In this document: piece by piece, positions 1 through 64,000 of the stretch
Position numbering within the stretch: the stretch's first letter is position 1
How the letters are laid out: each line of letters opens with the position of its first letter
Assembly: GCA_024405015.1 (NCBI GenBank)
Contig: JAKSPE010000004.1
Location: 1 to 64,000 of the forward strand
Source: Sphaerochaetaceae bacterium
GTDB taxonomy: Bacteria > Spirochaetota > Spirochaetia > Sphaerochaetales > Sphaerochaetaceae
DNA length: 64,000 bases
Direction: 5' to 3'
Notes under the pieces: model-generated
Seen by the model: the letters and a program-made list of their open reading frames with translations, nothing else
The model's database searches: none
Told to the model about the DNA's origin: nothing
Translations under genes and position numbers: made by a program

Positions 1-4
1 ACTC

Positions 5-27
5 CTTCACTTTTATTGCAAGTGAAG
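5..27. repeat. 8-bp inverted repeat at window edge
   Basis: CTTCACTT (5-12) pairs perfectly with AAGTGAAG (20-27) around a 7-nt loop. No clear T-tract follows on the + strand. It may be the 3' hairpin of a gene upstream of the window or an operator; the sequence does not decide. Confidence 0.4.
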
Positions 28-58
28 TGTCTCATATTTCTGGGGTAGATCAGTGTGA

Positions 59-112
59 TCTGTTTGCTCTGTATCGTTTGTGCCGTCTGTTTGCCTTGTC
101 CCGTTTGTATTG
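59..112. repeat. Tandem 27-bp imperfect direct repeat
   Basis: Two exactly adjacent 27-bp units (59-85 and 86-112) share 20 of 27 bases, each starting TCTGTTTGC and carrying a central CGTTTGT. They lie upstream of the transaldolase gene. They could be duplicated regulator sites or slippage products. Confidence 0.5.
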
Positions 113-123
113 CTTGTGTGTGA

Positions 124-139
124 CATGTGTGCACACATG
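124..139. promoter_or_regulatory. 16-bp perfect palindrome
   Basis: CATGTGTG at 124-131 is followed directly by its reverse complement CACACATG (132-139). A gapless palindrome about 100 bp before the transaldolase start fits a dimeric regulator site. No protein partner can be named. Confidence 0.4.
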
Positions 140-198
140 ATCTGAAAAATCTTCTTTGAAAATGGTTGTAATTCTGTTTCTGTTTGATAAAGTATTAT

Positions 199-227
199 TT
201 ACGCATTATCAGTATTCTTTTGCGTTA
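199..227. promoter_or_regulatory. Half-sites resembling the iol operator
   Basis: TTACGCA (199-205) and TGCGTTA (221-227) flank 15 bp just before the transaldolase ribosome-binding site. The same two heptamers flank 6 bp in the iolG operator at 6577-6600. The half-sites are visible; shared regulation is inference, weakened by the different spacing. Confidence 0.3.
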
Positions 228-240
228 GGAGATTTGCATT

Positions 241-963
241 ATGGAAATCATGCTTGATACAGCGAACCTTGAGCAGATAAAGGCTTCTTTTGATTGGGGC
301 TTCATAGATGGTGTTACAACGAATCCTACGATTCTTTCCAGGGAAATCAGTGGAACTGATACTTGTACCGTAAAAAAGGACGCTAAGGCCCTTTTTGATC
401 ACTTGGATAAGCTCAGAGCCCTTTTGGGAGACAACAGAAGCCTTCATGTGCAGGTTACTGCCCCAGATTGTAAGACAATGCTTGAAGAAGGAAAGATCCT
501 CAGCTCCAGACTAGGAATGGAAATTACCTACATCAAAGTCCCTTCCACAGTGGAAGGTGTCAAGGCCATGAAGGCTCTTCACGATCTTGGAATCAAGGTT
601 ACCGCTACTGCGGTCAACAGTCTTATGCAGGGTCTTATGGCAAGTTATGCTGGTGCTGATTATGTTGCCATCTACTATAGTGGTATGGCTGCCTATGGTG
701 CTGATGCCATGGGAATCACCCAGGCTCTCAACAATCGTTTTGCTACCGATCTGACACATACGAAAATGCTTGCAGCAAGTTTCAAGACCCCGCAAGATGT
801 TGCAGATTGCTATGCCATGGGTGCTGCCTGTGCGACCGTTACATATGATATGTTCAAAGCATGCCTTGCCTGTCCGATTTCAATCCCTGCCCTTGAGAAG
901 TTCTCCGGAAACTGGAATAGGGTGTTCGGTGCTCCATATACTGAACTCGTGAAGGAGATCTGA
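241..963 (+). CDS. Transaldolase / fructose-6-phosphate aldolase-like protein
   Basis: 240-aa class I (Schiff-base) aldolase of the small transaldolase family (FSA/TalC type). The N-terminal LDTANL strand and GVTTNPTIL motif are typical. The Schiff-base lysine is about K99 in YIKVPST, followed by the VTATAV strand, and LAASFKTP lies near the C terminus. FSA enzymes split or join dihydroxyacetone and an aldehyde phosphate; larger transaldolases transfer the same C3 unit. The loop after GADYVA reads IYYSG rather than PYVNR of E. coli FSA, so the substrate is uncertain. The start is preceded by TAGGAG at good spacing. A zincin gene follows after 4 bp. A role as the missing aldolase of the inositol locus 5 kb away is conceivable but unproven. 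Confidence 0.88.
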   Translation: MEIMLDTANLEQIKASFDWGFIDGVTTNPTILSREISGTDTCTVKKDAKALFDHLDKLRALLGDNRSLHVQVTAPDCKTMLEEGKILSSRLGMEITYIKVPSTVEGVKAMKALHDLGIKVTATAVNSLMQGLMASYAGADYVAIYYSGMAAYGADAMGITQALNNRFATDLTHTKMLAASFKTPQDVADCYAMGAACATVTYDMFKACLACPISIPALEKFSGNWNRVFGAPYTELVKEI

Positions 964-967
964 GGCT

Positions 968-1561
968 ATGGAAAACTATTACAAGACGCTTCCTGAAAAC
1001 TATGTAGAGGTCTATTGCATTGATGCAAAGGACAAAAAGACAAGCACACTTTTGACGGTCGGGTCTTTGGCAATCAGTGCCGTTGTGTTTGCCGTAGTTT
1101 GCCTCTTTGCGGATTTCAGAGCATTCATGGATACCATCAAGTCTGGTTCTGTCTTGATTCCTTATTTTGTGTTCCTTGCCGGCATGTTCGGCTACATCAT
1201 TTTGCATGAGCTGGTCCATGGAATCGCCTACAAGAGTCTGACTCACCAGAAGCTCACTTTCGGCCTGACACTGACGGTAGCTTTCTGTGGTGTCCCAGAT
1301 ATCTACACCTCCAGAAAGACAGCTCTTATTGCCTTGGCTGCACCATTTACAGTCTTCTCTGTGATTCTGCTGCCTCTGACCATATGGATGAATGCAGTGA
1401 GTCCTGTCTATTATCTTCTTGTCGGATTCATTCTTGCCATGCATCTTGGTGGATGCATCGGGGACCTTTATGGCATGTACATGCTTCTGACCCGCTTCAA
1501 GGACGAGAAGCTTCTTGTGAACGACACAGGTCCAAAGCAGACATTCTATATGCCACAGTGA
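968..1561 (+). CDS. DUF3267-type membrane zinc metalloprotease
   Basis: 197-aa integral membrane protein with about four hydrophobic segments and a HELVHG motif near residue 80. This is the HExxH zinc site of the putative zincin peptidases grouped as DUF3267. A later GGCIGDLYG segment near residue 160 is also membrane-embedded and could supply the third ligand. Family members are little characterised and substrates are unknown. The gene lies 4 bp behind the transaldolase gene, so the two are probably co-transcribed, and a bidirectional terminator follows. Confidence 0.8.
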   Translation: MENYYKTLPENYVEVYCIDAKDKKTSTLLTVGSLAISAVVFAVVCLFADFRAFMDTIKSGSVLIPYFVFLAGMFGYIILHELVHGIAYKSLTHQKLTFGLTLTVAFCGVPDIYTSRKTALIALAAPFTVFSVILLPLTIWMNAVSPVYYLLVGFILAMHLGGCIGDLYGMYMLLTRFKDEKLLVNDTGPKQTFYMPQ

Positions 1562-1584
1562 CAGATGATTCTTCGCATAAAAGG

Positions 1585-1612
1585 AAAGAGCCGCAAATTT
1601 TGCGGCTCTTTT
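1585..1612. terminator. Bidirectional intrinsic terminator
   Basis: A 13-bp inverted repeat (AAAGAGCCGCAAA / TTTGCGGCTCTTT) lies between the convergent zincin and thrS genes. Its A and T flanks let it serve both strands. Confidence 0.85.
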
Positions 1613-1632
1613 CATCTGCATGGTGAAAACTC

Positions 1633-3420
1633 TCAGCGGGTTCTCTCTGCGATTTCCTTTGTGACCTTTGCAACGAACTCTGCAAGAGGCATTGTTGTTG
1701 TCTCTCCAGTATCGCGGCTTCTGACGCTGACGGTTCCGTCTGCCTCTTCCTTTGCACCAAGGATGAGCATGTATGGAGCACGGTCAACCTGCTGAGCCTC
1801 ACGGATCTTGTATCCGATCTTCTCGTTTCTGTCATCAAGCTGGACACGGACGTTTGCATCATCAAGGGCCTGGTAGACCTTTGTGGCATACTCGACGTTC
1901 TTCTCACTGACTGGGAGAACCTTGACCTGCAGTGGAGCGAGCCATACAGGGAACTTACCCTTTGTCTCCTCAATGATGTAAGCCATGAATCTGTCCAGAG
2001 ATCCGAGGATTGCTCTGTGAATGACAACTGGTGTGTTCTCCTTGCTTTCGGCATCAATGTACTTGAGGTCAAACTTCATTGGCAGGCAGAAGTCGAGCTG
2101 ACATGTGGAGAGTGTGTACTCAACACCAACAGCCGGCTTTACGTTTACGTCGAGCTTTGGTCCATAGAAGGCAGCCTCACCGATTTCCTCTGTGAACTCG
2201 ATTCCGAGGTCCTGGAGAACGGTTCTGAGAGCTGACTCAGCCTTGTTCCACATCTCGTCGTCCTGGTGATACTTCTCCTTGTCCTCTGGGTCTCTCAGAG
2301 ACAGTACGCAGCGATAGTCTGTGATTCCGAAGTCCTTGTAGACGGCGAAGATCAGATCGACGACCTGCTTGACTTCCTGCTCAATCTGCTCTGGTGTGAC
2401 GAAGATATGGGAGTCGTTCTGGCAGAAGTGTCTTCCTCTCTCGATTCCCTTGAGTGTTCCGCTGGACTCGAATCTGAAGTCGTGTGCGATTTCAGCAAGT
2501 CTGATAGGGAGCTCACGGTAGCTGTGTGGCTTTGAGGAGTAGATCATCATGTGGTGTGGGCAGTTCATTGGTCTGAGGACGAAGTTCTCGCCTTCGACTT
2601 CCATGGCAGGGAACATGTTCTTCTTGTAGTGTGCCCAGTGGCCGGATGTGACATAGAGATTGACGGAACCGACGCATGGTGTCATGACGTGCTGGTAGCC
2701 GAGCTTTCTCTCCTTGTTCTTGATGTAGTTCTCAAGCTCCTGCCAGACGGTGTATCCGTTCGGGAGGAACATTGGAAGACCCTTACCGACAAGGTCATCT
2801 GTCATGAACAGACCCATTTCCTTACCGATCTTTCTGTGGTCACGGGCCTTTGCCTCTTCCACTTCCTTTTCATACTGGGCAAGCTCTTCCTGAGTTGCGA
2901 AAGCAACACCATTGATACGGGTGAGCATCTTGTTCTTGGAATCGTTCTTCCAGTATGCACCGCCCTGCTGGGTGATCTTGAAAGCCTTGATTGCGTTTGT
3001 ATATGTGACGTGTGGTCCAACACACATGTCAATGTAGTCGCCCTGCTGATAGAAGCTGATGACTGCATCTTCTGGAAGGTCTCCGATATGCTCTTCCTTG
3101 TACTTTGCCTTGCGCTCCTGCATGAGCTTGACCGCTTCGTCTCTTGGGAGGATGAAAGGCTTGATTGGAAGGTGCTCCTTGACGATCTTCTTCATCTCTG
3201 CCTCGATTGCGAGAAGGTCTTCGTCTGAAAGCTTCTTGTCTCCGAGGTCTACGTCATAGTAGAAACCCTTCTCTGTGGCAGGACCATAAGCGAAGTCTGC
3301 TTCTGGATAGAGTCTCTGGATGGCCTGAGCCATAAGGTGTGCCGTTGAGTGTCTGAGTACGTGTGACACTTCTTCTGCCGGACATTCGGCAACTGTTCCG
3401 TCTTTGTAGATAATCTTCAT
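1633..3420 (-). CDS. thrS: Threonyl-tRNA synthetase
   Basis: 595-aa class II synthetase that charges tRNA-Thr. The editing domain begins almost at once, with the HxxxH zinc motif HSTAH near residues 24-28. The catalytic core has NCPHHMMIY (zinc Cys plus class II motif 2 region) near residue 290, and an anticodon-binding domain closes the protein (LAPLQVKVLPVS). E. coli ThrRS has 642 residues with a TGS domain of about 60 residues first. Here only a stub (MKIIYKDGTVAEC) precedes the editing domain, so most of TGS is missing. The start follows a GGGAG Shine-Dalgarno sequence. Only 60-150 bp separate it from the divergent MATE gene and no T-box is visible. Confidence 0.97.
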   Translation of the reverse strand: MKIIYKDGTVAECPAEEVSHVLRHSTAHLMAQAIQRLYPEADFAYGPATEKGFYYDVDLGDKKLSDEDLLAIEAEMKKIVKEHLPIKPFILPRDEAVKLMQERKAKYKEEHIGDLPEDAVISFYQQGDYIDMCVGPHVTYTNAIKAFKITQQGGAYWKNDSKNKMLTRINGVAFATQEELAQYEKEVEEAKARDHRKIGKEMGLFMTDDLVGKGLPMFLPNGYTVWQELENYIKNKERKLGYQHVMTPCVGSVNLYVTSGHWAHYKKNMFPAMEVEGENFVLRPMNCPHHMMIYSSKPHSYRELPIRLAEIAHDFRFESSGTLKGIERGRHFCQNDSHIFVTPEQIEQEVKQVVDLIFAVYKDFGITDYRCVLSLRDPEDKEKYHQDDEMWNKAESALRTVLQDLGIEFTEEIGEAAFYGPKLDVNVKPAVGVEYTLSTCQLDFCLPMKFDLKYIDAESKENTPVVIHRAILGSLDRFMAYIIEETKGKFPVWLAPLQVKVLPVSEKNVEYATKVYQALDDANVRVQLDDRNEKIGYKIREAQQVDRAPYMLILGAKEEADGTVSVRSRDTGETTTMPLAEFVAKVTKEIAERTR

Positions 3421-3526
3421 CGGGTTGTCTCCCTATATAAATTGCGCAATTTGGTTACAGTTTAACGAAAGTCGGTTCTTATTTAAAGAGCTAACATCAA
3501 GTTTGTCTTTTCAAAATGGCTATATC

Positions 3527-3555
3527 TTGTTCTGTGGATTCTTTTTCGGTATTCT
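3527..3555 (+). promoter_or_regulatory. Promoter of the MATE gene, near-leaderless
   Basis: TTGTTC (3527-3532), a 17-bp spacer and TATTCT (3550-3555) predict a start about 5 nt before the ATG at 3567. It lies downstream of the longer in-frame start at 3516, which argues against that start. Confidence 0.5.
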
Positions 3556-3566
3556 TCATAACTTGT

Positions 3567-4958
3567 ATGGGGACAATTCGTAAAAGGTTTTTCGGAGACA
3601 AAGCATTCTATCTCATGGTTCTGGGCATTGCCGTTCCAATTATGATTCACAACGGTTTCACCAATTTTGTGAACCTTTTGGACAACATCATGGTCGGACG
3701 ACTCGGTACCGAGCCTATGTCCGGTGTCGCCATTTCCAACAACATCATATTCGTCTACAACCTGTGCATTTTCGGAGGCCTTTCCGGCGCCGGAATCTTC
3801 ACCGCACAGTACTATGGCAAAAGTGATTACGATGGTGTGCGAAACACCATGCGATTCAAACTGCTTCTTGGCCTTGGTCTGACAATCCTCGCAACCGTCA
3901 TCTTCTCCTTCTTTGGAGAGAGCCTTGTGAGAATGTTCCTCAACGAAGGTTCCAGTGAAGGGGACCTTGAGGCGACTTTGGTCTATGCGAAAGCCTATAT
4001 GAGACTGATGCTCTTCGGTTTCCCGGGTTTCTTCCTGACACAGGTCTATTCCACAACCTTGCGTGAGTGTGGTGAGACGGTGGTTCCGATGAAAGCGGGT
4101 ATCGTGGCAGTTCTTGTCAACCTGGCATTCAACTACCTTCTCATCTATGGAAAGTTCGGTCTTCCGGCTCTTGGCGTTGAGGGTGCTGCTTTGGCAACCG
4201 TCCTTTCCCGTTACGTGGAAGCCTCCATCGTCATGGTTCGCCTGCACCGACATTCTTCGGACTTCCCATTCGGAAAGGGCCTTTATCGCTCCTTCCGGAT
4301 TCCTGCAAGCCTGAGTCGGGTCATTACCAAGAAAGGTCTTCCTCTTCTGGTCAACGAAGCTCTTTGGTCTGCCGGTATGTCCATGCTGATTCAGAGCTAC
4401 TCCATGAGAGGCCTCAATGCTGTTGCTGGCGTCAATATCGCAGAGACCATGAACAATCTCTTCAAGGTTATTTTCCTTGCCTTCGGAAACAGTGTGGGAA
4501 TCATTATCGGCAAGCTTCTTGGTGCGGGTGAAATGGAGGAGGCTAGGGAGACGGACAGAAAGATGATCGTGTTCTCCATGATGGTCAGCGCGGCTTCAGG
4601 TCTTGTCATGCTCTGCATCGCACCATTCTTCCCGAGACTGTACAATACAACCGATGCGGCAAAAGCCATTGCCACAAGTCTGATGATTGCCCAGGGCCTT
4701 TGCCTTCCGATTGAGGCGTTCAAGAATGCCACATACTTCACGCTGCGAAGTGGCGGTCGAACCTTCATCACCTTCCTCTTTGATGGTTTCTTCGTTTGGG
4801 CTGTCAGCCTTCCAATCGCTTTCGTGCTCAGCCGTTTCACTTCTGCAAGTGTGCTCTGGATTTTCATCTCCGTTCAGCTTTGCGGTCTTCTCAAATGTGT
4901 TTGTGGAATCATTCTCGTCAAGAAGGGTGTGTGGCTGAGAAACATCGTCACAGAATGA
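3567..4958 (+). CDS. MATE family efflux transporter
   Basis: 463-aa polytopic membrane protein of the MATE family (Na+ or H+ coupled export of drugs or metabolites). It has roughly 12 hydrophobic segments in two similar halves, with family motifs such as NLLDNIMVGRLGT near the start. The start chosen is the ATG at 3567 (MGTIRKRFFG): the upstream in-frame ATG at 3516 adds a poorly conserved tail and lies before the likely promoter. The gene is monocistronic and divergent from thrS. The substrate cannot be told from sequence. Confidence 0.9.
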   Translation: MGTIRKRFFGDKAFYLMVLGIAVPIMIHNGFTNFVNLLDNIMVGRLGTEPMSGVAISNNIIFVYNLCIFGGLSGAGIFTAQYYGKSDYDGVRNTMRFKLLLGLGLTILATVIFSFFGESLVRMFLNEGSSEGDLEATLVYAKAYMRLMLFGFPGFFLTQVYSTTLRECGETVVPMKAGIVAVLVNLAFNYLLIYGKFGLPALGVEGAALATVLSRYVEASIVMVRLHRHSSDFPFGKGLYRSFRIPASLSRVITKKGLPLLVNEALWSAGMSMLIQSYSMRGLNAVAGVNIAETMNNLFKVIFLAFGNSVGIIIGKLLGAGEMEEARETDRKMIVFSMMVSAASGLVMLCIAPFFPRLYNTTDAAKAIATSLMIAQGLCLPIEAFKNATYFTLRSGGRTFITFLFDGFFVWAVSLPIAFVLSRFTSASVLWIFISVQLCGLLKCVCGIILVKKGVWLRNIVTE

Positions 4959-4988
4959 GTAATAAAAAAAATTTATTCTCTAGTGCTG

Positions 4989-5034
4989 AAAATAGTGAAA
5001 ATCTGTTTCTTTTTACCCCATTTTTCACTATTTT
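4989..5034. repeat. AT-rich 13-bp inverted repeat after the MATE gene
   Basis: AAAATAGTGAAAA (4989-5001) pairs with TTTTCACTATTTT (5022-5034). It starts 31 bp after the MATE stop codon and may be a first weak terminator or 3'-end stabiliser ahead of the strong terminator at 5142. Confidence 0.5.
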
Positions 5035-5141
5035 GATGAATTTTTTAGGTCGCAAATGTTTTTTTCTACTGTTCAAGTTCTGTTTTGTGACTGTATTATT
5101 GAGCCATAGACGCTTTCCTAGCTCTCTATTACAATGCCTTT

Positions 5142-5176
5142 GGTCATTACGCCTGTGCGTAATGACCATTTTTTTC
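5142..5176 (+). terminator. Intrinsic terminator downstream of the MATE gene
   Basis: GGTCATTACGC (5142-5152) and GCGTAATGACC (5157-5167) form a perfect 11-bp stem with a 4-nt loop, followed by a run of seven T. It is 184 bp past the MATE stop, so it may end a long 3' UTR or a separate small RNA. Confidence 0.85.
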
Positions 5177-5225
5177 GGATCTTCACGGAAAACTCGGGGA
5201 TTTGCGATTGTGTCAGATGCTGTGT
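5177..5225 (-). repeat. Dispersed repeat B, copy 1
   Basis: Read on the - strand, this stretch shares ACACAGCATC and then a TCCCCGA...TTTCCGTGAAGA block (about 22 of 26 bases) with 41416-41457. A few extra bases separate the two blocks here. It abuts the MATE terminator. No ORF spans it. Confidence 0.6.
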
Positions 5226-5345
5226 GATGCCTGTTCAGACCAGCCTGCCTAGATGGCAAGCGGCCCCAAGCCTGGCGCGCCATCCATGGCGTCCTGAAAG
5301 GGGTGTGATCAGGCCTTACATGGCCTATACACATGAACAACAGAA
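5226..5345. other. Hairpin-rich non-coding stretch
   Basis: The stretch is GC-richer than its flanks. It contains small inverted repeats such as GATGGC/GCCATC (around 5252 and 5279), CGCCAT/ATGGCG around 5278-5291, and AGGCC/GGCCT around 5311-5326. No credible CDS or known RNA family is recognised. It could be part of a small RNA or the remains of a mobile repeat. Confidence 0.3.
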
Positions 5346-5351
5346 ATAGGA

Positions 5352-5456
5352 GTTCTAACTTTTACTTGATTTTTTTTAAATAGGTTAGTGAAAGTTCTAA
5401 CTGCAACTGGAATAATTGCAGCTTCGGTTAGAACACACAGGCATTTCACAGCCTGT
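5352..5456. ncRNA. Orphan structured element with repeated GTTCTAAC
   Basis: GTTCTAAC occurs at 5352-5359 and 5394-5401, and its complement GTTAGAAC at 5427-5434. The second and third pair, with an inner TGCAA/TTGCA helix, into a 41-nt hairpin. ACTTTTACT near 5358 can pair with AGTGAAAGT near 5388 as an alternative. A further ACAGGC/GCCTGT hairpin lies at 5437-5456. The element lies between two terminators and belongs to no neighbouring gene. It could be a small RNA; the type is a guess. Confidence 0.3.
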
Positions 5457-5465
5457 ACATAATTG

Positions 5466-5510
5466 TAAAAAAAGTGCAGCCCTGGTCGATGGCCCGACGA
5501 AAGCTGCACT
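5466..5510 (-). terminator. Intrinsic terminator of iolG
   Basis: On the - strand AGTGCAGC and GCTGCACT (5510-5503, 5480-5473) close a stem containing a nested GTCG/CGAC hairpin. Seven T follow. Confidence 0.85.
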
Positions 5511-5545
5511 CTGTTTGTGTTGTTGCTGGATTGTGTTGTTTTCGA

Positions 5546-6556
5546 TTAGATTTCGCTGACGAGAACTGGTCTGTTCTCTGCAAGAGACTTCTTACATGCA
5601 AGACCGATTCTGATGGACATGAGACCGTCCTTGAGTCCGACTGGAACCTCTGTTCCGTTGTTGACTGCTTCAACGAACTGTCTCATCTCATCCTGGTAGG
5701 ATGCCATGTATCTCTCGAGGAAGAAGTACAGAGGCTTCTCGCCTGTGACACCGTCTTCTGTTGAGATGACTGCTGTGGAAGCTGCATCGTTTGTGATCTG
5801 GACAGCACCCTTTGAACCGAAGACCTCAGCTCTCTGGTCGTAGCCGTAAGCTGCCTTTCTTGAGTTGTCGATGAGTGCGAGAGCGCCGTTGGAAAGTCTG
5901 ATGGAGACTGTTGCGCTGTCAACGTCACCAGCCTTGCCAATCTCTGGATCGATGAGACATGCACCGCGAGCGTAGACCTCTTCGATCTCTGCGCCAGAAA
6001 GGTAACGAACCATGTCGATATCGTGGATCATCATGTCAAGGAAGATACCGCCGGAGACTGCGACATACTGTGGTGCTGGTGGGTTAGGGTCACGTGAGCT
6101 GACACGGACGAACTGGACATCACCGACCTTGCCTGCGAGTGTTGCTTCGCGGATGGCCTTGAAGTTGTGGTCGAATCTGCGGTTGAAGCCGACCTGGAAG
6201 CAGAGCTTCTTTGGAGACTCGGCAAGAGCCTTCTCGACTTCTTTGATCTTTGCTGGGCTGAGGTCAACCGGCTTCTCGCAGAAGACATGCTTCTGAGCTT
6301 TGATTGCCTCGATGGAGATTGGTGCGTGTGTGTCTGTTGAAGAGCAGACGAGAACTGCATCAATCTTTGGGTTGTTGAGGATGTCATGGTAATCTGAAAC
6401 GACGACAGCGCCAGTGGATTCCATCCATTCCTTAACTTCTGGTCTGATATATGGGTCTGCGACCATTGCGACTCTTGCTCCAGGAACTCCTGAAACGATA
6501 CTTCTGGCGTGAACCTGTCCGATTCTTCCAGCTCCGATTATTCCAATCTGAACCAT
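5546..6556 (-). CDS. iolG: Inositol 2-dehydrogenase (Gfo/Idh/MocA family)
   Basis: 336-aa NAD-dependent oxidoreductase. The Rossmann motif GIIGAGRIGQVH lies at residues 4-15. The family lysine is K95 in CEKPVD, with D174 and H178 in DMMIHDID completing the K-D-H triad of inositol dehydrogenases. The expected reaction is myo-inositol to scyllo-inosose, the first step of inositol breakdown. The start at 6556 follows GGAGG; the in-frame ATG ten codons upstream would place this Shine-Dalgarno sequence inside the gene. A LacI-type operator lies 21-44 bp upstream, and iolE, iolB and iolD lie 4-7 kb away under a matching operator. The Gfo/Idh/MocA family is broad, so related cyclitols or sugars remain possible. 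Confidence 0.85.
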   Translation of the reverse strand: MVQIGIIGAGRIGQVHARSIVSGVPGARVAMVADPYIRPEVKEWMESTGAVVVSDYHDILNNPKIDAVLVCSSTDTHAPISIEAIKAQKHVFCEKPVDLSPAKIKEVEKALAESPKKLCFQVGFNRRFDHNFKAIREATLAGKVGDVQFVRVSSRDPNPPAPQYVAVSGGIFLDMMIHDIDMVRYLSGAEIEEVYARGACLIDPEIGKAGDVDSATVSIRLSNGALALIDNSRKAAYGYDQRAEVFGSKGAVQITNDAASTAVISTEDGVTGEKPLYFFLERYMASYQDEMRQFVEAVNNGTEVPVGLKDGLMSIRIGLACKKSLAENRPVLVSEI

Positions 6557-6576
6557 TTCGTCCTCCATAATCTGAA

Positions 6577-6600
6577 AGTTACGCAATCGTTTGCGTTACT
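6577..6600. promoter_or_regulatory. LacI-family-type operator between iolG and the MBL gene
   Basis: A near-palindrome: GTTACGCAA and TTGCGTTAC around TCGT (6578-6599). It has the ACGCAA...TTGCGT core with central CG typical of LacI/PurR-family sites. It lies in the intergenic region shared by two divergent genes. A related site is at 7566-7591. No lacI-type gene lies in the window. Confidence 0.65.
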
Positions 6601-6702
6601 TATATGGATATCATAATTGCAATGTATCAACAAGTCAATTTATTTGTTGATTTCCAGGCTGCAGTGAATGCTATTATGATGACAGACCAGGAGGTTTTTC
6701 CC

Positions 6703-7566
6703 ATGATGTTTCTTGGAACCGGCGCTTCAGAATCCATTCCGAATCCGCTTTGCCGATGTCCCGTCTGTACCGATGCCAGGACCATTTCCGGATACGCAAG
6801 GTGCAGGAGCATGTTTTTGCTGGATTCCCGCAATCTGATCGATTTCGGGCCGGACCTGTTTCCTGCCTGCCATAAGCTTTCTCTGGATCTGGGCGATTTG
6901 GAAAGTGTGTTCATCACCCATACGCACGGGGACCATTTCTGCCTGGAGAACATGGATGTTGTGAAGTACTCCATGACACGGGACGGCAGACCCCTGACCT
7001 TTTATCTGTCTGCAGCTGCCTATGACCTTTGCATCCATGCCATGGAAAGCTCTCCCCGTCTGCCAGGTATCCGCAACCTTGTGAAAGCGGTGAATCTTGG
7101 AAATGCCAAACTGGTGAAAGTGGTTCCTTACCAGTGGTTTGAAACATCGGGCCTGCGTGTGATGGCCGTGGAATCATCCCATACGGTAACAGCCGAGGAA
7201 CATGCCATAAACTACCTGTTTGAGAAAGAGGGGAAACGGTTTCTATATGCTTGTGACAGCGGAAGATATCTGTCACAGGCGCTAGAGGCTCTGCGGGGTG
7301 CTCAGGTCGATGCGTTGGCCATGGATTGCACCTGGGGCCTGTGCCAGAAATACGATAGCGCAAGGCATTTGAACTGTGAGGATTTCTGCCTGCAGCTAAA
7401 GCAGTTCGAGCAGTATGGGATTCTTGGTTGTAAGACACAGGTGTATGCGACGCATGTGAACCACAAACAGGGGGCAACCCATGCGCAACTGCAGCATTGG
7501 TTCGATGGGAACAGCCCGTTTCCGGTGACGGTTGCCATGGATGGAATGCGGGTCGAATTACAATAG
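6703..7566 (+). CDS. MBL-fold metal-dependent hydrolase (PhnP-like)
   Basis: 287-aa metallo-beta-lactamase-fold protein. The start region FLGTGASES and the Cys cluster CRCPVC near residues 17-22 match PhnP-type phosphodiesterases, which bind an extra zinc there. The metal motif HTHGDH lies near residue 72, with later ligands in SSHTVTAEEHA and ACDSGRY and a terminal histidine in YATHVNHKQG. PhnP opens cyclic ribose phosphates in phosphonate breakdown, but no phn genes are here. The start at 6703 follows AGGAGG at 8 nt; an in-frame ATG at 6604 lacks such a site. The gene diverges from iolG over a shared operator, so it probably acts in the same pathway, perhaps on a cyclic ester or phosphate intermediate. 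Confidence 0.8.
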   Translation: MMFLGTGASESIPNPLCRCPVCTDARTISGYARCRSMFLLDSRNLIDFGPDLFPACHKLSLDLGDLESVFITHTHGDHFCLENMDVVKYSMTRDGRPLTFYLSAAAYDLCIHAMESSPRLPGIRNLVKAVNLGNAKLVKVVPYQWFETSGLRVMAVESSHTVTAEEHAINYLFEKEGKRFLYACDSGRYLSQALEALRGAQVDALAMDCTWGLCQKYDSARHLNCEDFCLQLKQFEQYGILGCKTQVYATHVNHKQGATHAQLQHWFDGNSPFPVTVAMDGMRVELQ

Positions 7567-7591
7567 TGAAAAATTACGCAAACGTTTTCAC
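7566..7591. promoter_or_regulatory. LacI-family-type operator upstream of the iol operon
   Basis: The core ACGCAAACGTTTTCAC (7576-7591) matches the PurR/LacI-class consensus and the iolG operator (TTACGCA, then CGTTT). Outer arms GTGAAAA (7566-7572) and TTTTCAC (7585-7591) add a second inverted symmetry. The site abuts the -35 box of the operon promoter, a good position for control. Confidence 0.65.
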
Positions 7592-7620
7592 TTTCCAAAT
7601 GGACACACATAGGATATACT
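7592..7620 (+). promoter_or_regulatory. Promoter of the iol operon
   Basis: TTTCCA (7592-7597), a 17-bp spacer and TATACT (7615-7620) lie about 50 bp before the first gene. The -35 box is poor and lies directly beside the operator. Confidence 0.55.
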
Positions 7621-7669
7621 TTAGAAAACAGCAAAAGAATGCAAACTCTCTTAATCGGAGGATAACCAA

Positions 7670-8743
7670 ATGAAGAAAGTTAGAGTCGGTGTTGCCGGAT
7701 ACGGAACAATCGGTCAGCGTTTGGCTGACGGTGTCGCAATGCAGGAAGATATGGAGTTGGTCGGAATCGCTGATCTTGCTCCAACAATCGCTCTCAAGGC
7801 TCTTAGAGAGAATGATATGATCGGAAACAACGGTGTAAAGTACAACCTTTACCTTGTTGACGGTGCAGACAAGGCCGCTTTCGAAGCAGCTGACATCCCA
7901 GTGGCAGGATCCTTTGCTGACCTTTGCCAGAATGTTGATATCATGCTCGATTCCGCTCCTGGTGGAGTTGGTGCAGCCAACAAGGCCAACTACTATGACA
8001 AGTATGGCGTCAAGGCAATCTTCCAGGGCGGTGAGAAGAATTCTGTTGCAGATGTCTTCTTCCATGGCTATGCAAACTACGAGAAGGGTGTCAACCAGAA
8101 CTACCTCAAGCTCACAAGCTGCAACACAACAGGTCTCATCCGAACTGTTGACTGTCTTGACAGAGAGATCGGAATCGAGAAGGTTGCCATCACAATCATC
8201 CGAAGAGTCGCAGACCCAGGTGATTACCACAGAGGACTGACAAACGCTCTGCAGATTGACAAGGCTCCAAGCCACCAGGCTGTTGACCTCATGACCATCA
8301 TGCCACATGTCGAGGCTACTGGTATCCTTGTCCACACACCTGTCACACACGGCCACATCATCACAGTTCTTGCCACAGCCAAGGACGGAAAGAAGATCAC
8401 ACGTGAGATGGCTCTCGAGGCATTCAGAAAGCATCCGAGAATCAGAACCGTCACAATCGACGAGGGTTTCAAGGGTAACGCAAGCCTGTTTAAGTATGCT
8501 AGAGACCTCGGCAACAGACGTGGTGATATGTATGAGATCGGTCTTTGGGAAGACAGCATCGTTGAGAGCGGAAACGACATCATGTATGCCATCAACATCC
8601 CACAGGAGAGCGTCACAATCCCAGAGACAATGGACGCCATCCGTGCTGCACTTGGCATGCAGCTCACACGTGAGGAAGGTACTGCAATGACCAACAAGTA
8701 TCTCAAGATCGGTCGTTTCAAGAGCCTTCAGAAGTTCAATTGA
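7670..8743 (+). CDS. Type II (archaeal-type) glyceraldehyde-3-phosphate dehydrogenase
   Basis: 357-aa phosphorylating aldehyde dehydrogenase of the type II GAPDH family found mainly in archaea. Rossmann motif GVAGYGTIGQR lies near residue 7. IFQGGEK is at 117-123, catalytic Cys151 in SCNTTG, the substrate-side RRVADP near 178, and a probable base His202 in PSHQ where archaeal members read PSHH. It would convert an aldehyde, phosphate and NAD(P)+ into an acyl phosphate. It is the first gene of a six-gene operon and lies 40 bp before a PGK of matching archaeal type. Its placement with inositol genes suggests oxidation of an inositol-derived aldehyde, or G3P made from inositol; the sequence does not decide. 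Confidence 0.88.
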   Translation: MKKVRVGVAGYGTIGQRLADGVAMQEDMELVGIADLAPTIALKALRENDMIGNNGVKYNLYLVDGADKAAFEAADIPVAGSFADLCQNVDIMLDSAPGGVGAANKANYYDKYGVKAIFQGGEKNSVADVFFHGYANYEKGVNQNYLKLTSCNTTGLIRTVDCLDREIGIEKVAITIIRRVADPGDYHRGLTNALQIDKAPSHQAVDLMTIMPHVEATGILVHTPVTHGHIITVLATAKDGKKITREMALEAFRKHPRIRTVTIDEGFKGNASLFKYARDLGNRRGDMYEIGLWEDSIVESGNDIMYAINIPQESVTIPETMDAIRAALGMQLTREEGTAMTNKYLKIGRFKSLQKFN

Positions 8744-8783
8744 TTGAATTTCAACCAATTCTAGAATAATCGGGAGTAACGAA

Positions 8784-10034
8784 ATGAGGTTTGGAATCAG
8801 GACACTTGACGACGTCAACGTCAAGGGAAAGACAGTTCTCTGCAGAATCGACATCAACCAGCCTGTGGATAGAGCCACAGGCAAACTCAAGAGCATCAAC
8901 CGCATTCAGGCATGTGTTCCTACTATCAAGGAGCTTTCTGAGAAGGGTGCAAAGGTTGTTCTCATGGCTCATCAGGGCAGTGACATCGAGTATAAGAACT
9001 ACTACACGACTCGCCCACATGCTGATGTTCTCACATCACTTCTGGGATTTGAGTGCAAGTGGGTTGAGGATGTCTGCGGTCCAACTGCACGAGAGGCCAT
9101 CAAGGCTCTCAAGGACGGAGAGGTCCTTCTTCTTGACAATGTCCGATTCATGGCTGAGGAACAGACCCTTTTCGAAACCAAGCTCTGTCTGACCCACGAG
9201 CAGCAGGCCAAGACCCAGGTTGTCACAAAGCTCGCTCCGCTTGGAGACCTTTACATCTGTGATGCCTTTGCCGCTGCTCACCGTGACCAGCCAACCCTTT
9301 GCGGATTTGAGCAGATCCTGCCATCCTCAATGGGTCGTCTGTTTGAGAAGGAGTACTGCACCGTCTCCTCTGTGATGGAGGAGCCTGAAAGACCATGTGT
9401 CTTCGTGCTTGGCGGCGCCAAGATTGCAGATGCCTTCCAGATGATGAAAACGGTCCTTTCCAAGGGCAGTGCCGACACGGTTCTGACCGGTGGTCTTGTG
9501 GCCAACATCTTCCTGGCATCCCAGGGATATCAGATTGGTCAGGGAAGCCTCGATTTCATCTACAAGTCCAACTATGGACAGTACATTGATGTCGCAAAGG
9601 AGCTCTATGCCCAGTTCGGCGAGAAGATCATCCTTCCGGAGGATCTTGCATGGGTGCAGGACGGACAGAGAAAGGAGGCTCTTGTGGGCCAGATCCCAGA
9701 GGAAATCGGCGCTGTGGATATCGGAAGCAAGACTGCAGATGTCTACACTTCCAAGATCCTTTCCGCAAAGACCGTATTCGTCAACGGTCCTGCTGGAGTG
9801 TTCGAGCAGGAGCCTAGCGAACTGGGAACAAAGGCAATCTGGAATGCTCTTGCTACAACAGCGGCATTCACAGTTCTCGGTGGTGGAGACAGCATTACCG
9901 CTACAGAGAAGTACAAACTTACAGATAAGATCGGCTATATCTGCACCGGAGGCGGTGCATTGATCAGATTCCTTAGCGGCGAGGAGCTTCCTGTCGTTAA
10001 GGCACTTAGACACGGTTCATTGATTGGGGAGTAA
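8784..10034 (+). CDS. Archaeal-type phosphoglycerate kinase-like protein
   Basis: 416-aa PGK-fold kinase closer to archaeal than bacterial PGKs. Substrate-site residues visible are D23, N25, R40, H63, R121 and R167. Position 66, where PGKs have the Arg of SHxGRP/HQGRP, is Ser (AHQGS), and the following loop is rewritten. Nucleotide-site motifs VLGGAK, GGGDS and TGGGA are intact. PGK moves phosphate between an acyl phosphate and ADP, so with the GAPDH gene upstream it forms an ATP-yielding pair. The lost Arg hints at an acyl phosphate other than 1,3-bisphosphoglycerate, but a neighbouring Arg (R77) might compensate. The next gene starts 5 bp downstream. Confidence 0.88.
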   Translation: MRFGIRTLDDVNVKGKTVLCRIDINQPVDRATGKLKSINRIQACVPTIKELSEKGAKVVLMAHQGSDIEYKNYYTTRPHADVLTSLLGFECKWVEDVCGPTAREAIKALKDGEVLLLDNVRFMAEEQTLFETKLCLTHEQQAKTQVVTKLAPLGDLYICDAFAAAHRDQPTLCGFEQILPSSMGRLFEKEYCTVSSVMEEPERPCVFVLGGAKIADAFQMMKTVLSKGSADTVLTGGLVANIFLASQGYQIGQGSLDFIYKSNYGQYIDVAKELYAQFGEKIILPEDLAWVQDGQRKEALVGQIPEEIGAVDIGSKTADVYTSKILSAKTVFVNGPAGVFEQEPSELGTKAIWNALATTAAFTVLGGGDSITATEKYKLTDKIGYICTGGGALIRFLSGEELPVVKALRHGSLIGE

Positions 10035-10039
10035 TCAGA

Positions 10040-10942
10040 ATGTTTGATCCAAAGAAAGTAAATCTTGGTATTGCACCTATCGGTTGGTGCAATGATGATA
10101 TGCCTGAACTCGGTGCAGAGAACACCTTCAGACAGACTGTCAGTGAAATGGCTCTTGCCGGATTCACTGGCTGTGAGATCGGAAACAAGTACCCAAAGGA
10201 CCCTAAGGAACTTAAGTGGGAACTTGATCTCAGAGGAATGAGAATCGCCAGCCGCTGGTTCAGCTCTTTCATCCTTACTCAGGATATGGAGACTGTTAAG
10301 GCTGATTTCAACAAGGAACTCGATTTCCTTGCCGCAGTCGGATGCAACAGAATCAACGTAAGCGAACAGAGCTATTCCATCCAGGGCCAGGTCGATACCC
10401 CAGTTCTGACAGGTGGTCACAAGCATGTCATGGACGATGCCGAATGGGATCGCTTCTGCAAGGGCCTCAACGAGCTCGGAAAGATCGCCGTCGAGAGAGG
10501 TTTCAAGCTTTGCTTCCATCATCACATGGGAACAGTCGTCCAGACTTCAGAGGAAACCGATCGCATGATGGCCAACACAGACCCAAGATATGTGTTCCTC
10601 TGCTATGATACAGGCCATTTCACATTCGCAGGCGAGGACCCACTTGCCATGCTCAAGAAGTATGTTGACCGCGTCGGTCATGTGCATCTCAAGGATATGC
10701 GCCTGGATGTCGTCAAGCAGGCACGTGAGAACAACTGGAGCTTCCTTACAGCTGTAAGAAACGGAGCATTCACAGTTCCTGGTGATGGTGATGTTGACTT
10801 TGACCCAGTATTCAAGGTTCTCGGCGAAGCTGGATACGAGGGCTGGCTCCTTGTTGAGGCTGAACAGGATCCTGCAAAGGCAAATCCTCTTGAGTACGCC
10901 ATCAAGGGAAGAAAGTATATCCGTGAACATGCGGGTCTCTGA
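10040..10942 (+). CDS. iolE: Inosose dehydratase (IolE, TIM-barrel)
   Basis: 300-aa TIM-barrel protein of the xylose isomerase-like family. GIAPIGWCNDDMPELG near the N terminus is a close match to IolE, which dehydrates scyllo-inosose to a trihydroxycyclohexane-1,2-dione. Metal and acid-base residues are likely in FHHHMGT (near 158), CYDTGHF (near 190), HVHLKD (near 215) and LVEAEQD near the C terminus. The length is normal for IolE. It is tightly packed, 5 bp after the kinase gene and 11 bp before iolB. Confidence 0.9.
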   Translation: MFDPKKVNLGIAPIGWCNDDMPELGAENTFRQTVSEMALAGFTGCEIGNKYPKDPKELKWELDLRGMRIASRWFSSFILTQDMETVKADFNKELDFLAAVGCNRINVSEQSYSIQGQVDTPVLTGGHKHVMDDAEWDRFCKGLNELGKIAVERGFKLCFHHHMGTVVQTSEETDRMMANTDPRYVFLCYDTGHFTFAGEDPLAMLKKYVDRVGHVHLKDMRLDVVKQARENNWSFLTAVRNGAFTVPGDGDVDFDPVFKVLGEAGYEGWLLVEAEQDPAKANPLEYAIKGRKYIREHAGL

Positions 10943-10953
10943 TCGGAGGTTTC

Positions 10954-11745
10954 ATGTACTTCAGAAAAGACGCTGAAAGAGGATACAACACCTATATCGA
11001 CACCAAGATTGACGATATGGGAACACAGATGGACATTGGCCTTCTTGTCATGGAAGAGGGCGATGTCTATACCATCGATGAAGCCGAGAAGGAGACAGCT
11101 GCTCTCCTTTTCAGTGGAGATGTCGTTTTTGAATATGCCGGAAACAAGGTTGAGGGTCACAGACCTGACTGTTTCCGCTATGAGGCATACTGTCTGCTCT
11201 CACCAAGAAAGGTCAAGATCACCATCACAGCCCTTTCTCACGCTGAGGTCTACATTCAGCAGACAGTCAATGCAAATGACTACAAACCTGTCATGTACAC
11301 ACCTGAGACTGTTCAGGTCCAGCATGCTGGTGCAAACGGAGAGCTCATGGGTTGCATGAGAAGAGAGATCAAGACTTTCTTCGACTATGACAACGCACCA
11401 TTCTCCAACATGGTTCTTGGTGAGGTTCTCAACTTCCCAGGAAAGTGGTCATCATATCCACCTCACCACCATCCACAGCCAGAGGTCTATTTCTACCGAT
11501 TTGACTATCCACAGGGCTTTGGCGTCGGATTCGCAAACGGTGAGGTCTTCAAGACCGAACATAACGGAGCTCTTATCATCACAGACGGCTTCCATTCCCA
11601 GGCTGCCGCTCCTGGCTATGCCATGTGTTACAGCTGGGGCATTCGACACCTTGACGGTGATCCATGGAAGAAAACCAGAATCGATGACAAGGAGCATTCT
11701 TGGCTTTGGAAGGCCGATGCCAACGAGCATATCTTCCAGGGTTGA
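10954..11745 (+). CDS. iolB: 5-deoxy-glucuronate isomerase
   Basis: 263-aa bicupin of the IolB family, converting 5-deoxy-D-glucuronate to 5-dehydro-2-deoxy-D-gluconate. The metal-binding signature SSYPPHHHPQPEVYFYRF lies near residues 168-185, and a second ligand set in GFHSQAAAPGYAMCY is near 212-226. The start follows GGAGG. In the standard pathway the next step is IolC phosphorylation, but no iolC-type kinase of the PfkB family is in this window. Confidence 0.93.
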   Translation: MYFRKDAERGYNTYIDTKIDDMGTQMDIGLLVMEEGDVYTIDEAEKETAALLFSGDVVFEYAGNKVEGHRPDCFRYEAYCLLSPRKVKITITALSHAEVYIQQTVNANDYKPVMYTPETVQVQHAGANGELMGCMRREIKTFFDYDNAPFSNMVLGEVLNFPGKWSSYPPHHHPQPEVYFYRFDYPQGFGVGFANGEVFKTEHNGALIITDGFHSQAAAPGYAMCYSWGIRHLDGDPWKKTRIDDKEHSWLWKADANEHIFQG

Positions 11746-11771
11746 AAACTGACAGGATAGGGGGAAAGAAT

Positions 11772-13694
11772 ATGGAGACAGTAAGACTTACAATGGCTCA
11801 GGCACTGGTCCGATTTCTCGAGAACCAGTACATCTCATATGATGGAAAGGAGCATCCTTTTGTAGAGGGTGTCATCATGCTTCCAGGACACGGAAATGTC
11901 CTTGGTGTTGGACAGGCTCTTGCTCAGGAAGCACACCGCATGCAGGTATGGCAGGGAAAGAATGAGCAGGGTATGGCACATACCGCCATGGCTTTCGCAA
12001 AGCAGAACAAGAGAAAGAAGATCATTGCCGTCACATCATCTGTAGGTCCTGGTGCCGCAAACATGGTGACTGCAGCTGCTACAGCAACCGCAAACAACAT
12101 CCCTATCCTGATTCTTCCAGGTGATGTCTATGCCTGCCGCCAGCCGGACCCTGTTCTTCAGCAGATCGAACATACCTACGACCTCTCTATCTCAACAAAC
12201 GATGCCTTCAAGGCCGTTTGCCGCTACTGGGATAGAGTCGCACGTCCAGAGCAGCTGATGAGCGCAATGATCAGTGCCATGAGAACTCTCACAGACCCAG
12301 CCAATACCGGTGCCGTCTGTATCGCAATCCCTCAGGATGTCGAGGGTGAGGCTTATGACTATCCAGTCACCTTCTTCCAGAAGCGTGTCCACAAGCTCGC
12401 CAGAAGAACTCCAGACGAAGAGGTCATCGCAGAGGCAGCAACTGTCATCAAGGCAGCAAAGAAGCCTCTTCTCATCTGTGGTGGCGGTGTTCGCTACAGT
12501 GAGGCACACGAGCAGTTCAGAGAGTTTGCTGAGGCAACAGGCATTCCTTTCGGCGAGACACAGGCCGGTAAGAGCGCCATCGTCTATGATCACTACCTGA
12601 ACCTTGGCGGTATCGGAACAACCGGTTGTTCTGCCGCCAACGAGATCGCAAGAGAAGCCGATGTCATCATTGGTGTCGGAACAAGATACACAGACTTCAC
12701 AACCTCTTCCAAGTGGCTGTTCAAGGAGACTGCAAAGTTCGTCAACATCAACGTCTCCGAGTTCCAGGCTCTGAAGCTTGAGGCCGTTCCTGTCGTCGCA
12801 GATGCCAAGAAGGCTCTTCCAATCCTGCTCAAGGCACTGGATGGTTACAAGGCTCCATACAAGGATGAGGTCAAGGTCGCTCGTGAGAAGTGGGCTAAGG
12901 AGCTTGAAAGACTCCGCGGTATCCAGTTCTCTGATGACTATATTCCAGAGGTCAACGATGCCAATGCAGAGAGCGCAAGACGCTTTGCAAAGGATCTTGA
13001 TGCAACACTGACACAGACAACTGTCCTTGGAGCCATCAACATGCTCATCGACAAGGATGACGTTGCCATCGGATCTGCCGGTTCCCTTCCTGGTGATATG
13101 CAGAGAATGTGGTGTGCACGTGGTGTTGATACTTATAATATGGAATATGGTTATTCCTGTATGGGTTATGAGATCTCCGGTGCTCTTGGCGTCAAGTATG
13201 CCATCGGCGATCGTGATGTCTACTCCATGTGTGGAGACGGAAGCTTCGTCATGCTTCACTCCGAGCTGCTTACTGCCGTACAGGAGCGCAAGAAGATCGT
13301 TGTCTGTCTGTTCAACAACGCAAGCTTCGGTTGTATCAACAACCTGCAGGTCGGCCATGGTAACAATACCCTTTGTACAGAGCTTCGCTATCGTGGAGAG
13401 GATGGAAAGCATTCCGGTCAGTTCATGCCGGTTGACTTTGCCAAGATTGCCGAAGGCTATGGCTGTAAGGCTTTCACCGTCAAGACAATGGCAGACCTTG
13501 AGGATGCTCTCAAGAAGACCAAGGAAATCAAGGATGTCCCTGTTCTTCTCGACATCAGAGTTCTCCCAAAGTCCATGACAGAGGGTTACAGCTCATGGTG
13601 GAGATGCGGTGACGTTCAGGTTTCCGAGAATCCTAGAAACCTCAAGGCTTACCAGGATCATCTTGACCACGTCAAGGACGCAAGAAAGTATTGA
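11772..13694 (+). CDS. iolD: 3D-(3,5/4)-trihydroxycyclohexane-1,2-dione hydrolase
   Basis: 640-aa thiamine-diphosphate enzyme that opens the cyclohexanedione ring to 5-deoxy-glucuronate. The N-terminal Pyr domain has the conserved Glu in NEQGMAH near residue 61. The C-terminal PP domain has GDGSF...NNASFG, the ThDP/Mg2+ motif. A central domain links them. The start at 11772 (METVRLTMAQ) is preceded by GGGGGAAAG; a longer in-frame start at 11700 would overlap iolB. Length agrees with IolD. The stop is 2 bp before the next ATG. Confidence 0.95.
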   Translation: METVRLTMAQALVRFLENQYISYDGKEHPFVEGVIMLPGHGNVLGVGQALAQEAHRMQVWQGKNEQGMAHTAMAFAKQNKRKKIIAVTSSVGPGAANMVTAAATATANNIPILILPGDVYACRQPDPVLQQIEHTYDLSISTNDAFKAVCRYWDRVARPEQLMSAMISAMRTLTDPANTGAVCIAIPQDVEGEAYDYPVTFFQKRVHKLARRTPDEEVIAEAATVIKAAKKPLLICGGGVRYSEAHEQFREFAEATGIPFGETQAGKSAIVYDHYLNLGGIGTTGCSAANEIAREADVIIGVGTRYTDFTTSSKWLFKETAKFVNINVSEFQALKLEAVPVVADAKKALPILLKALDGYKAPYKDEVKVAREKWAKELERLRGIQFSDDYIPEVNDANAESARRFAKDLDATLTQTTVLGAINMLIDKDDVAIGSAGSLPGDMQRMWCARGVDTYNMEYGYSCMGYEISGALGVKYAIGDRDVYSMCGDGSFVMLHSELLTAVQERKKIVVCLFNNASFGCINNLQVGHGNNTLCTELRYRGEDGKHSGQFMPVDFAKIAEGYGCKAFTVKTMADLEDALKKTKEIKDVPVLLDIRVLPKSMTEGYSSWWRCGDVQVSENPRNLKAYQDHLDHVKDARKY

Positions 13695-13696
13695 TT

Positions 13697-14935
13697 ATGA
13701 GAATTGAGATACCATATAAGATGGACTCATTGACTGTAGAGGTGGCACCAGAGCATTTTGGTGCCATTCTTGAACTCAATGAGCCAGAATGCAAATGTGA
13801 GAAGAAGAGCGCCGTTCAGATTGTAAGCGATGCCGTCGCTGGTACACTTGAGGATTTCCTTGCACTGCCAGGAGATGTGCTTGTGATTGTGAACGATGGT
13901 ACCCGTCCGACACCGACAAGGTTCGTGTTGGAGGCCATTGGCGCACAGCTTGAAAAGGCACAGGCTTCCTTCATTGTCGCAACCGGTGCACACAGAGCTC
14001 CAAATCGTGAGGAGTATGACTTCATCTTCGGCTCCTGGTACGACACTTTCAAAGAACGCGTCTATGCACACGATGCCCGTGACATGGAAAGCATGAAGTA
14101 CTACGGCAGCACAAAGCGTGGAACGCAGCTGTATCTGAACAAAATCGTTGCCCAGGCTCAGAAGGTTATTGTCATCGGTTCTGTCGAGCCTCATTACTTT
14201 GCCGGTTACACCGGTGGAAGAAAGGGTTTCTTGCCAGGCACTGCCGCCTATATCTCCATTGAGCAGAACCATAAGCTGGCCCTGTCCGATGATGCACATA
14301 CCTTGGCATTGGAGGGAAACCCGGTGCATGAGGATATGATGGAGGCTGTTGAGCTGATCAAGGCTCCTGTCTATTCCATCATGACGGTTCTGGATAAGGA
14401 CCAGGAGATCGACAGCGTCTGTGCCGGCAGCCTCAAGGACTCCTTTGAGAATGCCATTGCCGCCGCAAATGCCATATTCACTGTGCCACTGGCTGAGAAG
14501 GCTGATGTGGTTGTGACCGTAGCACGTTATCCGATGGACATTGACCTTTACCAGTCCCAGAAGGCCATCGACAATGCCTCCTTGGCCCTTAAGGATGGTG
14601 GAACCATGATTCTTGTCTCCTCCTGCCGTGACGGTATCGGTGGAGATGCCTTCTACAAACTGCTGTCTAGTGCTGATACACCGGATGAGGTTATGAGAAA
14701 GATCGATGCCGGCTACAAGCTTGGTTACCACAAGGCTGCCAAGATGGTGAATGTGTTCCGCCGTGCTACCGTCCAGGGTTACACAGAACTGGATGATGAC
14801 ATGCTCAGAAACATCTTCATCACACCGGTCCATGATCTGCAGAAGGCCCTTGATGATGCCATTGCCAAGTATGGCAAGGATTGCAAGGTTGTATTCATGC
14901 CAGACGGCTCTGTCACGGTTCCTATGGTGAAATGA
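13697..14935 (+). CDS. LarA-family nickel-pincer 2-hydroxyacid racemase/epimerase
   Basis: 412-aa LarA-like protein. Every key residue of lactate racemase has a counterpart: NDGTRPT at 66-72 (substrate Arg), H99 in GAHR, H166 in EPHYFAG, K176 in GGRKGF (the lysine that tethers the nickel-pincer cofactor) and H192 in EQNHK (nickel ligand). The protein should therefore carry the nickel-pincer cofactor and move a hydride on an alpha-hydroxy acid. Substrate may be lactate, malate or a sugar acid. The larB, larC and larE cofactor genes are not here. A TTG at 13691 overlapping the iolD stop is an alternative start. It ends the operon. Confidence 0.85.
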   Translation: MRIEIPYKMDSLTVEVAPEHFGAILELNEPECKCEKKSAVQIVSDAVAGTLEDFLALPGDVLVIVNDGTRPTPTRFVLEAIGAQLEKAQASFIVATGAHRAPNREEYDFIFGSWYDTFKERVYAHDARDMESMKYYGSTKRGTQLYLNKIVAQAQKVIVIGSVEPHYFAGYTGGRKGFLPGTAAYISIEQNHKLALSDDAHTLALEGNPVHEDMMEAVELIKAPVYSIMTVLDKDQEIDSVCAGSLKDSFENAIAAANAIFTVPLAEKADVVVTVARYPMDIDLYQSQKAIDNASLALKDGGTMILVSSCRDGIGGDAFYKLLSSADTPDEVMRKIDAGYKLGYHKAAKMVNVFRRATVQGYTELDDDMLRNIFITPVHDLQKALDDAIAKYGKDCKVVFMPDGSVTVPMVK

Positions 14936-14980
14936 GTAAAAACTGGCTTATTTAACCTGTTAATTATCCGAAAACGGAAT

Positions 14981-15015
14981 AAAACTCCAGTGCTTTCAAG
15001 CCTGGAGTTTTTCTT
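14981..15015 (+). terminator. Terminator of the iol operon
   Basis: AAAACTCCAG (14981-14990) pairs with CTGGAGTTTT (15002-15011), and the stem runs into a T-rich tail. Confidence 0.9.
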
Positions 15016-15076
15016 TGTATCAATGGATTATTGGTTTGGGTTCAATTGAGGGATCATGCGAACGGGGTGGTCAATG

Positions 15077-15106
15077 AAAAAAGCCAACCCTTTCGAGTTG
15101 GCTTTT
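15077..15106 (-). terminator. Terminator of the aldose epimerase gene
   Basis: On the - strand AAAAGCCAAC and GTTGGCTTTT form a 10-bp stem with an 8-nt loop, followed by T residues. It lies 22 bp past the stop at 15128. Confidence 0.85.
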
Positions 15107-15127
15107 CAAGTGGTCATTTCTTTAGAA

Positions 15128-15988
15128 TCAGAAAATGGAGAAGGAGTTCTCGTAGACCTCTGTGTTTCCCTTTGCCAGGAAAGTTGTCTGCTGCATCTGG
15201 TCAATGTTCATGGTTCTGGTCTTGTCACCGAAGGAGAGCATTGGCTCAATGCAAAGATACTGGCCGTGCTTTGGTGCGCAGGTCCACAGTGTAAGAACGT
15301 TCATTCTTCCCATGGTTGCTGTGACGCCGTGAGGACCCTGGCTTGATGTGAGAGTGACCTTGGAGGACTTGACGTCTCTGAGAATCAGTGCGCCCTTGTC
15401 GGTCTCTGTTCTGGACATGTTAATGACATCGCCGACAAGGAAGTCCTTCTCGGTCTGGAAGATGTTGCCGACAGCGTAGTCTCTGTTGACTCTCTCTGCT
15501 GTGTCGAATGTGACCTTGTAGGTGTCAAGTGCACAACCCTTTCCGTTCATGTCCAGGCTGAAGGCAGGGTGCCAACCGAAGGTGTAGTAGAGGTCATCCT
15601 TTGCATAGATCTCTGCCTTTGCATCGTAACCATCCTCGCGAAGGGTGTAGGTTGCTGTGAGCTTGAAGCCGAATGGATAGTTCTTGGCTCTGGACTCTTC
15701 GGAGTCCTCAAGAACGAAGGTTGCGCTGTTTTCGCTCTGGCTGACAACCTGGAACTCAACGTCTCTGGCAAAGCCATTGTTTGGCATTGCATACTGCTTG
15801 CCCTTGTAGGCAATGGAATCCTCTGGTGTAGGTCCGATCATCGGGAAGAGAAGTGGAGCGTGTCTGAACCAGTACTCCTTGTCTCCGCACCAGATGTACT
15901 CGATACCATCTCTCTTCAGGCTCTGTGGCTCTGCTCCGAGAGTGGACAATACCATTTCTGTATTTCCGTTCTTCAATGTGATAAGCAT
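15128..15988 (-). CDS. Aldose 1-epimerase family protein (LacX-like)
   Basis: 286-aa beta-sandwich protein of the galactose mutarotase superfamily, which interconverts alpha and beta sugar anomers. The core motifs are PLLFPMIGP (near 46), GWHPAF (near 152, conserved His) and LCIEPM (near 249, the Glu base region). The segment usually read as QHGFAR in this subfamily is NNGFAR here, so one conserved His is Asn. That may shift substrate or activity. The start has AGGAGA at good spacing. It is monocistronic and convergent with the iol operon; no operator like those at 6577 or 7566 was seen upstream. Confidence 0.82.
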   Translation of the reverse strand: MLITLKNGNTEMVLSTLGAEPQSLKRDGIEYIWCGDKEYWFRHAPLLFPMIGPTPEDSIAYKGKQYAMPNNGFARDVEFQVVSQSENSATFVLEDSEESRAKNYPFGFKLTATYTLREDGYDAKAEIYAKDDLYYTFGWHPAFSLDMNGKGCALDTYKVTFDTAERVNRDYAVGNIFQTEKDFLVGDVINMSRTETDKGALILRDVKSSKVTLTSSQGPHGVTATMGRMNVLTLWTCAPKHGQYLCIEPMLSFGDKTRTMNIDQMQQTTFLAKGNTEVYENSFSIF

Positions 15989-16064
15989 AGATGTCTCCTA
16001 ATGGTCTTATGATACCTGTTTTACCCGTTGACGTAAATTGGAATCGAATTGTCAGTTTTTATAT

Positions 16065-16093
16065 TTCACTTAACAACTGTTTGGTGCTATGCT
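16065..16093 (+). promoter_or_regulatory. rmuC promoter placed for a leaderless mRNA
   Basis: TTCACT (16065-16070), a 17-bp spacer and TATGCT (16088-16093). The ATG begins 6 nt after the -10 box, where transcription would start, and no Shine-Dalgarno sequence is present. Confidence 0.55.
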
Positions 16094-16099
16094 TGAAGC

Positions 16100-17317
16100 A
16101 TGCAGATACTGACCATAGCCCTTCTTTCCGTTTGCACGGTTTTGCTTTTTGTGATTCTTCTTCGACTGTCCCAAAAGGGAAATGAGAATCCTGTCGATTA
16201 CTCTAAGGACCTTTCGGAAATCCGCAGCGAGATCCAGCACATTGAGACCTCTGTGGCCGTTACAGGTTCCAGGTTGGATGAGATCGGAAAGCAGAGCATT
16301 CGTCTGAACACTTTGGTGGATAACCGGCTTGCCCAGTTCTCCAACGACAACGAAAGGCTCACCAGAACGGTTGAGGCTAAGCTTTCCGACATTCAGACAA
16401 GCAATGAAAAGCGTCTGGACCAGATGCGACAGACGGTGGAGGAGAAGCTACAGAGTACGCTGGAGACAAGGCTATCGGCTTCGTTCAAGCAGGTGGGTGA
16501 CCAGTTGGAAAGCGTGTACAAGCAGCTGGGAGAGATGCAGAACCTTGCTAAAGGCGTTGGAAACTTGGAGCGTGTTCTGACCAATGTGAAGACCCGTGGC
16601 ATCTGGGGCGAGCTTCAGGCCGAGCGCATTTTGCAGGAGATCCTTCTTCCAGAGCAGTATCTGAAGAACGTTGCAACCAAGAAGGGGAGCAGCGACCCTG
16701 TGGAGTTTGCCGTCAAGCTTCCTGGCATGCAGGAGGGTGAGCATGTGCTTTTGCCGATTGACTCCAAGTTCCCGCGTGAGGACTACGAGCGACTATGTGC
16801 TGCAACCGAGGCAAGTGATATTGAAGGGGTCAAGGCATTGCGAAAAGCTTTGGAAACAAGGATTCTCCAAGAGGCCAAGGATATTCGCGACAAGTATATC
16901 GATGTCCCTTACACTACCGATTTCGCTGTTCTGTTTCTGCCTGTTGAGGGACTTTATGCAGAGGTTCTTTCTGTTTCAGGGCTTCAGCAGCGTATCCAGC
17001 ATGACTGTCATGTCTTGATTGCAGGCCCTGCAACACTGGCCAGTTTGCTCAATAGTCTACAGATGGGATTCCGTACGTTGGCCATCGAGCGAAAGAGCTC
17101 TGAAGTTTGGCATGTGCTGGGAGAGGTCAAAACGGAATACAACAAGTTCGGCGGTGTGCTGGAGGCTGTGAAGAAGAAACTCACATCGGCATCCAACGAG
17201 ATCGATAATGCCTTTACCCGACATCGTGCCATGGAGAGAAAGCTTCGCAGTGTGGAAGCTATAGACAACAATGACGCTGGGAGCCTTGTTTTGGAGAATG
17301 TGACAGAAGAGGTTTGA
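16100..17317 (+). CDS. rmuC: DNA recombination protein RmuC
   Basis: 405-aa RmuC family protein, thought to limit inversions at repeats. It has one N-terminal transmembrane helix (residues 3-22), then a long coiled-coil (about 35-160). The conserved nuclease-like core runs from KTRGIWGELQAE near 170 through LPIDSKFPREDY near 220. It has its own promoter. The stop codon abuts the stop of the convergent TetR gene with no spacer. Confidence 0.92.
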   Translation: MQILTIALLSVCTVLLFVILLRLSQKGNENPVDYSKDLSEIRSEIQHIETSVAVTGSRLDEIGKQSIRLNTLVDNRLAQFSNDNERLTRTVEAKLSDIQTSNEKRLDQMRQTVEEKLQSTLETRLSASFKQVGDQLESVYKQLGEMQNLAKGVGNLERVLTNVKTRGIWGELQAERILQEILLPEQYLKNVATKKGSSDPVEFAVKLPGMQEGEHVLLPIDSKFPREDYERLCAATEASDIEGVKALRKALETRILQEAKDIRDKYIDVPYTTDFAVLFLPVEGLYAEVLSVSGLQQRIQHDCHVLIAGPATLASLLNSLQMGFRTLAIERKSSEVWHVLGEVKTEYNKFGGVLEAVKKKLTSASNEIDNAFTRHRAMERKLRSVEAIDNNDAGSLVLENVTEEV

Positions 17318-17896
17318 TTACTCGATGACGTTGATGCGGATGATGTCCGCGACGATCTCTCGGATTGCCTGCTTGTTCTGCGGGAAGAAGACCATGTGGA
17401 ACAGGTAGGACTCCAAAGTGACCTCAAGCTTGTTGGCAATGTCCTGCGGACTGCACTTCTTCATCTTGCCTTCCTTGATTGCCTGTCGGACAAGTCTTGA
17501 GAACAGGAGTACCAGCTTTGCGGTTCTGTGTTTGATGAGATCTGGCAGACCTTCGATCTGGTCGATGGTCTTGAGGAAGTTCCCGATCTGACGTTCATAG
17601 GTGTCAGCTCTGTTCATGATATCGGTTGTGATCATGTAGAGCTTCTCCACAGGGTCTGTCACAGCTTCATACTGTTCGCTGCTGTAGATGCCAAATGCCA
17701 CATCGGTTGTGTACTTCACGGCGTAGTGGAACAGATCCGACTCATCCTTGAAGTACTGGTAGACGGTTGTTCTGGAAAGGCCACACTTGGAGGCAATCAG
17801 GCTAAGGTTCGCATTCTTGCCTTCTGTTGCATACACCTCAAGTGCAGCATAGAGCATTTCAACTTTTCGCTTTTCGTGGTCAATCCTTTTTGGCAT
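17318..17896 (-). CDS. TetR/AcrR family transcriptional regulator
   Basis: 192-aa regulator. The N-terminal helix-turn-helix (about 28-52) includes SLIASKCGLSRTTVYQYF, typical of TetR proteins. The C-terminal ligand domain is family-diverse, so the inducer is unknown. Its promoter region is short and lies between it and clpB, so autoregulation or control of clpB is possible but unshown. Confidence 0.88.
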   Translation of the reverse strand: MPKRIDHEKRKVEMLYAALEVYATEGKNANLSLIASKCGLSRTTVYQYFKDESDLFHYAVKYTTDVAFGIYSSEQYEAVTDPVEKLYMITTDIMNRADTYERQIGNFLKTIDQIEGLPDLIKHRTAKLVLLFSRLVRQAIKEGKMKKCSPQDIANKLEVTLESYLFHMVFFPQNKQAIREIVADIIRINVIE

Positions 17897-17902
17897 ATTG
17901 AC

Positions 17903-17931
17903 AAAATAACACAGAATGTCGAATACGTCAA
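17903..17931 (-). promoter_or_regulatory. Promoter of the tetR gene, leaderless type
   Basis: On the - strand TTGACG, a 17-bp spacer and TATTTT, then 6 nt to the ATG at 17896. No ribosome-binding site is possible before it. Confidence 0.6.
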
Positions 17932-18004
17932 AAGGTATCTGCCATTTTGTTGTTCAATCAATAAATATCAAGTGATTTCTTGCGGATTTCCCAAGTTCAG
18001 GGAT

Positions 18005-18033
18005 TTGCCGTTTGCACATTGTTTGAGTATTTT
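18005..18033 (+). promoter_or_regulatory. Candidate clpB promoter
   Basis: TTGCCG (18005-18010), a 17-bp spacer and TATTTT (18028-18033), followed by a small GAAACC/GGTTTC hairpin before the start. No CIRCE element is visible. Confidence 0.4.
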
Positions 18034-18068
18034 AGCCTCGTGAAACCACAGGGTTTCCGAGGATACGG

Positions 18069-20651
18069 ATGAATTTCGACAAGTTTACGATAAAGATGAA
18101 AGAGGCTCTTCAGGGAGCCGAGAACCTTGCCACAAGGTACAATAATGCGGAGATCGGAAATGAGCATATGCTGCTTTCCATGCTGCAGCAGAAGGATGGC
18201 ATCGCAGAGCCGCTTCTCTCCAAGGTGGGCGTGAATTACCAGAATCTTCTCAATGATGCTCACGCTTTGGTGGACCGTCTTCCAAAGGCCTACGGCGCTG
18301 CCATGAACATCGGCATCTCCTCTCGATTGCTGCAAAGTCTCAATGGTGCGCAGGACGAGGCTGCCAAGTTCAAGGACGAGTATGTCAGCACCGAGCACGT
18401 AATCTTGGCCATGCTGGAAAGCGATGACCCAGTAGCGAACCTTCTGAAGCGTTATGGCATCACAAGGGATGCTCTCATGCAGGCTCTGCAGAGCATTCGC
18501 GGAAACCAGCGTGTGACCGACGAGGATGCCGAAAGCCGTTACCAGGCGTTGGAGAAGTACTGTCGTGACATGACAGCCCTTGCCCGTCAGGGGAAGATGG
18601 ACCCTGTGATCGGACGTGATGAAGAGATTCGTAGAGTCATGCAGGTGCTTTCCCGAAAGACCAAGAACAACCCGGTTCTCATTGGTGAACCTGGTGTCGG
18701 AAAGACTGCCATTGTGGAAGGCCTTGCCCAGAGAATCGTGGCAGGCGATGTCCCGGAGTCCCTGAAGGACAAGAGGCTTCTGTCCCTCGATCTCGGCTCT
18801 CTTGTCGCCGGTGCCAAGTTCCGCGGTGAGTTCGAGGAGCGTCTGAAGGCTGTGGTGAACGAGATTGTCCGAGGTGGCGGCAGCATCATCCTGTTCATCG
18901 ATGAGCTTCACACCATTGTCGGAGCTGGTGCAGCAGAGGGTTCGACCGATGCCTCCAACCTCATCAAGCCGGCTTTGGCCCGTGGAGAATTGCATACCAT
19001 CGGTGCCACAACACTGGATGAGTATCGTAAGTACATCGAAAAGGACAAGGCCCTGGAGCGAAGGTTTCAGCCTGTTTTTGCGACAGAACCTACGGTGGAA
19101 GACACCATTGCCATTCTCAGAGGCATCAAGGACCGCTACGAAGTGCACCACGGTGTTCGTATCAAGGATGATGCTCTGGTGTCTGCTGCGGTGCTTTCCA
19201 ACCGCTACATCACAAACCGATTTCTGCCGGATAAGGCCATTGACCTCATTGATGAGGCGGCAAGCCAGCTTAAGATGGAAATCGAAAGCCAGCCTGTGGA
19301 ACTGGATAAGATTGAGCGCAGACTTCTTCAGCTCAAAATCGAGCAGCAGGCCCTTTCCAAAGAGGACGATGCTTCGTCCAAGGCCCGTTTGGAGAAGATC
19401 AATTCGGAGCTTGCTGACATCCGAGGTACACGTGATGCCATGCACCTTCGCTGGGAGAATGAGCGCAGCGCCATTGAGGCAATCCGCGACAAGAAGTCTG
19501 AGCTGGAGAACCTCAGGACCCAGGAGTCCCTTGCCGAAAGAAGCGGCGACCTGTCCAAGGCTGCCCAGATCAAACACGGTCTGATTCCTCAGCTGCAGCA
19601 TGAGATCGAGCAGATGAGCGAGCACCTCAAGCAGGTGCAGGGTGAGAACAAACTGCTGCGGGAAGAGGTCGACGAGAACGACATTGCCAGAATCGTCTCT
19701 TCTTGGACCGGTGTTCCGGTGGCCAAGATGCAGGGCTCTGAGATGCAGAAGTACATTGACCTTGAGAAGACCCTCTCGGAAAAGGTCATTGGCCAGGATG
19801 AGGCCATCAGCGCCATCTCCAATGCCATCCGACGAAACAAGACCGGAATCGGCGATGAGCATCGACCTCTTGGATCGTTTCTGTTCGCAGGTCCGACCGG
19901 CGTGGGAAAGACGGAACTTGCAAAGGTTCTTGCCAACTTCCTGTTTGACGATGAGAAGGCTCTGACCCGTATCGATATGTCCGAGTACATGGAGAAGTTC
20001 AGCGTGTCCCGTCTCATTGGTGCTCCTCCTGGATATGTGGGATACGATGAGGGCGGACAATTGACCGAGGTGGTGCGACGACGTCCATACTCCGTTGTCC
20101 TTTTCGATGAGATCGAGAAGGCTCACCCGGATGTGTTCAATGTGCTTTTGCAGATTCTGGACGACGGAAGACTCACAGACGGACAGGGAAGGCTGGTGGA
20201 CTTCACCAACACCATCATCATTATGACAAGCAACCTCGGAAGCAGACAGCTATTGGAAGCAGATGATTTGGAAAGCGGACACAAGGCCGTACATGAGGTG
20301 ATTCGTCAGTCCTTCAAACCGGAGTTCATCAACCGTATCGATGAAATCATCATCTTCAACCAGCTGGGCAAAGAGCAAATCGGTGCGATTGTCACACTGC
20401 AGCTTCGAAAACTTGCGACAAGACTGCAGAATCGTGGTCTGGATCTGCGATGGGATGAGAGTGTGGTTGCTATGGTCAGTGAGGCTGGTTTTGACCCAGA
20501 CTATGGTGCAAGACCTGTTAAGCGTGCCATTCAGACAATGGTTGAAAATCCACTTGCCGTGGCCATGTTACACGGCATGTTCAGCGATGGAGACATTGTT
20601 AGCCTGACTTGTGAAGAGGGCCAGCTGAAGATTCAGCGCGTCACTGCATGA
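18069..20651 (+). CDS. clpB: ATP-dependent chaperone ClpB
   Basis: 860-aa Hsp100 disaggregase that works with DnaK. The N domain spans about 1-150. AAA-1 has Walker A GEPGVGKT near 212 and Walker [10 protein letters not shown]. The coiled-coil middle domain (about 410-525), which separates ClpB from ClpA and ClpC, is present. AAA-2 has GPTGVGKT near 616 and [12 protein letters not shown]-terminal oligomerisation domain ends the protein. The start has GAGG upstream. The last 11 bp overlap the 3' end of the convergent nucleotidyltransferase gene. Confidence 0.97.
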
Positions 20652-21288
20652 GGCGCTCATAACTTTCAGGAACGTCGATGTCTAGTGCCCAGGACGGGTC
20701 GGCAAAGTCCATCTCAAGCACGTCGTGTTGCTTGAGGACCCGGCTGACGCTACAGTCGTCGCCTTGGCTGAGGATGGCTTTTCGAAGACCAGTACAAAGG
20801 AGGACGGGGTGCCCAGGGACCCTGTCCTTTTTTTCTGCACCTTCAGGACAGTAGAATGGGCGCACCGCAGCATGATCTTCCAGAAGTGGGACAAGCTTGG
20901 CGTAATGGTCCGGTCCCAACAGCGGCATGTCCGCCAGGGAAATGAAGAAGCTCTGGTCTTCACGTACCTGGGAGACTCCCACCTTCGCCGAGGTGAACTG
21001 CCCTTTTCGGTAATCGGGATTCTTGACGATGATCATCTCCAGCTTTGCCTGTGTGGCCCCTACAAATGCCTTGCACGGAGATAGGGCCTTTTCTACCGAT
21101 TGTCTTCTGTAGCCGGTAACGACGATGAGTCTGCATGCTTTGTCTGTGGCAAGTGAGTACTGCTGCAGAAACTTTAGGGCCATGAGGCAGCTGTGGGCGA
21201 CCATTGTGGTGTCCTTGTAAGGCAGAAGCATCTTGTTCACAGCTCCCATCCTCGATGATGTTCCCGCAGCCAGCATGACGATGTCCAT
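20641..21288 (-). CDS. MobA-like NTP transferase (MocA/YgfJ group)
   Basis: 215-aa nucleotidyltransferase. The start MDIVMLAAGTSSRMG with lysine in NKMLLPY is the NTP-binding loop of the MobA-like family, and SLADMPLLGP near 106 carries the metal-binding Asp. Relatives transfer CMP or GMP to molybdopterin or act in xanthine dehydrogenase maturation. No molybdenum enzyme genes are nearby, so the acceptor is open. It starts behind GGAGG and overlaps the clpB 3' end by 11 bp. Confidence 0.82.
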   Translation of the reverse strand: MDIVMLAAGTSSRMGAVNKMLLPYKDTTMVAHSCLMALKFLQQYSLATDKACRLIVVTGYRRQSVEKALSPCKAFVGATQAKLEMIIVKNPDYRKGQFTSAKVGVSQVREDQSFFISLADMPLLGPDHYAKLVPLLEDHAAVRPFYCPEGAEKKDRVPGHPVLLCTGLRKAILSQGDDCSVSRVLKQHDVLEMDFADPSWALDIDVPESYERLMQ

Positions 21289-21321
21289 GAAAGTCCTCCG
21301 ATACTGTACATCATAACATGC

Positions 21322-21350
21322 TTGTCCAAGGTTTCACATTTTTTTATACT
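21322..21350 (+). promoter_or_regulatory. Promoter of the DUF554 gene, leaderless type
   Basis: TTGTCC (21322-21327), a 17-bp spacer and TATACT (21345-21350), with the ATG 6 nt further on at 21357. This fixes the start and excludes the longer frame from 21318. Confidence 0.65.
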
Positions 21351-21356
21351 CGCATC

Positions 21357-22064
21357 ATGCTAGCAGTATTCGTCAATTGTGCCACAGTTATCGTCGGTTC
21401 CATTCTTGGACTTTTCATTGGAAAGAAGCTCAATGACAATTTCAAAACCATTGTCTTCACCTGCAGCGGTCTTGTGACCCTCGTCATGGCAGTCCAGATG
21501 GCCATGGGATCTACCAACATGCTTGCTTTGCTGATTGCGCTTCTTGTGGGAGGTGGAATCGGCTATGCCATTGGCATTGAGGATTGGATTCTGTCTTTGG
21601 GCGACCGTTTGGAGAAGATCACCTCCAAGAAGGGCGCTGAGGTCAGTGCAGACGGACACAACTTTGCTAAGGGATTTCTGAATGCCTCGATTCTGTTCTG
21701 CTCTGGTGCCATGTCCATTGTCGGCTCCATCCAGGCAGGAACGGTAGGCGACTACCAGACGATTCTGATCAAGTCCGTCATGGACGGCTGCATGGCAATC
21801 GTCTTCTCCTCCATCTATGGTGTTGGCGTCATCTTCTCAAGCCTGTTCATTCTGGTGTACCAGGGATTCTTCACCTTGGCTGGCGGCTGGCTTGAGCCGA
21901 TTCTTGGTGAAATCGGCATTGCTGAGATGGCTGCCTCCGGCGGAATCCTTCTGTTCATGATCGGTTTCGGACTGCTCAAGATCAAGGAGTTCAAGACCGC
22001 GAATTTCCTTCCGGCCCTGATCTTTGCGCCGATTCTTGCCAATCTTGCCAGCAAAATTTTCTGA
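21357..22064 (+). CDS. DUF554 family membrane protein (YdfK/YqgA-like)
   Basis: 235-aa polytopic membrane protein with about seven hydrophobic segments. FVNCATVIVGSILGLFIGKKL at the start and the FCSGAMSIVGSIQAG segment mark the DUF554 family, which is conserved in many bacteria but has no established role. The ATG at 21357 is chosen because a well-formed promoter ends 6 nt before it. It is monocistronic. Confidence 0.85.
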   Translation: MLAVFVNCATVIVGSILGLFIGKKLNDNFKTIVFTCSGLVTLVMAVQMAMGSTNMLALLIALLVGGGIGYAIGIEDWILSLGDRLEKITSKKGAEVSADGHNFAKGFLNASILFCSGAMSIVGSIQAGTVGDYQTILIKSVMDGCMAIVFSSIYGVGVIFSSLFILVYQGFFTLAGGWLEPILGEIGIAEMAASGGILLFMIGFGLLKIKEFKTANFLPALIFAPILANLASKIF

Positions 22065-22161
22065 TAGGGTATGAGAAGCGTAGTCGCTGCCAAGTTGCCG
22101 ATTTATGAAAATGAGACGGTAACAAAACAGGAAAGAAACAAAGAGGCTTTGACTTATCGAA

Positions 22162-22256
22162 CCGATTTGTCCCAAATGGAGAGTTTTTGAGTCATTTGGA
22201 ATATTTTTTCTTCCAAAAGTTCGGTTTTTGGCCATTTTGGGAGAAAACCAGTATGA
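22162..22256 (-). repeat. Dispersed repeat A, copy 1 (95 bp, two hairpins)
   Basis: Aligns without gaps to 62784-62878 with 68 of 95 bases identical. On the - strand it holds a TTTTCTCCCAAAA / TTTTGGAAGAAAA stem and then a TCCAAATG / CATTTGGGA stem. It begins 19 bp beyond the glgP terminator. The remaining bases from 22065 to 22161 show nothing else recognisable. Confidence 0.7.
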
Positions 22257-22275
22257 CACTGTAGGTCTATATGAT

Positions 22276-22315
22276 AAAAGAGCAGCAAGTCCGATGGTGG
22301 ATCTGCTGCTCTTTT
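22276..22315 (-). terminator. Terminator of glgP
   Basis: AAAAGAGCAGCA (22276-22287) pairs with TGCTGCTCTTTT (22304-22315). The symmetric A/T ends could serve both convergent genes. Confidence 0.85.
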
Positions 22316-22339
22316 CATCTATATCGGTGTGAATGGATC

Positions 22340-24865
22340 TCAGCGCTTTTTGGCATCCTCGATGGAGGTGTCAACGTTGATGTTGAGTGGGACTGGGCAG
22401 CTGCCTGCGTTCCAGATCTGGCTTGCATACTCACGGATGGTTCTGTCTGAAGAGAACTTGCCGCTGGATGCCACGTTGATGATTGCCTTTCTGTTGAACT
22501 CTGCGAAGTTGTCTCGGTAAAGGTCCAGTGTCTCCTGATGGCGATCGGCATACATGCGCAGGTCAGCGAAGATGAAGTATCTGTCACCGTGCTCGAAGAT
22601 GTCTGCAAACAGTCTGTCAAAGGCATTTGGCTCTCCGACGTTGAAGAAGTTGGAGCGGATGAGGTTGACTGCTGCCTGGATCTCATCGTCCTTCTTGATG
22701 AAGTCAAATGGATCGTAGCTGCCCTTCATTCTTGCAATCTGGTCCTCTGTGTGTCCGAAGATGAACACATTGTCGTTGCCGGCTTCCTGTGCGATCTCGA
22801 CGTTGGCGCCATCCAGGGTTCCGATGGTGAGGGCACCGTTGAGCATGAACTTCATGTTACCGGTACCGGAAGCCTCAAGACCTGCTGTGGAGATCTGCTC
22901 GCTGAGGTTTGTTGCTGGAATGACGCTTTCTGCCATGGTGACTCGGTAGTTCGGCATGAAGTGGACCTTCAGAAGATTGTTCACGGCCGGGTCGGAGTTG
23001 ATAAGGCTGGCAAGGCAGTTGATGAACTTGATGGACAGTTTTGCATTTGCGTAGCCTGGTGCGCTCTTGCCTCCGAAGAGGAATGTGGTTGGAGCGAAGG
23101 TCTGTGCAAAAGCCTTGTCGTTCTTGAGTCTCTGGTAGATCAGGACAATGTTGAATGCATTCAGAAGCTGTCTCTTGTACTCGTGGATTCTCTTGACCTG
23201 GACATCGAGGATGGTGTTCGGGTCCAGGATGATTCCACAGTCCTTCTTCAGGAACTCTGCGGCACGGACCTTGTTGTCGGACTTGATTCGGGCGAACTTC
23301 TGTGCAAAGGCACTGTCGTTGGCATACTGCTTGAGGTCAGCCAGCTTGTCTGCGTTTGTGATCCAATCGGTTCCGATGGCATCGCTGATGAGGCCTGCAA
23401 GCTTCGGGTTGGCAGACAAAAGCCAGCGTCTTGGTGTGATTCCATTGGTCTTGTTCTGGAACTTGTCCGGGTAGATCTTGTTGAACTCAGGGAACATGGA
23501 GTTCTTGAGAAGCTCGGTGTGAAGCTGAGCGACTCCGTTTACAGCATGGCTTCCGACAATGGCGAGGTTTGCCATTCTGACGTTCTTTGGATTGGACTCC
23601 TCAATGATGCTGACCTTTGAGATGGCGCTGTCGTTCATCGGGAAGAAGGAGACGGCGCTCTGGATGAAACGGTGGTTGATCTCGAAGATGATCTGCATGT
23701 GGCGAGGAAGGATCTCCTGCATCATCGGAACCGGCCACTTCTCAAGTGCCTCTGGCATGAGGGTGTGGTTGGTGTAACCCATGCACTGCTGGGTGATGTC
23801 CCATGCAGTATCCCAATCAAGACCTTCTTGGTCGATGAGGATTCTCATGAGCTCGGCGACTGCGATGGAAGGGTGGGTGTCGTTCAGCTGGATGGCGGCA
23901 TACTTTGGAAGCTCCTTCCAGTCGTTGCTGGATCTCTTGAAACGTCTCATGATGTCGGCAAGAGAGCAGGCGACGAAGAAGTACTGCTGCTTGAGTCTGA
24001 GGACCTTTCCCATGTACTGGGTATCGTTTGGATACAGGACCTGGCTGATGTTCTCGGCTGTGACTTTCTCACGTACGGCCTCGGTGTAGTCACCTTCGTT
24101 GAACTGGGAGAAACTGAAGTCTTCAACAGCCTTTGCGCTCCAGAGTCGGAGGGAGTTCACGGTCTTTCCGCCATAGCCGATGATTGGCATGTCGTATGCC
24201 ATACCGATGACCTTCTCGGTGTTGACCCACTTGTAGTTGTCGCGGCCATTCTCGTTGATCACCTGAACCTCTCCGCCGAAGTTGACGACGTAGCGGAGGT
24301 CTGGTCTTGCAATCTCCCATGGGTTTCCGTCTCTGAGCCAGTTGTCTGGCTGCTCAAGCTGATAGCCGTTGCGGATCAGCTGCTTGAAGATTCCGTAGTT
24401 GTAGCGGATGCCATAACCGAAGGAAGGGATTTCGAGGGTTGCCAGGGAATCCAAGAAACAGGCGGCAAGTCTTCCAAGACCACCGTTTCCGAGTCCTGCA
24501 TCCGGTTCGACATCGGCAAGCTCCTCGTAGGTATATCCCAGGTCCTTGAGTGCCTTGGAGACTTCGTCCTGAAGGCCCATGTTGGTGATGTTGTTGGTCA
24601 TGGCTCTTCCCATGAGGAACTCAAGGGAGAGGTAATAGACACGCTTGGCCTTAGCGCTCTGCTGGGTCTTTCTGGAGATGTCCCACTGGTGGATGATGCG
24701 GTCTCGGATGGTCATTGCGAGGGCGTCGTAGCGTCCCTGCATGGTTGTGTGGAACACATCCGCATCCTGTGTGTACTTCAGATGTTCTGCGAAATCTTTT
24801 CTGATTGCATCTGCATTGTGGGAAATTCTGGTATTCTCTGTGTCGACTTTCTTACTCTGAGCCAT
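22340..24865 (-). CDS. glgP: Glycogen/starch phosphorylase
   Basis: 841-aa phosphorylase releasing glucose-1-phosphate from alpha-1,4-glucan. Full-length family member: N-terminal AKRVYYLSLEFLMGR, GLGNGGLGRLAACFLDS near 135 (glucan/phosphate site), and the pyridoxal-phosphate segment EASGTGNMKFMLNGALTIGT near 665 with its Schiff-base lysine. A Shine-Dalgarno AGGAA lies upstream. Monocistronic, divergent from the outer-membrane genes. It implies glycogen storage or use of external alpha-glucans. Confidence 0.97.
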   Translation of the reverse strand: MAQSKKVDTENTRISHNADAIRKDFAEHLKYTQDADVFHTTMQGRYDALAMTIRDRIIHQWDISRKTQQSAKAKRVYYLSLEFLMGRAMTNNITNMGLQDEVSKALKDLGYTYEELADVEPDAGLGNGGLGRLAACFLDSLATLEIPSFGYGIRYNYGIFKQLIRNGYQLEQPDNWLRDGNPWEIARPDLRYVVNFGGEVQVINENGRDNYKWVNTEKVIGMAYDMPIIGYGGKTVNSLRLWSAKAVEDFSFSQFNEGDYTEAVREKVTAENISQVLYPNDTQYMGKVLRLKQQYFFVACSLADIMRRFKRSSNDWKELPKYAAIQLNDTHPSIAVAELMRILIDQEGLDWDTAWDITQQCMGYTNHTLMPEALEKWPVPMMQEILPRHMQIIFEINHRFIQSAVSFFPMNDSAISKVSIIEESNPKNVRMANLAIVGSHAVNGVAQLHTELLKNSMFPEFNKIYPDKFQNKTNGITPRRWLLSANPKLAGLISDAIGTDWITNADKLADLKQYANDSAFAQKFARIKSDNKVRAAEFLKKDCGIILDPNTILDVQVKRIHEYKRQLLNAFNIVLIYQRLKNDKAFAQTFAPTTFLFGGKSAPGYANAKLSIKFINCLASLINSDPAVNNLLKVHFMPNYRVTMAESVIPATNLSEQISTAGLEASGTGNMKFMLNGALTIGTLDGANVEIAQEAGNDNVFIFGHTEDQIARMKGSYDPFDFIKKDDEIQAAVNLIRSNFFNVGEPNAFDRLFADIFEHGDRYFIFADLRMYADRHQETLDLYRDNFAEFNRKAIINVASSGKFSSDRTIREYASQIWNAGSCPVPLNINVDTSIEDAKKR

Positions 24866-24972
24866 AGCGCTTTCCTGGTTTTCGAAAAAAAATAACTTGC
24901 CTTATTCCTAGATTTAAAAGGAATTAGCGGCATTGTATCGCATTCTATCATAAAAATATGAGCATGTTCAAT

Positions 24973-24991
24973 TGAAACGGGGTCCGTTTCA
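24973..24991. promoter_or_regulatory. Perfect 8-bp inverted repeat between glgP and the barrel genes
   Basis: TGAAACGG, GGT, CCGTTTCA. It lies in the 187-bp divergent region, 62 bp before the first barrel gene. It could be an operator; no T-tract follows. Confidence 0.4.
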
Positions 24992-25052
24992 TGAAAATGA
25001 TGCACTTGTAACTTGTCTGCTATTGTGTTGTTATTATGCCTCGGAGAGGATT

Positions 25053-26852
25053 ATGAAGAGATTTACTAGTATTCTAATCGTATTGGCAATTGTCTCCTGT
25101 ATGGCTTTCGCCGCAGGAAGTGACAACTATCAGAAAATCTATGCGGTAGACGACCCTGTCTACGGCTACATCAGCAGCCTGTATCTGCTGGAAGGTTATG
25201 CAATGCCTTCCACAACAGGTCCATGGAGCGGAAGCGAGCTCAGCGCCATGCTCGACTACATCGACAGCACAACGCTTTCCGGTGTTTCCAGAAACCTGTA
25301 TGACATCGCAAGAACCACATTGGATGCCGATGCCGCAGACCCTGTCTACAAGGCCGCACTTGAGATCGATGAGGAGATCTATCTCAATTCCAACACAAGT
25401 GAAGCACACTTCCAGGGTTGGGACAACTGGAGATATGGATGGGCAAATTCCAATGCCTTTCTGAACTTTATCAATGACCATCATCTTGGTGAGAATTTCT
25501 ACGGCTATTTCGACTTCTCCGTCGGTGTCGCAAAGGACCACACCACCAAGAAGCTGGGAGACAGCACCCTTTGGACCAACACCCCAATGCTGCTGCAGAA
25601 CGACATGAAGCAGTTGGACTTCAGCATTCCATACCGAGCATTCGTTGCCGCTGGTGGAGACAACTGGTCCGTGTTCTTTGGTCGTGAACGTCTGAGTTGG
25701 GGTAACGGAACCACTGGCAACTTCATCATCGGAGATCATCTGAAGTATCACAACGCTCTCCGATTCACCACCTATGAGGGCAGCTTCAAGTACACATTCC
25801 TGGTGTCCGCATTCCCACATCCACAGATGTATTATGAGGTGATCGATAACGATGGAAATATGAAGCCTGCACTGAACGGAACCGGCCATGGCCAGAGCCA
25901 GTACATGAACGGCATCTCCTGTTTCATCGGTCACCGCCTGGAGTGGAGAATCCTGAAGAACCTGAACTTCACACTCACCGAGGGTGTCATGTACATGAGC
26001 AAGGACAACAAGATTGACCTCATTGCCTTCTCACCTGCATACCTTTACCACAACAACTACACAAGAGGTAACACCAACTCCATTCTTGCCCTTGAGGCAG
26101 ACTGGTCCTTCGCAAAGGGTTGGGATGTCTACGGACAGATGACCATTGATGAGTTCTGCCTGCCAGGTGAGGCAAACCCTGCTACCACAAAGGGAACCAA
26201 GGCTGAGCCGAATGCAGCTGGTTTCCTTGCCGGTCTCAAGTATGCAACAGGCCTTGGCGATGGAATCCTGACAGCAAATGTCGAAGGTGCCTACACAACC
26301 CCATACCTTTACCTCAGAGATGGTGACACCCAGGCTGGTGAGACACCAAGAGAGCAGACTCCTGGTCGCTATGGCATCAACTTTGTCGTCGCCCTTCGTG
26401 ACATGTCCAATACCGGCGGAACACAGAACTACAACCTGGACTTCCTCGGTTACAAGTATGGTGGAGACGCCATTGTCGGAAATCTCAATGTTGAGTACGT
26501 TGTTCCACAGAAGTGGACTGCAAGCACCAACCTGTTCTACATGCAGCACGGTACACATGACATGCACACTGTCTGGACACGTATCACAAACACAAGTCCT
26601 GACAAGATGAACCAGAAGGCTCCAACCACACATCATCAGACCGCAAACAACATGGATCCGAATGCAAACCTGCGTGACAGCGTCGCCACCACATTCGTGG
26701 CAGGCATCAGCGGTGCTTACCAGCTTCCATATGGTTTCTCGGTTGGTGGACAGCTTGATTACATCATGATCAAGAACCCTGGCAACATCAGTGCAAACGC
26801 AACAATCTCCGATGTCCAGGCAACTGTCCTTCTGTCTTACAGACTGAACTGA
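25053..26852 (+). CDS. Predicted outer-membrane beta-barrel protein, paralogue 1
   Basis: 599-aa secreted protein. The start at 25053 follows GGAGAGG and gives a clear signal peptide (MKRFTSILIVLAIVSCMAFA). A short helical domain follows (VYGYISSLYLLEGYAMPSTT, then WSGSEL) and then many alternating aromatic/hydrophobic strands ending in ...VLLSYRLN, as in porin-like barrels. The GRERLSWGNGTTGN segment resembles Wzi-type capsule-assembly barrels, but the match is only by eye. It lies 10 bp before a related gene. The function is unknown; surface uptake or polysaccharide binding is plausible. Confidence 0.7.
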   Translation: MKRFTSILIVLAIVSCMAFAAGSDNYQKIYAVDDPVYGYISSLYLLEGYAMPSTTGPWSGSELSAMLDYIDSTTLSGVSRNLYDIARTTLDADAADPVYKAALEIDEEIYLNSNTSEAHFQGWDNWRYGWANSNAFLNFINDHHLGENFYGYFDFSVGVAKDHTTKKLGDSTLWTNTPMLLQNDMKQLDFSIPYRAFVAAGGDNWSVFFGRERLSWGNGTTGNFIIGDHLKYHNALRFTTYEGSFKYTFLVSAFPHPQMYYEVIDNDGNMKPALNGTGHGQSQYMNGISCFIGHRLEWRILKNLNFTLTEGVMYMSKDNKIDLIAFSPAYLYHNNYTRGNTNSILALEADWSFAKGWDVYGQMTIDEFCLPGEANPATTKGTKAEPNAAGFLAGLKYATGLGDGILTANVEGAYTTPYLYLRDGDTQAGETPREQTPGRYGINFVVALRDMSNTGGTQNYNLDFLGYKYGGDAIVGNLNVEYVVPQKWTASTNLFYMQHGTHDMHTVWTRITNTSPDKMNQKAPTTHHQTANNMDPNANLRDSVATTFVAGISGAYQLPYGFSVGGQLDYIMIKNPGNISANATISDVQATVLLSYRLN

Positions 26853-26862
26853 GGAAAGGGAT

Positions 26863-28566
26863 ATGAAAAGGTTTCTGGCCGCTCTTGCCCTTCTTGCAGT
26901 CGTAGGCTTTGTGCTTTTCGCCGAGGGTGCCCCTGGTAGGGTGTATCCTCTGGGCGATGACATCTACGACATGTTTGATGCCCTGTTCGTGTCAGCAGGT
27001 CAGGCTATGCCGTCTGCAACACGACCATGGACGGCCTCAGAGGCCAGAAACGAACTGGCAAAGCTCAATGAGGCTTCTTTGGTCAGCAAGGACCAGAAAG
27101 CCTTGTATGAAAAGCTTCAGAAGATGGTAGGGGAGCCCGAGACCTCGGAAAAGATTCGCGTCGCCATGGAGCTGTCCCCAGAAGCCTATTTCCATACCAA
27201 TGAGGACTACTGTCTGGATGAGATGTGGAGTTATGGTTTCAATGACAGAAGTCCGTTTCTGACAATGTCCCTGGATGCCTATCTGGACTCTTTCTATACT
27301 TATTGTGAGATGGGATACGGCTGGGGTCGTGCCACCAACAGGGATGTGTCCGAAAGCCTTTCGGATCTGGCTGTGGCAAACGGCAAGACTTGGGTAGGCC
27401 TTGGCGCCGTGGTTCCTGCTGCGGATGGGGACCTTCTGGTTGTGACAAGATCTGATGTCTATTCCCGTAAGGCGGCGTTCAACTTTCCGACCATCACCCA
27501 GCTTGAGATTGATGTTCCAAGACAGACTTACCTGACTTTTGCAGGCAACCACCTTTCGTTTGGCTATTATCGCGGCAGAAAGCAGTGGGGATCTTCCAGA
27601 ATCGGAAACTTCATCTATGACGGCCATGTGAGTGCTTACAACACCATCAGCCTCAAGGTGTTCGGTCAGAAGTTCGCTTTTGACTATTCGTTCATGATTC
27701 CGGCTCAAAGCTATTCCAACAAGCAGACCTCGGACCACCCAGCGGATTTCCGTAGGGTGTTTGCCACGCACAGGCTGGACTGGTACGTTCTCAAGAACCT
27801 CACGCTCAGCGCAAGTGAGAACGTCATGTACCGCTTTGATACAGCCGACATCGACATTCTCAACCCATCCAGCATTTACCACAACAATACCAACAGCAAG
27901 CTGCTTAATGCCATTGCACACGTTGAGGTCCAGTATGCTCCGTTTGCCGGTGCTCTGGTGTACGGACAGTTTTGTTTGGACCAGGCTACCGCCCCAACCG
28001 AAAGCAACACCCAGGACCCGGCCTATGGCATCAGCGCCGGAATCCGCTATGTCCGCATGCAGAGCGGGGTGCTGTCCTTGAACCTCGAGGGTGTCTACAC
28101 CAGTGCGGCCCTGTACCGAAGAGACCGTGTGGATTTCATCATCCATACGAACAACAGTACCAATCGTCCGTACACGCGCTACCCACTGTTCACCTATGTG
28201 GGCTTTCGCTATGGTGGGGACTGCATGGCCGCACGCTTTGATGTTGACTACGACAATCTGGACGGGCTTGACCTTTATGCAAGTGCAAGTGTGATTGCCC
28301 GAGGTCAGTTCGGTATGCTGGATTCCCATAACAAGGACGATGACAACACAAAGGTTCCGAACCGCGGCCTAAAGACACCATCGGGCGATGCGGATGTCTC
28401 CTACATTCTAAACGCCGGGGTGCAGTATGGCTTTGAGGTTCTGTCCATGCCGGCCAAAGCCTTCCTGGATGTGGCTTGGCTTTCAGGGCTCAGATCCTGG
28501 CATGGCGTGCAGGCTCAGGATGTTCAGGTAAGCCTTGGTGTAAGTCTTCAGGCATCATCAAGATAA
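26863..28566 (+). CDS. Predicted outer-membrane beta-barrel protein, paralogue 2
   Basis: 567-aa relative of the preceding protein. The signal peptide (MKRFLAALALLAVVGFVLFA) is followed by the same N-terminal pattern (YDMFDALFVSAGQAMPSAT, then W-T-A-S-E) and a strand-rich body. Shared blocks include RLDWYVLKNLTLS versus RLEWRILKNLNFT and SIYHNN versus AYLYHNN, so the pair arose by tandem duplication. The C terminus ends in an amphipathic strand (VSLGVSLQASSR). Probably co-transcribed with paralogue 1. No terminator is evident before the tRNA promoter. Confidence 0.68.
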   Translation: MKRFLAALALLAVVGFVLFAEGAPGRVYPLGDDIYDMFDALFVSAGQAMPSATRPWTASEARNELAKLNEASLVSKDQKALYEKLQKMVGEPETSEKIRVAMELSPEAYFHTNEDYCLDEMWSYGFNDRSPFLTMSLDAYLDSFYTYCEMGYGWGRATNRDVSESLSDLAVANGKTWVGLGAVVPAADGDLLVVTRSDVYSRKAAFNFPTITQLEIDVPRQTYLTFAGNHLSFGYYRGRKQWGSSRIGNFIYDGHVSAYNTISLKVFGQKFAFDYSFMIPAQSYSNKQTSDHPADFRRVFATHRLDWYVLKNLTLSASENVMYRFDTADIDILNPSSIYHNNTNSKLLNAIAHVEVQYAPFAGALVYGQFCLDQATAPTESNTQDPAYGISAGIRYVRMQSGVLSLNLEGVYTSAALYRRDRVDFIIHTNNSTNRPYTRYPLFTYVGFRYGGDCMAARFDVDYDNLDGLDLYASASVIARGQFGMLDSHNKDDDNTKVPNRGLKTPSGDADVSYILNAGVQYGFEVLSMPAKAFLDVAWLSGLRSWHGVQAQDVQVSLGVSLQASSR

Positions 28567-28584
28567 ATCTCTGTCAAAGAGGTA

Positions 28585-28614
28585 TTGACAAACTTGATTC
28601 GTTCTTGATAAATT
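28585..28614 (+). promoter_or_regulatory. Promoter of the tRNA-Thr/rpmG/tRNA-Trp/secE/nusG unit
   Basis: TTGACA (28585-28590) with TAAATT (28609-28614) at 18 bp, or ATAAAT at 17 bp. It lies 30 bp before the tRNA. Confidence 0.6.
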
Positions 28615-28644
28615 ACATTCTGCACATTTACGTACTGGCACTAT

Positions 28645-28717
28645 GCCCATGTAGCTCAGTAGGTAGAGCACCACCATGGTAAGGTGGGGGTCAGCGGTTC
28701 AAATCCGCTCGTGGGCT
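28645..28717 (+). tRNA. tRNA-Thr (GGT)
   Basis: 73-nt cloverleaf. The acceptor GCCCATG pairs with CGTGGGC (one G-U pair). The anticodon loop ATGGTAA between CCACC and GGTGG gives anticodon GGT. The T loop GGTTCAAATCC is standard. CCA is not encoded. Confidence 0.95.
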
Positions 28718-28782
28718 ATATAATGCAGCGCAAGTGTGTACCTGAAAAGAAATTACTGGCTTAGGCCGTAAGGAGAATAAGT

Positions 28783-28959
28783 ATGGCAGACAAGAAAAAG
28801 AGTCCTGTTGAGAAGATCGCTCTCCAGTGCACAGAGTGCAAGAGAAAGAACTACACAACAGAAAAGAACCGCCGTAACAACCCAAACAAGCTTGAACTGA
28901 TGAAGTACTGCCCATTCGAGCAGAAGCACACACTTCACAGAGAGACAAAGGTAAAATAA
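28783..28959 (+). CDS. rpmG: 50S ribosomal protein L33
   Basis: 58-aa ribosomal protein: [11 protein letters not shown] and the RNNPNKLEL core, ending [10 protein letters not shown]. Zinc-binding L33 proteins have two CxxC pairs. Here the second pair is reduced to a single Cys (YCPFEQKH), so three of four ligands remain and zinc binding is doubtful. The start follows AGGAG. It lies between two tRNA genes. Confidence 0.95.
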
Positions 28960-28988
28960 GCCATTAGGCTTTACAAATAGAGTAATAT

Positions 28989-29062
28989 AGGCCAGTAGCT
29001 CCAACGGTTAGAGCACTGGTCTCCAAAACCGGGTGTTGGGGGTTCGAATCCCTCCTGGCCTG
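28989..29062 (+). tRNA. tRNA-Trp (CCA)
   Basis: 74-nt cloverleaf. The acceptor AGGCCAG pairs with CTGGCCT. The anticodon loop CTCCAAA gives anticodon CCA. The T arm GGGGGTTCGAATCCCTC is normal. It is located between rpmG and secE, a common order. Confidence 0.95.
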
Positions 29063-29087
29063 TAGAAACTCTGTTTAGGAGAATTAG

Positions 29088-29267
29088 ATGAAGAAGTTAT
29101 TCAAGTACTTTAAAGACTGCGCAAATGAGATGAAGAGGGTTGCATGGCCAAACAAGGCAACAATCATCTCCTCTACAAAGATTGTTCTCGTTACAACCGT
29201 CATCTTCGCTGTCCTTCTTGGTCTTGTTGATTTCATCCTCATGAAGGCTATCTACCTTCTTTTCTAA
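29088..29267 (+). CDS. secE: Preprotein translocase subunit SecE
   Basis: 59-aa single-span SecE of the short bacterial type. The amphipathic helix (FKDCANEMKRVAWPNK) bears the conserved VxWP motif and precedes one transmembrane helix (about 31-56). It clamps SecY in the translocon. AGGAG precedes the start and nusG begins 12 bp later. Confidence 0.95.
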   Translation: MKKLFKYFKDCANEMKRVAWPNKATIISSTKIVLVTTVIFAVLLGLVDFILMKAIYLLF

Positions 29268-29279
29268 GGGCGGTGAATC

Positions 29280-29840
29280 ATGGCAAGAGGCTGGTACACA
29301 GTACACACTTATTCAGGATATGAGCAGAAGATCGAGAAGCTCATCCGCAGAATGATGGAGACAGATGCAAACTTCGCAACTGTCTGTCTTGACGTTAAGG
29401 TTCCATTCGAGACTCTCATTGAGGTCAAGGACGGAGTGAAGAAGGAAGTCAAGCATAAGGTTCTGCCAGGATACATTCTCGTTGAGCTCGATATGCCTGA
29501 GGATGATTCTTGGAAGGGTTATTGCTCCCAGATCAAGCGCATCCAGGGTGTTACCGGTTTCCTTGCAACATCAAGACTTGCAAAGCCAATCCCACTTTCA
29601 CAGGATGAGATGAACAACATCCTCCAGAGAACAGGTGAGATGAAGGCTGAGACTAAGTTCAGACCTAAACAGAATTTCAACGAGGGCGAGACCATCAAGG
29701 TTACAGAAGGTCCGTTCTCAGGCTTCACCGGCGTCATCGAAGAGGTCAACAACGAGAAGAACCGCATCAAGGTTTCCGTTGAGATCTTTGGCCGACCAAC
29801 TCCTGTCGAGATCGAGTTCACACAGGCAGAGAAGGTCTGA
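29280..29840 (+). CDS. nusG: Transcription termination/antitermination factor NusG
   Basis: 186-aa NusG. The NGN domain begins RGWYTVHTYSGYEQK and contains the VLPGYILVEL strand. The KOW domain (FNEGETIKVTEGPFSGFTG near 130) binds S10 or Rho. It joins RNA polymerase to pausing and Rho control. Confidence 0.97.
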   Translation: MARGWYTVHTYSGYEQKIEKLIRRMMETDANFATVCLDVKVPFETLIEVKDGVKKEVKHKVLPGYILVELDMPEDDSWKGYCSQIKRIQGVTGFLATSRLAKPIPLSQDEMNNILQRTGEMKAETKFRPKQNFNEGETIKVTEGPFSGFTGVIEEVNNEKNRIKVSVEIFGRPTPVEIEFTQAEKV

Positions 29841-29849
29841 TGACCATGC

Positions 29850-29875
29850 CGAGCAGCACTGGACGTTGCTGCTCG
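29850..29875 (+). terminator. Hairpin after nusG without T-tract
   Basis: CGAGCAGCA (29850-29858) pairs perfectly with TGCTGCTCG (29867-29875). With no U-run it may act as a pause, processing site or weak terminator rather than a full stop. Confidence 0.5.
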
Positions 29876-29883
29876 ACACCGGT

Positions 29884-29912
29884 TTGACATACGTCCGTTT
29901 TGCATTGAATTA
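29884..29912 (+). promoter_or_regulatory. Candidate promoter of the rplK operon
   Basis: TTGACA is a perfect -35 box (29884-29889). At 17 bp the -10 is a weak GAATTA (29907-29912). Confidence 0.45.
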
Positions 29913-29988
29913 CTCCTCTCCGAAGAGGTGGATGCACTGGTCCTAGTTCTGGTAACGGGACTTGGGCTGCAGAAGCAAGAATCGGAAA

Positions 29989-30033
29989 GGTGGGAGCCTG
30001 ATCGTATGACAGGCGTTATTACCAGCGTGGGAG
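29989..30033 (+). promoter_or_regulatory. Candidate L1-binding leader of rplK-rplA
   Basis: GGT (29989-29991), GGGA, a GCCTG/CAGGC helix (29996-30000 with 30010-30014), then GTTATT and ACC (30021-30023). This matches the layout of 23S rRNA helix 77, where L1 binds (GGU-GGGAG-helix-ACC). GTGGGAG recurs at 30027-30033, followed by TCTGAAG, again rRNA-like. L1 is known to repress its own operon in E. coli by binding a leader mimic. Its use here is inference. Confidence 0.5.
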
Positions 30034-30083
30034 TCTGAAGAATCCGCCAACCCAGGCAAGGCTTCGCACGTAAGGAGAAAAAT

Positions 30084-30515
30084 ATGGCAAAGAAAAAGGT
30101 TACTGCAGTTATCAAGTTGCAGTGTCCAGCCCAGAAGGCTACACCGGCACCACCAATCGGTCCGGCTCTCGGCCCACACGGTGTAAGCGCACCTCAGTTT
30201 GTCCAGCAGTTCAACGAGAAGACAAGACAGTTTGAACCTGGTCTGACAATCCCAGTAATCATCACAGTTTACGCAGACAGATCATTCTCTTTCGTTCTGA
30301 AGACTCCACCTGCAGCAGTTCTTATCAAGAAGGCTCTCGGACTCCAGACCGCAAGTGGTGTTCCTAACAAGCAGAAGGTCGGAACTCTCTCTCAGGTTCA
30401 GCTTGAAGAGATTGCAAAGACAAAGATGCCTGATCTGAACGCAAATGACATCGAAGCTGCAAAGCGAATCATCGCTGGAACTGCAAGATCAATGGGCGTG
30501 GAGGTAGAGAAATGA
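30084..30515 (+). CDS. rplK: 50S ribosomal protein L11
   Basis: 143-aa L11 of the GTPase-associated centre. The proline-rich N-terminal hinge [13 protein letters not shown] near 23-35 (thiostrepton region) and the C-terminal rRNA-binding [13 protein letters not shown] block are intact. The last 4 bp overlap rplA (ATGA), so translation is coupled. Confidence 0.97.
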
Positions 30516-31192
30516 AGCACGGCAAGAAGTATCAGGAAGCTGTAAAGAAGTATGACAAGTCAAAGATCTATGCTGTTTCTGAAGCTGCCGGTCTGGTCAA
30601 AGAACTTTCCTATGCAAAGTTCGATGAGACAGTTGAGCTTCATATCAAGCTTACTCTCAAGAAGAGCCAGAGTGTCAGAGACACAGTAGTCCTCCCAAAT
30701 CAGTTCTCAGCTGAGAAGAAGATCCTCGTATTCGCAAAGGGTGAAAAGGCTCAGGAAGCTTTGGATAACGGCGCAGCATACGTTGGTGACGCAGATCTCA
30801 TCGAGAAGATTCGTGGTGGATGGATGGATTTCGATGTAGCAGTCGCAACCCCAGACATGATGAAGGACGTTGGTCGTCTCGGTCCTATCCTTGGTAGAAG
30901 AGGCCTCATGCCAAACCCAAAGACACAGACCGTCACAATGGATATCAAGGGCGCTCTTGCTGAACTTCGCAAGGGAAGAACTGAGTTCCGTTCTGATAAG
31001 ACCGGTGTTGTTCACATGGCAATCGGTAAGGTTTCCATGGATGCAGACAAGATTGCTGAGAACGCATCTGTTGCAATCAAGGAGATCTTCAGAAGAAAGC
31101 CTGCTGATGCAAAGGGCGACTTTGTTGTCAGCACAGCAATTGCATCAACCATGGGCCCTGGCATCATGCTTGATACAAAGGATCTACTGTAA
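30512..31192 (+). CDS. rplA: 50S ribosomal protein L1
   Basis: 226-aa L1 of the mobile L1 stalk. [11 protein letters not shown] near 128-138 is the family signature. It is the probable repressor acting on the leader before rplK. It overlaps rplK by 4 bp. Confidence 0.97.
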
Positions 31193-31209
31193 TAGGGCGG
31201 AGGTGAAAT

Positions 31210-31743
31210 ATGGATTATCAGGTAAAAGTAAACGCTACAAAAGAAGCAGCTGTAAAGCAGCTTAAGGAAGAGTTTGGCCAGTACACCGGTTTCATCTTTG
31301 CAGACTATCGTGGACTCACAGTTTCCCAGATTTCCGATCTGCGCAAGCAGCTCAGAAGCAAGGACGCTGTATGCCGCGTTGTCAAGAATCGCTATGCAAA
31401 GATTGCAATGAGAGAGCTTGGCCACGAGGGTATTGACGATCAGATGGTCGGCCCAACTGCTATCATCCTCGCAAGAGGCGACGAGCAGAGTGCAGTAGCA
31501 AAGGTTGTTGTCGATGCTCAGAAGGGTACAGACAACAAGCTCAAGGTTCGTGGAGGACTTCTCGACGGTAAGGTTTTCGATGCTGCACAGGTCGATGCTT
31601 TCTCAAAGCTCCCAGGCAGACTCGAGCTCATCAGCCACTTGATGGCAACAATGATGGCACCAGTTCAGAAGGTCGCTGCAACCCTCCTTGCTTACCAGGA
31701 AAAGCTGGAAGGCAAGACACCAGCCGAAGAGGCAAACGCATAA
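31210..31743 (+). CDS. rplJ: 50S ribosomal protein L10
   Basis: 177-aa L10, base of the L7/L12 stalk. FIFADYRGLTVSQ near 26-38 and RVVKNRYAKIA are typical. Only 17 bp separate it from rplA, so the usual L10 leader RNA is not present directly before it. Confidence 0.96.
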   Translation: MDYQVKVNATKEAAVKQLKEEFGQYTGFIFADYRGLTVSQISDLRKQLRSKDAVCRVVKNRYAKIAMRELGHEGIDDQMVGPTAIILARGDEQSAVAKVVVDAQKGTDNKLKVRGGLLDGKVFDAAQVDAFSKLPGRLELISHLMATMMAPVQKVAATLLAYQEKLEGKTPAEEANA

Positions 31744-31754
31744 TTACGACGGCT

Positions 31755-31802
31755 TTAGTCTTCAAAGTACCATGCTACGGCCGTTGAAGATTAAAATTTT
31801 TT
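31755..31802 (+). terminator. Attenuator between rplJ and rplL
   Basis: TTAGTCTTCAA (31755-31765) pairs with TTGAAGATTAA (31784-31794, one G-U pair). A six-T run follows at 31797-31802, before the rplL Shine-Dalgarno sequence. Such a partial terminator could set L10:L7/L12 stoichiometry or stabilise the upstream mRNA end. Confidence 0.6.
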
Positions 31803-31818
31803 AAAAGGAGAAGATAAT

Positions 31819-32196
31819 ATGGCTACAAGAGATGAGATTTTAGAGTCTATTGCAAACATGACTGTGATGGAGGTCGCTGACCTTATCAAGGCTATGGAAG
31901 ACAAGTTCGGTGTTACAGCTGCTGCTGCAGCTGTTGCTGTTGCTGCACCTGCTGCTGCAGCTGCTGAAGAGGCTGAAGAGAAGACAGAGTTCGATGTCAT
32001 CATCAAGGGCTTCGATGCTGCAAAGAAGATTGCTGCAATTAAGGCTGTCAGAGAAGTCAGCGCTGAGCTCGGACTTAAGGAAGCTAAGGAGCTTGTTGAG
32101 GCAGGCGGAAAGGTCAAGGAAGGAATCTCCAAGGCTGATGCTGCTGCTGTCAAGGAGAAGCTTGAGGCTGCTGGAATCACAGTCGAGGTTAAGTAA
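31819..32196 (+). CDS. rplL: 50S ribosomal protein L7/L12
   Basis: 125-aa stalk protein. The N-terminal dimerisation domain is followed by an alanine-rich hinge (about 34-53) and the factor-binding domain, including [27 protein letters not shown] precedes the start. Confidence 0.98.
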
Positions 32197-32214
32197 TAAA
32201 CCTTTGAAAATGAA

Positions 32215-32285
32215 CCTCCTGGGCCCTATTTTCAGGGCTTGGGAGGATTTCTGTCTTTTTATTTTTCTTTTTTTGTTTTTTAACT
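32215..32285 (+). terminator. Attenuator between rplL and rpoB
   Basis: A 32-nt hairpin (32215-32246): CCTCC...GGCCCT with AGGGC...GGGAGG. It is followed by a long T-rich tract to 32285. It probably lowers rpoBC transcription relative to rplL, as known in other bacteria. Confidence 0.7.
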
Positions 32286-32319
32286 TTTTAGCAGTTTTTA
32301 ACTGACTTGGGGGTACAAG

Positions 32320-35300
32320 ATGGTTGCCAAAGGCAAGCCAATAAACCGAACCTATATTGGAGCTGACTTCGACGAAGTTTGTGAGCTCCCAGACCTGATT
32401 GGAATCCAGAAGGATTCTTACGAGAATTTCCTCCAGAGCAACAGACTCAGAGCAGGCCAGCCTGTGGATGACAAGTGTGGACTCGAGGAAGTCTTCAGAT
32501 CAATTTTCCCTATAGACGGTCCAAATGGTGAAATGAGTCTCAGGTATGAGTCTTACTCACTTGATTTTGACAATATCAAATTTTCCGAGACAGAGTGCAA
32601 GAAGAAGGGTCGCACATACAGTGTCCCTCTCAGAGCTGTTATAAGCCTTGCCCTCTCTGCCAATGATGAGCTCAGAGAGAAGGAGATTTTCCTTGGTGAT
32701 ATCCCTCTCATGACAGATAGAGGCACATTCATTATCAATGGTGCTGAGCGTGTAGTCGTCAGCCAGATCCACAGATCTCCTGGTGTCATCTTCACAAACG
32801 AGAAGGGTGTCTACTCTTCCCGTATCATCCCATACCGCGGCTCCTGGCTTGAGTTTGAGATTGATGAGAAGAAGCACGTCATCGCAGCAAAGATCGACAG
32901 AAAGAAGAGAATTCTCGGTACTCTCTTTTTGAGAGCTATCGGTTACAATACTCGTGAGAAGATCATCGAGGCATTCTATGCAACAAAGTCCATGGAGCTC
33001 ACACAGGAGAACAAGGGCGAGTTCGACGGAATGTATCCTGCAAAGGACGTCTATGCCAAGATTGAAGGCAATGACGAGAAGGTCTTCCAGGCAGGTACTC
33101 CTCTCAACGCAAACGATATTGAGAAGCTCATCGAATATGGTGTGACTTCCCTTGAGGTCGTTGACATGGAAGCTGAGAACTCACTTCACAGTGACATGGT
33201 TCTCAACTGCTTTGCCATTGAGGAGTCCAAGTATACAAACAGCGGCGTCAGTGATGAGCCAACCAAGGACGAGGTCCTGAGCACAATCTACAGTGTCCTC
33301 ATGCCTGGTGAGATGATCACAACAGAGCGTGGTGAGAGAGAACTCCCAGAGATGTTCTTCTCCCAGAGACGCTATGACCTCGGAGCAGTCGGTCGCTACA
33401 AGCTCCACAAGAAGTTCTACGCTGGTGATGAGGACTCTGAGTTCGATGAGAACCTGACAGTCCTTACTCCGGATGATATCGTCAACACCATGAAGTTCCT
33501 CATCAAGGTTTTCATCCACGAGGAAAGCATCGATGATATCGACCACCTTGGAAACCGCCGTGTAAGAAGCGTTGGTGAGCTTCTTCAGCAGCAGCTCAAG
33601 GCAGCATTCTCACGCATGGAGAGAATCGCCAAGGACAGAATGAACACAAACCCGGAGGCAGCAAAGCCACAGGATCTGATTTCCAACAAGCCTGTCGTTG
33701 CAGCCATCAAGGAGTTCTTCGGTTCTTCACAGTTCTCCCAGTTCATGGATCAGATCAACCCACTTGCTGAGCTGACCCACAAGAGAAGACTTACCGCATT
33801 GGGAAGCGGTGGACTTAACCGTGACCGTGCAGGATTCGAGGTCCGAGACGTACATTACACACACTATGGTCGTATGTGTCCTATCGAGACTCCTGAAGGT
33901 CCAAACATCGGTCTTATCGTTTCTCTTGCAAACTACACAAGAATCAACAAGTACGGATTCCTTGAGACCCCATACAGAAAGGTCATTGACGGAAAGGTTT
34001 CTTCTGAAGTCAAGTACCTCGATGCCTACGATGAGGAGAGATACTTCATCGCACAGGGTAACGCAAAGATCCGCAAGGACGGAACATTCGCAGACAAGGA
34101 TGTCCCTGTACGTAACAAGGGTGACTACTCAACCAGACACCCAGAAGAGATCAAGTACATGGACGTCTCTCCAAAGCAGGTCGTTTCCGTCGCAGCCTCA
34201 CTCATTCCGTTCCTGGAGCATGACGATGCTAACCGTGCCCTCATGGGTTCCAACATGCAGCGTCAGGCAGTCCCACTTCTGTTCCCAGAAGCACCAAGAG
34301 TAGGAACTGGTATGGAGACCAAGGCCGCCTATGACTCTGGCGTTCTCATCAAGGCCAAGAGAGGTGGTAAGGTCACCTATGTCTCATCCACAAGAATCGA
34401 CATCACCGTCGATCCTTCCGAGTGTGAGATTGAGGGCGAGGTTGATACCTACGAAGTCCAGAAGTTCCAGAGAACTAACCAGGACACCTGTTTCACACAG
34501 ACTCCGATCGTTTCCAACGGTCAGATCGTCCAGAAGGGCACAGTCATCGCCGATGGTCCTGCAACAGACCGCGGAGACCTTGCTCTTGGTAGAAACATCC
34601 TTGTCGGATTCGTTCCATGGAACGGATACAACTATGAGGACGCCGTTCTCATTTCAGAGCGCGTCATCAAGGAAGATATCTATACTTCCATCCATATCCA
34701 CGAGTTCGCAACAGACATTCGTGAGACCAAGCTTGGTCCAGAGAAGCTCACACGTGACATTCCAAACACAAGTGAGAAGATGCTCGAGATGCTGGATGAG
34801 GAAGGTATCGTCAAGATCGGAACTATGGTCCACCCAGGCCATATCCTTGTCGGTAAGGTCACTCCTAAGAGCGAAAGTGACACAACCCCTGAGTTCAAGC
34901 TTCTGAACTCCATCTTCGGTGAGAAGGCAAAAGAGGTTCGTGACACATCCCTGAAGGTACCACACGGCACAGAGGGTATCGTCATTGACATCCAGCGCCT
35001 GAAGAAGAGCGAAAGCGATGAGCTTCCTCCAGGAGTTGAGGAGACCATCAAGGTTCTGATCGCAACAAAGAGAAAGCTCCGCCAGGGTGATAAGATGGCC
35101 GGTCGTCATGGAAACAAGGGTGTTGTCTCCAGAATTCTGCCGGAAGAGGATATGCCATTCATGGAAGACGGTACACCACTTGATGTCTGTCTCAACCCAC
35201 TTGGTGTTCCTTCACGAATGAACATCGGACAGCTCATGGAGACTCAGCTCGGTTGGGCTGCAGTCAAGCTTGATGAGTGGTATTCATCACCTGTATTCCA

Positions 35301-35826
35301 GAGCGCAACAATGGAGCAGATCGAGTACAAGATGAAGGAGGCTGGTCTTCCAATCACATCCAAGACCACACTCTACGACGGAAGAACCGGTGTTGCATTC
35401 GTCAACCCAGTATTCTGCGGATACATCTATTACCTCAAACTGCACCACCTTGTTGATGACAAGATGCATGCAAGAAGTACTGGTCCATATTCACTGGTCA
35501 CACAGCAGCCTCTCGGTGGAAAGGCTCAGTTCGGTGGTCAGAGACTTGGAGAGATGGAGGTCTGGGCACTCGAGGCCTATGGTGCCGCCAACAACTTGCA
35601 GGAGCTGCTCACCATCAAGTCTGATGACATGAACGGACGTGTAAAGATCTATGAGAGCATCGTCAAGGGCGAGCCATCATCCAATGCTGGTATGCCTGAG
35701 GCATTCAATGTTCTTGTTCAGGAAATCCGTGGTCTCGCACTGGATATGAGCGTTTATGACTCCAAGGGTAAGCAGGTTGCCCTTACGGAGCGCGATGAAG
35801 AGATCATCAACAAGAAGGGTCTTTGA
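32320..35826 (+). CDS. rpoB: DNA-directed RNA polymerase beta subunit
   Basis: 1168-aa beta subunit. The rifampicin region reads [18 protein letters not shown] then TALGSGG (near residues 468-490). Relative to E. coli, N518 is Ile and S531 is Thr; both D516 and H526 are kept. [11 protein letters not shown], the nucleotide-site [13 protein letters not shown] and the C-terminal clamp region are normal. It is transcribed with rpoC, 15 bp apart. Spirochaetes are known for natural rifampicin tolerance linked to position 531, so the Thr fits. Confidence 0.98.
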
Positions 35827-35841
35827 TTCGGGGAGCTGTAG

Positions 35842-38800
35842 ATGAAAGATATACAAGATTTCGATAGTGTAATGATTAAGCTGGCTTCACCAGACCAGAT
35901 CAAGGCTTGGTCCTATGGTGAGGTCAAGAAGCCAGAAACCATTAATTACAGAACTCTCAGACCAGAGAGAGAAGGCCTTTTCTGCGAGAAGATCTTCGGA
36001 ACCACAAAGGAATGGGAATGCTACTGCGGAAAGTTCAAGTCTATCCGCTACAAGGGTGTCGTCTGTGATCGCTGCGGTGTTGAGGTAACAAACGTCAAGG
36101 TCCGCCGTGAGAGAATGGGACACATCACCCTTGCTTCCCCAGTATCACACATCTGGTACTACAGAAGCGTTCCATCAAGAATGAGTCTTCTTCTCGACAT
36201 CTCCAAGACCGCTCTCCAGAGCATCCTCTACTACGAGAAGTACATCGTCATCAATCCAGGTTCCAGTGAAACCGGACTGAAGTACAAGCAGCTTCTCACA
36301 GAAGAGGAGTACCTCAAGGCACATGAGGCACATGGTGACTCCTTCACAGCAATGATGGGTGCTGAGGCAATCAGAATCCTCCTTGCTGACCTTGATCTCA
36401 AGGCACTGAGCGTTGAGCTTCGCCAGCAGATGAAGGAGAAGGGATCCAAGACAGCTGACAAGCGCCTTCTCAAGAGAATTGAGGTTGTTGAGAACTTCAG
36501 AGACAGTGACAACCGTCCTGAGTGGATGATCCTCACAGTCATCCCTGTCATCCCACCAGATCTCAGACCTATGGTCCAGCTCGATGGTGGAAGATTCGCA
36601 ACAAGTGACCTCAATGACCTTTACAGAAGAGTCATCAACAGAAATAACAGACTCCAGCGCCTGATTGGCCTTCACGCTCCTGACATCATCGTCAGAAACG
36701 AGAAGAGAATGCTCCAGGAAGCAGTAGACGCACTGTTCGACAACTCCAAGCGCAAGCGTGGTGCCGTCAAGGGTGCAAACAGCAGACCTCTCAAGTCTCT
36801 GTCCGATATGCTCAAGGGTAAGCAGGGACGTTTCAGACAGAACCTGCTCGGTAAGCGTGTCGACTACTCCGGACGTTCCGTTATTGTTGTCGGACCAGAG
36901 CTCAGAATGCACCAGTGTGGTGTTCCATCCAAGATGGCTCTTGAGCTGTTCAAGCCGTTCCTCATGAAGAAGCTTGTCCAGAGCGGTCTCGCATCCAACG
37001 TCAAGAAGGCAAAGACTCTCGTAGAGCAGGAGACCAGCGATGTCTGGGCAGTCCTTGATGAAGTCGTCAAGGAGCATCCAGTCATGCTCAACCGTGCTCC
37101 TACACTGCACAGACTTGGAATCCAGGCATTCGAGCCTGTCCTCGTCGATGGTAAGGCCCTCAAGCTCCACCCACTCGTATGTCACGCATTCAACGCTGAC
37201 TTCGATGGTGACCAGATGGCTATTCACGTACCATTGACACAGGCAGCCCAGCTCGAGTGTTGGACTCTGATGCTCAGTACAACAAACCTCCTCGACCCTG
37301 CAAACGGTAAGCCAATCGTTTACCCATCACAGGATATGGTTCTTGGTATCAACTACCTCACAAGAGCCAAGAATGATGACAAGGGCGACGGACGTTACTT
37401 TGATAATATTGATGAGATCCAGATGGCAATCGAAGCCGGAAGCCTCTCATACAACGCAAAGATCGGTTACACACTCCCAGATGGCACAAGATTCACCTAT
37501 CCAAAGGATCCTGAGGATTACACAACTGCTGGAAGACTCATCTTCTTCGAGCACCTTCCAAAGGTTGAGGGAATCACATTCAAGGATTGTAACAAGCTCT
37601 TCGGAGACAAGCAGCTCAAGCAGCTCATCTCACTGGCTATGAAGAGAGACAGAAACTCTGTTGCTGTCGAGCTCTGTGATGCCATCAAGGATGTCGGTTA
37701 CAAGTATGCTACCATCTTCGGAGCCACAATCGGTCTTTCAGACATGATCGTTCCAGAGTCCAAGAAGGAACTTGTTGAAGCAGCCAATGCAAAGCAGTCC
37801 GAGGTTCTGGATCAGTACCACAACGGTCAGATCACACAGGAAGAGCGTTACAACAGACTGATCGACATCTGGTCACAGACCAACGAGCAGCTTGCTGACG
37901 AGCTCATGGCCAAGCTCAGACAGAGCCAGAACGGATTCAACCCTCTGTTCCTCATGGCCGATTCCGGTGCTCGAGGTTCCAAGACCCAGATCAGACAGCT
38001 TGGTGGTATGCGAGGACTCATGTCCAAGCCAAACGGCGACATCATCGAGTTCCCGATCAAGTCAAACTTCAAGGAAGGACTTTCCATCATCGAGTTCTTC
38101 ATTTCAACAAACGGTGCTCGTAAGGGACTTTCCGATACAGCTCTCAAGACTGCTGAGGCCGGTTACCTTACCAGAAGACTTGTTGATATCTCTCAGGATG
38201 TCGTCATCAACGAAGAGGACTGTGGAACAATCAATGGTATTGTCAAGACAGCCATCAAGGATGGCGATGAGGTGATCCAGTCTCTCGCAGACCGCATCAC
38301 TGGACTCTATACTCTGGAGAATGTCCTGAACCCTAACACTGGAGAGGTCATCGTCCCAATCGACCATGAGATCTCTGATGAAGAGGCAAAGGCCATCGAA
38401 GAGGCAGGTGTTGAGTCCGTTCTGGTCAGAACCGTTCTCACCTGTGAGGCAAAGCATGGTGTCTGTAAGAAGTGCTATGGTAGAAACCTTGCAACCAACA
38501 AGCCGGTTAACGTTGGTGAGGCTGTCGGTATCGTCGCTGCCCAGTCCATTGGACAGCCTGGTACACAGCTGACCATGAGAACCTTCCACGTTGGTGGTAC
38601 AGCTTCCACAAGCGCTGAGGAGAACAAGCTCACCTTCAAGCATCCTGTCTATACAACAAAGATCACAGGAAGCACAGTCGTCCGTGAGGAAGATGGTGCA
38701 TGCCTGTTCACAAGAAAGGGACATATCTCCTATAGAAACGTTCTCGATGAGTTCGCTCTCGATGAGAACACAGTTCTTGCAGAGAATGTCGTAGATGGAG

Positions 38801-40185
38801 TCAAGATCCCAGGCAACTCCGTCGTCTGCACAAAGGCCGGTGAGCCATGTGTCTGTTCCGTCAAGGGCGGACTGGTCAAGGTCCTTGAGGACAAGGTTAT
38901 CGTCCTCGCTGCAGAAGAGAAGGTTGATGCCAAGACAGGTTCCATCCTGCTCGTTGGTGAGAACCAGTACATCGCAACCGGTGATGCTGTCATCTCCTTC
39001 GACCCATTCTCAGAGCCAATCATCTCTGAGTTCGACGGTATGGCACGCTTTGCTGACCTCACTTTGGGTACCACACTCCTGAAGGAAGTCAACGAGGAAA
39101 CCGGTACAGTCGGATACAAGGTCACAGACCATACACTGGACAACGTTGAGCCTAGAATCGAGATTGTCGATGCCGATGGTAACCTCTGCGCTTCCTACCT
39201 CTTGCCAGGTTCCTCCTACATCCAGGTTGGAGACGGTGAGATGGTCGTCAAGGGCCAGGTCATGGCAAGACTGCTCATGGGTTCCGTCAAGACAAAGGAT
39301 ATTACAGGTGGTCTTCCAAGAGTCGGAGAGCTGTTCGAGGCACGTAAGCCTAGAAACATCGCCGTTCTTGCTCAGGCCAGCGGTGTCGTCAAGTACGGCA
39401 AGATTGAGAAGGGTAAGAGAGTCATCATCGTTACCGACGAGTTCGGTAAGGAATACAAGCACTCCATCCTCCTTGGTAAGCACATCCTTGTCAGAGAAGG
39501 CGACCACGTTGAGGCAGCTGAGAGACTTTGTGACGGTAACATCGATCCACATGACATCCTGGCAATCTCCGGTGAGAACATGCTCCAGCAGTTCCTCCTT
39601 GGTGAAGTTCAGGAAGTCTACAGAATGCAGGGTGTAGACATCAACGACAAGCACCTTGGCATTGTTGTCAGACAGATGCTCAGAAAGGTCGAGATCCTGA
39701 AGGTCGGTGACACCAAGTTCATCCTCGGACAGAAGGTAGACAAGTACCGCTTCCACGAGGAGAACGCAAGGGTCATGGCAGAAGGTGGTACACCAGCAAT
39801 CGCAAGACCTTGCCTGCTCGGTATTACCAACGCTTCCCTGTCCATTGACTCCTTCATCAGTGCCGCTTCCTTCCAGGAGACCACCAAGGTCTTGACAAAC
39901 GCAGCAATTGCTGGTAGTAGAGATGAATTGCGTGGACTTAAGGAAAACGTCATCATCGGACACCTCATCCCGGCTGGTACTGGTATGAAGTGCTACAGAG
40001 ACGTCAAGCTTAAGGACGAGGATTCTCTGGAGCTTAGCGACAGAGTGGAATCTGTAATGAGTGCAAGAGCACAGGAAGACATTGCAGATCTGGCAGATAT
40101 GTCAGCCGAGGATGACGATGAGGATCTCATTGGCGGAGAAGAGGTCTACGAGGCCGAAGAATTCGTCGGTGATGACGAGGAGTAA
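35842..40185 (+). CDS. rpoC: DNA-directed RNA polymerase beta' subunit
   Basis: 1447-aa beta' subunit. The N-terminal zinc site is CYCGKF...VCDRCG (near 60-80). The catalytic magnesium loop [12 protein letters not shown] lies near 450. The bridge helix/trigger loop region has [19 protein letters not shown], and the second zinc site is [14 protein letters not shown]. The protein ends in a very acidic tail rich in Asp and Glu. GGGGAG precedes the start. Confidence 0.98.
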
Positions 40186-40205
40186 TCCCCTCAACGTCAT
40201 AGCTG

Positions 40206-40324
40206 ATCTCGGTATGAGATAAAAGGTCGGGCGCCCTTGGGCGTCCGGCATGGCCTTTGGGCCGAGTGCCATTCGTATGGATGGCATATTTGCGTACATG
40301 GCAGTTGTTCCGTCTTGGACGGAA
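40206..40324 (+). promoter_or_regulatory. Multi-hairpin leader of rpsL
   Basis: Successive hairpins: ATCTC/GAGAT (40206-40220), CGGGCGCCC/GGGCGTCCG (40228-40247), GGCA...GGCC/GGCC...TGCC (40247-40270, competing with TGCCAT/ATGGCA) and TTCCGTC/GACGGAA (40308-40324). They fill the gap between rpoC and rpsL. The overlap of two helices could allow a switch. A ligand such as a ribosomal protein is inference. Confidence 0.5.
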
Positions 40325-40351
40325 GCGTCGTGTACGGTGAGGAGTAGCATA

Positions 40352-40726
40352 ATGCCTACAATTAACCAACTGATCAGAAAAGGTCGTACACAGGTTACAC
40401 ACAAGACAAAGTCTCCAGCATTGGAAGGCTGCCCACAGAAGCGTGGTGTCTGCACAAAGGTTATGACAGTAACCCCTAAGAAGCCTAACTCAGCTCTGAG
40501 AAAGGTTGCTCGTGTACGTCTCTCAAACGGAATCGAAGTAACAGCTTACATCCCTGGTATCGGACACAACCTCCAGGAGCACTCAGTTGTTCTTATCCGT
40601 GGTGGAAGAGTAAAGGACCTTCCTGGTGTACGTTATCACATCATTCGTGGTACTAAGGATACACAGGGTGTCAACGACAGAAAGAGAAGCCGCTCCAAGT
40701 ACGGTACAAAGAAGCCAAAGGCTTGA
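40352..40726 (+). CDS. rpsL: 30S ribosomal protein S12
   Basis: 124-aa decoding-centre protein. [15 protein letters not shown] and [14 protein letters not shown] carry the lysines altered in streptomycin resistance, both wild type. The start at 40352 follows GAGGAG; a longer in-frame start upstream runs through the hairpin leader. Confidence 0.97.
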
Positions 40727-40741
40727 TAGGGAGGTATCTGT

Positions 40742-41212
40742 ATGTCAAGAAGAACAAATGCACCTGTTAGAGAAGTCCTTCCGGATTCAGTATACAACAG
40801 CACAGTCGTTGAGAAGTTCATTAACCGCATGATGCTCGATGGTAAGAAGTCCGTCAGCACACGCATTCTCTACGATGCAATGAAGATCATGGGTGAGAAG
40901 ACCGGTGAAGCTCCACTTGATGTCTTTAGCAAGGCCCTCGACAACGTCAAGCCTGTCGTTGAGGTCAAGTCAAAGAGAGTTGGTGGTGCAACATATCAGG
41001 TTCCTACCGAGATCCGCGAGCCAAGACGTGAAGCCCTGGCAATGAGATGGCTTATCGCTGCAGCTAGAAGCCGCGCTGGTAAGTCCATGAGCGAGAAGCT
41101 CGCTGCTGAGCTCCTTGATGCATATGCAAACACAGGATCAGCTTTCAAGAAGAAGGAAGATATGCACAGAATGGCAGAAGCCAACAAGGCTTTCAGCCAC
41201 ATCAGATTCTAA
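40742..41212 (+). CDS. rpsG: 30S ribosomal protein S7
   Basis: 156-aa S7, assembly protein of the 30S head. [31 protein letters not shown] and the [10 protein letters not shown] helix are standard. It ends the str transcript, because a strong terminator follows and fusA does not. Confidence 0.97.
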
Positions 41213-41233
41213 TTTCTTCAAGAATCTTTTCAG

Positions 41234-41266
41234 AGAGTCCGAATTCAGCTTTCGGACTCTTTTTTT
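41234..41266 (+). terminator. Terminator after rpsG
   Basis: AGAGTCCGAA (41234-41243) pairs with TTCGGACTCT (41251-41260), and the stem runs into eight T. Confidence 0.9.
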
Positions 41267-41342
41267 ATCTCTTTTTGAGATGGGCTTGGGGATGGCAGAA
41301 CCAGGAGTCCTTTCCTGTGTTGTTGATCTTTTCACTTGGGAC

Positions 41343-41424
41343 AATGCAGGAGTTTTTCTCAAATTTTTTCAAAAACTCAGCGTAATGCAGGAGTTTTTCT
41401 TAATTTTTACTCAAAACACAGCAT
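41343..41424. repeat. Two tandem 41-bp repeats
   Basis: Units at 41343-41383 and 41384-41424 both begin AATGCAGGAGTTTTTCT, continue T-rich and end CTCA/ACA-like. The first also forms a GAGTTTTT/AAAAACTC hairpin. No spacer/repeat pattern of a CRISPR is present. Confidence 0.6.
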
Positions 41425-41457
41425 CCAGATAATTCCCCGAACTTTCCGTGAAGAGCC
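41416..41457 (+). repeat. Dispersed repeat B, copy 2
   Basis: Shares ACACAGCATC and the CCCCGA...TTTCCGTGAAGA block with the - strand of 5225-5177. TTTTTTATCTCTTTTTG follows directly; the same string follows the rpsG terminator at 41259, another local duplication. Confidence 0.6.
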
Positions 41458-41491
41458 TTTTTTATCTCTTTTTGGAAATCGCAGTGACAGG

Positions 41492-41659
41492 CAGATGTAT
41501 CTGGTTTTCACGTTTTCTATAGAAGCAGGTCAAATTGCTGGGGCAGAATAGTAATGTTACTATAGAAGAGATTTCCAAATGGGTATGAGTATAGAAAACG
41601 TCACTATCTGGGGCTTTAGTAGGAGTTTACTATCCCCATTTGAAATTCACTAGAGCCCC
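41492..41659. repeat. Nested inverted repeats in the rpsG-SGNH spacer
   Basis: Palindromes CAGAT-GT-ATCTG (41492-41503) and ATAGTAA-TG-TTACTAT (41548-41563). Long-range pairs are ACGTTTTCTATA (41510-41521) with TATAGAAAACGT (41590-41601), CAAATGGG (41576-41583) with CCCATTTG (41635-41642), and GGGGCTTTAGT (41610-41620) with ACTAGAGCCCC (41649-41659). No ORF of note. It may be a degenerate mobile repeat or a structured RNA. Confidence 0.5.
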
Positions 41660-41765
41660 GCCATGGTTACTGTTACCGATAACTAGTGCATCAAAATGAA
41701 TAATCCTTGCTATTTCCTTCCTTCCGCTTCGGTGCTATCCCTTGAGGCATACGGAGGACAGCTTC

Positions 41766-42455
41766 ATGCAGAAGATCAGTATTCTAGGCGATTCCATTCT
41801 CAAGGGTGTTCAGCTTGATGACAACAGTAGACGATATGTGATAAGCGATGAGCTTGGCTTTGATGCCATCGCAGAGAGGGCAGGACTTACCGTGAGAAAC
41901 TTCAGCAAGTTCGGCTGCACCATCACAAAGGCCTGGTCCTATGTGCAGAACATGTTCGCAAAGATTGATGCTGACCTTGTGTTCATGGACTTCGGCGGTA
42001 ACGACTGTGACTTCAATTGGCAGGCTATCGCAGAGTCTCCACTGGATCTCCATAAGCCGAATACTGACTATTCTGAGTTCGTCACCACGTATGGCAACCT
42101 AGTCAGCTACATGAAGGCCAGAAGGGCACTTCCTGTGCTTTCCACACTGGTGCCTGTCCAAAGTGACATGTACATGGACTACATCTGCAGGACAAAAGGT
42201 CTGGACAAGGCTGCTATCACAAAGTGGATTGCCAACGGAAACTGTGTTGAGCACTACCAGCAGATGTACTCAGATGCCATCCGAAAAGTGGCTTCTGACA
42301 ATGAGATTCCTTTGGTTGATATCCGTGAGGCTTTTCGTGAAGAGCGCAATGTGAAGGCCCTTATGTGTGCTGACGGCATCCATCCGAACAAGAGAGGACA
42401 GCGGGTCATCCGCGACTGTTTTGCGTCATTTATTGACGATTATATTGCCCTCTAA
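41766..42455 (+). CDS. SGNH/GDSL-family hydrolase
   Basis: 229-aa esterase/lipase-like protein. Block I GDS near residue 8 has the nucleophile Ser, block III is GGND near 78, and block V DGIHPN near 206 has the catalytic Asp and His. There is no signal peptide, so it is probably cytoplasmic. Such enzymes remove acyl or acetyl groups from sugars or lipids; the substrate is unknown. The start at 41766 follows GGAGG. It is an odd guest in the place where fusA usually lies. Confidence 0.82.
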   Translation: MQKISILGDSILKGVQLDDNSRRYVISDELGFDAIAERAGLTVRNFSKFGCTITKAWSYVQNMFAKIDADLVFMDFGGNDCDFNWQAIAESPLDLHKPNTDYSEFVTTYGNLVSYMKARRALPVLSTLVPVQSDMYMDYICRTKGLDKAAITKWIANGNCVEHYQQMYSDAIRKVASDNEIPLVDIREAFREERNVKALMCADGIHPNKRGQRVIRDCFASFIDDYIAL

Positions 42456-42496
42456 AAGGGTTTCACAAAAGAAATTAGACTTTGTTTACCGAGTGC

Positions 42497-42525
42497 TTGA
42501 CATAATCTTAGCTTTGGTCTATATT
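42497..42525 (+). promoter_or_regulatory. Strong tuf promoter
   Basis: TTGACA (42497-42502), a 17-bp spacer and TATATT (42520-42525), which is near consensus. It drives tuf and probably the S10 block. Confidence 0.85.
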
Positions 42526-42532
42526 GACCAAG

Positions 42533-42812
42533 GTGTCTCGCCACTGGTATGCCCTAAAAGTATCAGGAGAGTGAGATTCTAGAGCCAAACCAATCATTTT
42601 AGGGGTGATAAGGTGGTTCCAGAAACACGGTTTTTTTCCAACTTGTGCTATGTCACGGTCCATGACGATGGGCTTTTGACCTCTGGATTCCTTCTTTTTA
42701 TTATCCACTAACAATATAGGTTTGTCTCAATGGTAAGTAGGTAAAGGCTTTGTGCCTTTAGAGCACATTCTTATTTTTTTGGATTTGTGACGAAAAAGGT
42801 CACAAGGAGGAC
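42533..42812 (+). promoter_or_regulatory. Long structured leader of tuf
   Basis: About 280 nt of untranslated leader. CCCTAAAA (42552-42559) can pair with TTTTAGGG (42597-42604). TAAAGGC/GCCTTTA forms a hairpin near 42742-42761. TTGTGAC (42785-42791) pairs with GTCACAA (42799-42805), and this stem touches the GGAGG at 42806-42810. The last hairpin could govern ribosome access. No known riboswitch class is recognised. Confidence 0.5.
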
Positions 42813-42815
42813 ATG

Positions 42816-44006
42816 ATGGCAAAAGAAAAGTTCGAGAGAACCAAGCCACACGTAAACGTTGGTACTATCGGTCACGTTGACCATGGTAAAACAACTCTCA
42901 CAGCTGCAATCACAATGTATTGCGCTAGAAAGTTCGGTGACAAGCTTCTGAACTACGATGAGATCGACAATGCTCCAGAAGAGAAGGCAAGAGGAATCAC
43001 CATCAACACAAGACACGTTGAGTATCAGTCTGATAACAGACACTATGCTCACGTTGACTGCCCGGGCCACGCTGACTACATCAAGAACATGATCACTGGT
43101 GCTGCACAGATGGACGGAGCTGTTATCGTTGTTGCTGCTGATGACGGTGCTAAGGCTCAGACAAAGGAGCACATCCTTCTCGCAAGACAGGTTGGTGTAC
43201 CAGCAATCATCGTTTTCATCAACAAGTGTGATATGGTTGACGACCCAGAGCTCGCAGACCTCGTTGAAGAAGAGATGAGAGATCTCCTCAACAGCTACGG
43301 TTTCGATGGCGACAACTGCCCAGTTATCAAGGGTTCTGCTTACAAGGCAATGACAGAGGGCGACAACCCAGAGTCAACAAAGTGCATCCAGGAGCTCCTC
43401 GACGCTATGGACGCTTACATCCCACTCCCAGCAAGAGCTACAGATCTTCCATTCCTTATGCCAATTGAGGACATCTTCTCAATCTCCGGTCGTGGAACAG
43501 TTGTTACAGGAAGAGTTGAGCGTGGTGTTATCCATGTTAACGATCCAGTTCAGATCGTTGGTATCAAGGAGACACGTGATACAGTTTGTACAGGTGTTGA
43601 GATGTTCAACAAGCTTCTTGATGAAGGTCAGGCTGGTGATAACATCGGTGCTCTTCTCAGAGGTGTTGACAAGAAGGAAGTTGTCAGAGGACAGGTTCTT
43701 GCAAAGCCAAAATCAATCACACCACACACAAAGTTCGTTGGTACAGTTTACGTTCTTTCCAAGGAAGAAGGTGGAAGACACAGCGCATTCGTTGCTGGTT
43801 ACAGACCACAGTTCTACTTCAGAACAACTGATATCACAGGTACAGTCACACTTCCTGAAGATGTTCACATGGTTATGCCTGGTGACCACACCGACATCAT
43901 CGTTGAGCTGATTCACCCAGTTGCTATGGACCAGGGTCTCAGATTCGCTATCCGTGAGGGTGGTAGAACAGTTGCTTCCGGTCAGGTAACAAAGATTATT
44001 GAGTAA
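42816..44006 (+). CDS. tuf: Elongation factor Tu
   Basis: 396-aa EF-Tu. G1 [10 protein letters not shown]2 RGITINT, G3 DCPGHADY and G4 NKCD are intact. The switch-proximal segment usually DGPMPQT is DGAKAQT. ATG occurs at 42813 and 42816; the second gives the usual [12 protein letters not shown] and better spacing to GGAGG. It is the first gene of the S10-spc-alpha block here, with its own promoter. Confidence 0.97.
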
Positions 44007-44021
44007 TTGAAATTCGAATGT

Positions 44022-44061
44022 CTTGTCTGGGCTCTGCTGCCCAGACAAGGCCTGATTTTTT
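44022..44061 (+). terminator. Attenuator between tuf and rpsJ
   Basis: CTTGTCTGGGC (44022-44032) pairs perfectly with GCCCAGACAAG (44039-44049). Six T follow after 6 nt, next to the rpsJ Shine-Dalgarno sequence. The offset T-run suggests partial termination, lowering S10 operon mRNA relative to tuf. Confidence 0.6.
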
Positions 44062-44070
44062 GGAGGAAAA

Positions 44071-44379
44071 ATGGCTAACGATAGAATTCGCGTTAGACTG
44101 AGAGGTTTCGATGTTGAGCTCGTTGAACAGAGCGCAATGTCAATTGTACAGACAGTTGTTAAGGCCGGAGCAAAGGTTTCCGGACCAGTACCTCTCCCAA
44201 CCCGTATTAATAAGATCACTGTTCTGAAGTCACCGTTCGTCAACAAGAAGTCACGCGAACAGTTTGAGATGAGAACACACAAGAGATTGATCGATATTTT
44301 GGATCCTACAGACAAGGTTATGGAAGCTCTCATGAAGCTTGAGCTGCCAGCTGGTGTTGATGTAGAGATAAAGCAGTAA
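44071..44379 (+). CDS. rpsJ: 30S ribosomal protein S10
   Basis: 102-aa S10, also the partner of NusB/NusG in antitermination. [27 protein letters not shown] holds the standard loop region (split here by position about 47-73). TTGGAGG precedes the start. Confidence 0.97.
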
Positions 44380-44390
44380 TGAGGTAAGAG

Positions 44391-45005
44391 ATGTTAGGGC
44401 TTATCGGAAAGAAAGTTGGCATGACACAGGTCTTTGACGAGAAAGGCAAACTGACCCCTGTCACTGTCATTAAGATTGAAGGCAACGTAGTTGTTGCGGA
44501 GAGAACTGAGGACAAGAATGGCTACAAGGCTACAGTCCTTGGAACTGGCGAGATGAAGGCCAGCCGCGCAACAAAGCCATATGCCGGACAGTTCAATGGC
44601 GATGCACTTAAGACTCTCATGGAGTTCCGCGATTATGACAAGGAAGTCCAGGTCGGAGATGTTCTTGGTGTTGACCTCTTCAACGATGTCAGATTCGTTG
44701 ATGTCACAGGAACTTCCAAAGGTAAGGGCTATCAGGGTGGTATGAAGCGTCACGGTTTCGGCGGTGGTCGCGCAACCCACGGTTCAAAGTTCCACAGAGA
44801 TTTGGGTGGTACAGCAATGTCATCAACACCATCAAGAACCTTCAAGGGTAAGAAGATGGCTGGTCACATGGGTTTTGAGAGAGTCACAGTTCAGAACCTC
44901 AGAGTTGTCCGTGTTGATGAGAACCTGCAGGTTCTTATGGTCAAGGGTGCTATCCCTGGTCCAGCAGCAAGTGTTGTTGTAGTAAAGAAAGCGGTTAAGA
45001 AGTAA
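44391..45005 (+). CDS. rplC: 50S ribosomal protein L3
   Basis: 204-aa L3. The start [16 protein letters not shown] and the [15 protein letters not shown] loop near the peptidyl-transferase centre are typical. It lies 11 bp after rpsJ. Confidence 0.97.
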
Positions 45006-45013
45006 GAGGCGTC

Positions 45014-45643
45014 ATGATGGAAGCAAAAGTTTTTTCAGTAAACGGCAAAGAAATCAAGACCATCGAGCTCAATCCAGATGTTTTCGGAATTGAGGTTAGT
45101 GATGGTTCTATCTATCACGCTGTAAACAATGAGCTTGCCAACCGCCGCGTTGGTACCGCATGTACTAAGACACGTGCTGAAGTTAATTACAGCAATACTA
45201 AGCCTTTCAAGCAGAAGGGAACTGGTAATGCCAGAAGAGGTGACAAGAAGTCTCCTATCATGGTCGGTGGCGGAACAATTTTCGGACCGAAGCCAAGAGA
45301 CTACAGCTACACACTTCCAAAGAAGGTGAAGCGCCTTGCTATGAAGTCACTCCTTTCTCTTTCTGTTCAGGAAGAGCGCTTGGTTCTGGTTGAGGATTTC
45401 ACATGTGAGAACGGTAAGACAAAGGAAGTTGTCGCAGTTCTCAAGAATTTCGTTGAGGACGGCAAGAGAACAGTTCTCATCATGAAGAATGATGATGCAA
45501 TGATCCGCCGTGCCGCAAAGAACATCCCTTACCTGCATGTTCTTGCTTATGACAAGCTTTCCGCAAAGGAGCTCCTTTATGGTAAGAAGGTTGTCATGCT
45601 TGAGACTGCAGCAAAGAACCTTAACGAGTTCTACGGCGACTAA
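45014..45643 (+). CDS. rplD: 50S ribosomal protein L4
   Basis: 209-aa L4. The exit-tunnel loop QKGTGNARRGDKKSPIMVGGG near 72-92 is where macrolide resistance changes occur; the sequence looks ordinary. In E. coli L4 represses this operon. Two adjacent ATG codons (45014, 45017) are possible starts. Confidence 0.95.
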   Translation: MMEAKVFSVNGKEIKTIELNPDVFGIEVSDGSIYHAVNNELANRRVGTACTKTRAEVNYSNTKPFKQKGTGNARRGDKKSPIMVGGGTIFGPKPRDYSYTLPKKVKRLAMKSLLSLSVQEERLVLVEDFTCENGKTKEVVAVLKNFVEDGKRTVLIMKNDDAMIRRAAKNIPYLHVLAYDKLSAKELLYGKKVVMLETAAKNLNEFYGD

Positions 45644-45652
45644 GAGGTGACT

Positions 45653-45955
45653 ATGAGAGCAGATCAGGTAATCATTGAACCAATTCTCAGCGAGAAGTCA
45701 AACATCGCTCGTGAGTTGGAGTGCAAGAAGTATACATTCAAGGTTGATCCAAAGGCTAACAAGTTCGAGATCATGAACGCAGTCAAGGAAATCTTCAAGG
45801 TCAACCCAACTGATTGTAACGTAATGAACATGGCTGGAAAGCCAAAGTTCTCCAGAGGCAAGGGTGGCTACATCAAGGGCTACACAGCTAGCTGGAAGAA
45901 GGCAATTGTTACTTTGTCTAAGGGCGAAGTAATCGACGCAATTGAAGGCGTATAA
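45653..45955 (+). CDS. rplW: 50S ribosomal protein L23
   Basis: 100-aa L23 at the tunnel exit, where SRP and trigger factor dock. [10 protein letters not shown] and [15 protein letters not shown] are family features. The start at 45653 follows AGAGG; an upstream in-frame GTG at 45647 overlaps that site. Confidence 0.95.
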
Positions 45956-45966
45956 GGAGACGGAGT

Positions 45967-46791
45967 ATGGCACTTAAATCTTATAAACCAAATACACCAG
46001 GTCTCCGCCAGAAGACTGTCCTGGTTAGAAGCGAGGTAACTTGCGACAAGCCAGAGAGATCTCTGACAAAGAACCTTCACAAGTCTGCTGGCCGCGACAC
46101 CTTTGGACGCATCAGCGTTCGCAGAAGAGGTGGTGGAGTCAAGCGCGCATACAGAGTCATCGACTTCAAGCGCGACAAGATTGGCGTTCCAGGCACAGTC
46201 AAGACAATTGAATACGATCCTAACCGCAGTGCAAACATTGCATTGGTGTTCTATGCAGACGGTGAGAAGCGCTACATGCTCGCTCCTAAGGGAATCACAG
46301 TCGGTACCGTTGTTGTCAGCGGTCCTACAGCTCCTCTTAAGACAGGTTGTGCACTTCCTCTCAAGAACATTCCCCTTGGTCTGACAGTACACAATGTTGA
46401 GCTCACACTTGGTCGCGGTGGACAGCTTGTCCGTTCCGCTGGTCAGGGTGCCACAATCATCGCTAAGGAAGGCGACTATGTTACTCTTCGCCTGCCATCT
46501 GGTGAGATGAGAATGGTCTTTGGTGAGTGTTACGCCACAATCGGTATCCTGGGCAACGAAGATCACATGAACGTATCCCTTGGTAAGGCTGGTGCAAGCC
46601 GCCATCTCGGAAAGAGACCAAAGGTTCGTGGTGTTGTCATGAACCCAGTTGATCACCCACATGGTGGTGGTGAAGGAAAGACCGCAGCTGGACGTCATCC
46701 GGTTACACCTTGGGGAAAACCAACCAAGGGTGCCAAGACTCGTTCAAAGAAGAAACCTTCGGGCAATTTCATTGTGAAGAAGCGCAAGTAG
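45967..46791 (+). CDS. rplB: 50S ribosomal protein L2
   Basis: 274-aa L2 needed for peptidyl-transfer activity and subunit joining. [17 protein letters not shown] near 217-233, with the functionally key His, is intact. AAGGAG precedes the start. Confidence 0.98.
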
Positions 46792-46801
46792 GAGTTAGAA
46801 C

Positions 46802-47071
46802 GTGGCTAGATCAATTAAAAAGGGACCATATGTGGAACCAAAGCTCCTTAAGAGAGTTGAGGCTTCTAACAACGCAGGTCAGAAGGATATGATTAAGACT
46901 TTCTCAAGAAGCTCCACAATCATCCCTGACATGGTAGGTTTTACAATTTCCGTATACAACGGAAAGACATGGATACCAGTTTTCGTGACAGAGAACCTTG
47001 TTGGACACAAACTCGGTGAGTTTGCACCTACAAGAATCTTCCGCGGACACTCCGGTGACAAAAAGGCTTGA
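46802..47071 (+). CDS. rpsS: 30S ribosomal protein S19
   Basis: 89-aa S19 of the 30S head, starting with GTG ([15 protein letters not shown]). [14 protein letters not shown] at the C terminus is typical. The GTG start lies close to GGAG. Confidence 0.96.
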
Positions 47072-47082
47072 GGAGGAAAAAC

Positions 47083-47433
47083 ATGGCTACAACATACAAA
47101 GCAACAGCTAAGTATCTCATGGTCTCTCCAAGCAAGGTTCGTCCGGTTGCTAACCTGGTGAGAGGCAAGAGCTATGAGGAGGCTTATGGTATCCTCAATG
47201 CAATGCCACAGAAGGGCGCTCGCCTTATCCTTAAGGTTCTTGTGAGTGCCGGTGCAAACGCAATGAACAGAAACAGCAAGCTCGATGAGAGCCAGCTCGA
47301 GATTTCTGCAATTTACGTTGACGGCGGTCCAGTCCTCAAGAGAGTTTGGGCAAGATCTCACGGAAAGCGTGACATCCTCCTCAAGAGAATGTCTCACATT
47401 ACCGTCGAAGTTAGCGAAAGCGTGGGAGAGTGA
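47083..47433 (+). CDS. rplV: 50S ribosomal protein L22
   Basis: 116-aa L22 lining the exit tunnel. SPSKVRPVANLVRGKSYEEA and the C-terminal hairpin loop KRVWARSHGKRD are present. The start at 47083 follows GAGGAGG; a TTG at 47068 is a poorer choice. Confidence 0.96.
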   Translation: MATTYKATAKYLMVSPSKVRPVANLVRGKSYEEAYGILNAMPQKGARLILKVLVSAGANAMNRNSKLDESQLEISAIYVDGGPVLKRVWARSHGKRDILLKRMSHITVEVSESVGE

Positions 47434-47437
47434 GTAA

Positions 47438-48145
47438 ATGGGACAGAAAGTTAATCCTATTGGATTCCGTCTCGGAGTCAACAAAACCTGGTCATCTAAG
47501 TGGTATGTAGATCCAAGAGAGTATGCAGAGACACTGCACGAGGATCTGCAGCTCCGCAAGGCTCTGCTCAAGTGTCCTGAGGTTCAGGGTGCTGAGATCT
47601 CCGCAATCGAGATCAGCAGAAAGCCACAGCGTGTGACTGTACTTATCAGCACAAGCCGTCCAGGCGTTATCATTGGTACAAAGGGTGCCAATATCGAGAA
47701 GATTTGTGAGCAGCTTCAGAAGTGTTCAACAAAGAAGGTTCAGATCAAGATCAAGAGCCTTGAGCACGCAGAGAAGGACGCACAGCTGATCGCTCAGAAC
47801 GTCGCAAAGCAGATTGCAGGCAGAACAGCCTACAAGAGAGCCATGAAGACAGCTATCTCCAAGGCTACAGCTGCTGGTGTTCAGGGAATCAAGATCAGAG
47901 TTTCCGGCCGTCTTGGTGGAGCTGAGATTTCACGTTCAGAATGGATGAAGGAAGGAAGAATCCCACTTCATACACTCAGAAGTGACATCGACTATGGTTT
48001 TGCAGTTTCAAATACATCCTTCGGTGCTATCGGCGTCAAGGTTTGGATTTTCAACGGTGAAATCTATGACAGAGTCAAGAAGGACGATGCTGGCGCTCTC
48101 GTTAAGAAGGCCCCTGAGTTCGATGACGCTGTAGAGACAAAGTGA
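47438..48145 (+). CDS. rpsC: 30S ribosomal protein S3
   Basis: 235-aa S3 at the mRNA entry site. [15 protein letters not shown] begins the protein, and the KH domain has [16 protein letters not shown] near 68-83. It lies 4 bp after rplV. Confidence 0.97.
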
Positions 48146-48158
48146 GGAGTAATCAGAA

Positions 48159-48578
48159 ATGCTTAGTCCTAAAAGAATAAAGTACAGAAAGAAGCAGAGA
48201 GGAACAAGAGACGGTGTCGCACATCGCGGAAACCAGATTTCCTACGGTGAGTTCGGTCTTGTTGCTCTTGAGCCAAGATGGATTACCAACCGCCAGATCG
48301 AGGCTGCTCGAGTTGCTATGACTCGTCACGCCAAGAGAGGTGGTAAGGTTTGGATCAGAATCTATCCGGACATGCCTTACACAGCTAAGCCAATCGGAAC
48401 CAGACAGGGAAACGGAAAGGGATCCCCAGAGGGTTGGGTTGCAGTCGTCAAGAAGGGCGCAGTCATGTTTGAGATGGGCGATGTTGACGAACAGCTCGCA
48501 AAGGAAGCTCTTACACTTGCTGCTTCCAAGCTCCCAATCAAGACAAAGTTTGTCACAAAGAGAGAGGTTGAAGAGTAA
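48159..48578 (+). CDS. rplP: 50S ribosomal protein L16
   Basis: 139-aa L16 near the A-site tRNA elbow. [13 protein letters not shown] begins the protein, and [19 protein letters not shown] contains the hydroxylated-Arg loop region. Its stop overlaps the rpmC start by one base (TAATG). Confidence 0.97.
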
Positions 48579-48781
48579 TGAAGAATTCTTTTGAGAAGTT
48601 GTCATACAATGAGCTGGTCGCCAAGCGCGACGAGCTCAGAAAGAGCTATCTGAATATGAGAATGGAAAAGGTCCTTGGTCATGTCGAGAATCCTCTTCAG
48701 GTCAGAAATGCCAGAAGACAGATCGCAAGACTCAACACCTTGATCCATGAGTACACCTTGGGAATCCGCAAGGCAAAGTAA
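48578..48781 (+). CDS. rpmC: 50S ribosomal protein L29
   Basis: 67-aa helical L29 near the tunnel exit. LSYNELVAKRDELRKSYLNM and NPLQVRNARRQIARLNT are typical. Translationally coupled to rplP. Confidence 0.96.
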   Translation: MKNSFEKLSYNELVAKRDELRKSYLNMRMEKVLGHVENPLQVRNARRQIARLNTLIHEYTLGIRKAK

Positions 48782-48792
48782 GAGGGTGAGAT

Positions 48793-49044
48793 ATGGAATC
48801 CAATAAGAAAAGTTTTATAGGCGTGGTTACCAGCGACAAGATGGACAAGACCATCGTTGTCACTGTCAGCAACAGAAGCCTGCACCCGCTTTATAAGAAG
48901 TACGTCAACAGCACAAAGAAGCTGAAGGCTCACGATGAGAACAATGACGCTCACGTTGGTGATACAGTCAAGGTTGTCGAGTGCCGCCACCTCAGCAAGG
49001 ACAAGTGCTGGAGACTCTCTCAGGTCATTGAGAGAGCTAAGTAA
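48793..49044 (+). CDS. rpsQ: 30S ribosomal protein S17
   Basis: 83-aa primary 16S-binding protein with an OB fold. [14 protein letters not shown] and [13 protein letters not shown] are typical. It lies 12 bp after rpmC. Confidence 0.96.
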
Positions 49045-49056
49045 GGAGATAAGTCT

Positions 49057-49422
49057 ATGGTACAGATGCAGTCATACATGAACGTTGCTGATAACAGCGG
49101 TGCAAGACTTGTCCAGGTTATCAAAGTTCTCGGCGGCAGCCACAGATATGTAGCTGGTGTCGGTGACATTGTAGTAGTAGCTGTCAAGGATGCTCTTCCA
49201 AACGGCGCCATCAAAAAGGGTGACGTTCTGAAGGCAGTCGTTGTCAGAACTAATAAGGAATACCGCAGACCTGACGGTACATACATCAGGTTCGATGACA
49301 ACGCATGTGTTGTCATTGATGCCAACAATAACCCACGCGGAAAGCGTATCTTTGGGCCGGTCGCTCGTGAACTTAGAGACGACTACATGAAGATCGTTTC
49401 TCTCGCACCGGAAGTGTTGTAG
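49057..49422 (+). CDS. rplN: 50S ribosomal protein L14
   Basis: 121-aa L14 at the subunit interface. [21 protein letters not shown] begins the protein, and the C terminus has [22 protein letters not shown] (parts of it given). AAGGAG precedes the start. Confidence 0.97.
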
Positions 49423-49431
49423 GAGAAAGCC

Positions 49432-49740
49432 ATGAGACTGAAAAAAGATGACACAGTCAAGATCATTGCCGGAAAAGACAAGGGTGTCACCGGCAAGATC
49501 ATTAAGGTAGACACAGAAAACGAAAGAGTCTACATCCAGGGTGCCAACATGGTCTCAAAGACCATGAAGAAGAGAAGCCAGCAGGACAAGGGCGGAATCA
49601 CAAAGGTTGAAGCTTCTGTCCACGTTTCAAACGTTGCTATCGTCGTCAACAAGAACGGCGAGACAAGCAAAGTTGGCTACAAGAACGATGCTAACGGAAA
49701 CAAGGTCCGTTACGCAAAGAAGACCGGAGAGGTAATCTGA
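49432..49740 (+). CDS. rplX: 50S ribosomal protein L24
   Basis: 102-aa assembly initiator with an N-terminal KOW motif ([17 protein letters not shown]). Its stop overlaps the rplE start by one base (TGATG). Confidence 0.96.
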
Positions 49741-50291
49741 TGGAAAAGTTTGTACCAAACCTGAAGAAGAAATATCTTGATGAGGTTGCACCGGAACTCT
49801 TTAAGGATTTCCAGTACACATCCAAGATGCAGATTCCTGCTCTCGAGAAGATCGTTGTATCAGCTGGTGTCGGTGAGGCAATCAACGACAAGAAGTATCT
49901 TGATGCAACAGTCAAGGAGCTCGAGCAGATCACCGGTCAGCATGTTGTAAAGACAAAGGCCAGAAAGTCCATCGCTAACTTCAAGCTCCGTGAGGGCATG
50001 GAGATTGGTGCTATGGTAACTCTCAGAGGCGACAACATGTGGTTCTTCCTTGAAAGACTTATTTGTATCGCACTTCCACGTGTTAAGGACTTCAAGGGTG
50101 TTAAGCCAAATGCATTCGACGGTCACGGCAACTATGCACTGGGCATTACAGAACAGATCATCTTCCCAGAGATTGATTACGACAAGATCGTTCGCATCAG
50201 CGGACTCAACGTTGCAATCGTCACAACAGCTAAGACTGATGAGGAAGGTTTTGCTCTGCTCAAGAAGCTCGGCATGCCGTTCAGCAAGTGA
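49740..50291 (+). CDS. rplE: 50S ribosomal protein L5
   Basis: 183-aa 5S-rRNA-binding L5. [17 protein letters not shown] near 38-54 and the [15 protein letters not shown] segment are standard. Coupled to rplX by a one-base overlap. Confidence 0.97.
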
Positions 50292-50301
50292 GAGGTAGGA
50301 T

Positions 50302-50487
50302 ATGGCAAAAAAGTCAATGATCATTAAGGCTCAGAAAGAGCCAAAGTTCAGCACAAGAACTATTCGTCGTTGCAGAATTTGCGGTAGACCTCGTGGATAC
50401 ATGCGCAAGTTTGACATGTGCAGACATTGCTTCAGAAAGCTGGCCAACGAAGGCCTGATTCCTGGCGTAACAAAATCCAGTTGGTAG
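50302..50487 (+). CDS. rpsZ: 30S ribosomal protein S14, zinc-binding type Z
   Basis: 61-aa short S14. The four cysteines lie in [20 protein letters not shown] (two CxxC pairs), the zinc form rather than the 100-residue cysteine-free form. Confidence 0.96.
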
Positions 50488-50497
50488 GAGTACAGAA

Positions 50498-50896
50498 ATG
50501 GCAGTAAGTGATCCTGTTGCAGATATGCTGACAAAAGTCAGAAATGCTAGTCTTGCAAAGCATGAGAAAGTTGACATTTCAAATTCAAAGCTCAAGCTCC
50601 AGATCGTTAAGATCATGAAGAACGAAGGCTACATCAAGAATTTCAAGAAAGTCACAAAAGACGGTGCCACATACCTCCGTGTATTCCTGAAGTATGACGA
50701 CGCTCAGAGCCCAGTCATCCACGGCATCAAGAGAATTTCAACTCCTGGTCGCCGCGTCTATTCCGGATACAGAGAGATGCCACGTGTATTCAACGGCTAT
50801 GGCATTGTCATCGTTTCGACTTCTTGCGGTGTTATCACTGGTAAGAAGGCATCTGAGCAGTTGGTCGGCGGTGAGCTGATCTGCTCAATTTGGTAA
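50498..50896 (+). CDS. rpsH: 30S ribosomal protein S8
   Basis: 132-aa S8, a central-domain assembly protein and in E. coli the spc-operon repressor. [13 protein letters not shown] begins the protein, and the C-terminal [12 protein letters not shown] loop is typical. Confidence 0.97.
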
Positions 50897-50908
50897 AAAG
50901 AGGGAACT

Positions 50909-51448
50909 ATGTCACGTATAGGTAGATTACCAATTGATATGCCTAAGACGGTCAAGGTCTCCATCGCTGACGGAGTTATCACCGTCGAGGGACCAAAGGG
51001 CAAACTGTCTCAGGCAATTAGTGCTGGAATCAATGTCGCAATCGAAGCTGACAAGATCGTTGTCACAAGAGAGAACGATGAGAAGCCTGTCAAGGCTGCT
51101 CACGGTCTCATGAGACAGCTGATCAAGAACATGGTTGTAGGTGTTACTGATGGTTATCAGAAGAACCTCATCATCGTCGGTGTCGGTTACAAGGCAGAGA
51201 TGCAGAAGAACAATCTTGTTCTGACACTCGGTTATGCTAACGATATCGAGTATGTCATCCCAGCTGGTGTTAAGGTTGCTTGCGAGACTGCAAACAAGAT
51301 TAACGTCTCTGGTATCGACAAGGCTCTTGTTGGTCAGACAGCTGCAGAAATCCGCAGCCTCAGAAAGCCTGAACCATATAAGGGCAAGGGTATCAAGTAC
51401 GAAACAGAAACCGTACGCTCCAAGAGCGGAAAGTCAGGTAAGAAATAA
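50909..51448 (+). CDS. rplF: 50S ribosomal protein L6
   Basis: 179-aa L6 next to the sarcin-ricin loop. [14 protein letters not shown] begins the protein, and the signature [12 protein letters not shown] near 154-165 is complete. Confidence 0.97.
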
Positions 51449-51462
51449 GGCGGGTTGAAGAT

Positions 51463-51822
51463 ATGAATAGAATTATTGATAAGAACAGAAAGCACGCAAG
51501 AAGAAAGCTTCATATCAGAAAATCCATTTCCGGAACAGCTCTTAGACCAAGAATGACTGTTTTCAGAAGTAACCTGCACATGTATGCACAGGTTATCGAT
51601 GACACAACAGGTATGACACTGGTCAGCGCAGGTACTGTTGAGAAGGAACTCGCAAGTCTTAAGAACAACGTTGAAGATGCAGCAAAGTTCGGAGAGATCC
51701 TCGGACAGAGATGCATTGAGAAGGGTGTCCAGACTGTAGTTTTCGACAGAAACGGTTACCTCTATCACGGAGTCGTCAAGGCTATCGCTGATGGCGCCAG
51801 AAAAGCTGGTGTAAAGTTCTAA
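51463..51822 (+). CDS. rplR: 50S ribosomal protein L18
   Basis: 119-aa 5S-rRNA-binding L18. [17 protein letters not shown] and the terminal [20 protein letters not shown] (a conserved helix) are typical. Confidence 0.97.
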
Positions 51823-51832
51823 GGTGGTTAGT

Positions 51833-52351
51833 ATGGAAAGAAATAGAGAAAGAAGAGAAAGAGAGAACCAGCCAAAGGAGTTCGTCGAGAAGCTCATTAA
51901 GCTGAACGCTGTTTCAAAGACCGTTAAGGGTGGACGCCGCAGATCATTCGCAGCTCTCGTAGTTGTTGGTGATCAGAAGGGCAGAGTCGGTTACGGTATG
52001 GGTAAGGCCAACGATGTTTCCGATGCTATCCGCAAGGCTACAGAGTCAGCAAAGAAGAACCTTATCGTTGTCAACCTCAAGGAGAACACAATCCCACACG
52101 AGGTTACAGGTAACTTCAAGAGCGCTAGCGTTCTTCTCAAGCCAGCTTCAGCAGGTACTGGTGTTATCGCCGGTGGTGCTGTCCGTTCAGTTTGTGATGC
52201 TGTTGGTATCAAGGACATTCTTAGCAAGTCTCTTGGTTCCAAGAACACAATCAACACTGTCAAGGCAACATTCGACGGTCTCGAGAATCTGTTCTCAGCT
52301 AAGAAGCTCGCCGCCGACAGAGGCAAGAGCCTTAAGGAAATGTGGGGGTAA
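51833..52351 (+). CDS. rpsE: 30S ribosomal protein S5
   Basis: 172-aa S5 with an extended, highly basic and Glu-rich N terminus (MERNRERREREN). VSKTVKGGRRRSFAALVVVGD is the spectinomycin-loop region. The start is ATG at 51833; a GTG at 51824 is possible but overlaps the weak ribosome-binding site. Confidence 0.95.
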   Translation: MERNRERRERENQPKEFVEKLIKLNAVSKTVKGGRRRSFAALVVVGDQKGRVGYGMGKANDVSDAIRKATESAKKNLIVVNLKENTIPHEVTGNFKSASVLLKPASAGTGVIAGGAVRSVCDAVGIKDILSKSLGSKNTINTVKATFDGLENLFSAKKLAADRGKSLKEMWG

Positions 52352-52354
52352 TAT

Positions 52355-52537
52355 ATGGCAAAGCAGATTCGTATTGAATTGGTAAAAGGTCTTGCTGGTT
52401 GCCTCCCAAAGCAGAGAGCAACTGTCAAGGCACTTGGTCTTGGCAAGATCAACAGCAGCGTCGTCAAGGATGACACCCCTGTCACAAGAGGTATGGTCCG
52501 TGTCGTCGAGCACCTTGTAAAGGTTGAGGAGATCTAA
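52355..52537 (+). CDS. rpmD: 50S ribosomal protein L30
   Basis: 60-aa L30. RIELVKGLAGCLPKQRATVKALGLGKI is the family core (positions 5-31). It begins 3 bp after the rpsE stop. Confidence 0.95.
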   Translation: MAKQIRIELVKGLAGCLPKQRATVKALGLGKINSSVVKDDTPVTRGMVRVVEHLVKVEEI

Positions 52538-52538
52538 T

Positions 52539-52967
52539 ATGGGACAGATTCATGCACCAGCTGGTGCCAATACAAAAAAGACAATTCTTGGACGTGGAAC
52601 CTCTTCTAAGGGTAGAACCTGTGGAAAGGGTTTCAACGGACAGAATGCTCGTTCTGGTGGCGGAGTTCGTCCTGGTTTCGAAGGCGGTCAGATGCCTCTT
52701 TATCGCCGTGTTGCAAGAAGAGGTTTCTCCAACTATCCATTCAAGAAGGAGTACGTTGTCGTATCTCTCGATATGATCAACGAGGCTTACAATGATGGTG
52801 AGACTGTCGATCTCCAGTCACTCAAGGATTTCTGCATCATCAAAGGTGATGTAGATGCAAAGATCCTCTCCAATGGAGAGATCACAAAGAAGGTTATCGT
52901 AGACGGTGTGAAGGTTTCTGCTGCAGCTGCTGAGAAGATCAAGGCAGCAGGCGGAGAAATCAAATAA
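52539..52967 (+). CDS. rplO: 50S ribosomal protein L15
   Basis: 142-aa L15. Glycine-rich GRGTSSKGRTCGKGFNGQ and GFEGGQMPLYRRVARRGF are typical. The start at 52539 follows GAGGAG within the rpmD 3' end, and the first base comes directly after the rpmD stop with one base between. Confidence 0.95.
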   Translation: MGQIHAPAGANTKKTILGRGTSSKGRTCGKGFNGQNARSGGGVRPGFEGGQMPLYRRVARRGFSNYPFKKEYVVVSLDMINEAYNDGETVDLQSLKDFCIIKGDVDAKILSNGEITKKVIVDGVKVSAAAAEKIKAAGGEIK

Positions 52968-52980
52968 GGAAGGTTAACGA

Positions 52981-54327
52981 ATGTCAAACACCCTTACCGA
53001 CATGTTCAAAATGGAAGATCTCAGGAAGAAGATCCTCTTTACACTTCTGATTCTTGCAATCACAAGAGTCGGAACAGTTATCCCTGTTCCTGGTGTAAAC
53101 CCAACTCTTCTTGAGCAGTACTTCTTGAGCCAGACTGCTTCCGGCAATCTGGGTCTTGTTGAGTACTTGAACTTCTTCTCCGGTGGTGCATTCTCTAACT
53201 TCTCACTCTTCACTCTTGGTGTAATGCCTTACATCTCAATGCAGATTATCATCCAGCTCCTTATGCTTATCATTCCAAAGCTTAAGGAGTGGGGTGAGGA
53301 TGCAGAGGGTCGAAGAAAGATCCAGAAGCTCACCAGATATGGTACTATCGTCGTGTGTTTGCTGCAGTCATTTGTAGTTACAGTCTATGCTAGAAGCATT
53401 TCCTACTATCAGCCAGGCGTAATCACAATTGATATGCTTCCTTTCACACTCATTTCAATGCTTACAGTTACAGCCGGTTCGATGACACTCGTATGGCTGG
53501 GCGAAAAGATCACACAGTATGGTGTCGGAAACGGTATCTCTCTGCTGATCTTCGCTGGTATCGTTGCCAGAATCCCATCTGCAATCAGCACCATCATCAC
53601 AGGTGTTGTTGCTGGTAGAGGTGCTGCAAACTATATCAACCCAGTCTACCTCGTATTGGTTGTTGTAATGTTCATTGTCGTTGTAGCCCTTGTCGTCTGT
53701 GAAGAGGCCGGCGAGAGAAAGATTCCTGTTAACTACGCTAAGAGAGTTGTCGGAAGAAGAATGTATGGTGCTCAGAGCTCCTACATCCCATTCAAGATCA
53801 ACCCATCTGGTGTTATTCCAGTAATCTTCGCTTCTGCAGTCCTCTCATTCCCACTCCAGATTGCAAGCGCACTTGGCTCCAACGTCAAATGGTTGCAGTC
53901 ATTTGCAAATTGGCTTGATCCTAACGGCGCCCCTTATATCATTATTTACACCGTCCTGATCATCGCCTTTGCATTCTTCTACACCCAGGTCTCCCTCAAC
54001 CCAGTTGAGATGGCCAAGCAGATCAGAGAGAATGGTGGAAGCGTTCCAGGAGTCAGAAGTGAGAAGCTCGAAGAGTACCTCACCAAGGTTCTGAACCGCA
54101 TCGTCCTTCCAGGATCTCTCTTCCTTGCAGTAATCGCATTGATTCCTACTCTCATCCAGATCATCTTCAAGTTCCCGGCTTCCGTGGCTATGCTGTTCGG
54201 TGGAACTTCTCTGATCATTCTCGTTGGTGTTGACCTCGAGATGATGAAGCAGATCGAGAGTATCATGAAGATGCATCACCACGAGGGATTTGTTGGTGTA
54301 AAGAAAATCAAATCCAAGAATTTATAA
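52981..54327 (+). CDS. secY: Preprotein translocase subunit SecY
   Basis: 448-aa channel protein of the Sec translocon with ten predicted membrane spans. The IPVPGVNP segment precedes an enlarged plug region. [17 protein letters not shown], the [22 protein letters not shown] stretch (partly given) and the C-terminal [14 protein letters not shown] are conserved. adk and map, which often follow secY, are absent. Confidence 0.97.
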
Positions 54328-54344
54328 TTGCGAAGGAGCAGATC

Positions 54345-54458
54345 ATGAAAGTTAGAGCAAGTGTTAAACCTATGTGTGACAAATGCAAGGTTATCAGAAG
54401 AAACGGTGTTGTTCGCATTGTCTGCGAGAACCCGAAGCATAAACAGAGACAGAAATAA
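54345..54458 (+). CDS. rpmJ: 50S ribosomal protein L36
   Basis: 37-aa L36, zinc type: [18 protein letters not shown], then [10 protein letters not shown]. It has three Cys plus the conserved His. AAGGAG precedes the start. It comes directly after secY, without infA. Confidence 0.96.
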
Positions 54459-54473
54459 TTAGGGAGGCCTTTG

Positions 54474-54839
54474 ATGGCAAGAATTGCAGGTGTAGATTTA
54501 CCTAACAAGGCTACAAAGATTGCTTTGACATACATCTACGGAATCGGAAGAACTTCAGCTGTTGAGATTTGCGAGAAGACTGGTGTTGATCCAGATGCTA
54601 ACGTAAACACACTCAGTGCTGACACCCTTGCTGAGCTCCGTAAGGTAATTGAGAATGACTACGTTGTCGAAGGTAGACTTCGCACACAGGTCAACCTCAA
54701 CATTAAGAGACTGATGGATATCGGTTGCTACCGTGGTCTCAGACACAGAAAGGGTCTCCCTGTCCGTGGTCAGAGAACTAAGACAAACGCTCGTACTCGT
54801 AAGGGTAAGAAGAAGACCATCGCTGGTAAGAAGAAGTAA
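54474..54839 (+). CDS. rpsM: 30S ribosomal protein S13
   Basis: 121-aa S13 of the 30S head bridge. [20 protein letters not shown] begins the protein, and [20 protein letters not shown] is the C-terminal signature. The start at 54474 follows GGGAGG; a TTG three bases earlier is less likely. Confidence 0.97.
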
Positions 54840-54849
54840 GGAGTAGTAT

Positions 54850-55233
54850 ATGGCAAACGCAAAGCGCAAAGTTAAGACTAAGAAGTCCGTATTTGAAGGC
54901 AATGTTTATATCCAGGCTACTTTCAACAACACCATCGTGACAGTTACCGACATCAACGGTAATGCCATTTCTTGGGCAAGTGCTGGCGGTCTTGGATTCC
55001 GTGGAGCAAAGAAGTCAACTCCATACGCAGCTCAGACAACTTGTGAAACAGCTGCTAAGAAGGCTCTTGACTGCGGTCTCCGTGAGGTCAACGTTTTCGT
55101 TAAGGGACCTGGTCAGGGACGCGAGTCCGCTATCCGCTGCCTGGGCGCTCTTGGACTCAAGGTTCGCTCTATCCGTGACGTGACACCAATTCCACACAAC
55201 GGATGCAGACCAAGAAAGACAAGAAGAATCTGA
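54850..55233 (+). CDS. rpsK: 30S ribosomal protein S11
   Basis: 127-aa S11 of the platform. [20 protein letters not shown] and the [19 protein letters not shown] tail are typical. Confidence 0.97.
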
Positions 55234-55250
55234 CGAAGAGGAGATAGAAT

Positions 55251-55838
55251 ATGGGAAAGAATAATCAGCCACTCCTGAAGAGATGCAAGGCTCTTGGTAT
55301 CAGCCCAGCTGTTATGGGTTATACAAAAGAGTCCAAGAGAAACCAGAAGGAAGTACGCCGCAAGAAGTCTGAGTATGGTCTCCAGCTGAAAGAGAAGCAG
55401 AAGGTCAGATTCATCTATGGAGTCATGGAGAGACAGTTCGAGAGATACTACGAGATGGCTACAAAGAAGGAAGGAATCACTGGTGAGGTTCTTCTTCAGC
55501 TCCTCGAGTCAAGACTCGACAATGTTGTTTACCGCATGGGTTTTGCTAAGACACGTGCACAGGCAAGACAGATGGTCAACCACGGTCACATCAATGTGAA
55601 CGGCAAGAGAGTTGACATCCCATCTTACCTTGTCAAGGCCGGAGATGTTGTAGCTGTCAATGAGAACCACAAGGGAATCAAGCAGCTCATTGTCGCAAAC
55701 AACCTCACAGTTGCTGTTCCAGCATGGTTGGATGTCGACAAGGACAATTTCTGTGGTAAGGTAGTTAACTTGGCTTCAAGATCAGACATTGACTTCGAGG
55801 TTAAGGAAAGCTTGATCGTTGAGTATTACTCTAAGTAA
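55251..55838 (+). CDS. rpsD: 30S ribosomal protein S4
   Basis: 195-aa primary assembly protein S4. The S4 RNA-binding domain has LESRLDNVVYRMGFAKTRAQ near 86-105, then the HGHINVNGKRVDIPSY segment. In E. coli S4 represses the alpha operon. No N-terminal zinc Cys cluster is present. Confidence 0.97.
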   Translation: MGKNNQPLLKRCKALGISPAVMGYTKESKRNQKEVRRKKSEYGLQLKEKQKVRFIYGVMERQFERYYEMATKKEGITGEVLLQLLESRLDNVVYRMGFAKTRAQARQMVNHGHINVNGKRVDIPSYLVKAGDVVAVNENHKGIKQLIVANNLTVAVPAWLDVDKDNFCGKVVNLASRSDIDFEVKESLIVEYYSK

Positions 55839-55854
55839 ACAATAAGGAGTTCAG

Positions 55855-56907
55855 ATGGCTCGCAAGAACCTAATGAAGGGTTTCAAGAAACCTAGATCGA
55901 TTTCAATGGAACATAGCAAGGTTGAGGCCAATTATGGCAAGTTCACAGCCTACCCTTTCGAGAGAGGCTTTGGCACCACAATTGGTAACACACTGCGCAG
56001 AGTTCTCTTGTCATCCATCCAGGGATATGCAATCACTGCCGTGTGGTTTACATATTACGATGCTGAGGGCTGTTCTCATCTCATTTCAAGCGAGTTCGAG
56101 GCTATCCCAGGTGTCAAGCAGGACATCTGTGAGATCATCGCTCGCTTGAAAAAGCTCAGAATGAGAATGCCTGAGGAAGTTGAGTCTACAACAATCTCTA
56201 TCGAGTGCAAGGGACCTGGTACAATCACAGGTGCTGACTTCGAGAAGGATCGCGTTGAAGTCATCAACAAGGATCTTGAGATTTTCGACATGATGGATGA
56301 TACAAACCTTGAGATGGTTGTTCAGATTGATTTCGCTAGAGGTTATGTCCCAGCTGAGATCAGCCAGAACTATGTCGAGGTCATTGGAACAATCCCAATC
56401 GATGCAATCTTCTCACCGGTTACACGTGTGAAGTATTCAATCGAGCCGACCCGTGTTGGCCAGAGAAACGATTACGATAAGCTTAATCTCGAGATCTGGA
56501 CAGACGGAACAATCTCTCCTGAAAATGCATTGGCAGAAGCTGCAAAGATCGCTAAGGACCATTTCTCCATCTTCATCAACTTCGATGAAAGCATGGTCAA
56601 TAGCGCTGATGAGGTAGACGAGGAAGAGGAGAAGGTTCGCAAGATCCTTCAGACTTCAGTTGAGGAGCTTGAGCTTACAGTTCGTTCAAGCAACTGCCTG
56701 AAGAACGCCAACATCCGCACCATCGGAGATCTTACAAAGATGACAGAGGAGGAAATTGCCAAGACAAGAAACTTCGGTAAGAAGTCCCTCTCTGAAATCA
56801 AGGAAAAGCTCAAGGAATGGAACCTTGGACTTGGAATGACAGATTACAGTGTCCTAAAGACATCTATTAGAGTCCCGGGCAACAAGGAAGAAAACAATGA
56901 AGCATAG
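55855..56907 (+). CDS. rpoA: DNA-directed RNA polymerase alpha subunit
   Basis: 350-aa alpha subunit. The N-terminal assembly domain has [21 protein letters not shown] near 35-55. An acidic linker (DEVDEEEEK) leads to the C-terminal domain with [14 protein letters not shown] near 281, which contacts UP elements and activators. The 3' end overlaps rplQ by 11 bp. Confidence 0.98.
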
Positions 56908-57304
56908 GATTGGATTCAACGCTCTGAGCAGAACAAACGCCGAACGCAAGACCCTCAAGAGAAACATGGTCACAAGCCTGTTCCGTTTTGAGAGAATCGA
57001 GACAACCAAGGCTAAGGCTAAGGAAGTCCAGCGTCTGGCTGAGAAGATGATCACAAGAGCAAAGGTTGACAACGTTCACAACCGCAGACTTACATCTGCC
57101 ATCCTTTACGATGAGGCAGTTGTAAACAAACTGTTCACCGAAATCGCTCCGCTTTATGCTGACGTAAACGGTGGATACACCCGCATCATCAAGACAGGTC
57201 GTCGTTTCAACGATGCTGCCGAGATGGCAATCCTTGAGCTGACAAAGAAGACTGAGAAGTCTGAAAAGAAGGCTAAGGAGAAGAAGGATAGCAAGAAGGA
57301 CTGA
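56897..57304 (+). CDS. rplQ: 50S ribosomal protein L17
   Basis: 135-aa L17. [22 protein letters not shown] begins the protein (partly given) and [22 protein letters not shown] is the signature. A Lys/Glu/Ser-rich tail of about 20 residues extends beyond the usual end. Last gene of the block. Confidence 0.96.
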
Positions 57305-57338
57305 GTTCCCTGCTTCCTGAAAAGCCCTAGAACTGGAA

Positions 57339-57391
57339 ACAGATGGGCAAGCCGGAGTTGTAATGACTCCGGTATTTTTTTGCCCATCTGT
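57339..57391 (+). terminator. Terminator of the S10-spc-alpha block, with outer stem
   Basis: The inner hairpin CCGGAGT/ACTCCGG (57352-57372) with a T-run is a normal terminator. It is enclosed by a perfect 11-bp repeat, ACAGATGGGCA (57339-57349) and TGCCCATCTGT (57381-57391), giving a nested long stem. Confidence 0.85.
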
Positions 57392-57422
57392 CCTGTTATG
57401 GATTTCATGCTCGCTCTTCTGC

Positions 57423-57428
57423 TATACT
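57423..57428 (+). promoter_or_regulatory. -10 box of the YjjG-like gene, leaderless type
   Basis: TATACT ends 6 nt before the ATG at 57435. The -35 box is poor (GGATTT at 17 bp). No ribosome-binding site precedes the gene. Confidence 0.5.
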
Positions 57429-57434
57429 CAAGTC

Positions 57435-58118
57435 ATGAAGTACGACTATCTCCTTTTTGACGCAGACAACACACTTCTTGACTTTGATGAGAACGAAAGG
57501 GTGTCCATCTACAACACCTTCGATCACTTTGGCATCCCATGCGATGAGAACACCCTCAAGATGTACCATGAGATCAACATCATGTACTGGCGCATGCTCG
57601 ATGAAGGCAAGATCACACGTGATGTGCTTCTGGTCAAAAGGTTCGAGACCCTCTATGAAAAGCTTGGCATCAAAGGCGACCCTGCAGCAACCGAGGATTT
57701 CTATCGTGTGCAGCTTGGATTGGGAAACCAGCTTGTCCCAGGTGCTATTGAGCTTTGCATGCAGCTCAAACTTGCCGGCTACAAGCTCTACATCGTCACA
57801 AACGGAGTGGCAAAGACCCAGCACGACAGACTCAACGGCTCAGGCCTTGCACCGATTATGGACGGCATCTTCATCTCCGATGAGATTGGTTACAACAAGC
57901 CTGCAAAGCAGTTCTTCGAGTATGTGGCAAACCACATCGAGGGCTTTGACCCGAAGAAGGCACTGGTAATCGGTGACAGCCTGACAAGCGACATCAAAGG
58001 TGGTGTGGACTTTGGTCTGGATACCTGTTGGATTAACTTCTACGGCAAGAGAAATGACTCGGACATCAAGTCGACCTACGAGATTCCAAGTGTCCTGGAT
58101 GTGCCTACCGTTCTATAA
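57435..58118 (+). CDS. HAD-superfamily phosphatase, YjjG-like
   Basis: 227-aa HAD subfamily I hydrolase. Motif I FDADNTLLDF (residues 7-16; nucleophile Asp and acid Asp), motif II VTNG near 116, motif III Lys in YNKPAK near 155, and motif IV VIGDSLTSDIKGG near 177-189. It matches the YjjG/YfnB group, in which E. coli YjjG is a 5'-nucleotidase for dUMP, dTMP and modified pyrimidines. The start at 57435 is chosen because TATACT ends 6 nt before it. Confidence 0.85.
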   Translation: MKYDYLLFDADNTLLDFDENERVSIYNTFDHFGIPCDENTLKMYHEINIMYWRMLDEGKITRDVLLVKRFETLYEKLGIKGDPAATEDFYRVQLGLGNQLVPGAIELCMQLKLAGYKLYIVTNGVAKTQHDRLNGSGLAPIMDGIFISDEIGYNKPAKQFFEYVANHIEGFDPKKALVIGDSLTSDIKGGVDFGLDTCWINFYGKRNDSDIKSTYEIPSVLDVPTVL

Positions 58119-58162
58119 GTTCTCCTAGACAGAAACATCATCTGTTAATTCCTCCGTCAGCC

Positions 58163-58191
58163 TTGACAGTATCTATTCCAATAACTAAGAT
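58163..58191 (+). promoter_or_regulatory. rny promoter
   Basis: TTGACA (58163-58168), a 17-bp spacer and TAAGAT (58186-58191), with AAAGGAGG before the ATG at 58217. Confidence 0.75.
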
Positions 58192-58216
58192 GAAAGGGTT
58201 ATAAAGGAGGGATACT

Positions 58217-59746
58217 ATGCCCGTAATCGTATGGATCCTTCTTTGTCTATGTTGTATTGGAATGGGCTGGCTTGGACGCTGGTTCTATGGAAAAGTTAAG
58301 CTTACTTCAGTTGAGCAGCAGGCTGTGAGACTGAACCAGGAAGCAATTAGAGAAGCTGAAGCCAAAAGCAAGGAACTCTTGCTTGAGACTAGAGATACAC
58401 TCCTGAAAGAGCAGAAGCAGCAGGAACGCGAAGAGCGTGAAAGACGCAATGAGCTGCAGCGCTATGAGCGTCGTCTGCTCCAGAAGGAAGAGAACTTGGA
58501 AAGCATTCAGGAAGAACTGGAGAAAGCCAAGTCCAGACAACAGGATAAAGAAGCAAAACTGGTAATCCGCGAAAAGCAGATTACAGAAAGTGAAGCAAAA
58601 TGGCAGTCAGAAATTGAAAGAGTCGCCGCAATGACCAGTGAAGAGGCCAAGAATCTGCTGATCGAGAAGATGCAGAACGAGGCTCGCAGAGATGGTCAGG
58701 CCCTGATCAACAAGATTGAGCAGGAGGCTCTCGCAAAGGCTGACAAGACAGCTCGCGACATCATCGTCACAACTATCCAGAGACTTGCAACCGACGTTGT
58801 CTCCGAAAGCACCGTCAGTTCCGTCAGTCTCCCAAGTGACGAGATGAAGGGAAGAATCATTGGTCGTGAAGGCCGAAACATCAGAGCTCTTGAGACACTC
58901 ACAGGCGTTGATATCATCATCGATGATACTCCTGAGGCTGTCGTCATCTCCTGTTTTGACCCTATCCGCAAGGAGATCGCAAGAGTTTCTCTTGAGCGCC
59001 TCGTCCAGGACGGAAGAATCCATCCGGCGCGCATTGAGGAAGTCGTCACAAAGGTCACCAAGGAGATCAATCGAATCTGTGCTGAGGAAGGTGAGAAGCT
59101 GGTCTTTGACCTTGGCATCCACAACATGAGCCAGGAGGCTATCAGAGCCCTTGGCAGACTGTTCTTCCGCACAAGCTATGGTCAGAACGTTCTTGCCCAT
59201 TCCCGTGAGGTATCTGTCATCGCAGGCATGATCGCCGCTGAGGTCGGAGCAGATGTCGCTATCGCAAGACGCGGCGGACTTCTCCACGACATTGGTAAGG
59301 GAATCGCTTCCGAAAGCGATGCCAACCATGCTGAACTTGGAGCAGAGCTTGCAAAGCGCCTTGGAGAGGATGCAAAGGTCGTCAATGCAATCCATGCTCA
59401 CCATGATGACGTTGAGCCGATCTGCATCGAGAGCACCATTGTACAGATTGCCGATGCAATCAGTGCCGCTCGTCCAGGTGCAAGACGTGAGACTCTTGAC
59501 AACTACATCAAGCGACTTGAGAATCTCGAGGATATCGCCGTCTCCTTTGAGGGTGTCGACAAGGCATTCGCAATCCAGGCTGGTCGTGAGCTCAGAATTC
59601 TCGTCAATGCTGATACTGTTACAGATGATGGTGCCAAGGAGATCGCCAAGGGTATCGCAGCCCGCATTGAGGCTGAGCTTCGCTATCCAGGCAGAATCAA
59701 GGTCACAATCATTCGTGAGATGCGCGCAGTAGAATACGCTCGCTGA
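58217..59746 (+). CDS. rny: Ribonuclease Y
   Basis: 509-aa membrane-anchored endoribonuclease that starts mRNA decay. One N-terminal transmembrane helix (3-22) is followed by a long charged coiled-coil (about 30-190). The KH domain has GRIIGREGRNIRALE near 213-227, and the HD domain has LLHDIGKG near 356-363. It is followed by ymdB, the classic neighbour in rny-ymdB operons. Confidence 0.97.
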   Translation: MPVIVWILLCLCCIGMGWLGRWFYGKVKLTSVEQQAVRLNQEAIREAEAKSKELLLETRDTLLKEQKQQEREERERRNELQRYERRLLQKEENLESIQEELEKAKSRQQDKEAKLVIREKQITESEAKWQSEIERVAAMTSEEAKNLLIEKMQNEARRDGQALINKIEQEALAKADKTARDIIVTTIQRLATDVVSESTVSSVSLPSDEMKGRIIGREGRNIRALETLTGVDIIIDDTPEAVVISCFDPIRKEIARVSLERLVQDGRIHPARIEEVVTKVTKEINRICAEEGEKLVFDLGIHNMSQEAIRALGRLFFRTSYGQNVLAHSREVSVIAGMIAAEVGADVAIARRGGLLHDIGKGIASESDANHAELGAELAKRLGEDAKVVNAIHAHHDDVEPICIESTIVQIADAISAARPGARRETLDNYIKRLENLEDIAVSFEGVDKAFAIQAGRELRILVNADTVTDDGAKEIAKGIAARIEAELRYPGRIKVTIIREMRAVEYAR

Positions 59747-59756
59747 TTACCACAAT

Positions 59757-60530
59757 ATGGCTAACAGAAACTTTACAACCCTGCTACTCGGAGATGTCTA
59801 CGGAGATCCTGGATGCAGGGTTCTTTATATGAAACTGCAGACTCTGGTCAAAAAGTACCGTGCCGACTTCGTTGTCGTGAATGGTGAGAATGCCTGCAAG
59901 GGCTTTGGTATCATTCCAAGCCAGGTGGATATGCTTTTTGGCCTTGGTGTTGATGTCATCACCTCCGGCAACCACATCTGGCAGCAGGAGGACATTTACC
60001 CGTACCTGGATTCCAAGGACTGTCTGCTCCGACCAGCCAACTACGGCAACTCAGTGCAGGGACATGGCTACACGGTCAAAAACGGAGTGGCTGTCATCAA
60101 CCTGCAGGGTCGAATCAACATGAGCGCTACCGAGGACCCGTTCAAGTGGGCCCAGGACATTGTGAAGAAGCTCGAGGGAAAGGCTAAGACCATCTTCGTC
60201 GATTTTCATGCTGAAAGTGCGGAGGAGAAGGAGGCCATGGGTCTTTTCCTTGATGGAAAGGTCACCGCCGTGGTCGGAACCCATATCCACGTCCCGACCA
60301 TGGATGAGAAGGTCCTTCCGAACGGCACTGCCTACATCACAGACCTTGGCATGTGTGGACCAAAGGGTAGCATCATCGGCTGTGACCCAGATCTTGCTGT
60401 GCGTCGCCAGCTGACCCAGATGCCATTCAAGGCACAGGTTCATGACAATTTCGCCGAGATTCACGGCGTGTGTGTCCAGTCCGATCCAGAGACCGGCAAG
60501 GCTCTCAGCATTACCAGGATAATCGAGTAA
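59757..60530 (+). CDS. ymdB: YmdB-type metallophosphoesterase (TIGR00282 family)
   Basis: 257-aa binuclear phosphoesterase. Metal-binding blocks are LLGDVYGDPG near 8, VVNGENACKGFG near 40, SGNHIW near 66, DFHAES near 146 and VGTHIHVPT near 172. B. subtilis YmdB hydrolyses 2',3'-cyclic nucleotides and affects biofilm and decay pathways. It is 10 bp after rny with no strong Shine-Dalgarno sequence, so translation is probably coupled. Confidence 0.92.
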   Translation: MANRNFTTLLLGDVYGDPGCRVLYMKLQTLVKKYRADFVVVNGENACKGFGIIPSQVDMLFGLGVDVITSGNHIWQQEDIYPYLDSKDCLLRPANYGNSVQGHGYTVKNGVAVINLQGRINMSATEDPFKWAQDIVKKLEGKAKTIFVDFHAESAEEKEAMGLFLDGKVTAVVGTHIHVPTMDEKVLPNGTAYITDLGMCGPKGSIIGCDPDLAVRRQLTQMPFKAQVHDNFAEIHGVCVQSDPETGKALSITRIIE

Positions 60531-60531
60531 T

Positions 60532-61302
60532 ATGGCAAAGCTCAGTGTGATACAGCTCTTAAGACAGCAGAATCCTCAGATGACAAAGGACCAGGCAAGC
60601 GCTCTGGTCAGTTGCCGTAACGTCTATGTCAACGGCGAACTATGCACCGACCCGAAGCAGACCTTCAAGGGTGAGGCTACAGTGGAGATTTCTTTTCCGA
60701 AGTACGTCTCTCGTGGAGGTTTCAAACTGGAGAAGGCTCTGTCCGAGTTCGGCCTCGATGTCAAAGACCTCGTCATGCTGGATGCAGGCTCCTCCACCGG
60801 AGGCTTTACCGACTGTCTTCTTCAGAATGGGGCAAAGGCCGTGCACAGTGTCGATGTCGGATTCAATCTTCTGGACTACAAGATCCGAAACGATAGCCGT
60901 GTCTATGTGCATGAGAAGCAGAATATCATGACACTGGAGCGTGAGTCCCTTGACCCAAAGCCACAGGCTGCTGTTGCAGACCTATCTTTCCGCTCCATCA
61001 ACGGAGCTGCAAGTCATGTTCTGGACCTTGTCGGTCACACCTGGCTGGTAGCCCTGATCAAGCCTCAATTCGAGGTTCCGAAGTGGCAGGAGAACTTCTT
61101 TGGTGTCATTGAGGACCCAGAGCTTCTGCGAACGACACTGGTCAATGTCTATGAGACGTTGGATGCCGATGGAATCGGCATTTATCAGGCAACCATGTCA
61201 CCAATTAAGGGTCATAAGGGAAACACAGAGTTCCTTGCTCTGTTGAAGGACGGCCACTGCATGTCCTGCGACGAGTTTCTGAGCGCCTGTCTTAGACCGT
61301 AA
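60532..61302 (+). CDS. tlyA: TlyA family rRNA (cytidine-2'-O)-methyltransferase
   Basis: 256-aa protein. The N-terminal S4 RNA-binding domain (1-60, with VYVNGE) is joined to an FtsJ-like methyltransferase. VSRGGFKLEKAL carries the catalytic Lys, LDAGSSTGGFTD near 83-94 binds SAM, and ADLSF and LIKPQFEV complete the K-D-K-E tetrad. TlyA modifies 16S and 23S rRNA and sets capreomycin sensitivity; it was also called hemolysin A in spirochaetes. The last 11 bp overlap the convergent gene. Confidence 0.93.
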   Translation: MAKLSVIQLLRQQNPQMTKDQASALVSCRNVYVNGELCTDPKQTFKGEATVEISFPKYVSRGGFKLEKALSEFGLDVKDLVMLDAGSSTGGFTDCLLQNGAKAVHSVDVGFNLLDYKIRNDSRVYVHEKQNIMTLERESLDPKPQAAVADLSFRSINGAASHVLDLVGHTWLVALIKPQFEVPKWQENFFGVIEDPELLRTTLVNVYETLDADGIGIYQATMSPIKGHKGNTEFLALLKDGHCMSCDEFLSACLRP

Positions 61303-61891
61303 GCTCGTTGCCGTCTACAAGAACAATCACATTTCGAATGGATGGGTCTATGGCCAAAAGGGTCTTGTGGATCTGTCGGATTGCTGTATCAAGACCGTTT
61401 GGTCCCCAGCTGCTTCCTGAACTTGTGAAAGCTTCGCTCAGATTCACAAATGCGGTGTTGGCCGATACGGTAAGGCCAATGAGGGAAGTGCCTTCTTCGA
61501 TGAAGCTGATGGCTCCAACGGCCAAAGCCTCAGGCCCTGGTCCTGCCAAGAGTCCTTCAATGGCATCATGGTATACGCTTGCACCGGTCTTTCGCACTCT
61601 CTGGCTACAAAGCACATAGGTGGAAGAACCATCGGATTTTGGAATGGCAAAGCACAGTCTTGCCTCGCGGGTCTGGGCGGCATTCTTCAGCTCTTCGCGG
61701 TTTTCCAACACATGCACAATGTCAGATTGTCTGACGGCTTTGATCATGTTCGGCAGAAATGCAAGGATGATGATGGAGGCATAGACGATCCAGACAAGGA
61801 ACGCGATGAAGAGGAACCATCCTTTGCGATGGGTCTTCTTGGTCTTCTGCGGCTGTTCGTTCTGTATCTCGTCCTGAAGGTCTTCAATCAT
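61292..61891 (-). CDS. GerMN-domain membrane-anchored protein
   Basis: 199-aa protein with a charged N terminus and one transmembrane helix (about 26-48), then an exported domain. ASVYHDAIEGLLAGPGPEAL and the later SLIGLTVSANTAFVNLSEAF (residues 103-154) match the GerMN domain, known from spore germination protein GerM and found in many non-sporing bacteria. No catalytic residues are evident. A perfect TATAAT lies 10 nt before the ATG, so the leader is about 4 nt. The stop region overlaps tlyA by 11 bp. Confidence 0.78.
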   Translation of the reverse strand: MIEDLQDEIQNEQPQKTKKTHRKGWFLFIAFLVWIVYASIIILAFLPNMIKAVRQSDIVHVLENREELKNAAQTREARLCFAIPKSDGSSTYVLCSQRVRKTGASVYHDAIEGLLAGPGPEALAVGAISFIEEGTSLIGLTVSANTAFVNLSEAFTSSGSSWGPNGLDTAIRQIHKTLLAIDPSIRNVIVLVDGNELTV

Positions 61892-61901
61892 ATTTGTGCC
61901 G

Positions 61902-61907
61902 ATTATA
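61902..61907 (-). promoter_or_regulatory. -10 box of the GerMN gene
   Basis: TATAAT on the - strand, 10 nt before the ATG at 61891. The -35 is unclear. It predicts an almost leaderless mRNA. Confidence 0.5.
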
Positions 61908-61922
61908 CCATGAAAGAGTGCT

Positions 61923-62696
61923 TTAGATTAGCCCAAAATGTTTCAAAGCATTCCAGATTCCATCGTCGTCGATGTTGCTTGTGATGTAGTCTGCCACTTC
62001 CTTGACGCAAGGTAGGGCATTCCCCATGGCAACCCCAATCGGTGCGCTGGCAATCATGGAGGTGTCGTTGTCCCCATCGCCGAAGGCCATGTAGCTGTCT
62101 CTTGGGATGCCATAGTAGTCTAGATACTCATGGATGCCTGAAATCTTGTCTCTGCCTGCCGGGGTGATGTCCACACCAGCGTCGCTCCAACGAAGGAAGT
62201 TGCAGTCTGGAAGCACGGTTGAAAACCAAGCCTCCTGTTCTGGCCTGATGTAGGAGATTCCAAGGTACACTGGGTTTCCCGTGTACTCCATGATCGGGTG
62301 CTTTCCTGCAAGCCCGACGCCAAGACCTTGGATCTGCTTTTCATTGGAGATGTTCAGATACATGCAGTCCTTTTCGACAAGCATGGTTGGAATCTCCTTG
62401 TCGTGAAATACCTTCAATAGGTTCTCCAGCCGCTTTCCCTCAAATGCATTGGAACAGAGGATATTTCTGTCCTTGTCCAGACAAATCTGGCCATCGATGG
62501 TCACATAGCCGTCAAGGCCAATGGTGTAGACCTCCGGGAACCTGTCCAGCTCGAGTTTGTGCCTTCCGGTTGCCAAGACACAGAGAATGCCCTTCTTGTG
62601 AAGCTCTCTTATGGCATCCTTGGCACTTTGTGGGATGCTCATGGTCTTGTGTGAGAACAGGGTCTGGTCAAAATCAAAGAAAACTGCCTGAATCAT
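61923..62696 (-). CDS. Cof-type HAD-IIB phosphatase
   Basis: 257-aa HAD hydrolase with a C2B cap. Motif I FFDFDQTL (residues 6-13), motif II ATGR near 43, and motifs III/IV DKISGIHEYL and FGDGDNDTSMI near 206-216. Cof-type enzymes dephosphorylate sugar phosphates or cofactor precursors; specificity is not readable. It is monocistronic. Confidence 0.85.
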   Translation of the reverse strand: MIQAVFFDFDQTLFSHKTMSIPQSAKDAIRELHKKGILCVLATGRHKLELDRFPEVYTIGLDGYVTIDGQICLDKDRNILCSNAFEGKRLENLLKVFHDKEIPTMLVEKDCMYLNISNEKQIQGLGVGLAGKHPIMEYTGNPVYLGISYIRPEQEAWFSTVLPDCNFLRWSDAGVDITPAGRDKISGIHEYLDYYGIPRDSYMAFGDGDNDTSMIASAPIGVAMGNALPCVKEVADYITSNIDDDGIWNALKHFGLI

Positions 62697-62702
62697 GGCC
62701 TA

Positions 62703-62732
62703 AGTCTAATGTGTAAGGACGCTGTGGTGCAA
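62703..62732 (-). promoter_or_regulatory. Promoter of the Cof-type HAD gene, leaderless type
   Basis: On the - strand TTGCAC, an 18-bp spacer and TAGACT, then 6 nt to the ATG at 62696. No Shine-Dalgarno sequence. Confidence 0.6.
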
Positions 62733-62783
62733 TGGTGAGAGATGAGTCTTAGCAAAAAGGGGAAAAAAGAAAAACATTTGGAA

Positions 62784-62878
62784 TCGGTGTATTCCAAATT
62801 CATTGGTTTTGAGCCATCTGGAATAAATTTTCTCCCAAAATCACAGTTTTTGGGCTTGTTGGGAGAAATACTGAAAGA
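62784..62878 (-). repeat. Dispersed repeat A, copy 2 (95 bp, two hairpins)
   Basis: Gapless alignment to 22162-22256, 68 of 95 bases identical. On the - strand TTTCTCCCAA pairs with TTGGGAGAAA, and ATTCCA with TGGAAT further on. Where the arms differ from copy 1 the helices are still formed. It begins 22 bp beyond the arcC terminator. Confidence 0.7.
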
Positions 62879-62900
62879 TACTACAGCCTGAAATAGAAAT

Positions 62901-62931
62901 GGGACTGTAACATCAGATCTGTTACAGTCCC
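62901..62931 (-). terminator. Terminator-like hairpin of arcC
   Basis: A perfect 12-bp stem, GGGACTGTAACA / TGTTACAGTCCC, with a 7-nt loop. The tail on the - strand is only moderately T-rich (ATTTCTATTT). Confidence 0.75.
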
Positions 62932-62966
62932 AAACTGGTCTAATATCTTCTGGAGGCGAATGCCTA

Positions 62967-63911
62967 TCAGCTCTTGATTTTGGTTCCCTGATCGCCATTG
63001 ATGGCGCTGTACAGATTTTCAGGGTCTGTGATGATACCCATGTTGCCTGTACATTGCACAAAGTCTGTGATTGCCTGGATCTTCGGCAGCATGGAACCTG
63101 GTGCGAAGTGACCCTCTGCCATATACTGCTGTGCTTCAGAAACGGAGATTTCGTCCAGGGCCTTCTGGTTTGGCTTTCCGAAGTTGATGCAGACCTTAGG
63201 GACTGCTGTGGAGATGACGAACATGTCGGCATTGAGGTCCTTTGCAAGCATTGCTGCTGCAAGGTCCTTGTCAATGACAGCCTCGCGTCCACAAAGGGTT
63301 CCGTCGGCAGCCTTGACGACAGGGATTCCTCCACCACCTGCGGCGATGACGATGATGCCGTTGTCCAGAAGGCACTTGATGGTCTGAAGCTCAATGATGG
63401 AGACCGGTTTTGGGGAAGCCACGACACGTCGGTAGCCACGGCCTGCATCTTCGACGACATTCCAGCCATCCTTTTCCTTGTGCTCCATGGCAACCTCTTC
63501 GCTCATGAAGGATCCGATTGGCTTTGTCGGCTTCTGGAAAGAAGGGTCATCGTCCTTGACCTCTACCTGTGTCACGACGGTTGCGATGCCTTTGGAAATG
63601 CCGTCCAGTGCCATCTGGTTGTCCAATGCCATCTGAAGCTGGTAGCCGATGGCGCCCTGTGTATCTGCAACACAGCTGTCAAGTGGAACGGTATGAAGCT
63701 GGTTTGAGGCGATTTCCGCTCGTCGGAGGATGTATCCGACCTGAGGTCCATTGCCGTGTGCAATGACTACACGGTGTCCTGCCTTCACAAGCTTTGCGAT
63801 ATGCTTGGCTGTCTTGTTGGCAGCATCGTACTGGGATTTGACTGTAACATGCTTACTGTCTTCGATAAGTGAATTTCCGCCGATGGCGATGACGATGAGT
63901 TTGCTGTCCAT
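62967..63911 (-). CDS. arcC: Carbamate kinase
   Basis: 314-aa amino-acid kinase that makes ATP from carbamoyl phosphate and ADP. VIAIGGNSLIED begins the protein. GNGPQVGYILRR near 54-65 and IAAGGGGIPVV near 198-208 are signatures, and KDLAAAMLAKDLNAD closes the nucleotide site. Partners usually nearby (arcA, arcB or ygeW-type transcarbamylases) are not seen; they could lie beyond the window edge upstream. The 89 bp upstream hold two copies of TGCAACAA (63943-63950, 63953-63960) that may be regulator sites. AGAGG precedes the start. Confidence 0.95.
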   Translation of the reverse strand: MDSKLIVIAIGGNSLIEDSKHVTVKSQYDAANKTAKHIAKLVKAGHRVVIAHGNGPQVGYILRRAEIASNQLHTVPLDSCVADTQGAIGYQLQMALDNQMALDGISKGIATVVTQVEVKDDDPSFQKPTKPIGSFMSEEVAMEHKEKDGWNVVEDAGRGYRRVVASPKPVSIIELQTIKCLLDNGIIVIAAGGGGIPVVKAADGTLCGREAVIDKDLAAAMLAKDLNADMFVISTAVPKVCINFGKPNQKALDEISVSEAQQYMAEGHFAPGSMLPKIQAITDFVQCTGNMGIITDPENLYSAINGDQGTKIKS

Positions 63912-64000
63912 GTGTAACCTCTTTACTAAATGCTACCACTTTTGCAACAAAATGCAACAATTTTCTTTCAGGATTTCATTCGCAGAAAACTCCAAGACCA

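Follow-up and report, generated by a model that had tools for sequence, protein, structure and literature searches.

The window that we analysed, a stretch of 64,000 nucleotides from contig JAKSPE010000004.1 of a Sphaerochaetaceae bacterium, carries inositol (iol) genes together with genes for an archaeal-type phosphoglycerate kinase (PGK) paralogue, termed PGK2 here, a type II GAPDH (GAPDH2) and a LarA-family racemase:

5546..6586, minus strand: IolG, inositol 2-dehydrogenase (TIGR04380, 446 bits, over the cut-off of 355)
7670..8743, plus strand: type II (archaeal) GAPDH (GAPDH2), proposed phosphorylating D-malate-semialdehyde dehydrogenase (TIGR01546, 277.6 bits; NF003251, 391 bits)
8784..10034, plus strand: PGK2, archaeal-type phosphoglycerate kinase paralogue, proposed D-malyl-1-phosphate:ADP phosphotransferase (open reading frame, Pfam, alignment, tree, model)
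8979..9029, plus strand: Ser66 codon and rewritten loop of PGK2, residues 66-82 SDIEYKNYYTTRPHADV, replacing the canonical GRP...
10040..10942, plus strand: IolE, inosose dehydratase (TIGR04379, 409 bits, over the cut-off of 290)
10954..11745, plus strand: IolB-like, 5-deoxyglucuronate isomerase of the KduI/IolB family (TIGR04378, 93.6 bits, below the cut-off of 205)
11772..13694, plus strand: IolD, trihydroxycyclohexanedione acylhydrolase (TIGR04377, 890 bits, over the cut-off of 715)
13697..14935, plus strand: LarA-family nickel-pincer racemase of the malate-racemase (Mar2-like) type (NF052593, 359.5 bits, below the cut-off of 500)

The plus-strand genes run in the order GAPDH2, PGK2, IolE, IolB, IolD, LarA, and iolG is divergent from them. 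Only in the window does a PhnP-like gene of metallo-beta-lactamase fold (6604-7566) separate iolG from GAPDH2; given its absence at that spot in congeners, we dropped it as a candidate pathway member.

The PGK2 reading frame (8784-10034) encodes a full-length protein of 416 amino acids that matched Pfam PF00162 over residues 8-400 at 385 bits (cut-off 27), placing it in the PGK fold family. An AlphaFold model of PGK2 (mean pLDDT 90.6) confirmed the PGK fold and, when searched with Foldseek, returned the PGK of P. horikoshii (PDB 2CUN) as its top match (TM-score 0.85-0.88; 41% identity over the match), in line with the comparison to an archaeal PGK that the first-pass annotation had proposed; 2CUN was also the closest solved relative by sequence (302 bits). 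The two proteins share the fold, the HQG motif and an archaeal-type insertion before residue 150. The same annotation had matched D23, N25, R40, H63, R121 and R167 to the 3-phosphoglycerate site of PGKs, and all of these residues were found at those positions. It had also noted that the arginine of the HxGR motif is replaced and the following loop rewritten, which we likewise see: position 66, directly after His-Gln-Gly and equivalent to human Arg65, is a Ser encoded by AGT (8979-8981), and the altered loop spans residues 66-82. Its placement of the loss in the acyl-phosphate site, in turn, did not hold, as Arg65 acts together with Arg122 and Arg170 to hold the 3-phosphate of 3-phosphoglycerate instead; in pig PGK these three arginines contact the 3-phosphate oxygens, His62 contacts the bridging oxygen, and Asp23 and Asn25 contact the 2-hydroxyl (PMC7729029).

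Scanning contigs of bacterial and archaeal genomes for relatives of PGK2 revealed about 40 sequences at 74-88% identity, mostly from rumen or gut Clostridia and rumen Spirochaetales, as well as a Diplocloster modestus PGK2 at 61% and archaeal PGKs at 43-44% identity; a plasmid search returned no PGK at 60% identity or more, only PGKs below 60%. A second PGK2 clade (clade B; 42-46% identity) lies inside the window's own family. The first-pass annotation had raised the possibility that Ser66 is shared among PGKs of iol clusters, and in our alignment all 41 clade-A homologues had Ser at residue 66 and all 15 clade-B homologues had Asp, while the residue was Arg in the archaeal relatives L073 and L074 and in the canonical PGKs of the window's family, and Lys in one Lachnospiraceae PGK. 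Since Ser66 is common to 41 sequences, a sequencing or annotation error behind it was ruled out. The 3-phosphate clamp formed by Arg65, Arg122 and Arg170 is accordingly incomplete in 56/56 PGK2s, in which the Arg65 position is Ser66 or Asp66 and the other two arginines (R121 and R167, equivalent to Arg122 and Arg170) are always present; D23, N25 and R40 (equivalent to Arg38) are invariant and H63 is retained. Both clades further share a signature of N39, Y70, N72 (one exception), A217 and R395; canonical and archaeal rows have Glu in place of R395. R77, which had been considered as a possible spatial substitute for the missing arginine, varies (K, R, A or T in clade A; A, S or E in clade B), indicating that it is not a required stand-in. 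In a maximum-likelihood tree, clades A and B formed one branch (97/96) beside the archaeal PGKs, among whose rows the program flags long branches, and the canonical bacterial PGKs stood apart from this branch (100/100).

Loss of Arg65 alone is no proof of a new substrate, since P. horikoshii PGK reads HQGKPYSEDY, with Lys at this position, and a yeast R65Q PGK mutant exists as a crystal structure (PDB 1QPG). Arg65 of human PGK is also involved in domain closure (PMC7729029), so that its loss could have further effects. PGK2 differs from 2CUN beyond the substitution of Ser or Asp for Arg or Lys after HQG, namely in a loop with conserved Y70 and N72, in the N39 and R395 signatures, in occurring in addition to a canonical PGK, and in its linkage to iol genes. 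Judged from sequence, the acyl-phosphate end of the PGK2 pocket looks unaltered and the distal-phosphate end changed; retention of the 2-hydroxyl readers with loss of one of three distal-phosphate ligands suggests that the substrate is a 2-hydroxyacyl phosphate with a tail other than a phosphate ester. Based on the residue invariance, the phylogeny and the gene context, we consider it highly probable that PGK2 acts on a changed substrate within an iol cluster, and the first-pass annotation was right in this respect. It is likely, with less assurance, that PGK2 has an archaeal origin and has ceased to function in glycolysis.

GAPDH2 is a partner of the same ancestry as PGK2. The window copy scored over the TIGR01546 cut-off (277.6 against 232.9 bits) and retains the catalytic Cys motif SCNTTG, like the type II archaeal GAPDHs (PDB 2CZC, 1CF2, 2YYY and 1B7G). 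It differs from these in its predicted substrate, D-malate semialdehyde, and in two substitutions found in both clades: the archaeal PSHH is PSHQ, and Asp (Asp35) replaces the archaeal Lys that closes the second strand. We infer a preference for NAD from the second of these changes. LarE makes the nickel-pincer (NPN) cofactor of LarA. A LarE over the cut-off was detected in only 2 of the 33 genomes, all with or near the GAPDH2-PGK2-LarA trio, although the cluster LarAs keep the cofactor residues; the cofactor might be salvaged, LarE might have escaped recognition, or LarA might carry out another chemistry. The LarA of Clostridia and Diplocloster scored 572 bits against NF052593 (cut-off 500), and spirochaete copies fell below it (window: 359.5 bits; L106: 389.7 bits). 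Clostridial LarA matched Mar2 (LarAH6, PDB 6D6Z) at 414 bits, and the NPN and substrate residues of Mar2 (K181, H197, Q293, K351) are kept in all 52 cluster LarAs except for one gapped row at K351. Conservation of Q293 and K351, the residues proposed to confer malate specificity on Mar2 (PMC7583248), covers the LarAs of Clostridia, the window's genus and its family. Cluster LarA resembles Mar2 in these residues and, for the clostridial copies, in passing the curated cut-off, and is unlike it in the scores of the spirochaete copies and in that most hosts are without detectable larE. Malate racemases accept tartrate too (PMC11770544).

GAPDH2 adjoins PGK2 in 54/57 loci and LarA lies near PGK2 in 55/57, the exceptions in both cases being loci cut by a contig end, and the set of three is almost always found among iolG, iolE, iolB and iolD. 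Clostridial loci run GAPDH2, PGK2, split transketolase N and C, LarA, malic enzyme, IolE, IolB, IolD, with some loci lacking some of these genes; malic enzyme follows LarA in many of them. Two genes that encode about 280 and 320 residues and separate clostridial PGK2 from LarA turned out to be the two halves of the transketolase that our proposed chemistry (see below) requires. A split transketolase is present in 32/57 loci; elsewhere in the window's family it lies directly after IolE or ahead of GAPDH2. Within the cluster of the window's own genus we found no transketolase, so that the proposed step would depend there on a split transketolase from another locus. Separately, the transketolase halves are fused into one open reading frame of 613-614 amino acids at L146:4830-6674 and L148:5044-6885 but separate in their congener L147, in another gene neighbourhood within that genus. 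Among 139 genomes of the family, 20 held both IolE (over the cut-off) and PGK2, 1 and 2 held one of the two without the other, and 116 held neither (p = 7e-21, a value that overstates independence as the genomes are related).

We made two further observations. In Diplocloster modestus (L069:2796-15585), GAPDH2, PGK2, LarA, malic enzyme and split transketolase occur with no iol genes alongside, adjoining a sugar ABC transporter, a glycyl-radical dehydratase with its activase, and an aldehyde dehydrogenase, which suggests that another sugar feeds the same module. At L038:6238-7806 and other loci, a 522-amino-acid protein encoded beside IolG has an iPGM metalloenzyme domain ahead of an iPGM_N domain, as a phosphoglycerate mutase would after circular permutation; being confined to part of the clostridial loci, we did not take this gene as a sign of a glycolytic role.

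The window cluster itself is of mixed character. GAPDH2, PGK2, IolE, IolB and IolD of the window's genus are of the clostridial type (IolE is 82-90% identical to its clostridial counterparts and about 53-62% identical to those of the family), whereas LarA follows the family (45-59% identity, against 31-37% to Clostridia). The cluster (7670-14935) is therefore probably a laterally acquired mosaic with a racemase from another source, and taking this gene from a separate source speaks for the need for that racemase.

The classical myo-inositol pathway of Bacillus subtilis comprises IolG-E-D-B-C-J-A. Genomes with PGK2 share with it the steps of IolG, IolE, IolD and IolB to 2-deoxy-5-keto-D-gluconate (DKG) and differ thereafter: among 33 genomes, IolC (DKG kinase) over the cut-off and the DUF2090 aldolase, the one aldolase type that the search covered, were each found in none, and IolA (malonate-semialdehyde dehydrogenase) over the cut-off was found in one, Diplocloster, and is missing in 32/33. 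In place of these enzymes, their loci carry GAPDH2, PGK2, malate racemase, transketolase and malic enzyme. The hosts generally have separate glycolytic enzymes as well: a canonical PGK is also present in most congeners and family members that hold PGK2, type I GAPDH (GAPDH-I) over the cut-off in 28/33 genomes, and two PGKs in 9/9 Clostridia examined. In the window's own genome, which is 85% complete, we found neither a canonical PGK nor a GAPDH-I, both of which its near relatives have.

We propose the following route. IolG, IolE, IolD and IolB would convert myo-inositol to DKG, and the reactions from DKG onward are those that we infer. DKG corresponds to D-xylulose-5-phosphate with CH2-COO- replacing CH2-OPO3 and the same 3S,4R ketose stereochemistry; seen from its CH2OH end it is D-threo, like xylulose-5-phosphate and fructose-6-phosphate. 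Transketolase could thus transfer the C5-C6 ketol unit of DKG to glyceraldehyde-3-phosphate, yielding xylulose-5-phosphate and (R)-3-hydroxy-4-oxobutanoate, that is, D-malate semialdehyde, the carboxylate analogue of D-glyceraldehyde-3-phosphate. GAPDH2 would oxidise and phosphorylate this aldehyde to D-malyl-1-phosphate, and PGK2 would form ATP by transferring the acyl phosphate from it to ADP, with release of D-malate. LarA would then act as a malate racemase to produce L-malate, and malic enzyme would convert the latter to pyruvate. On this route Arg65, which grips the 3-phosphate, would have been lost from PGK2 because the substrate ends in a carboxylate, with Asp23 and Asn25 retained for its 2-hydroxyl; and D-malate being the wrong isomer for ordinary malic enzyme would account for a malate racemase and malic enzyme in one cluster. 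That D-malyl phosphate is the substrate of PGK2 in a transketolase-type inositol pathway is in our judgement probable, and we lean, a little less firmly, towards the whole being an undescribed, kinase-free inositol pathway in which transketolase acts on DKG and a GAPDH/PGK pair makes ATP from D-malyl-1-phosphate. In the open-access literature we found no account of inositol breakdown via malate racemase, malate semialdehyde or transketolase; PGK2 appears to be a variant within a known enzyme kind that works in an undescribed pathway. A precedent is the sulfoquinovose transketolase (sulfo-TK) pathway, in which SqwGH, a split transketolase, acts on the non-phosphorylated sulfosugar SF (PMC11659671). 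Shared with our proposed route are a split transketolase, a non-phosphorylated acidic ketose and glyceraldehyde-3-phosphate as acceptor, with xylulose-5-phosphate as product. The leftover aldehyde is isomerised and then cleaved again in the sulfo-TK pathway, whereas in our proposal the donor is a carboxylate, DKG, and the leftover aldehyde would be oxidised with formation of ATP.

Three other readings were weighed against this one. PGK2 and GAPDH2 might be normal enzymes of glycolysis, archaeal in origin, that were gained along with the iol cluster to handle triose phosphate from the classical pathway, with Ser66 merely tolerated. The full PGK fold with its close match to 2CUN, the retention of most catalytic residues and the lack of this Arg in the P. 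horikoshii enzyme are compatible with such a role, as is the result that no other PGK or GAPDH-I was found in the incomplete genome of this one organism, where PGK2 might conceivably be glycolytic. That PGK2 is the sole glycolytic PGK of the organism is nonetheless improbable, given that most PGK2-bearing congeners hold both PGKs and that the genome is 85% complete. A glycolytic role would moreover have to coexist with a separate canonical GAPDH-I/PGK pair in most relatives and with the absence of IolC and the DUF2090 aldolase and near absence of IolA, as well as with invariant Ser/Asp66 and R395, and it would leave strict linkage to malate racemase, transketolase and malic enzyme without a reason; we regard it as unlikely.

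The missing IolA bears on a different possibility, in which DKG or its phosphate undergoes aldol cleavage and the pair gains energy from the resulting malonate semialdehyde by way of malonyl phosphate. In its favour, the classical breakdown of inositol yields malonate semialdehyde as second product, and the enzyme that normally consumes it, IolA, is missing in 32/33 genomes. However, this aldehyde has no 2-hydroxyl, yet the residues that bind one (D23 and N25; PMC7729029) are invariant, which disfavours it as a substrate. Neither IolC nor the DUF2090 aldolase, the aldolase type covered by the search, was found in the 33 genomes, and racemase, transketolase and malic enzyme would be left unexplained, making this very improbable. 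Alternatively, PGK2 might serve another 2-hydroxyacyl phosphate, for example one derived from a tetrose, glyceraldehyde or a tartronate-type aldehyde, and LarA would then act on that acid rather than on malate. Our substrate assignment is read from sequence alone, malate racemases also use tartrate (PMC11770544), and the module lies outside iol clusters in Diplocloster, all of which would fit. Conversely, the malic enzyme adjoining LarA, the Mar2 type of that LarA and the stereochemical fit of DKG as a transketolase donor point to D-malate, and we consider another acid quite unlikely.

PGK is among the most conserved metabolic enzymes and, to our knowledge, is usually taken to use 3-phosphoglycerate alone. 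If our proposal is true, PGK2 would be a member of the PGK family that is specific for an acid without a phosphate group, and its reaction would constitute a new substrate-level phosphorylation. A re-cut substrate pocket that has become fixed in two PGK clades would then demonstrate that GAPDH and PGK can be redirected together to a new aldehyde. Automated annotation would label these GAPDH2 and PGK2 genes as glycolytic. Inositol is a major phytate product in plant diets; the proposed pathway predicts malate-derived fermentation products and would explain the use of inositol by gut and rumen anaerobes that have iolG, iolE, iolD and iolB without iolC or iolA.
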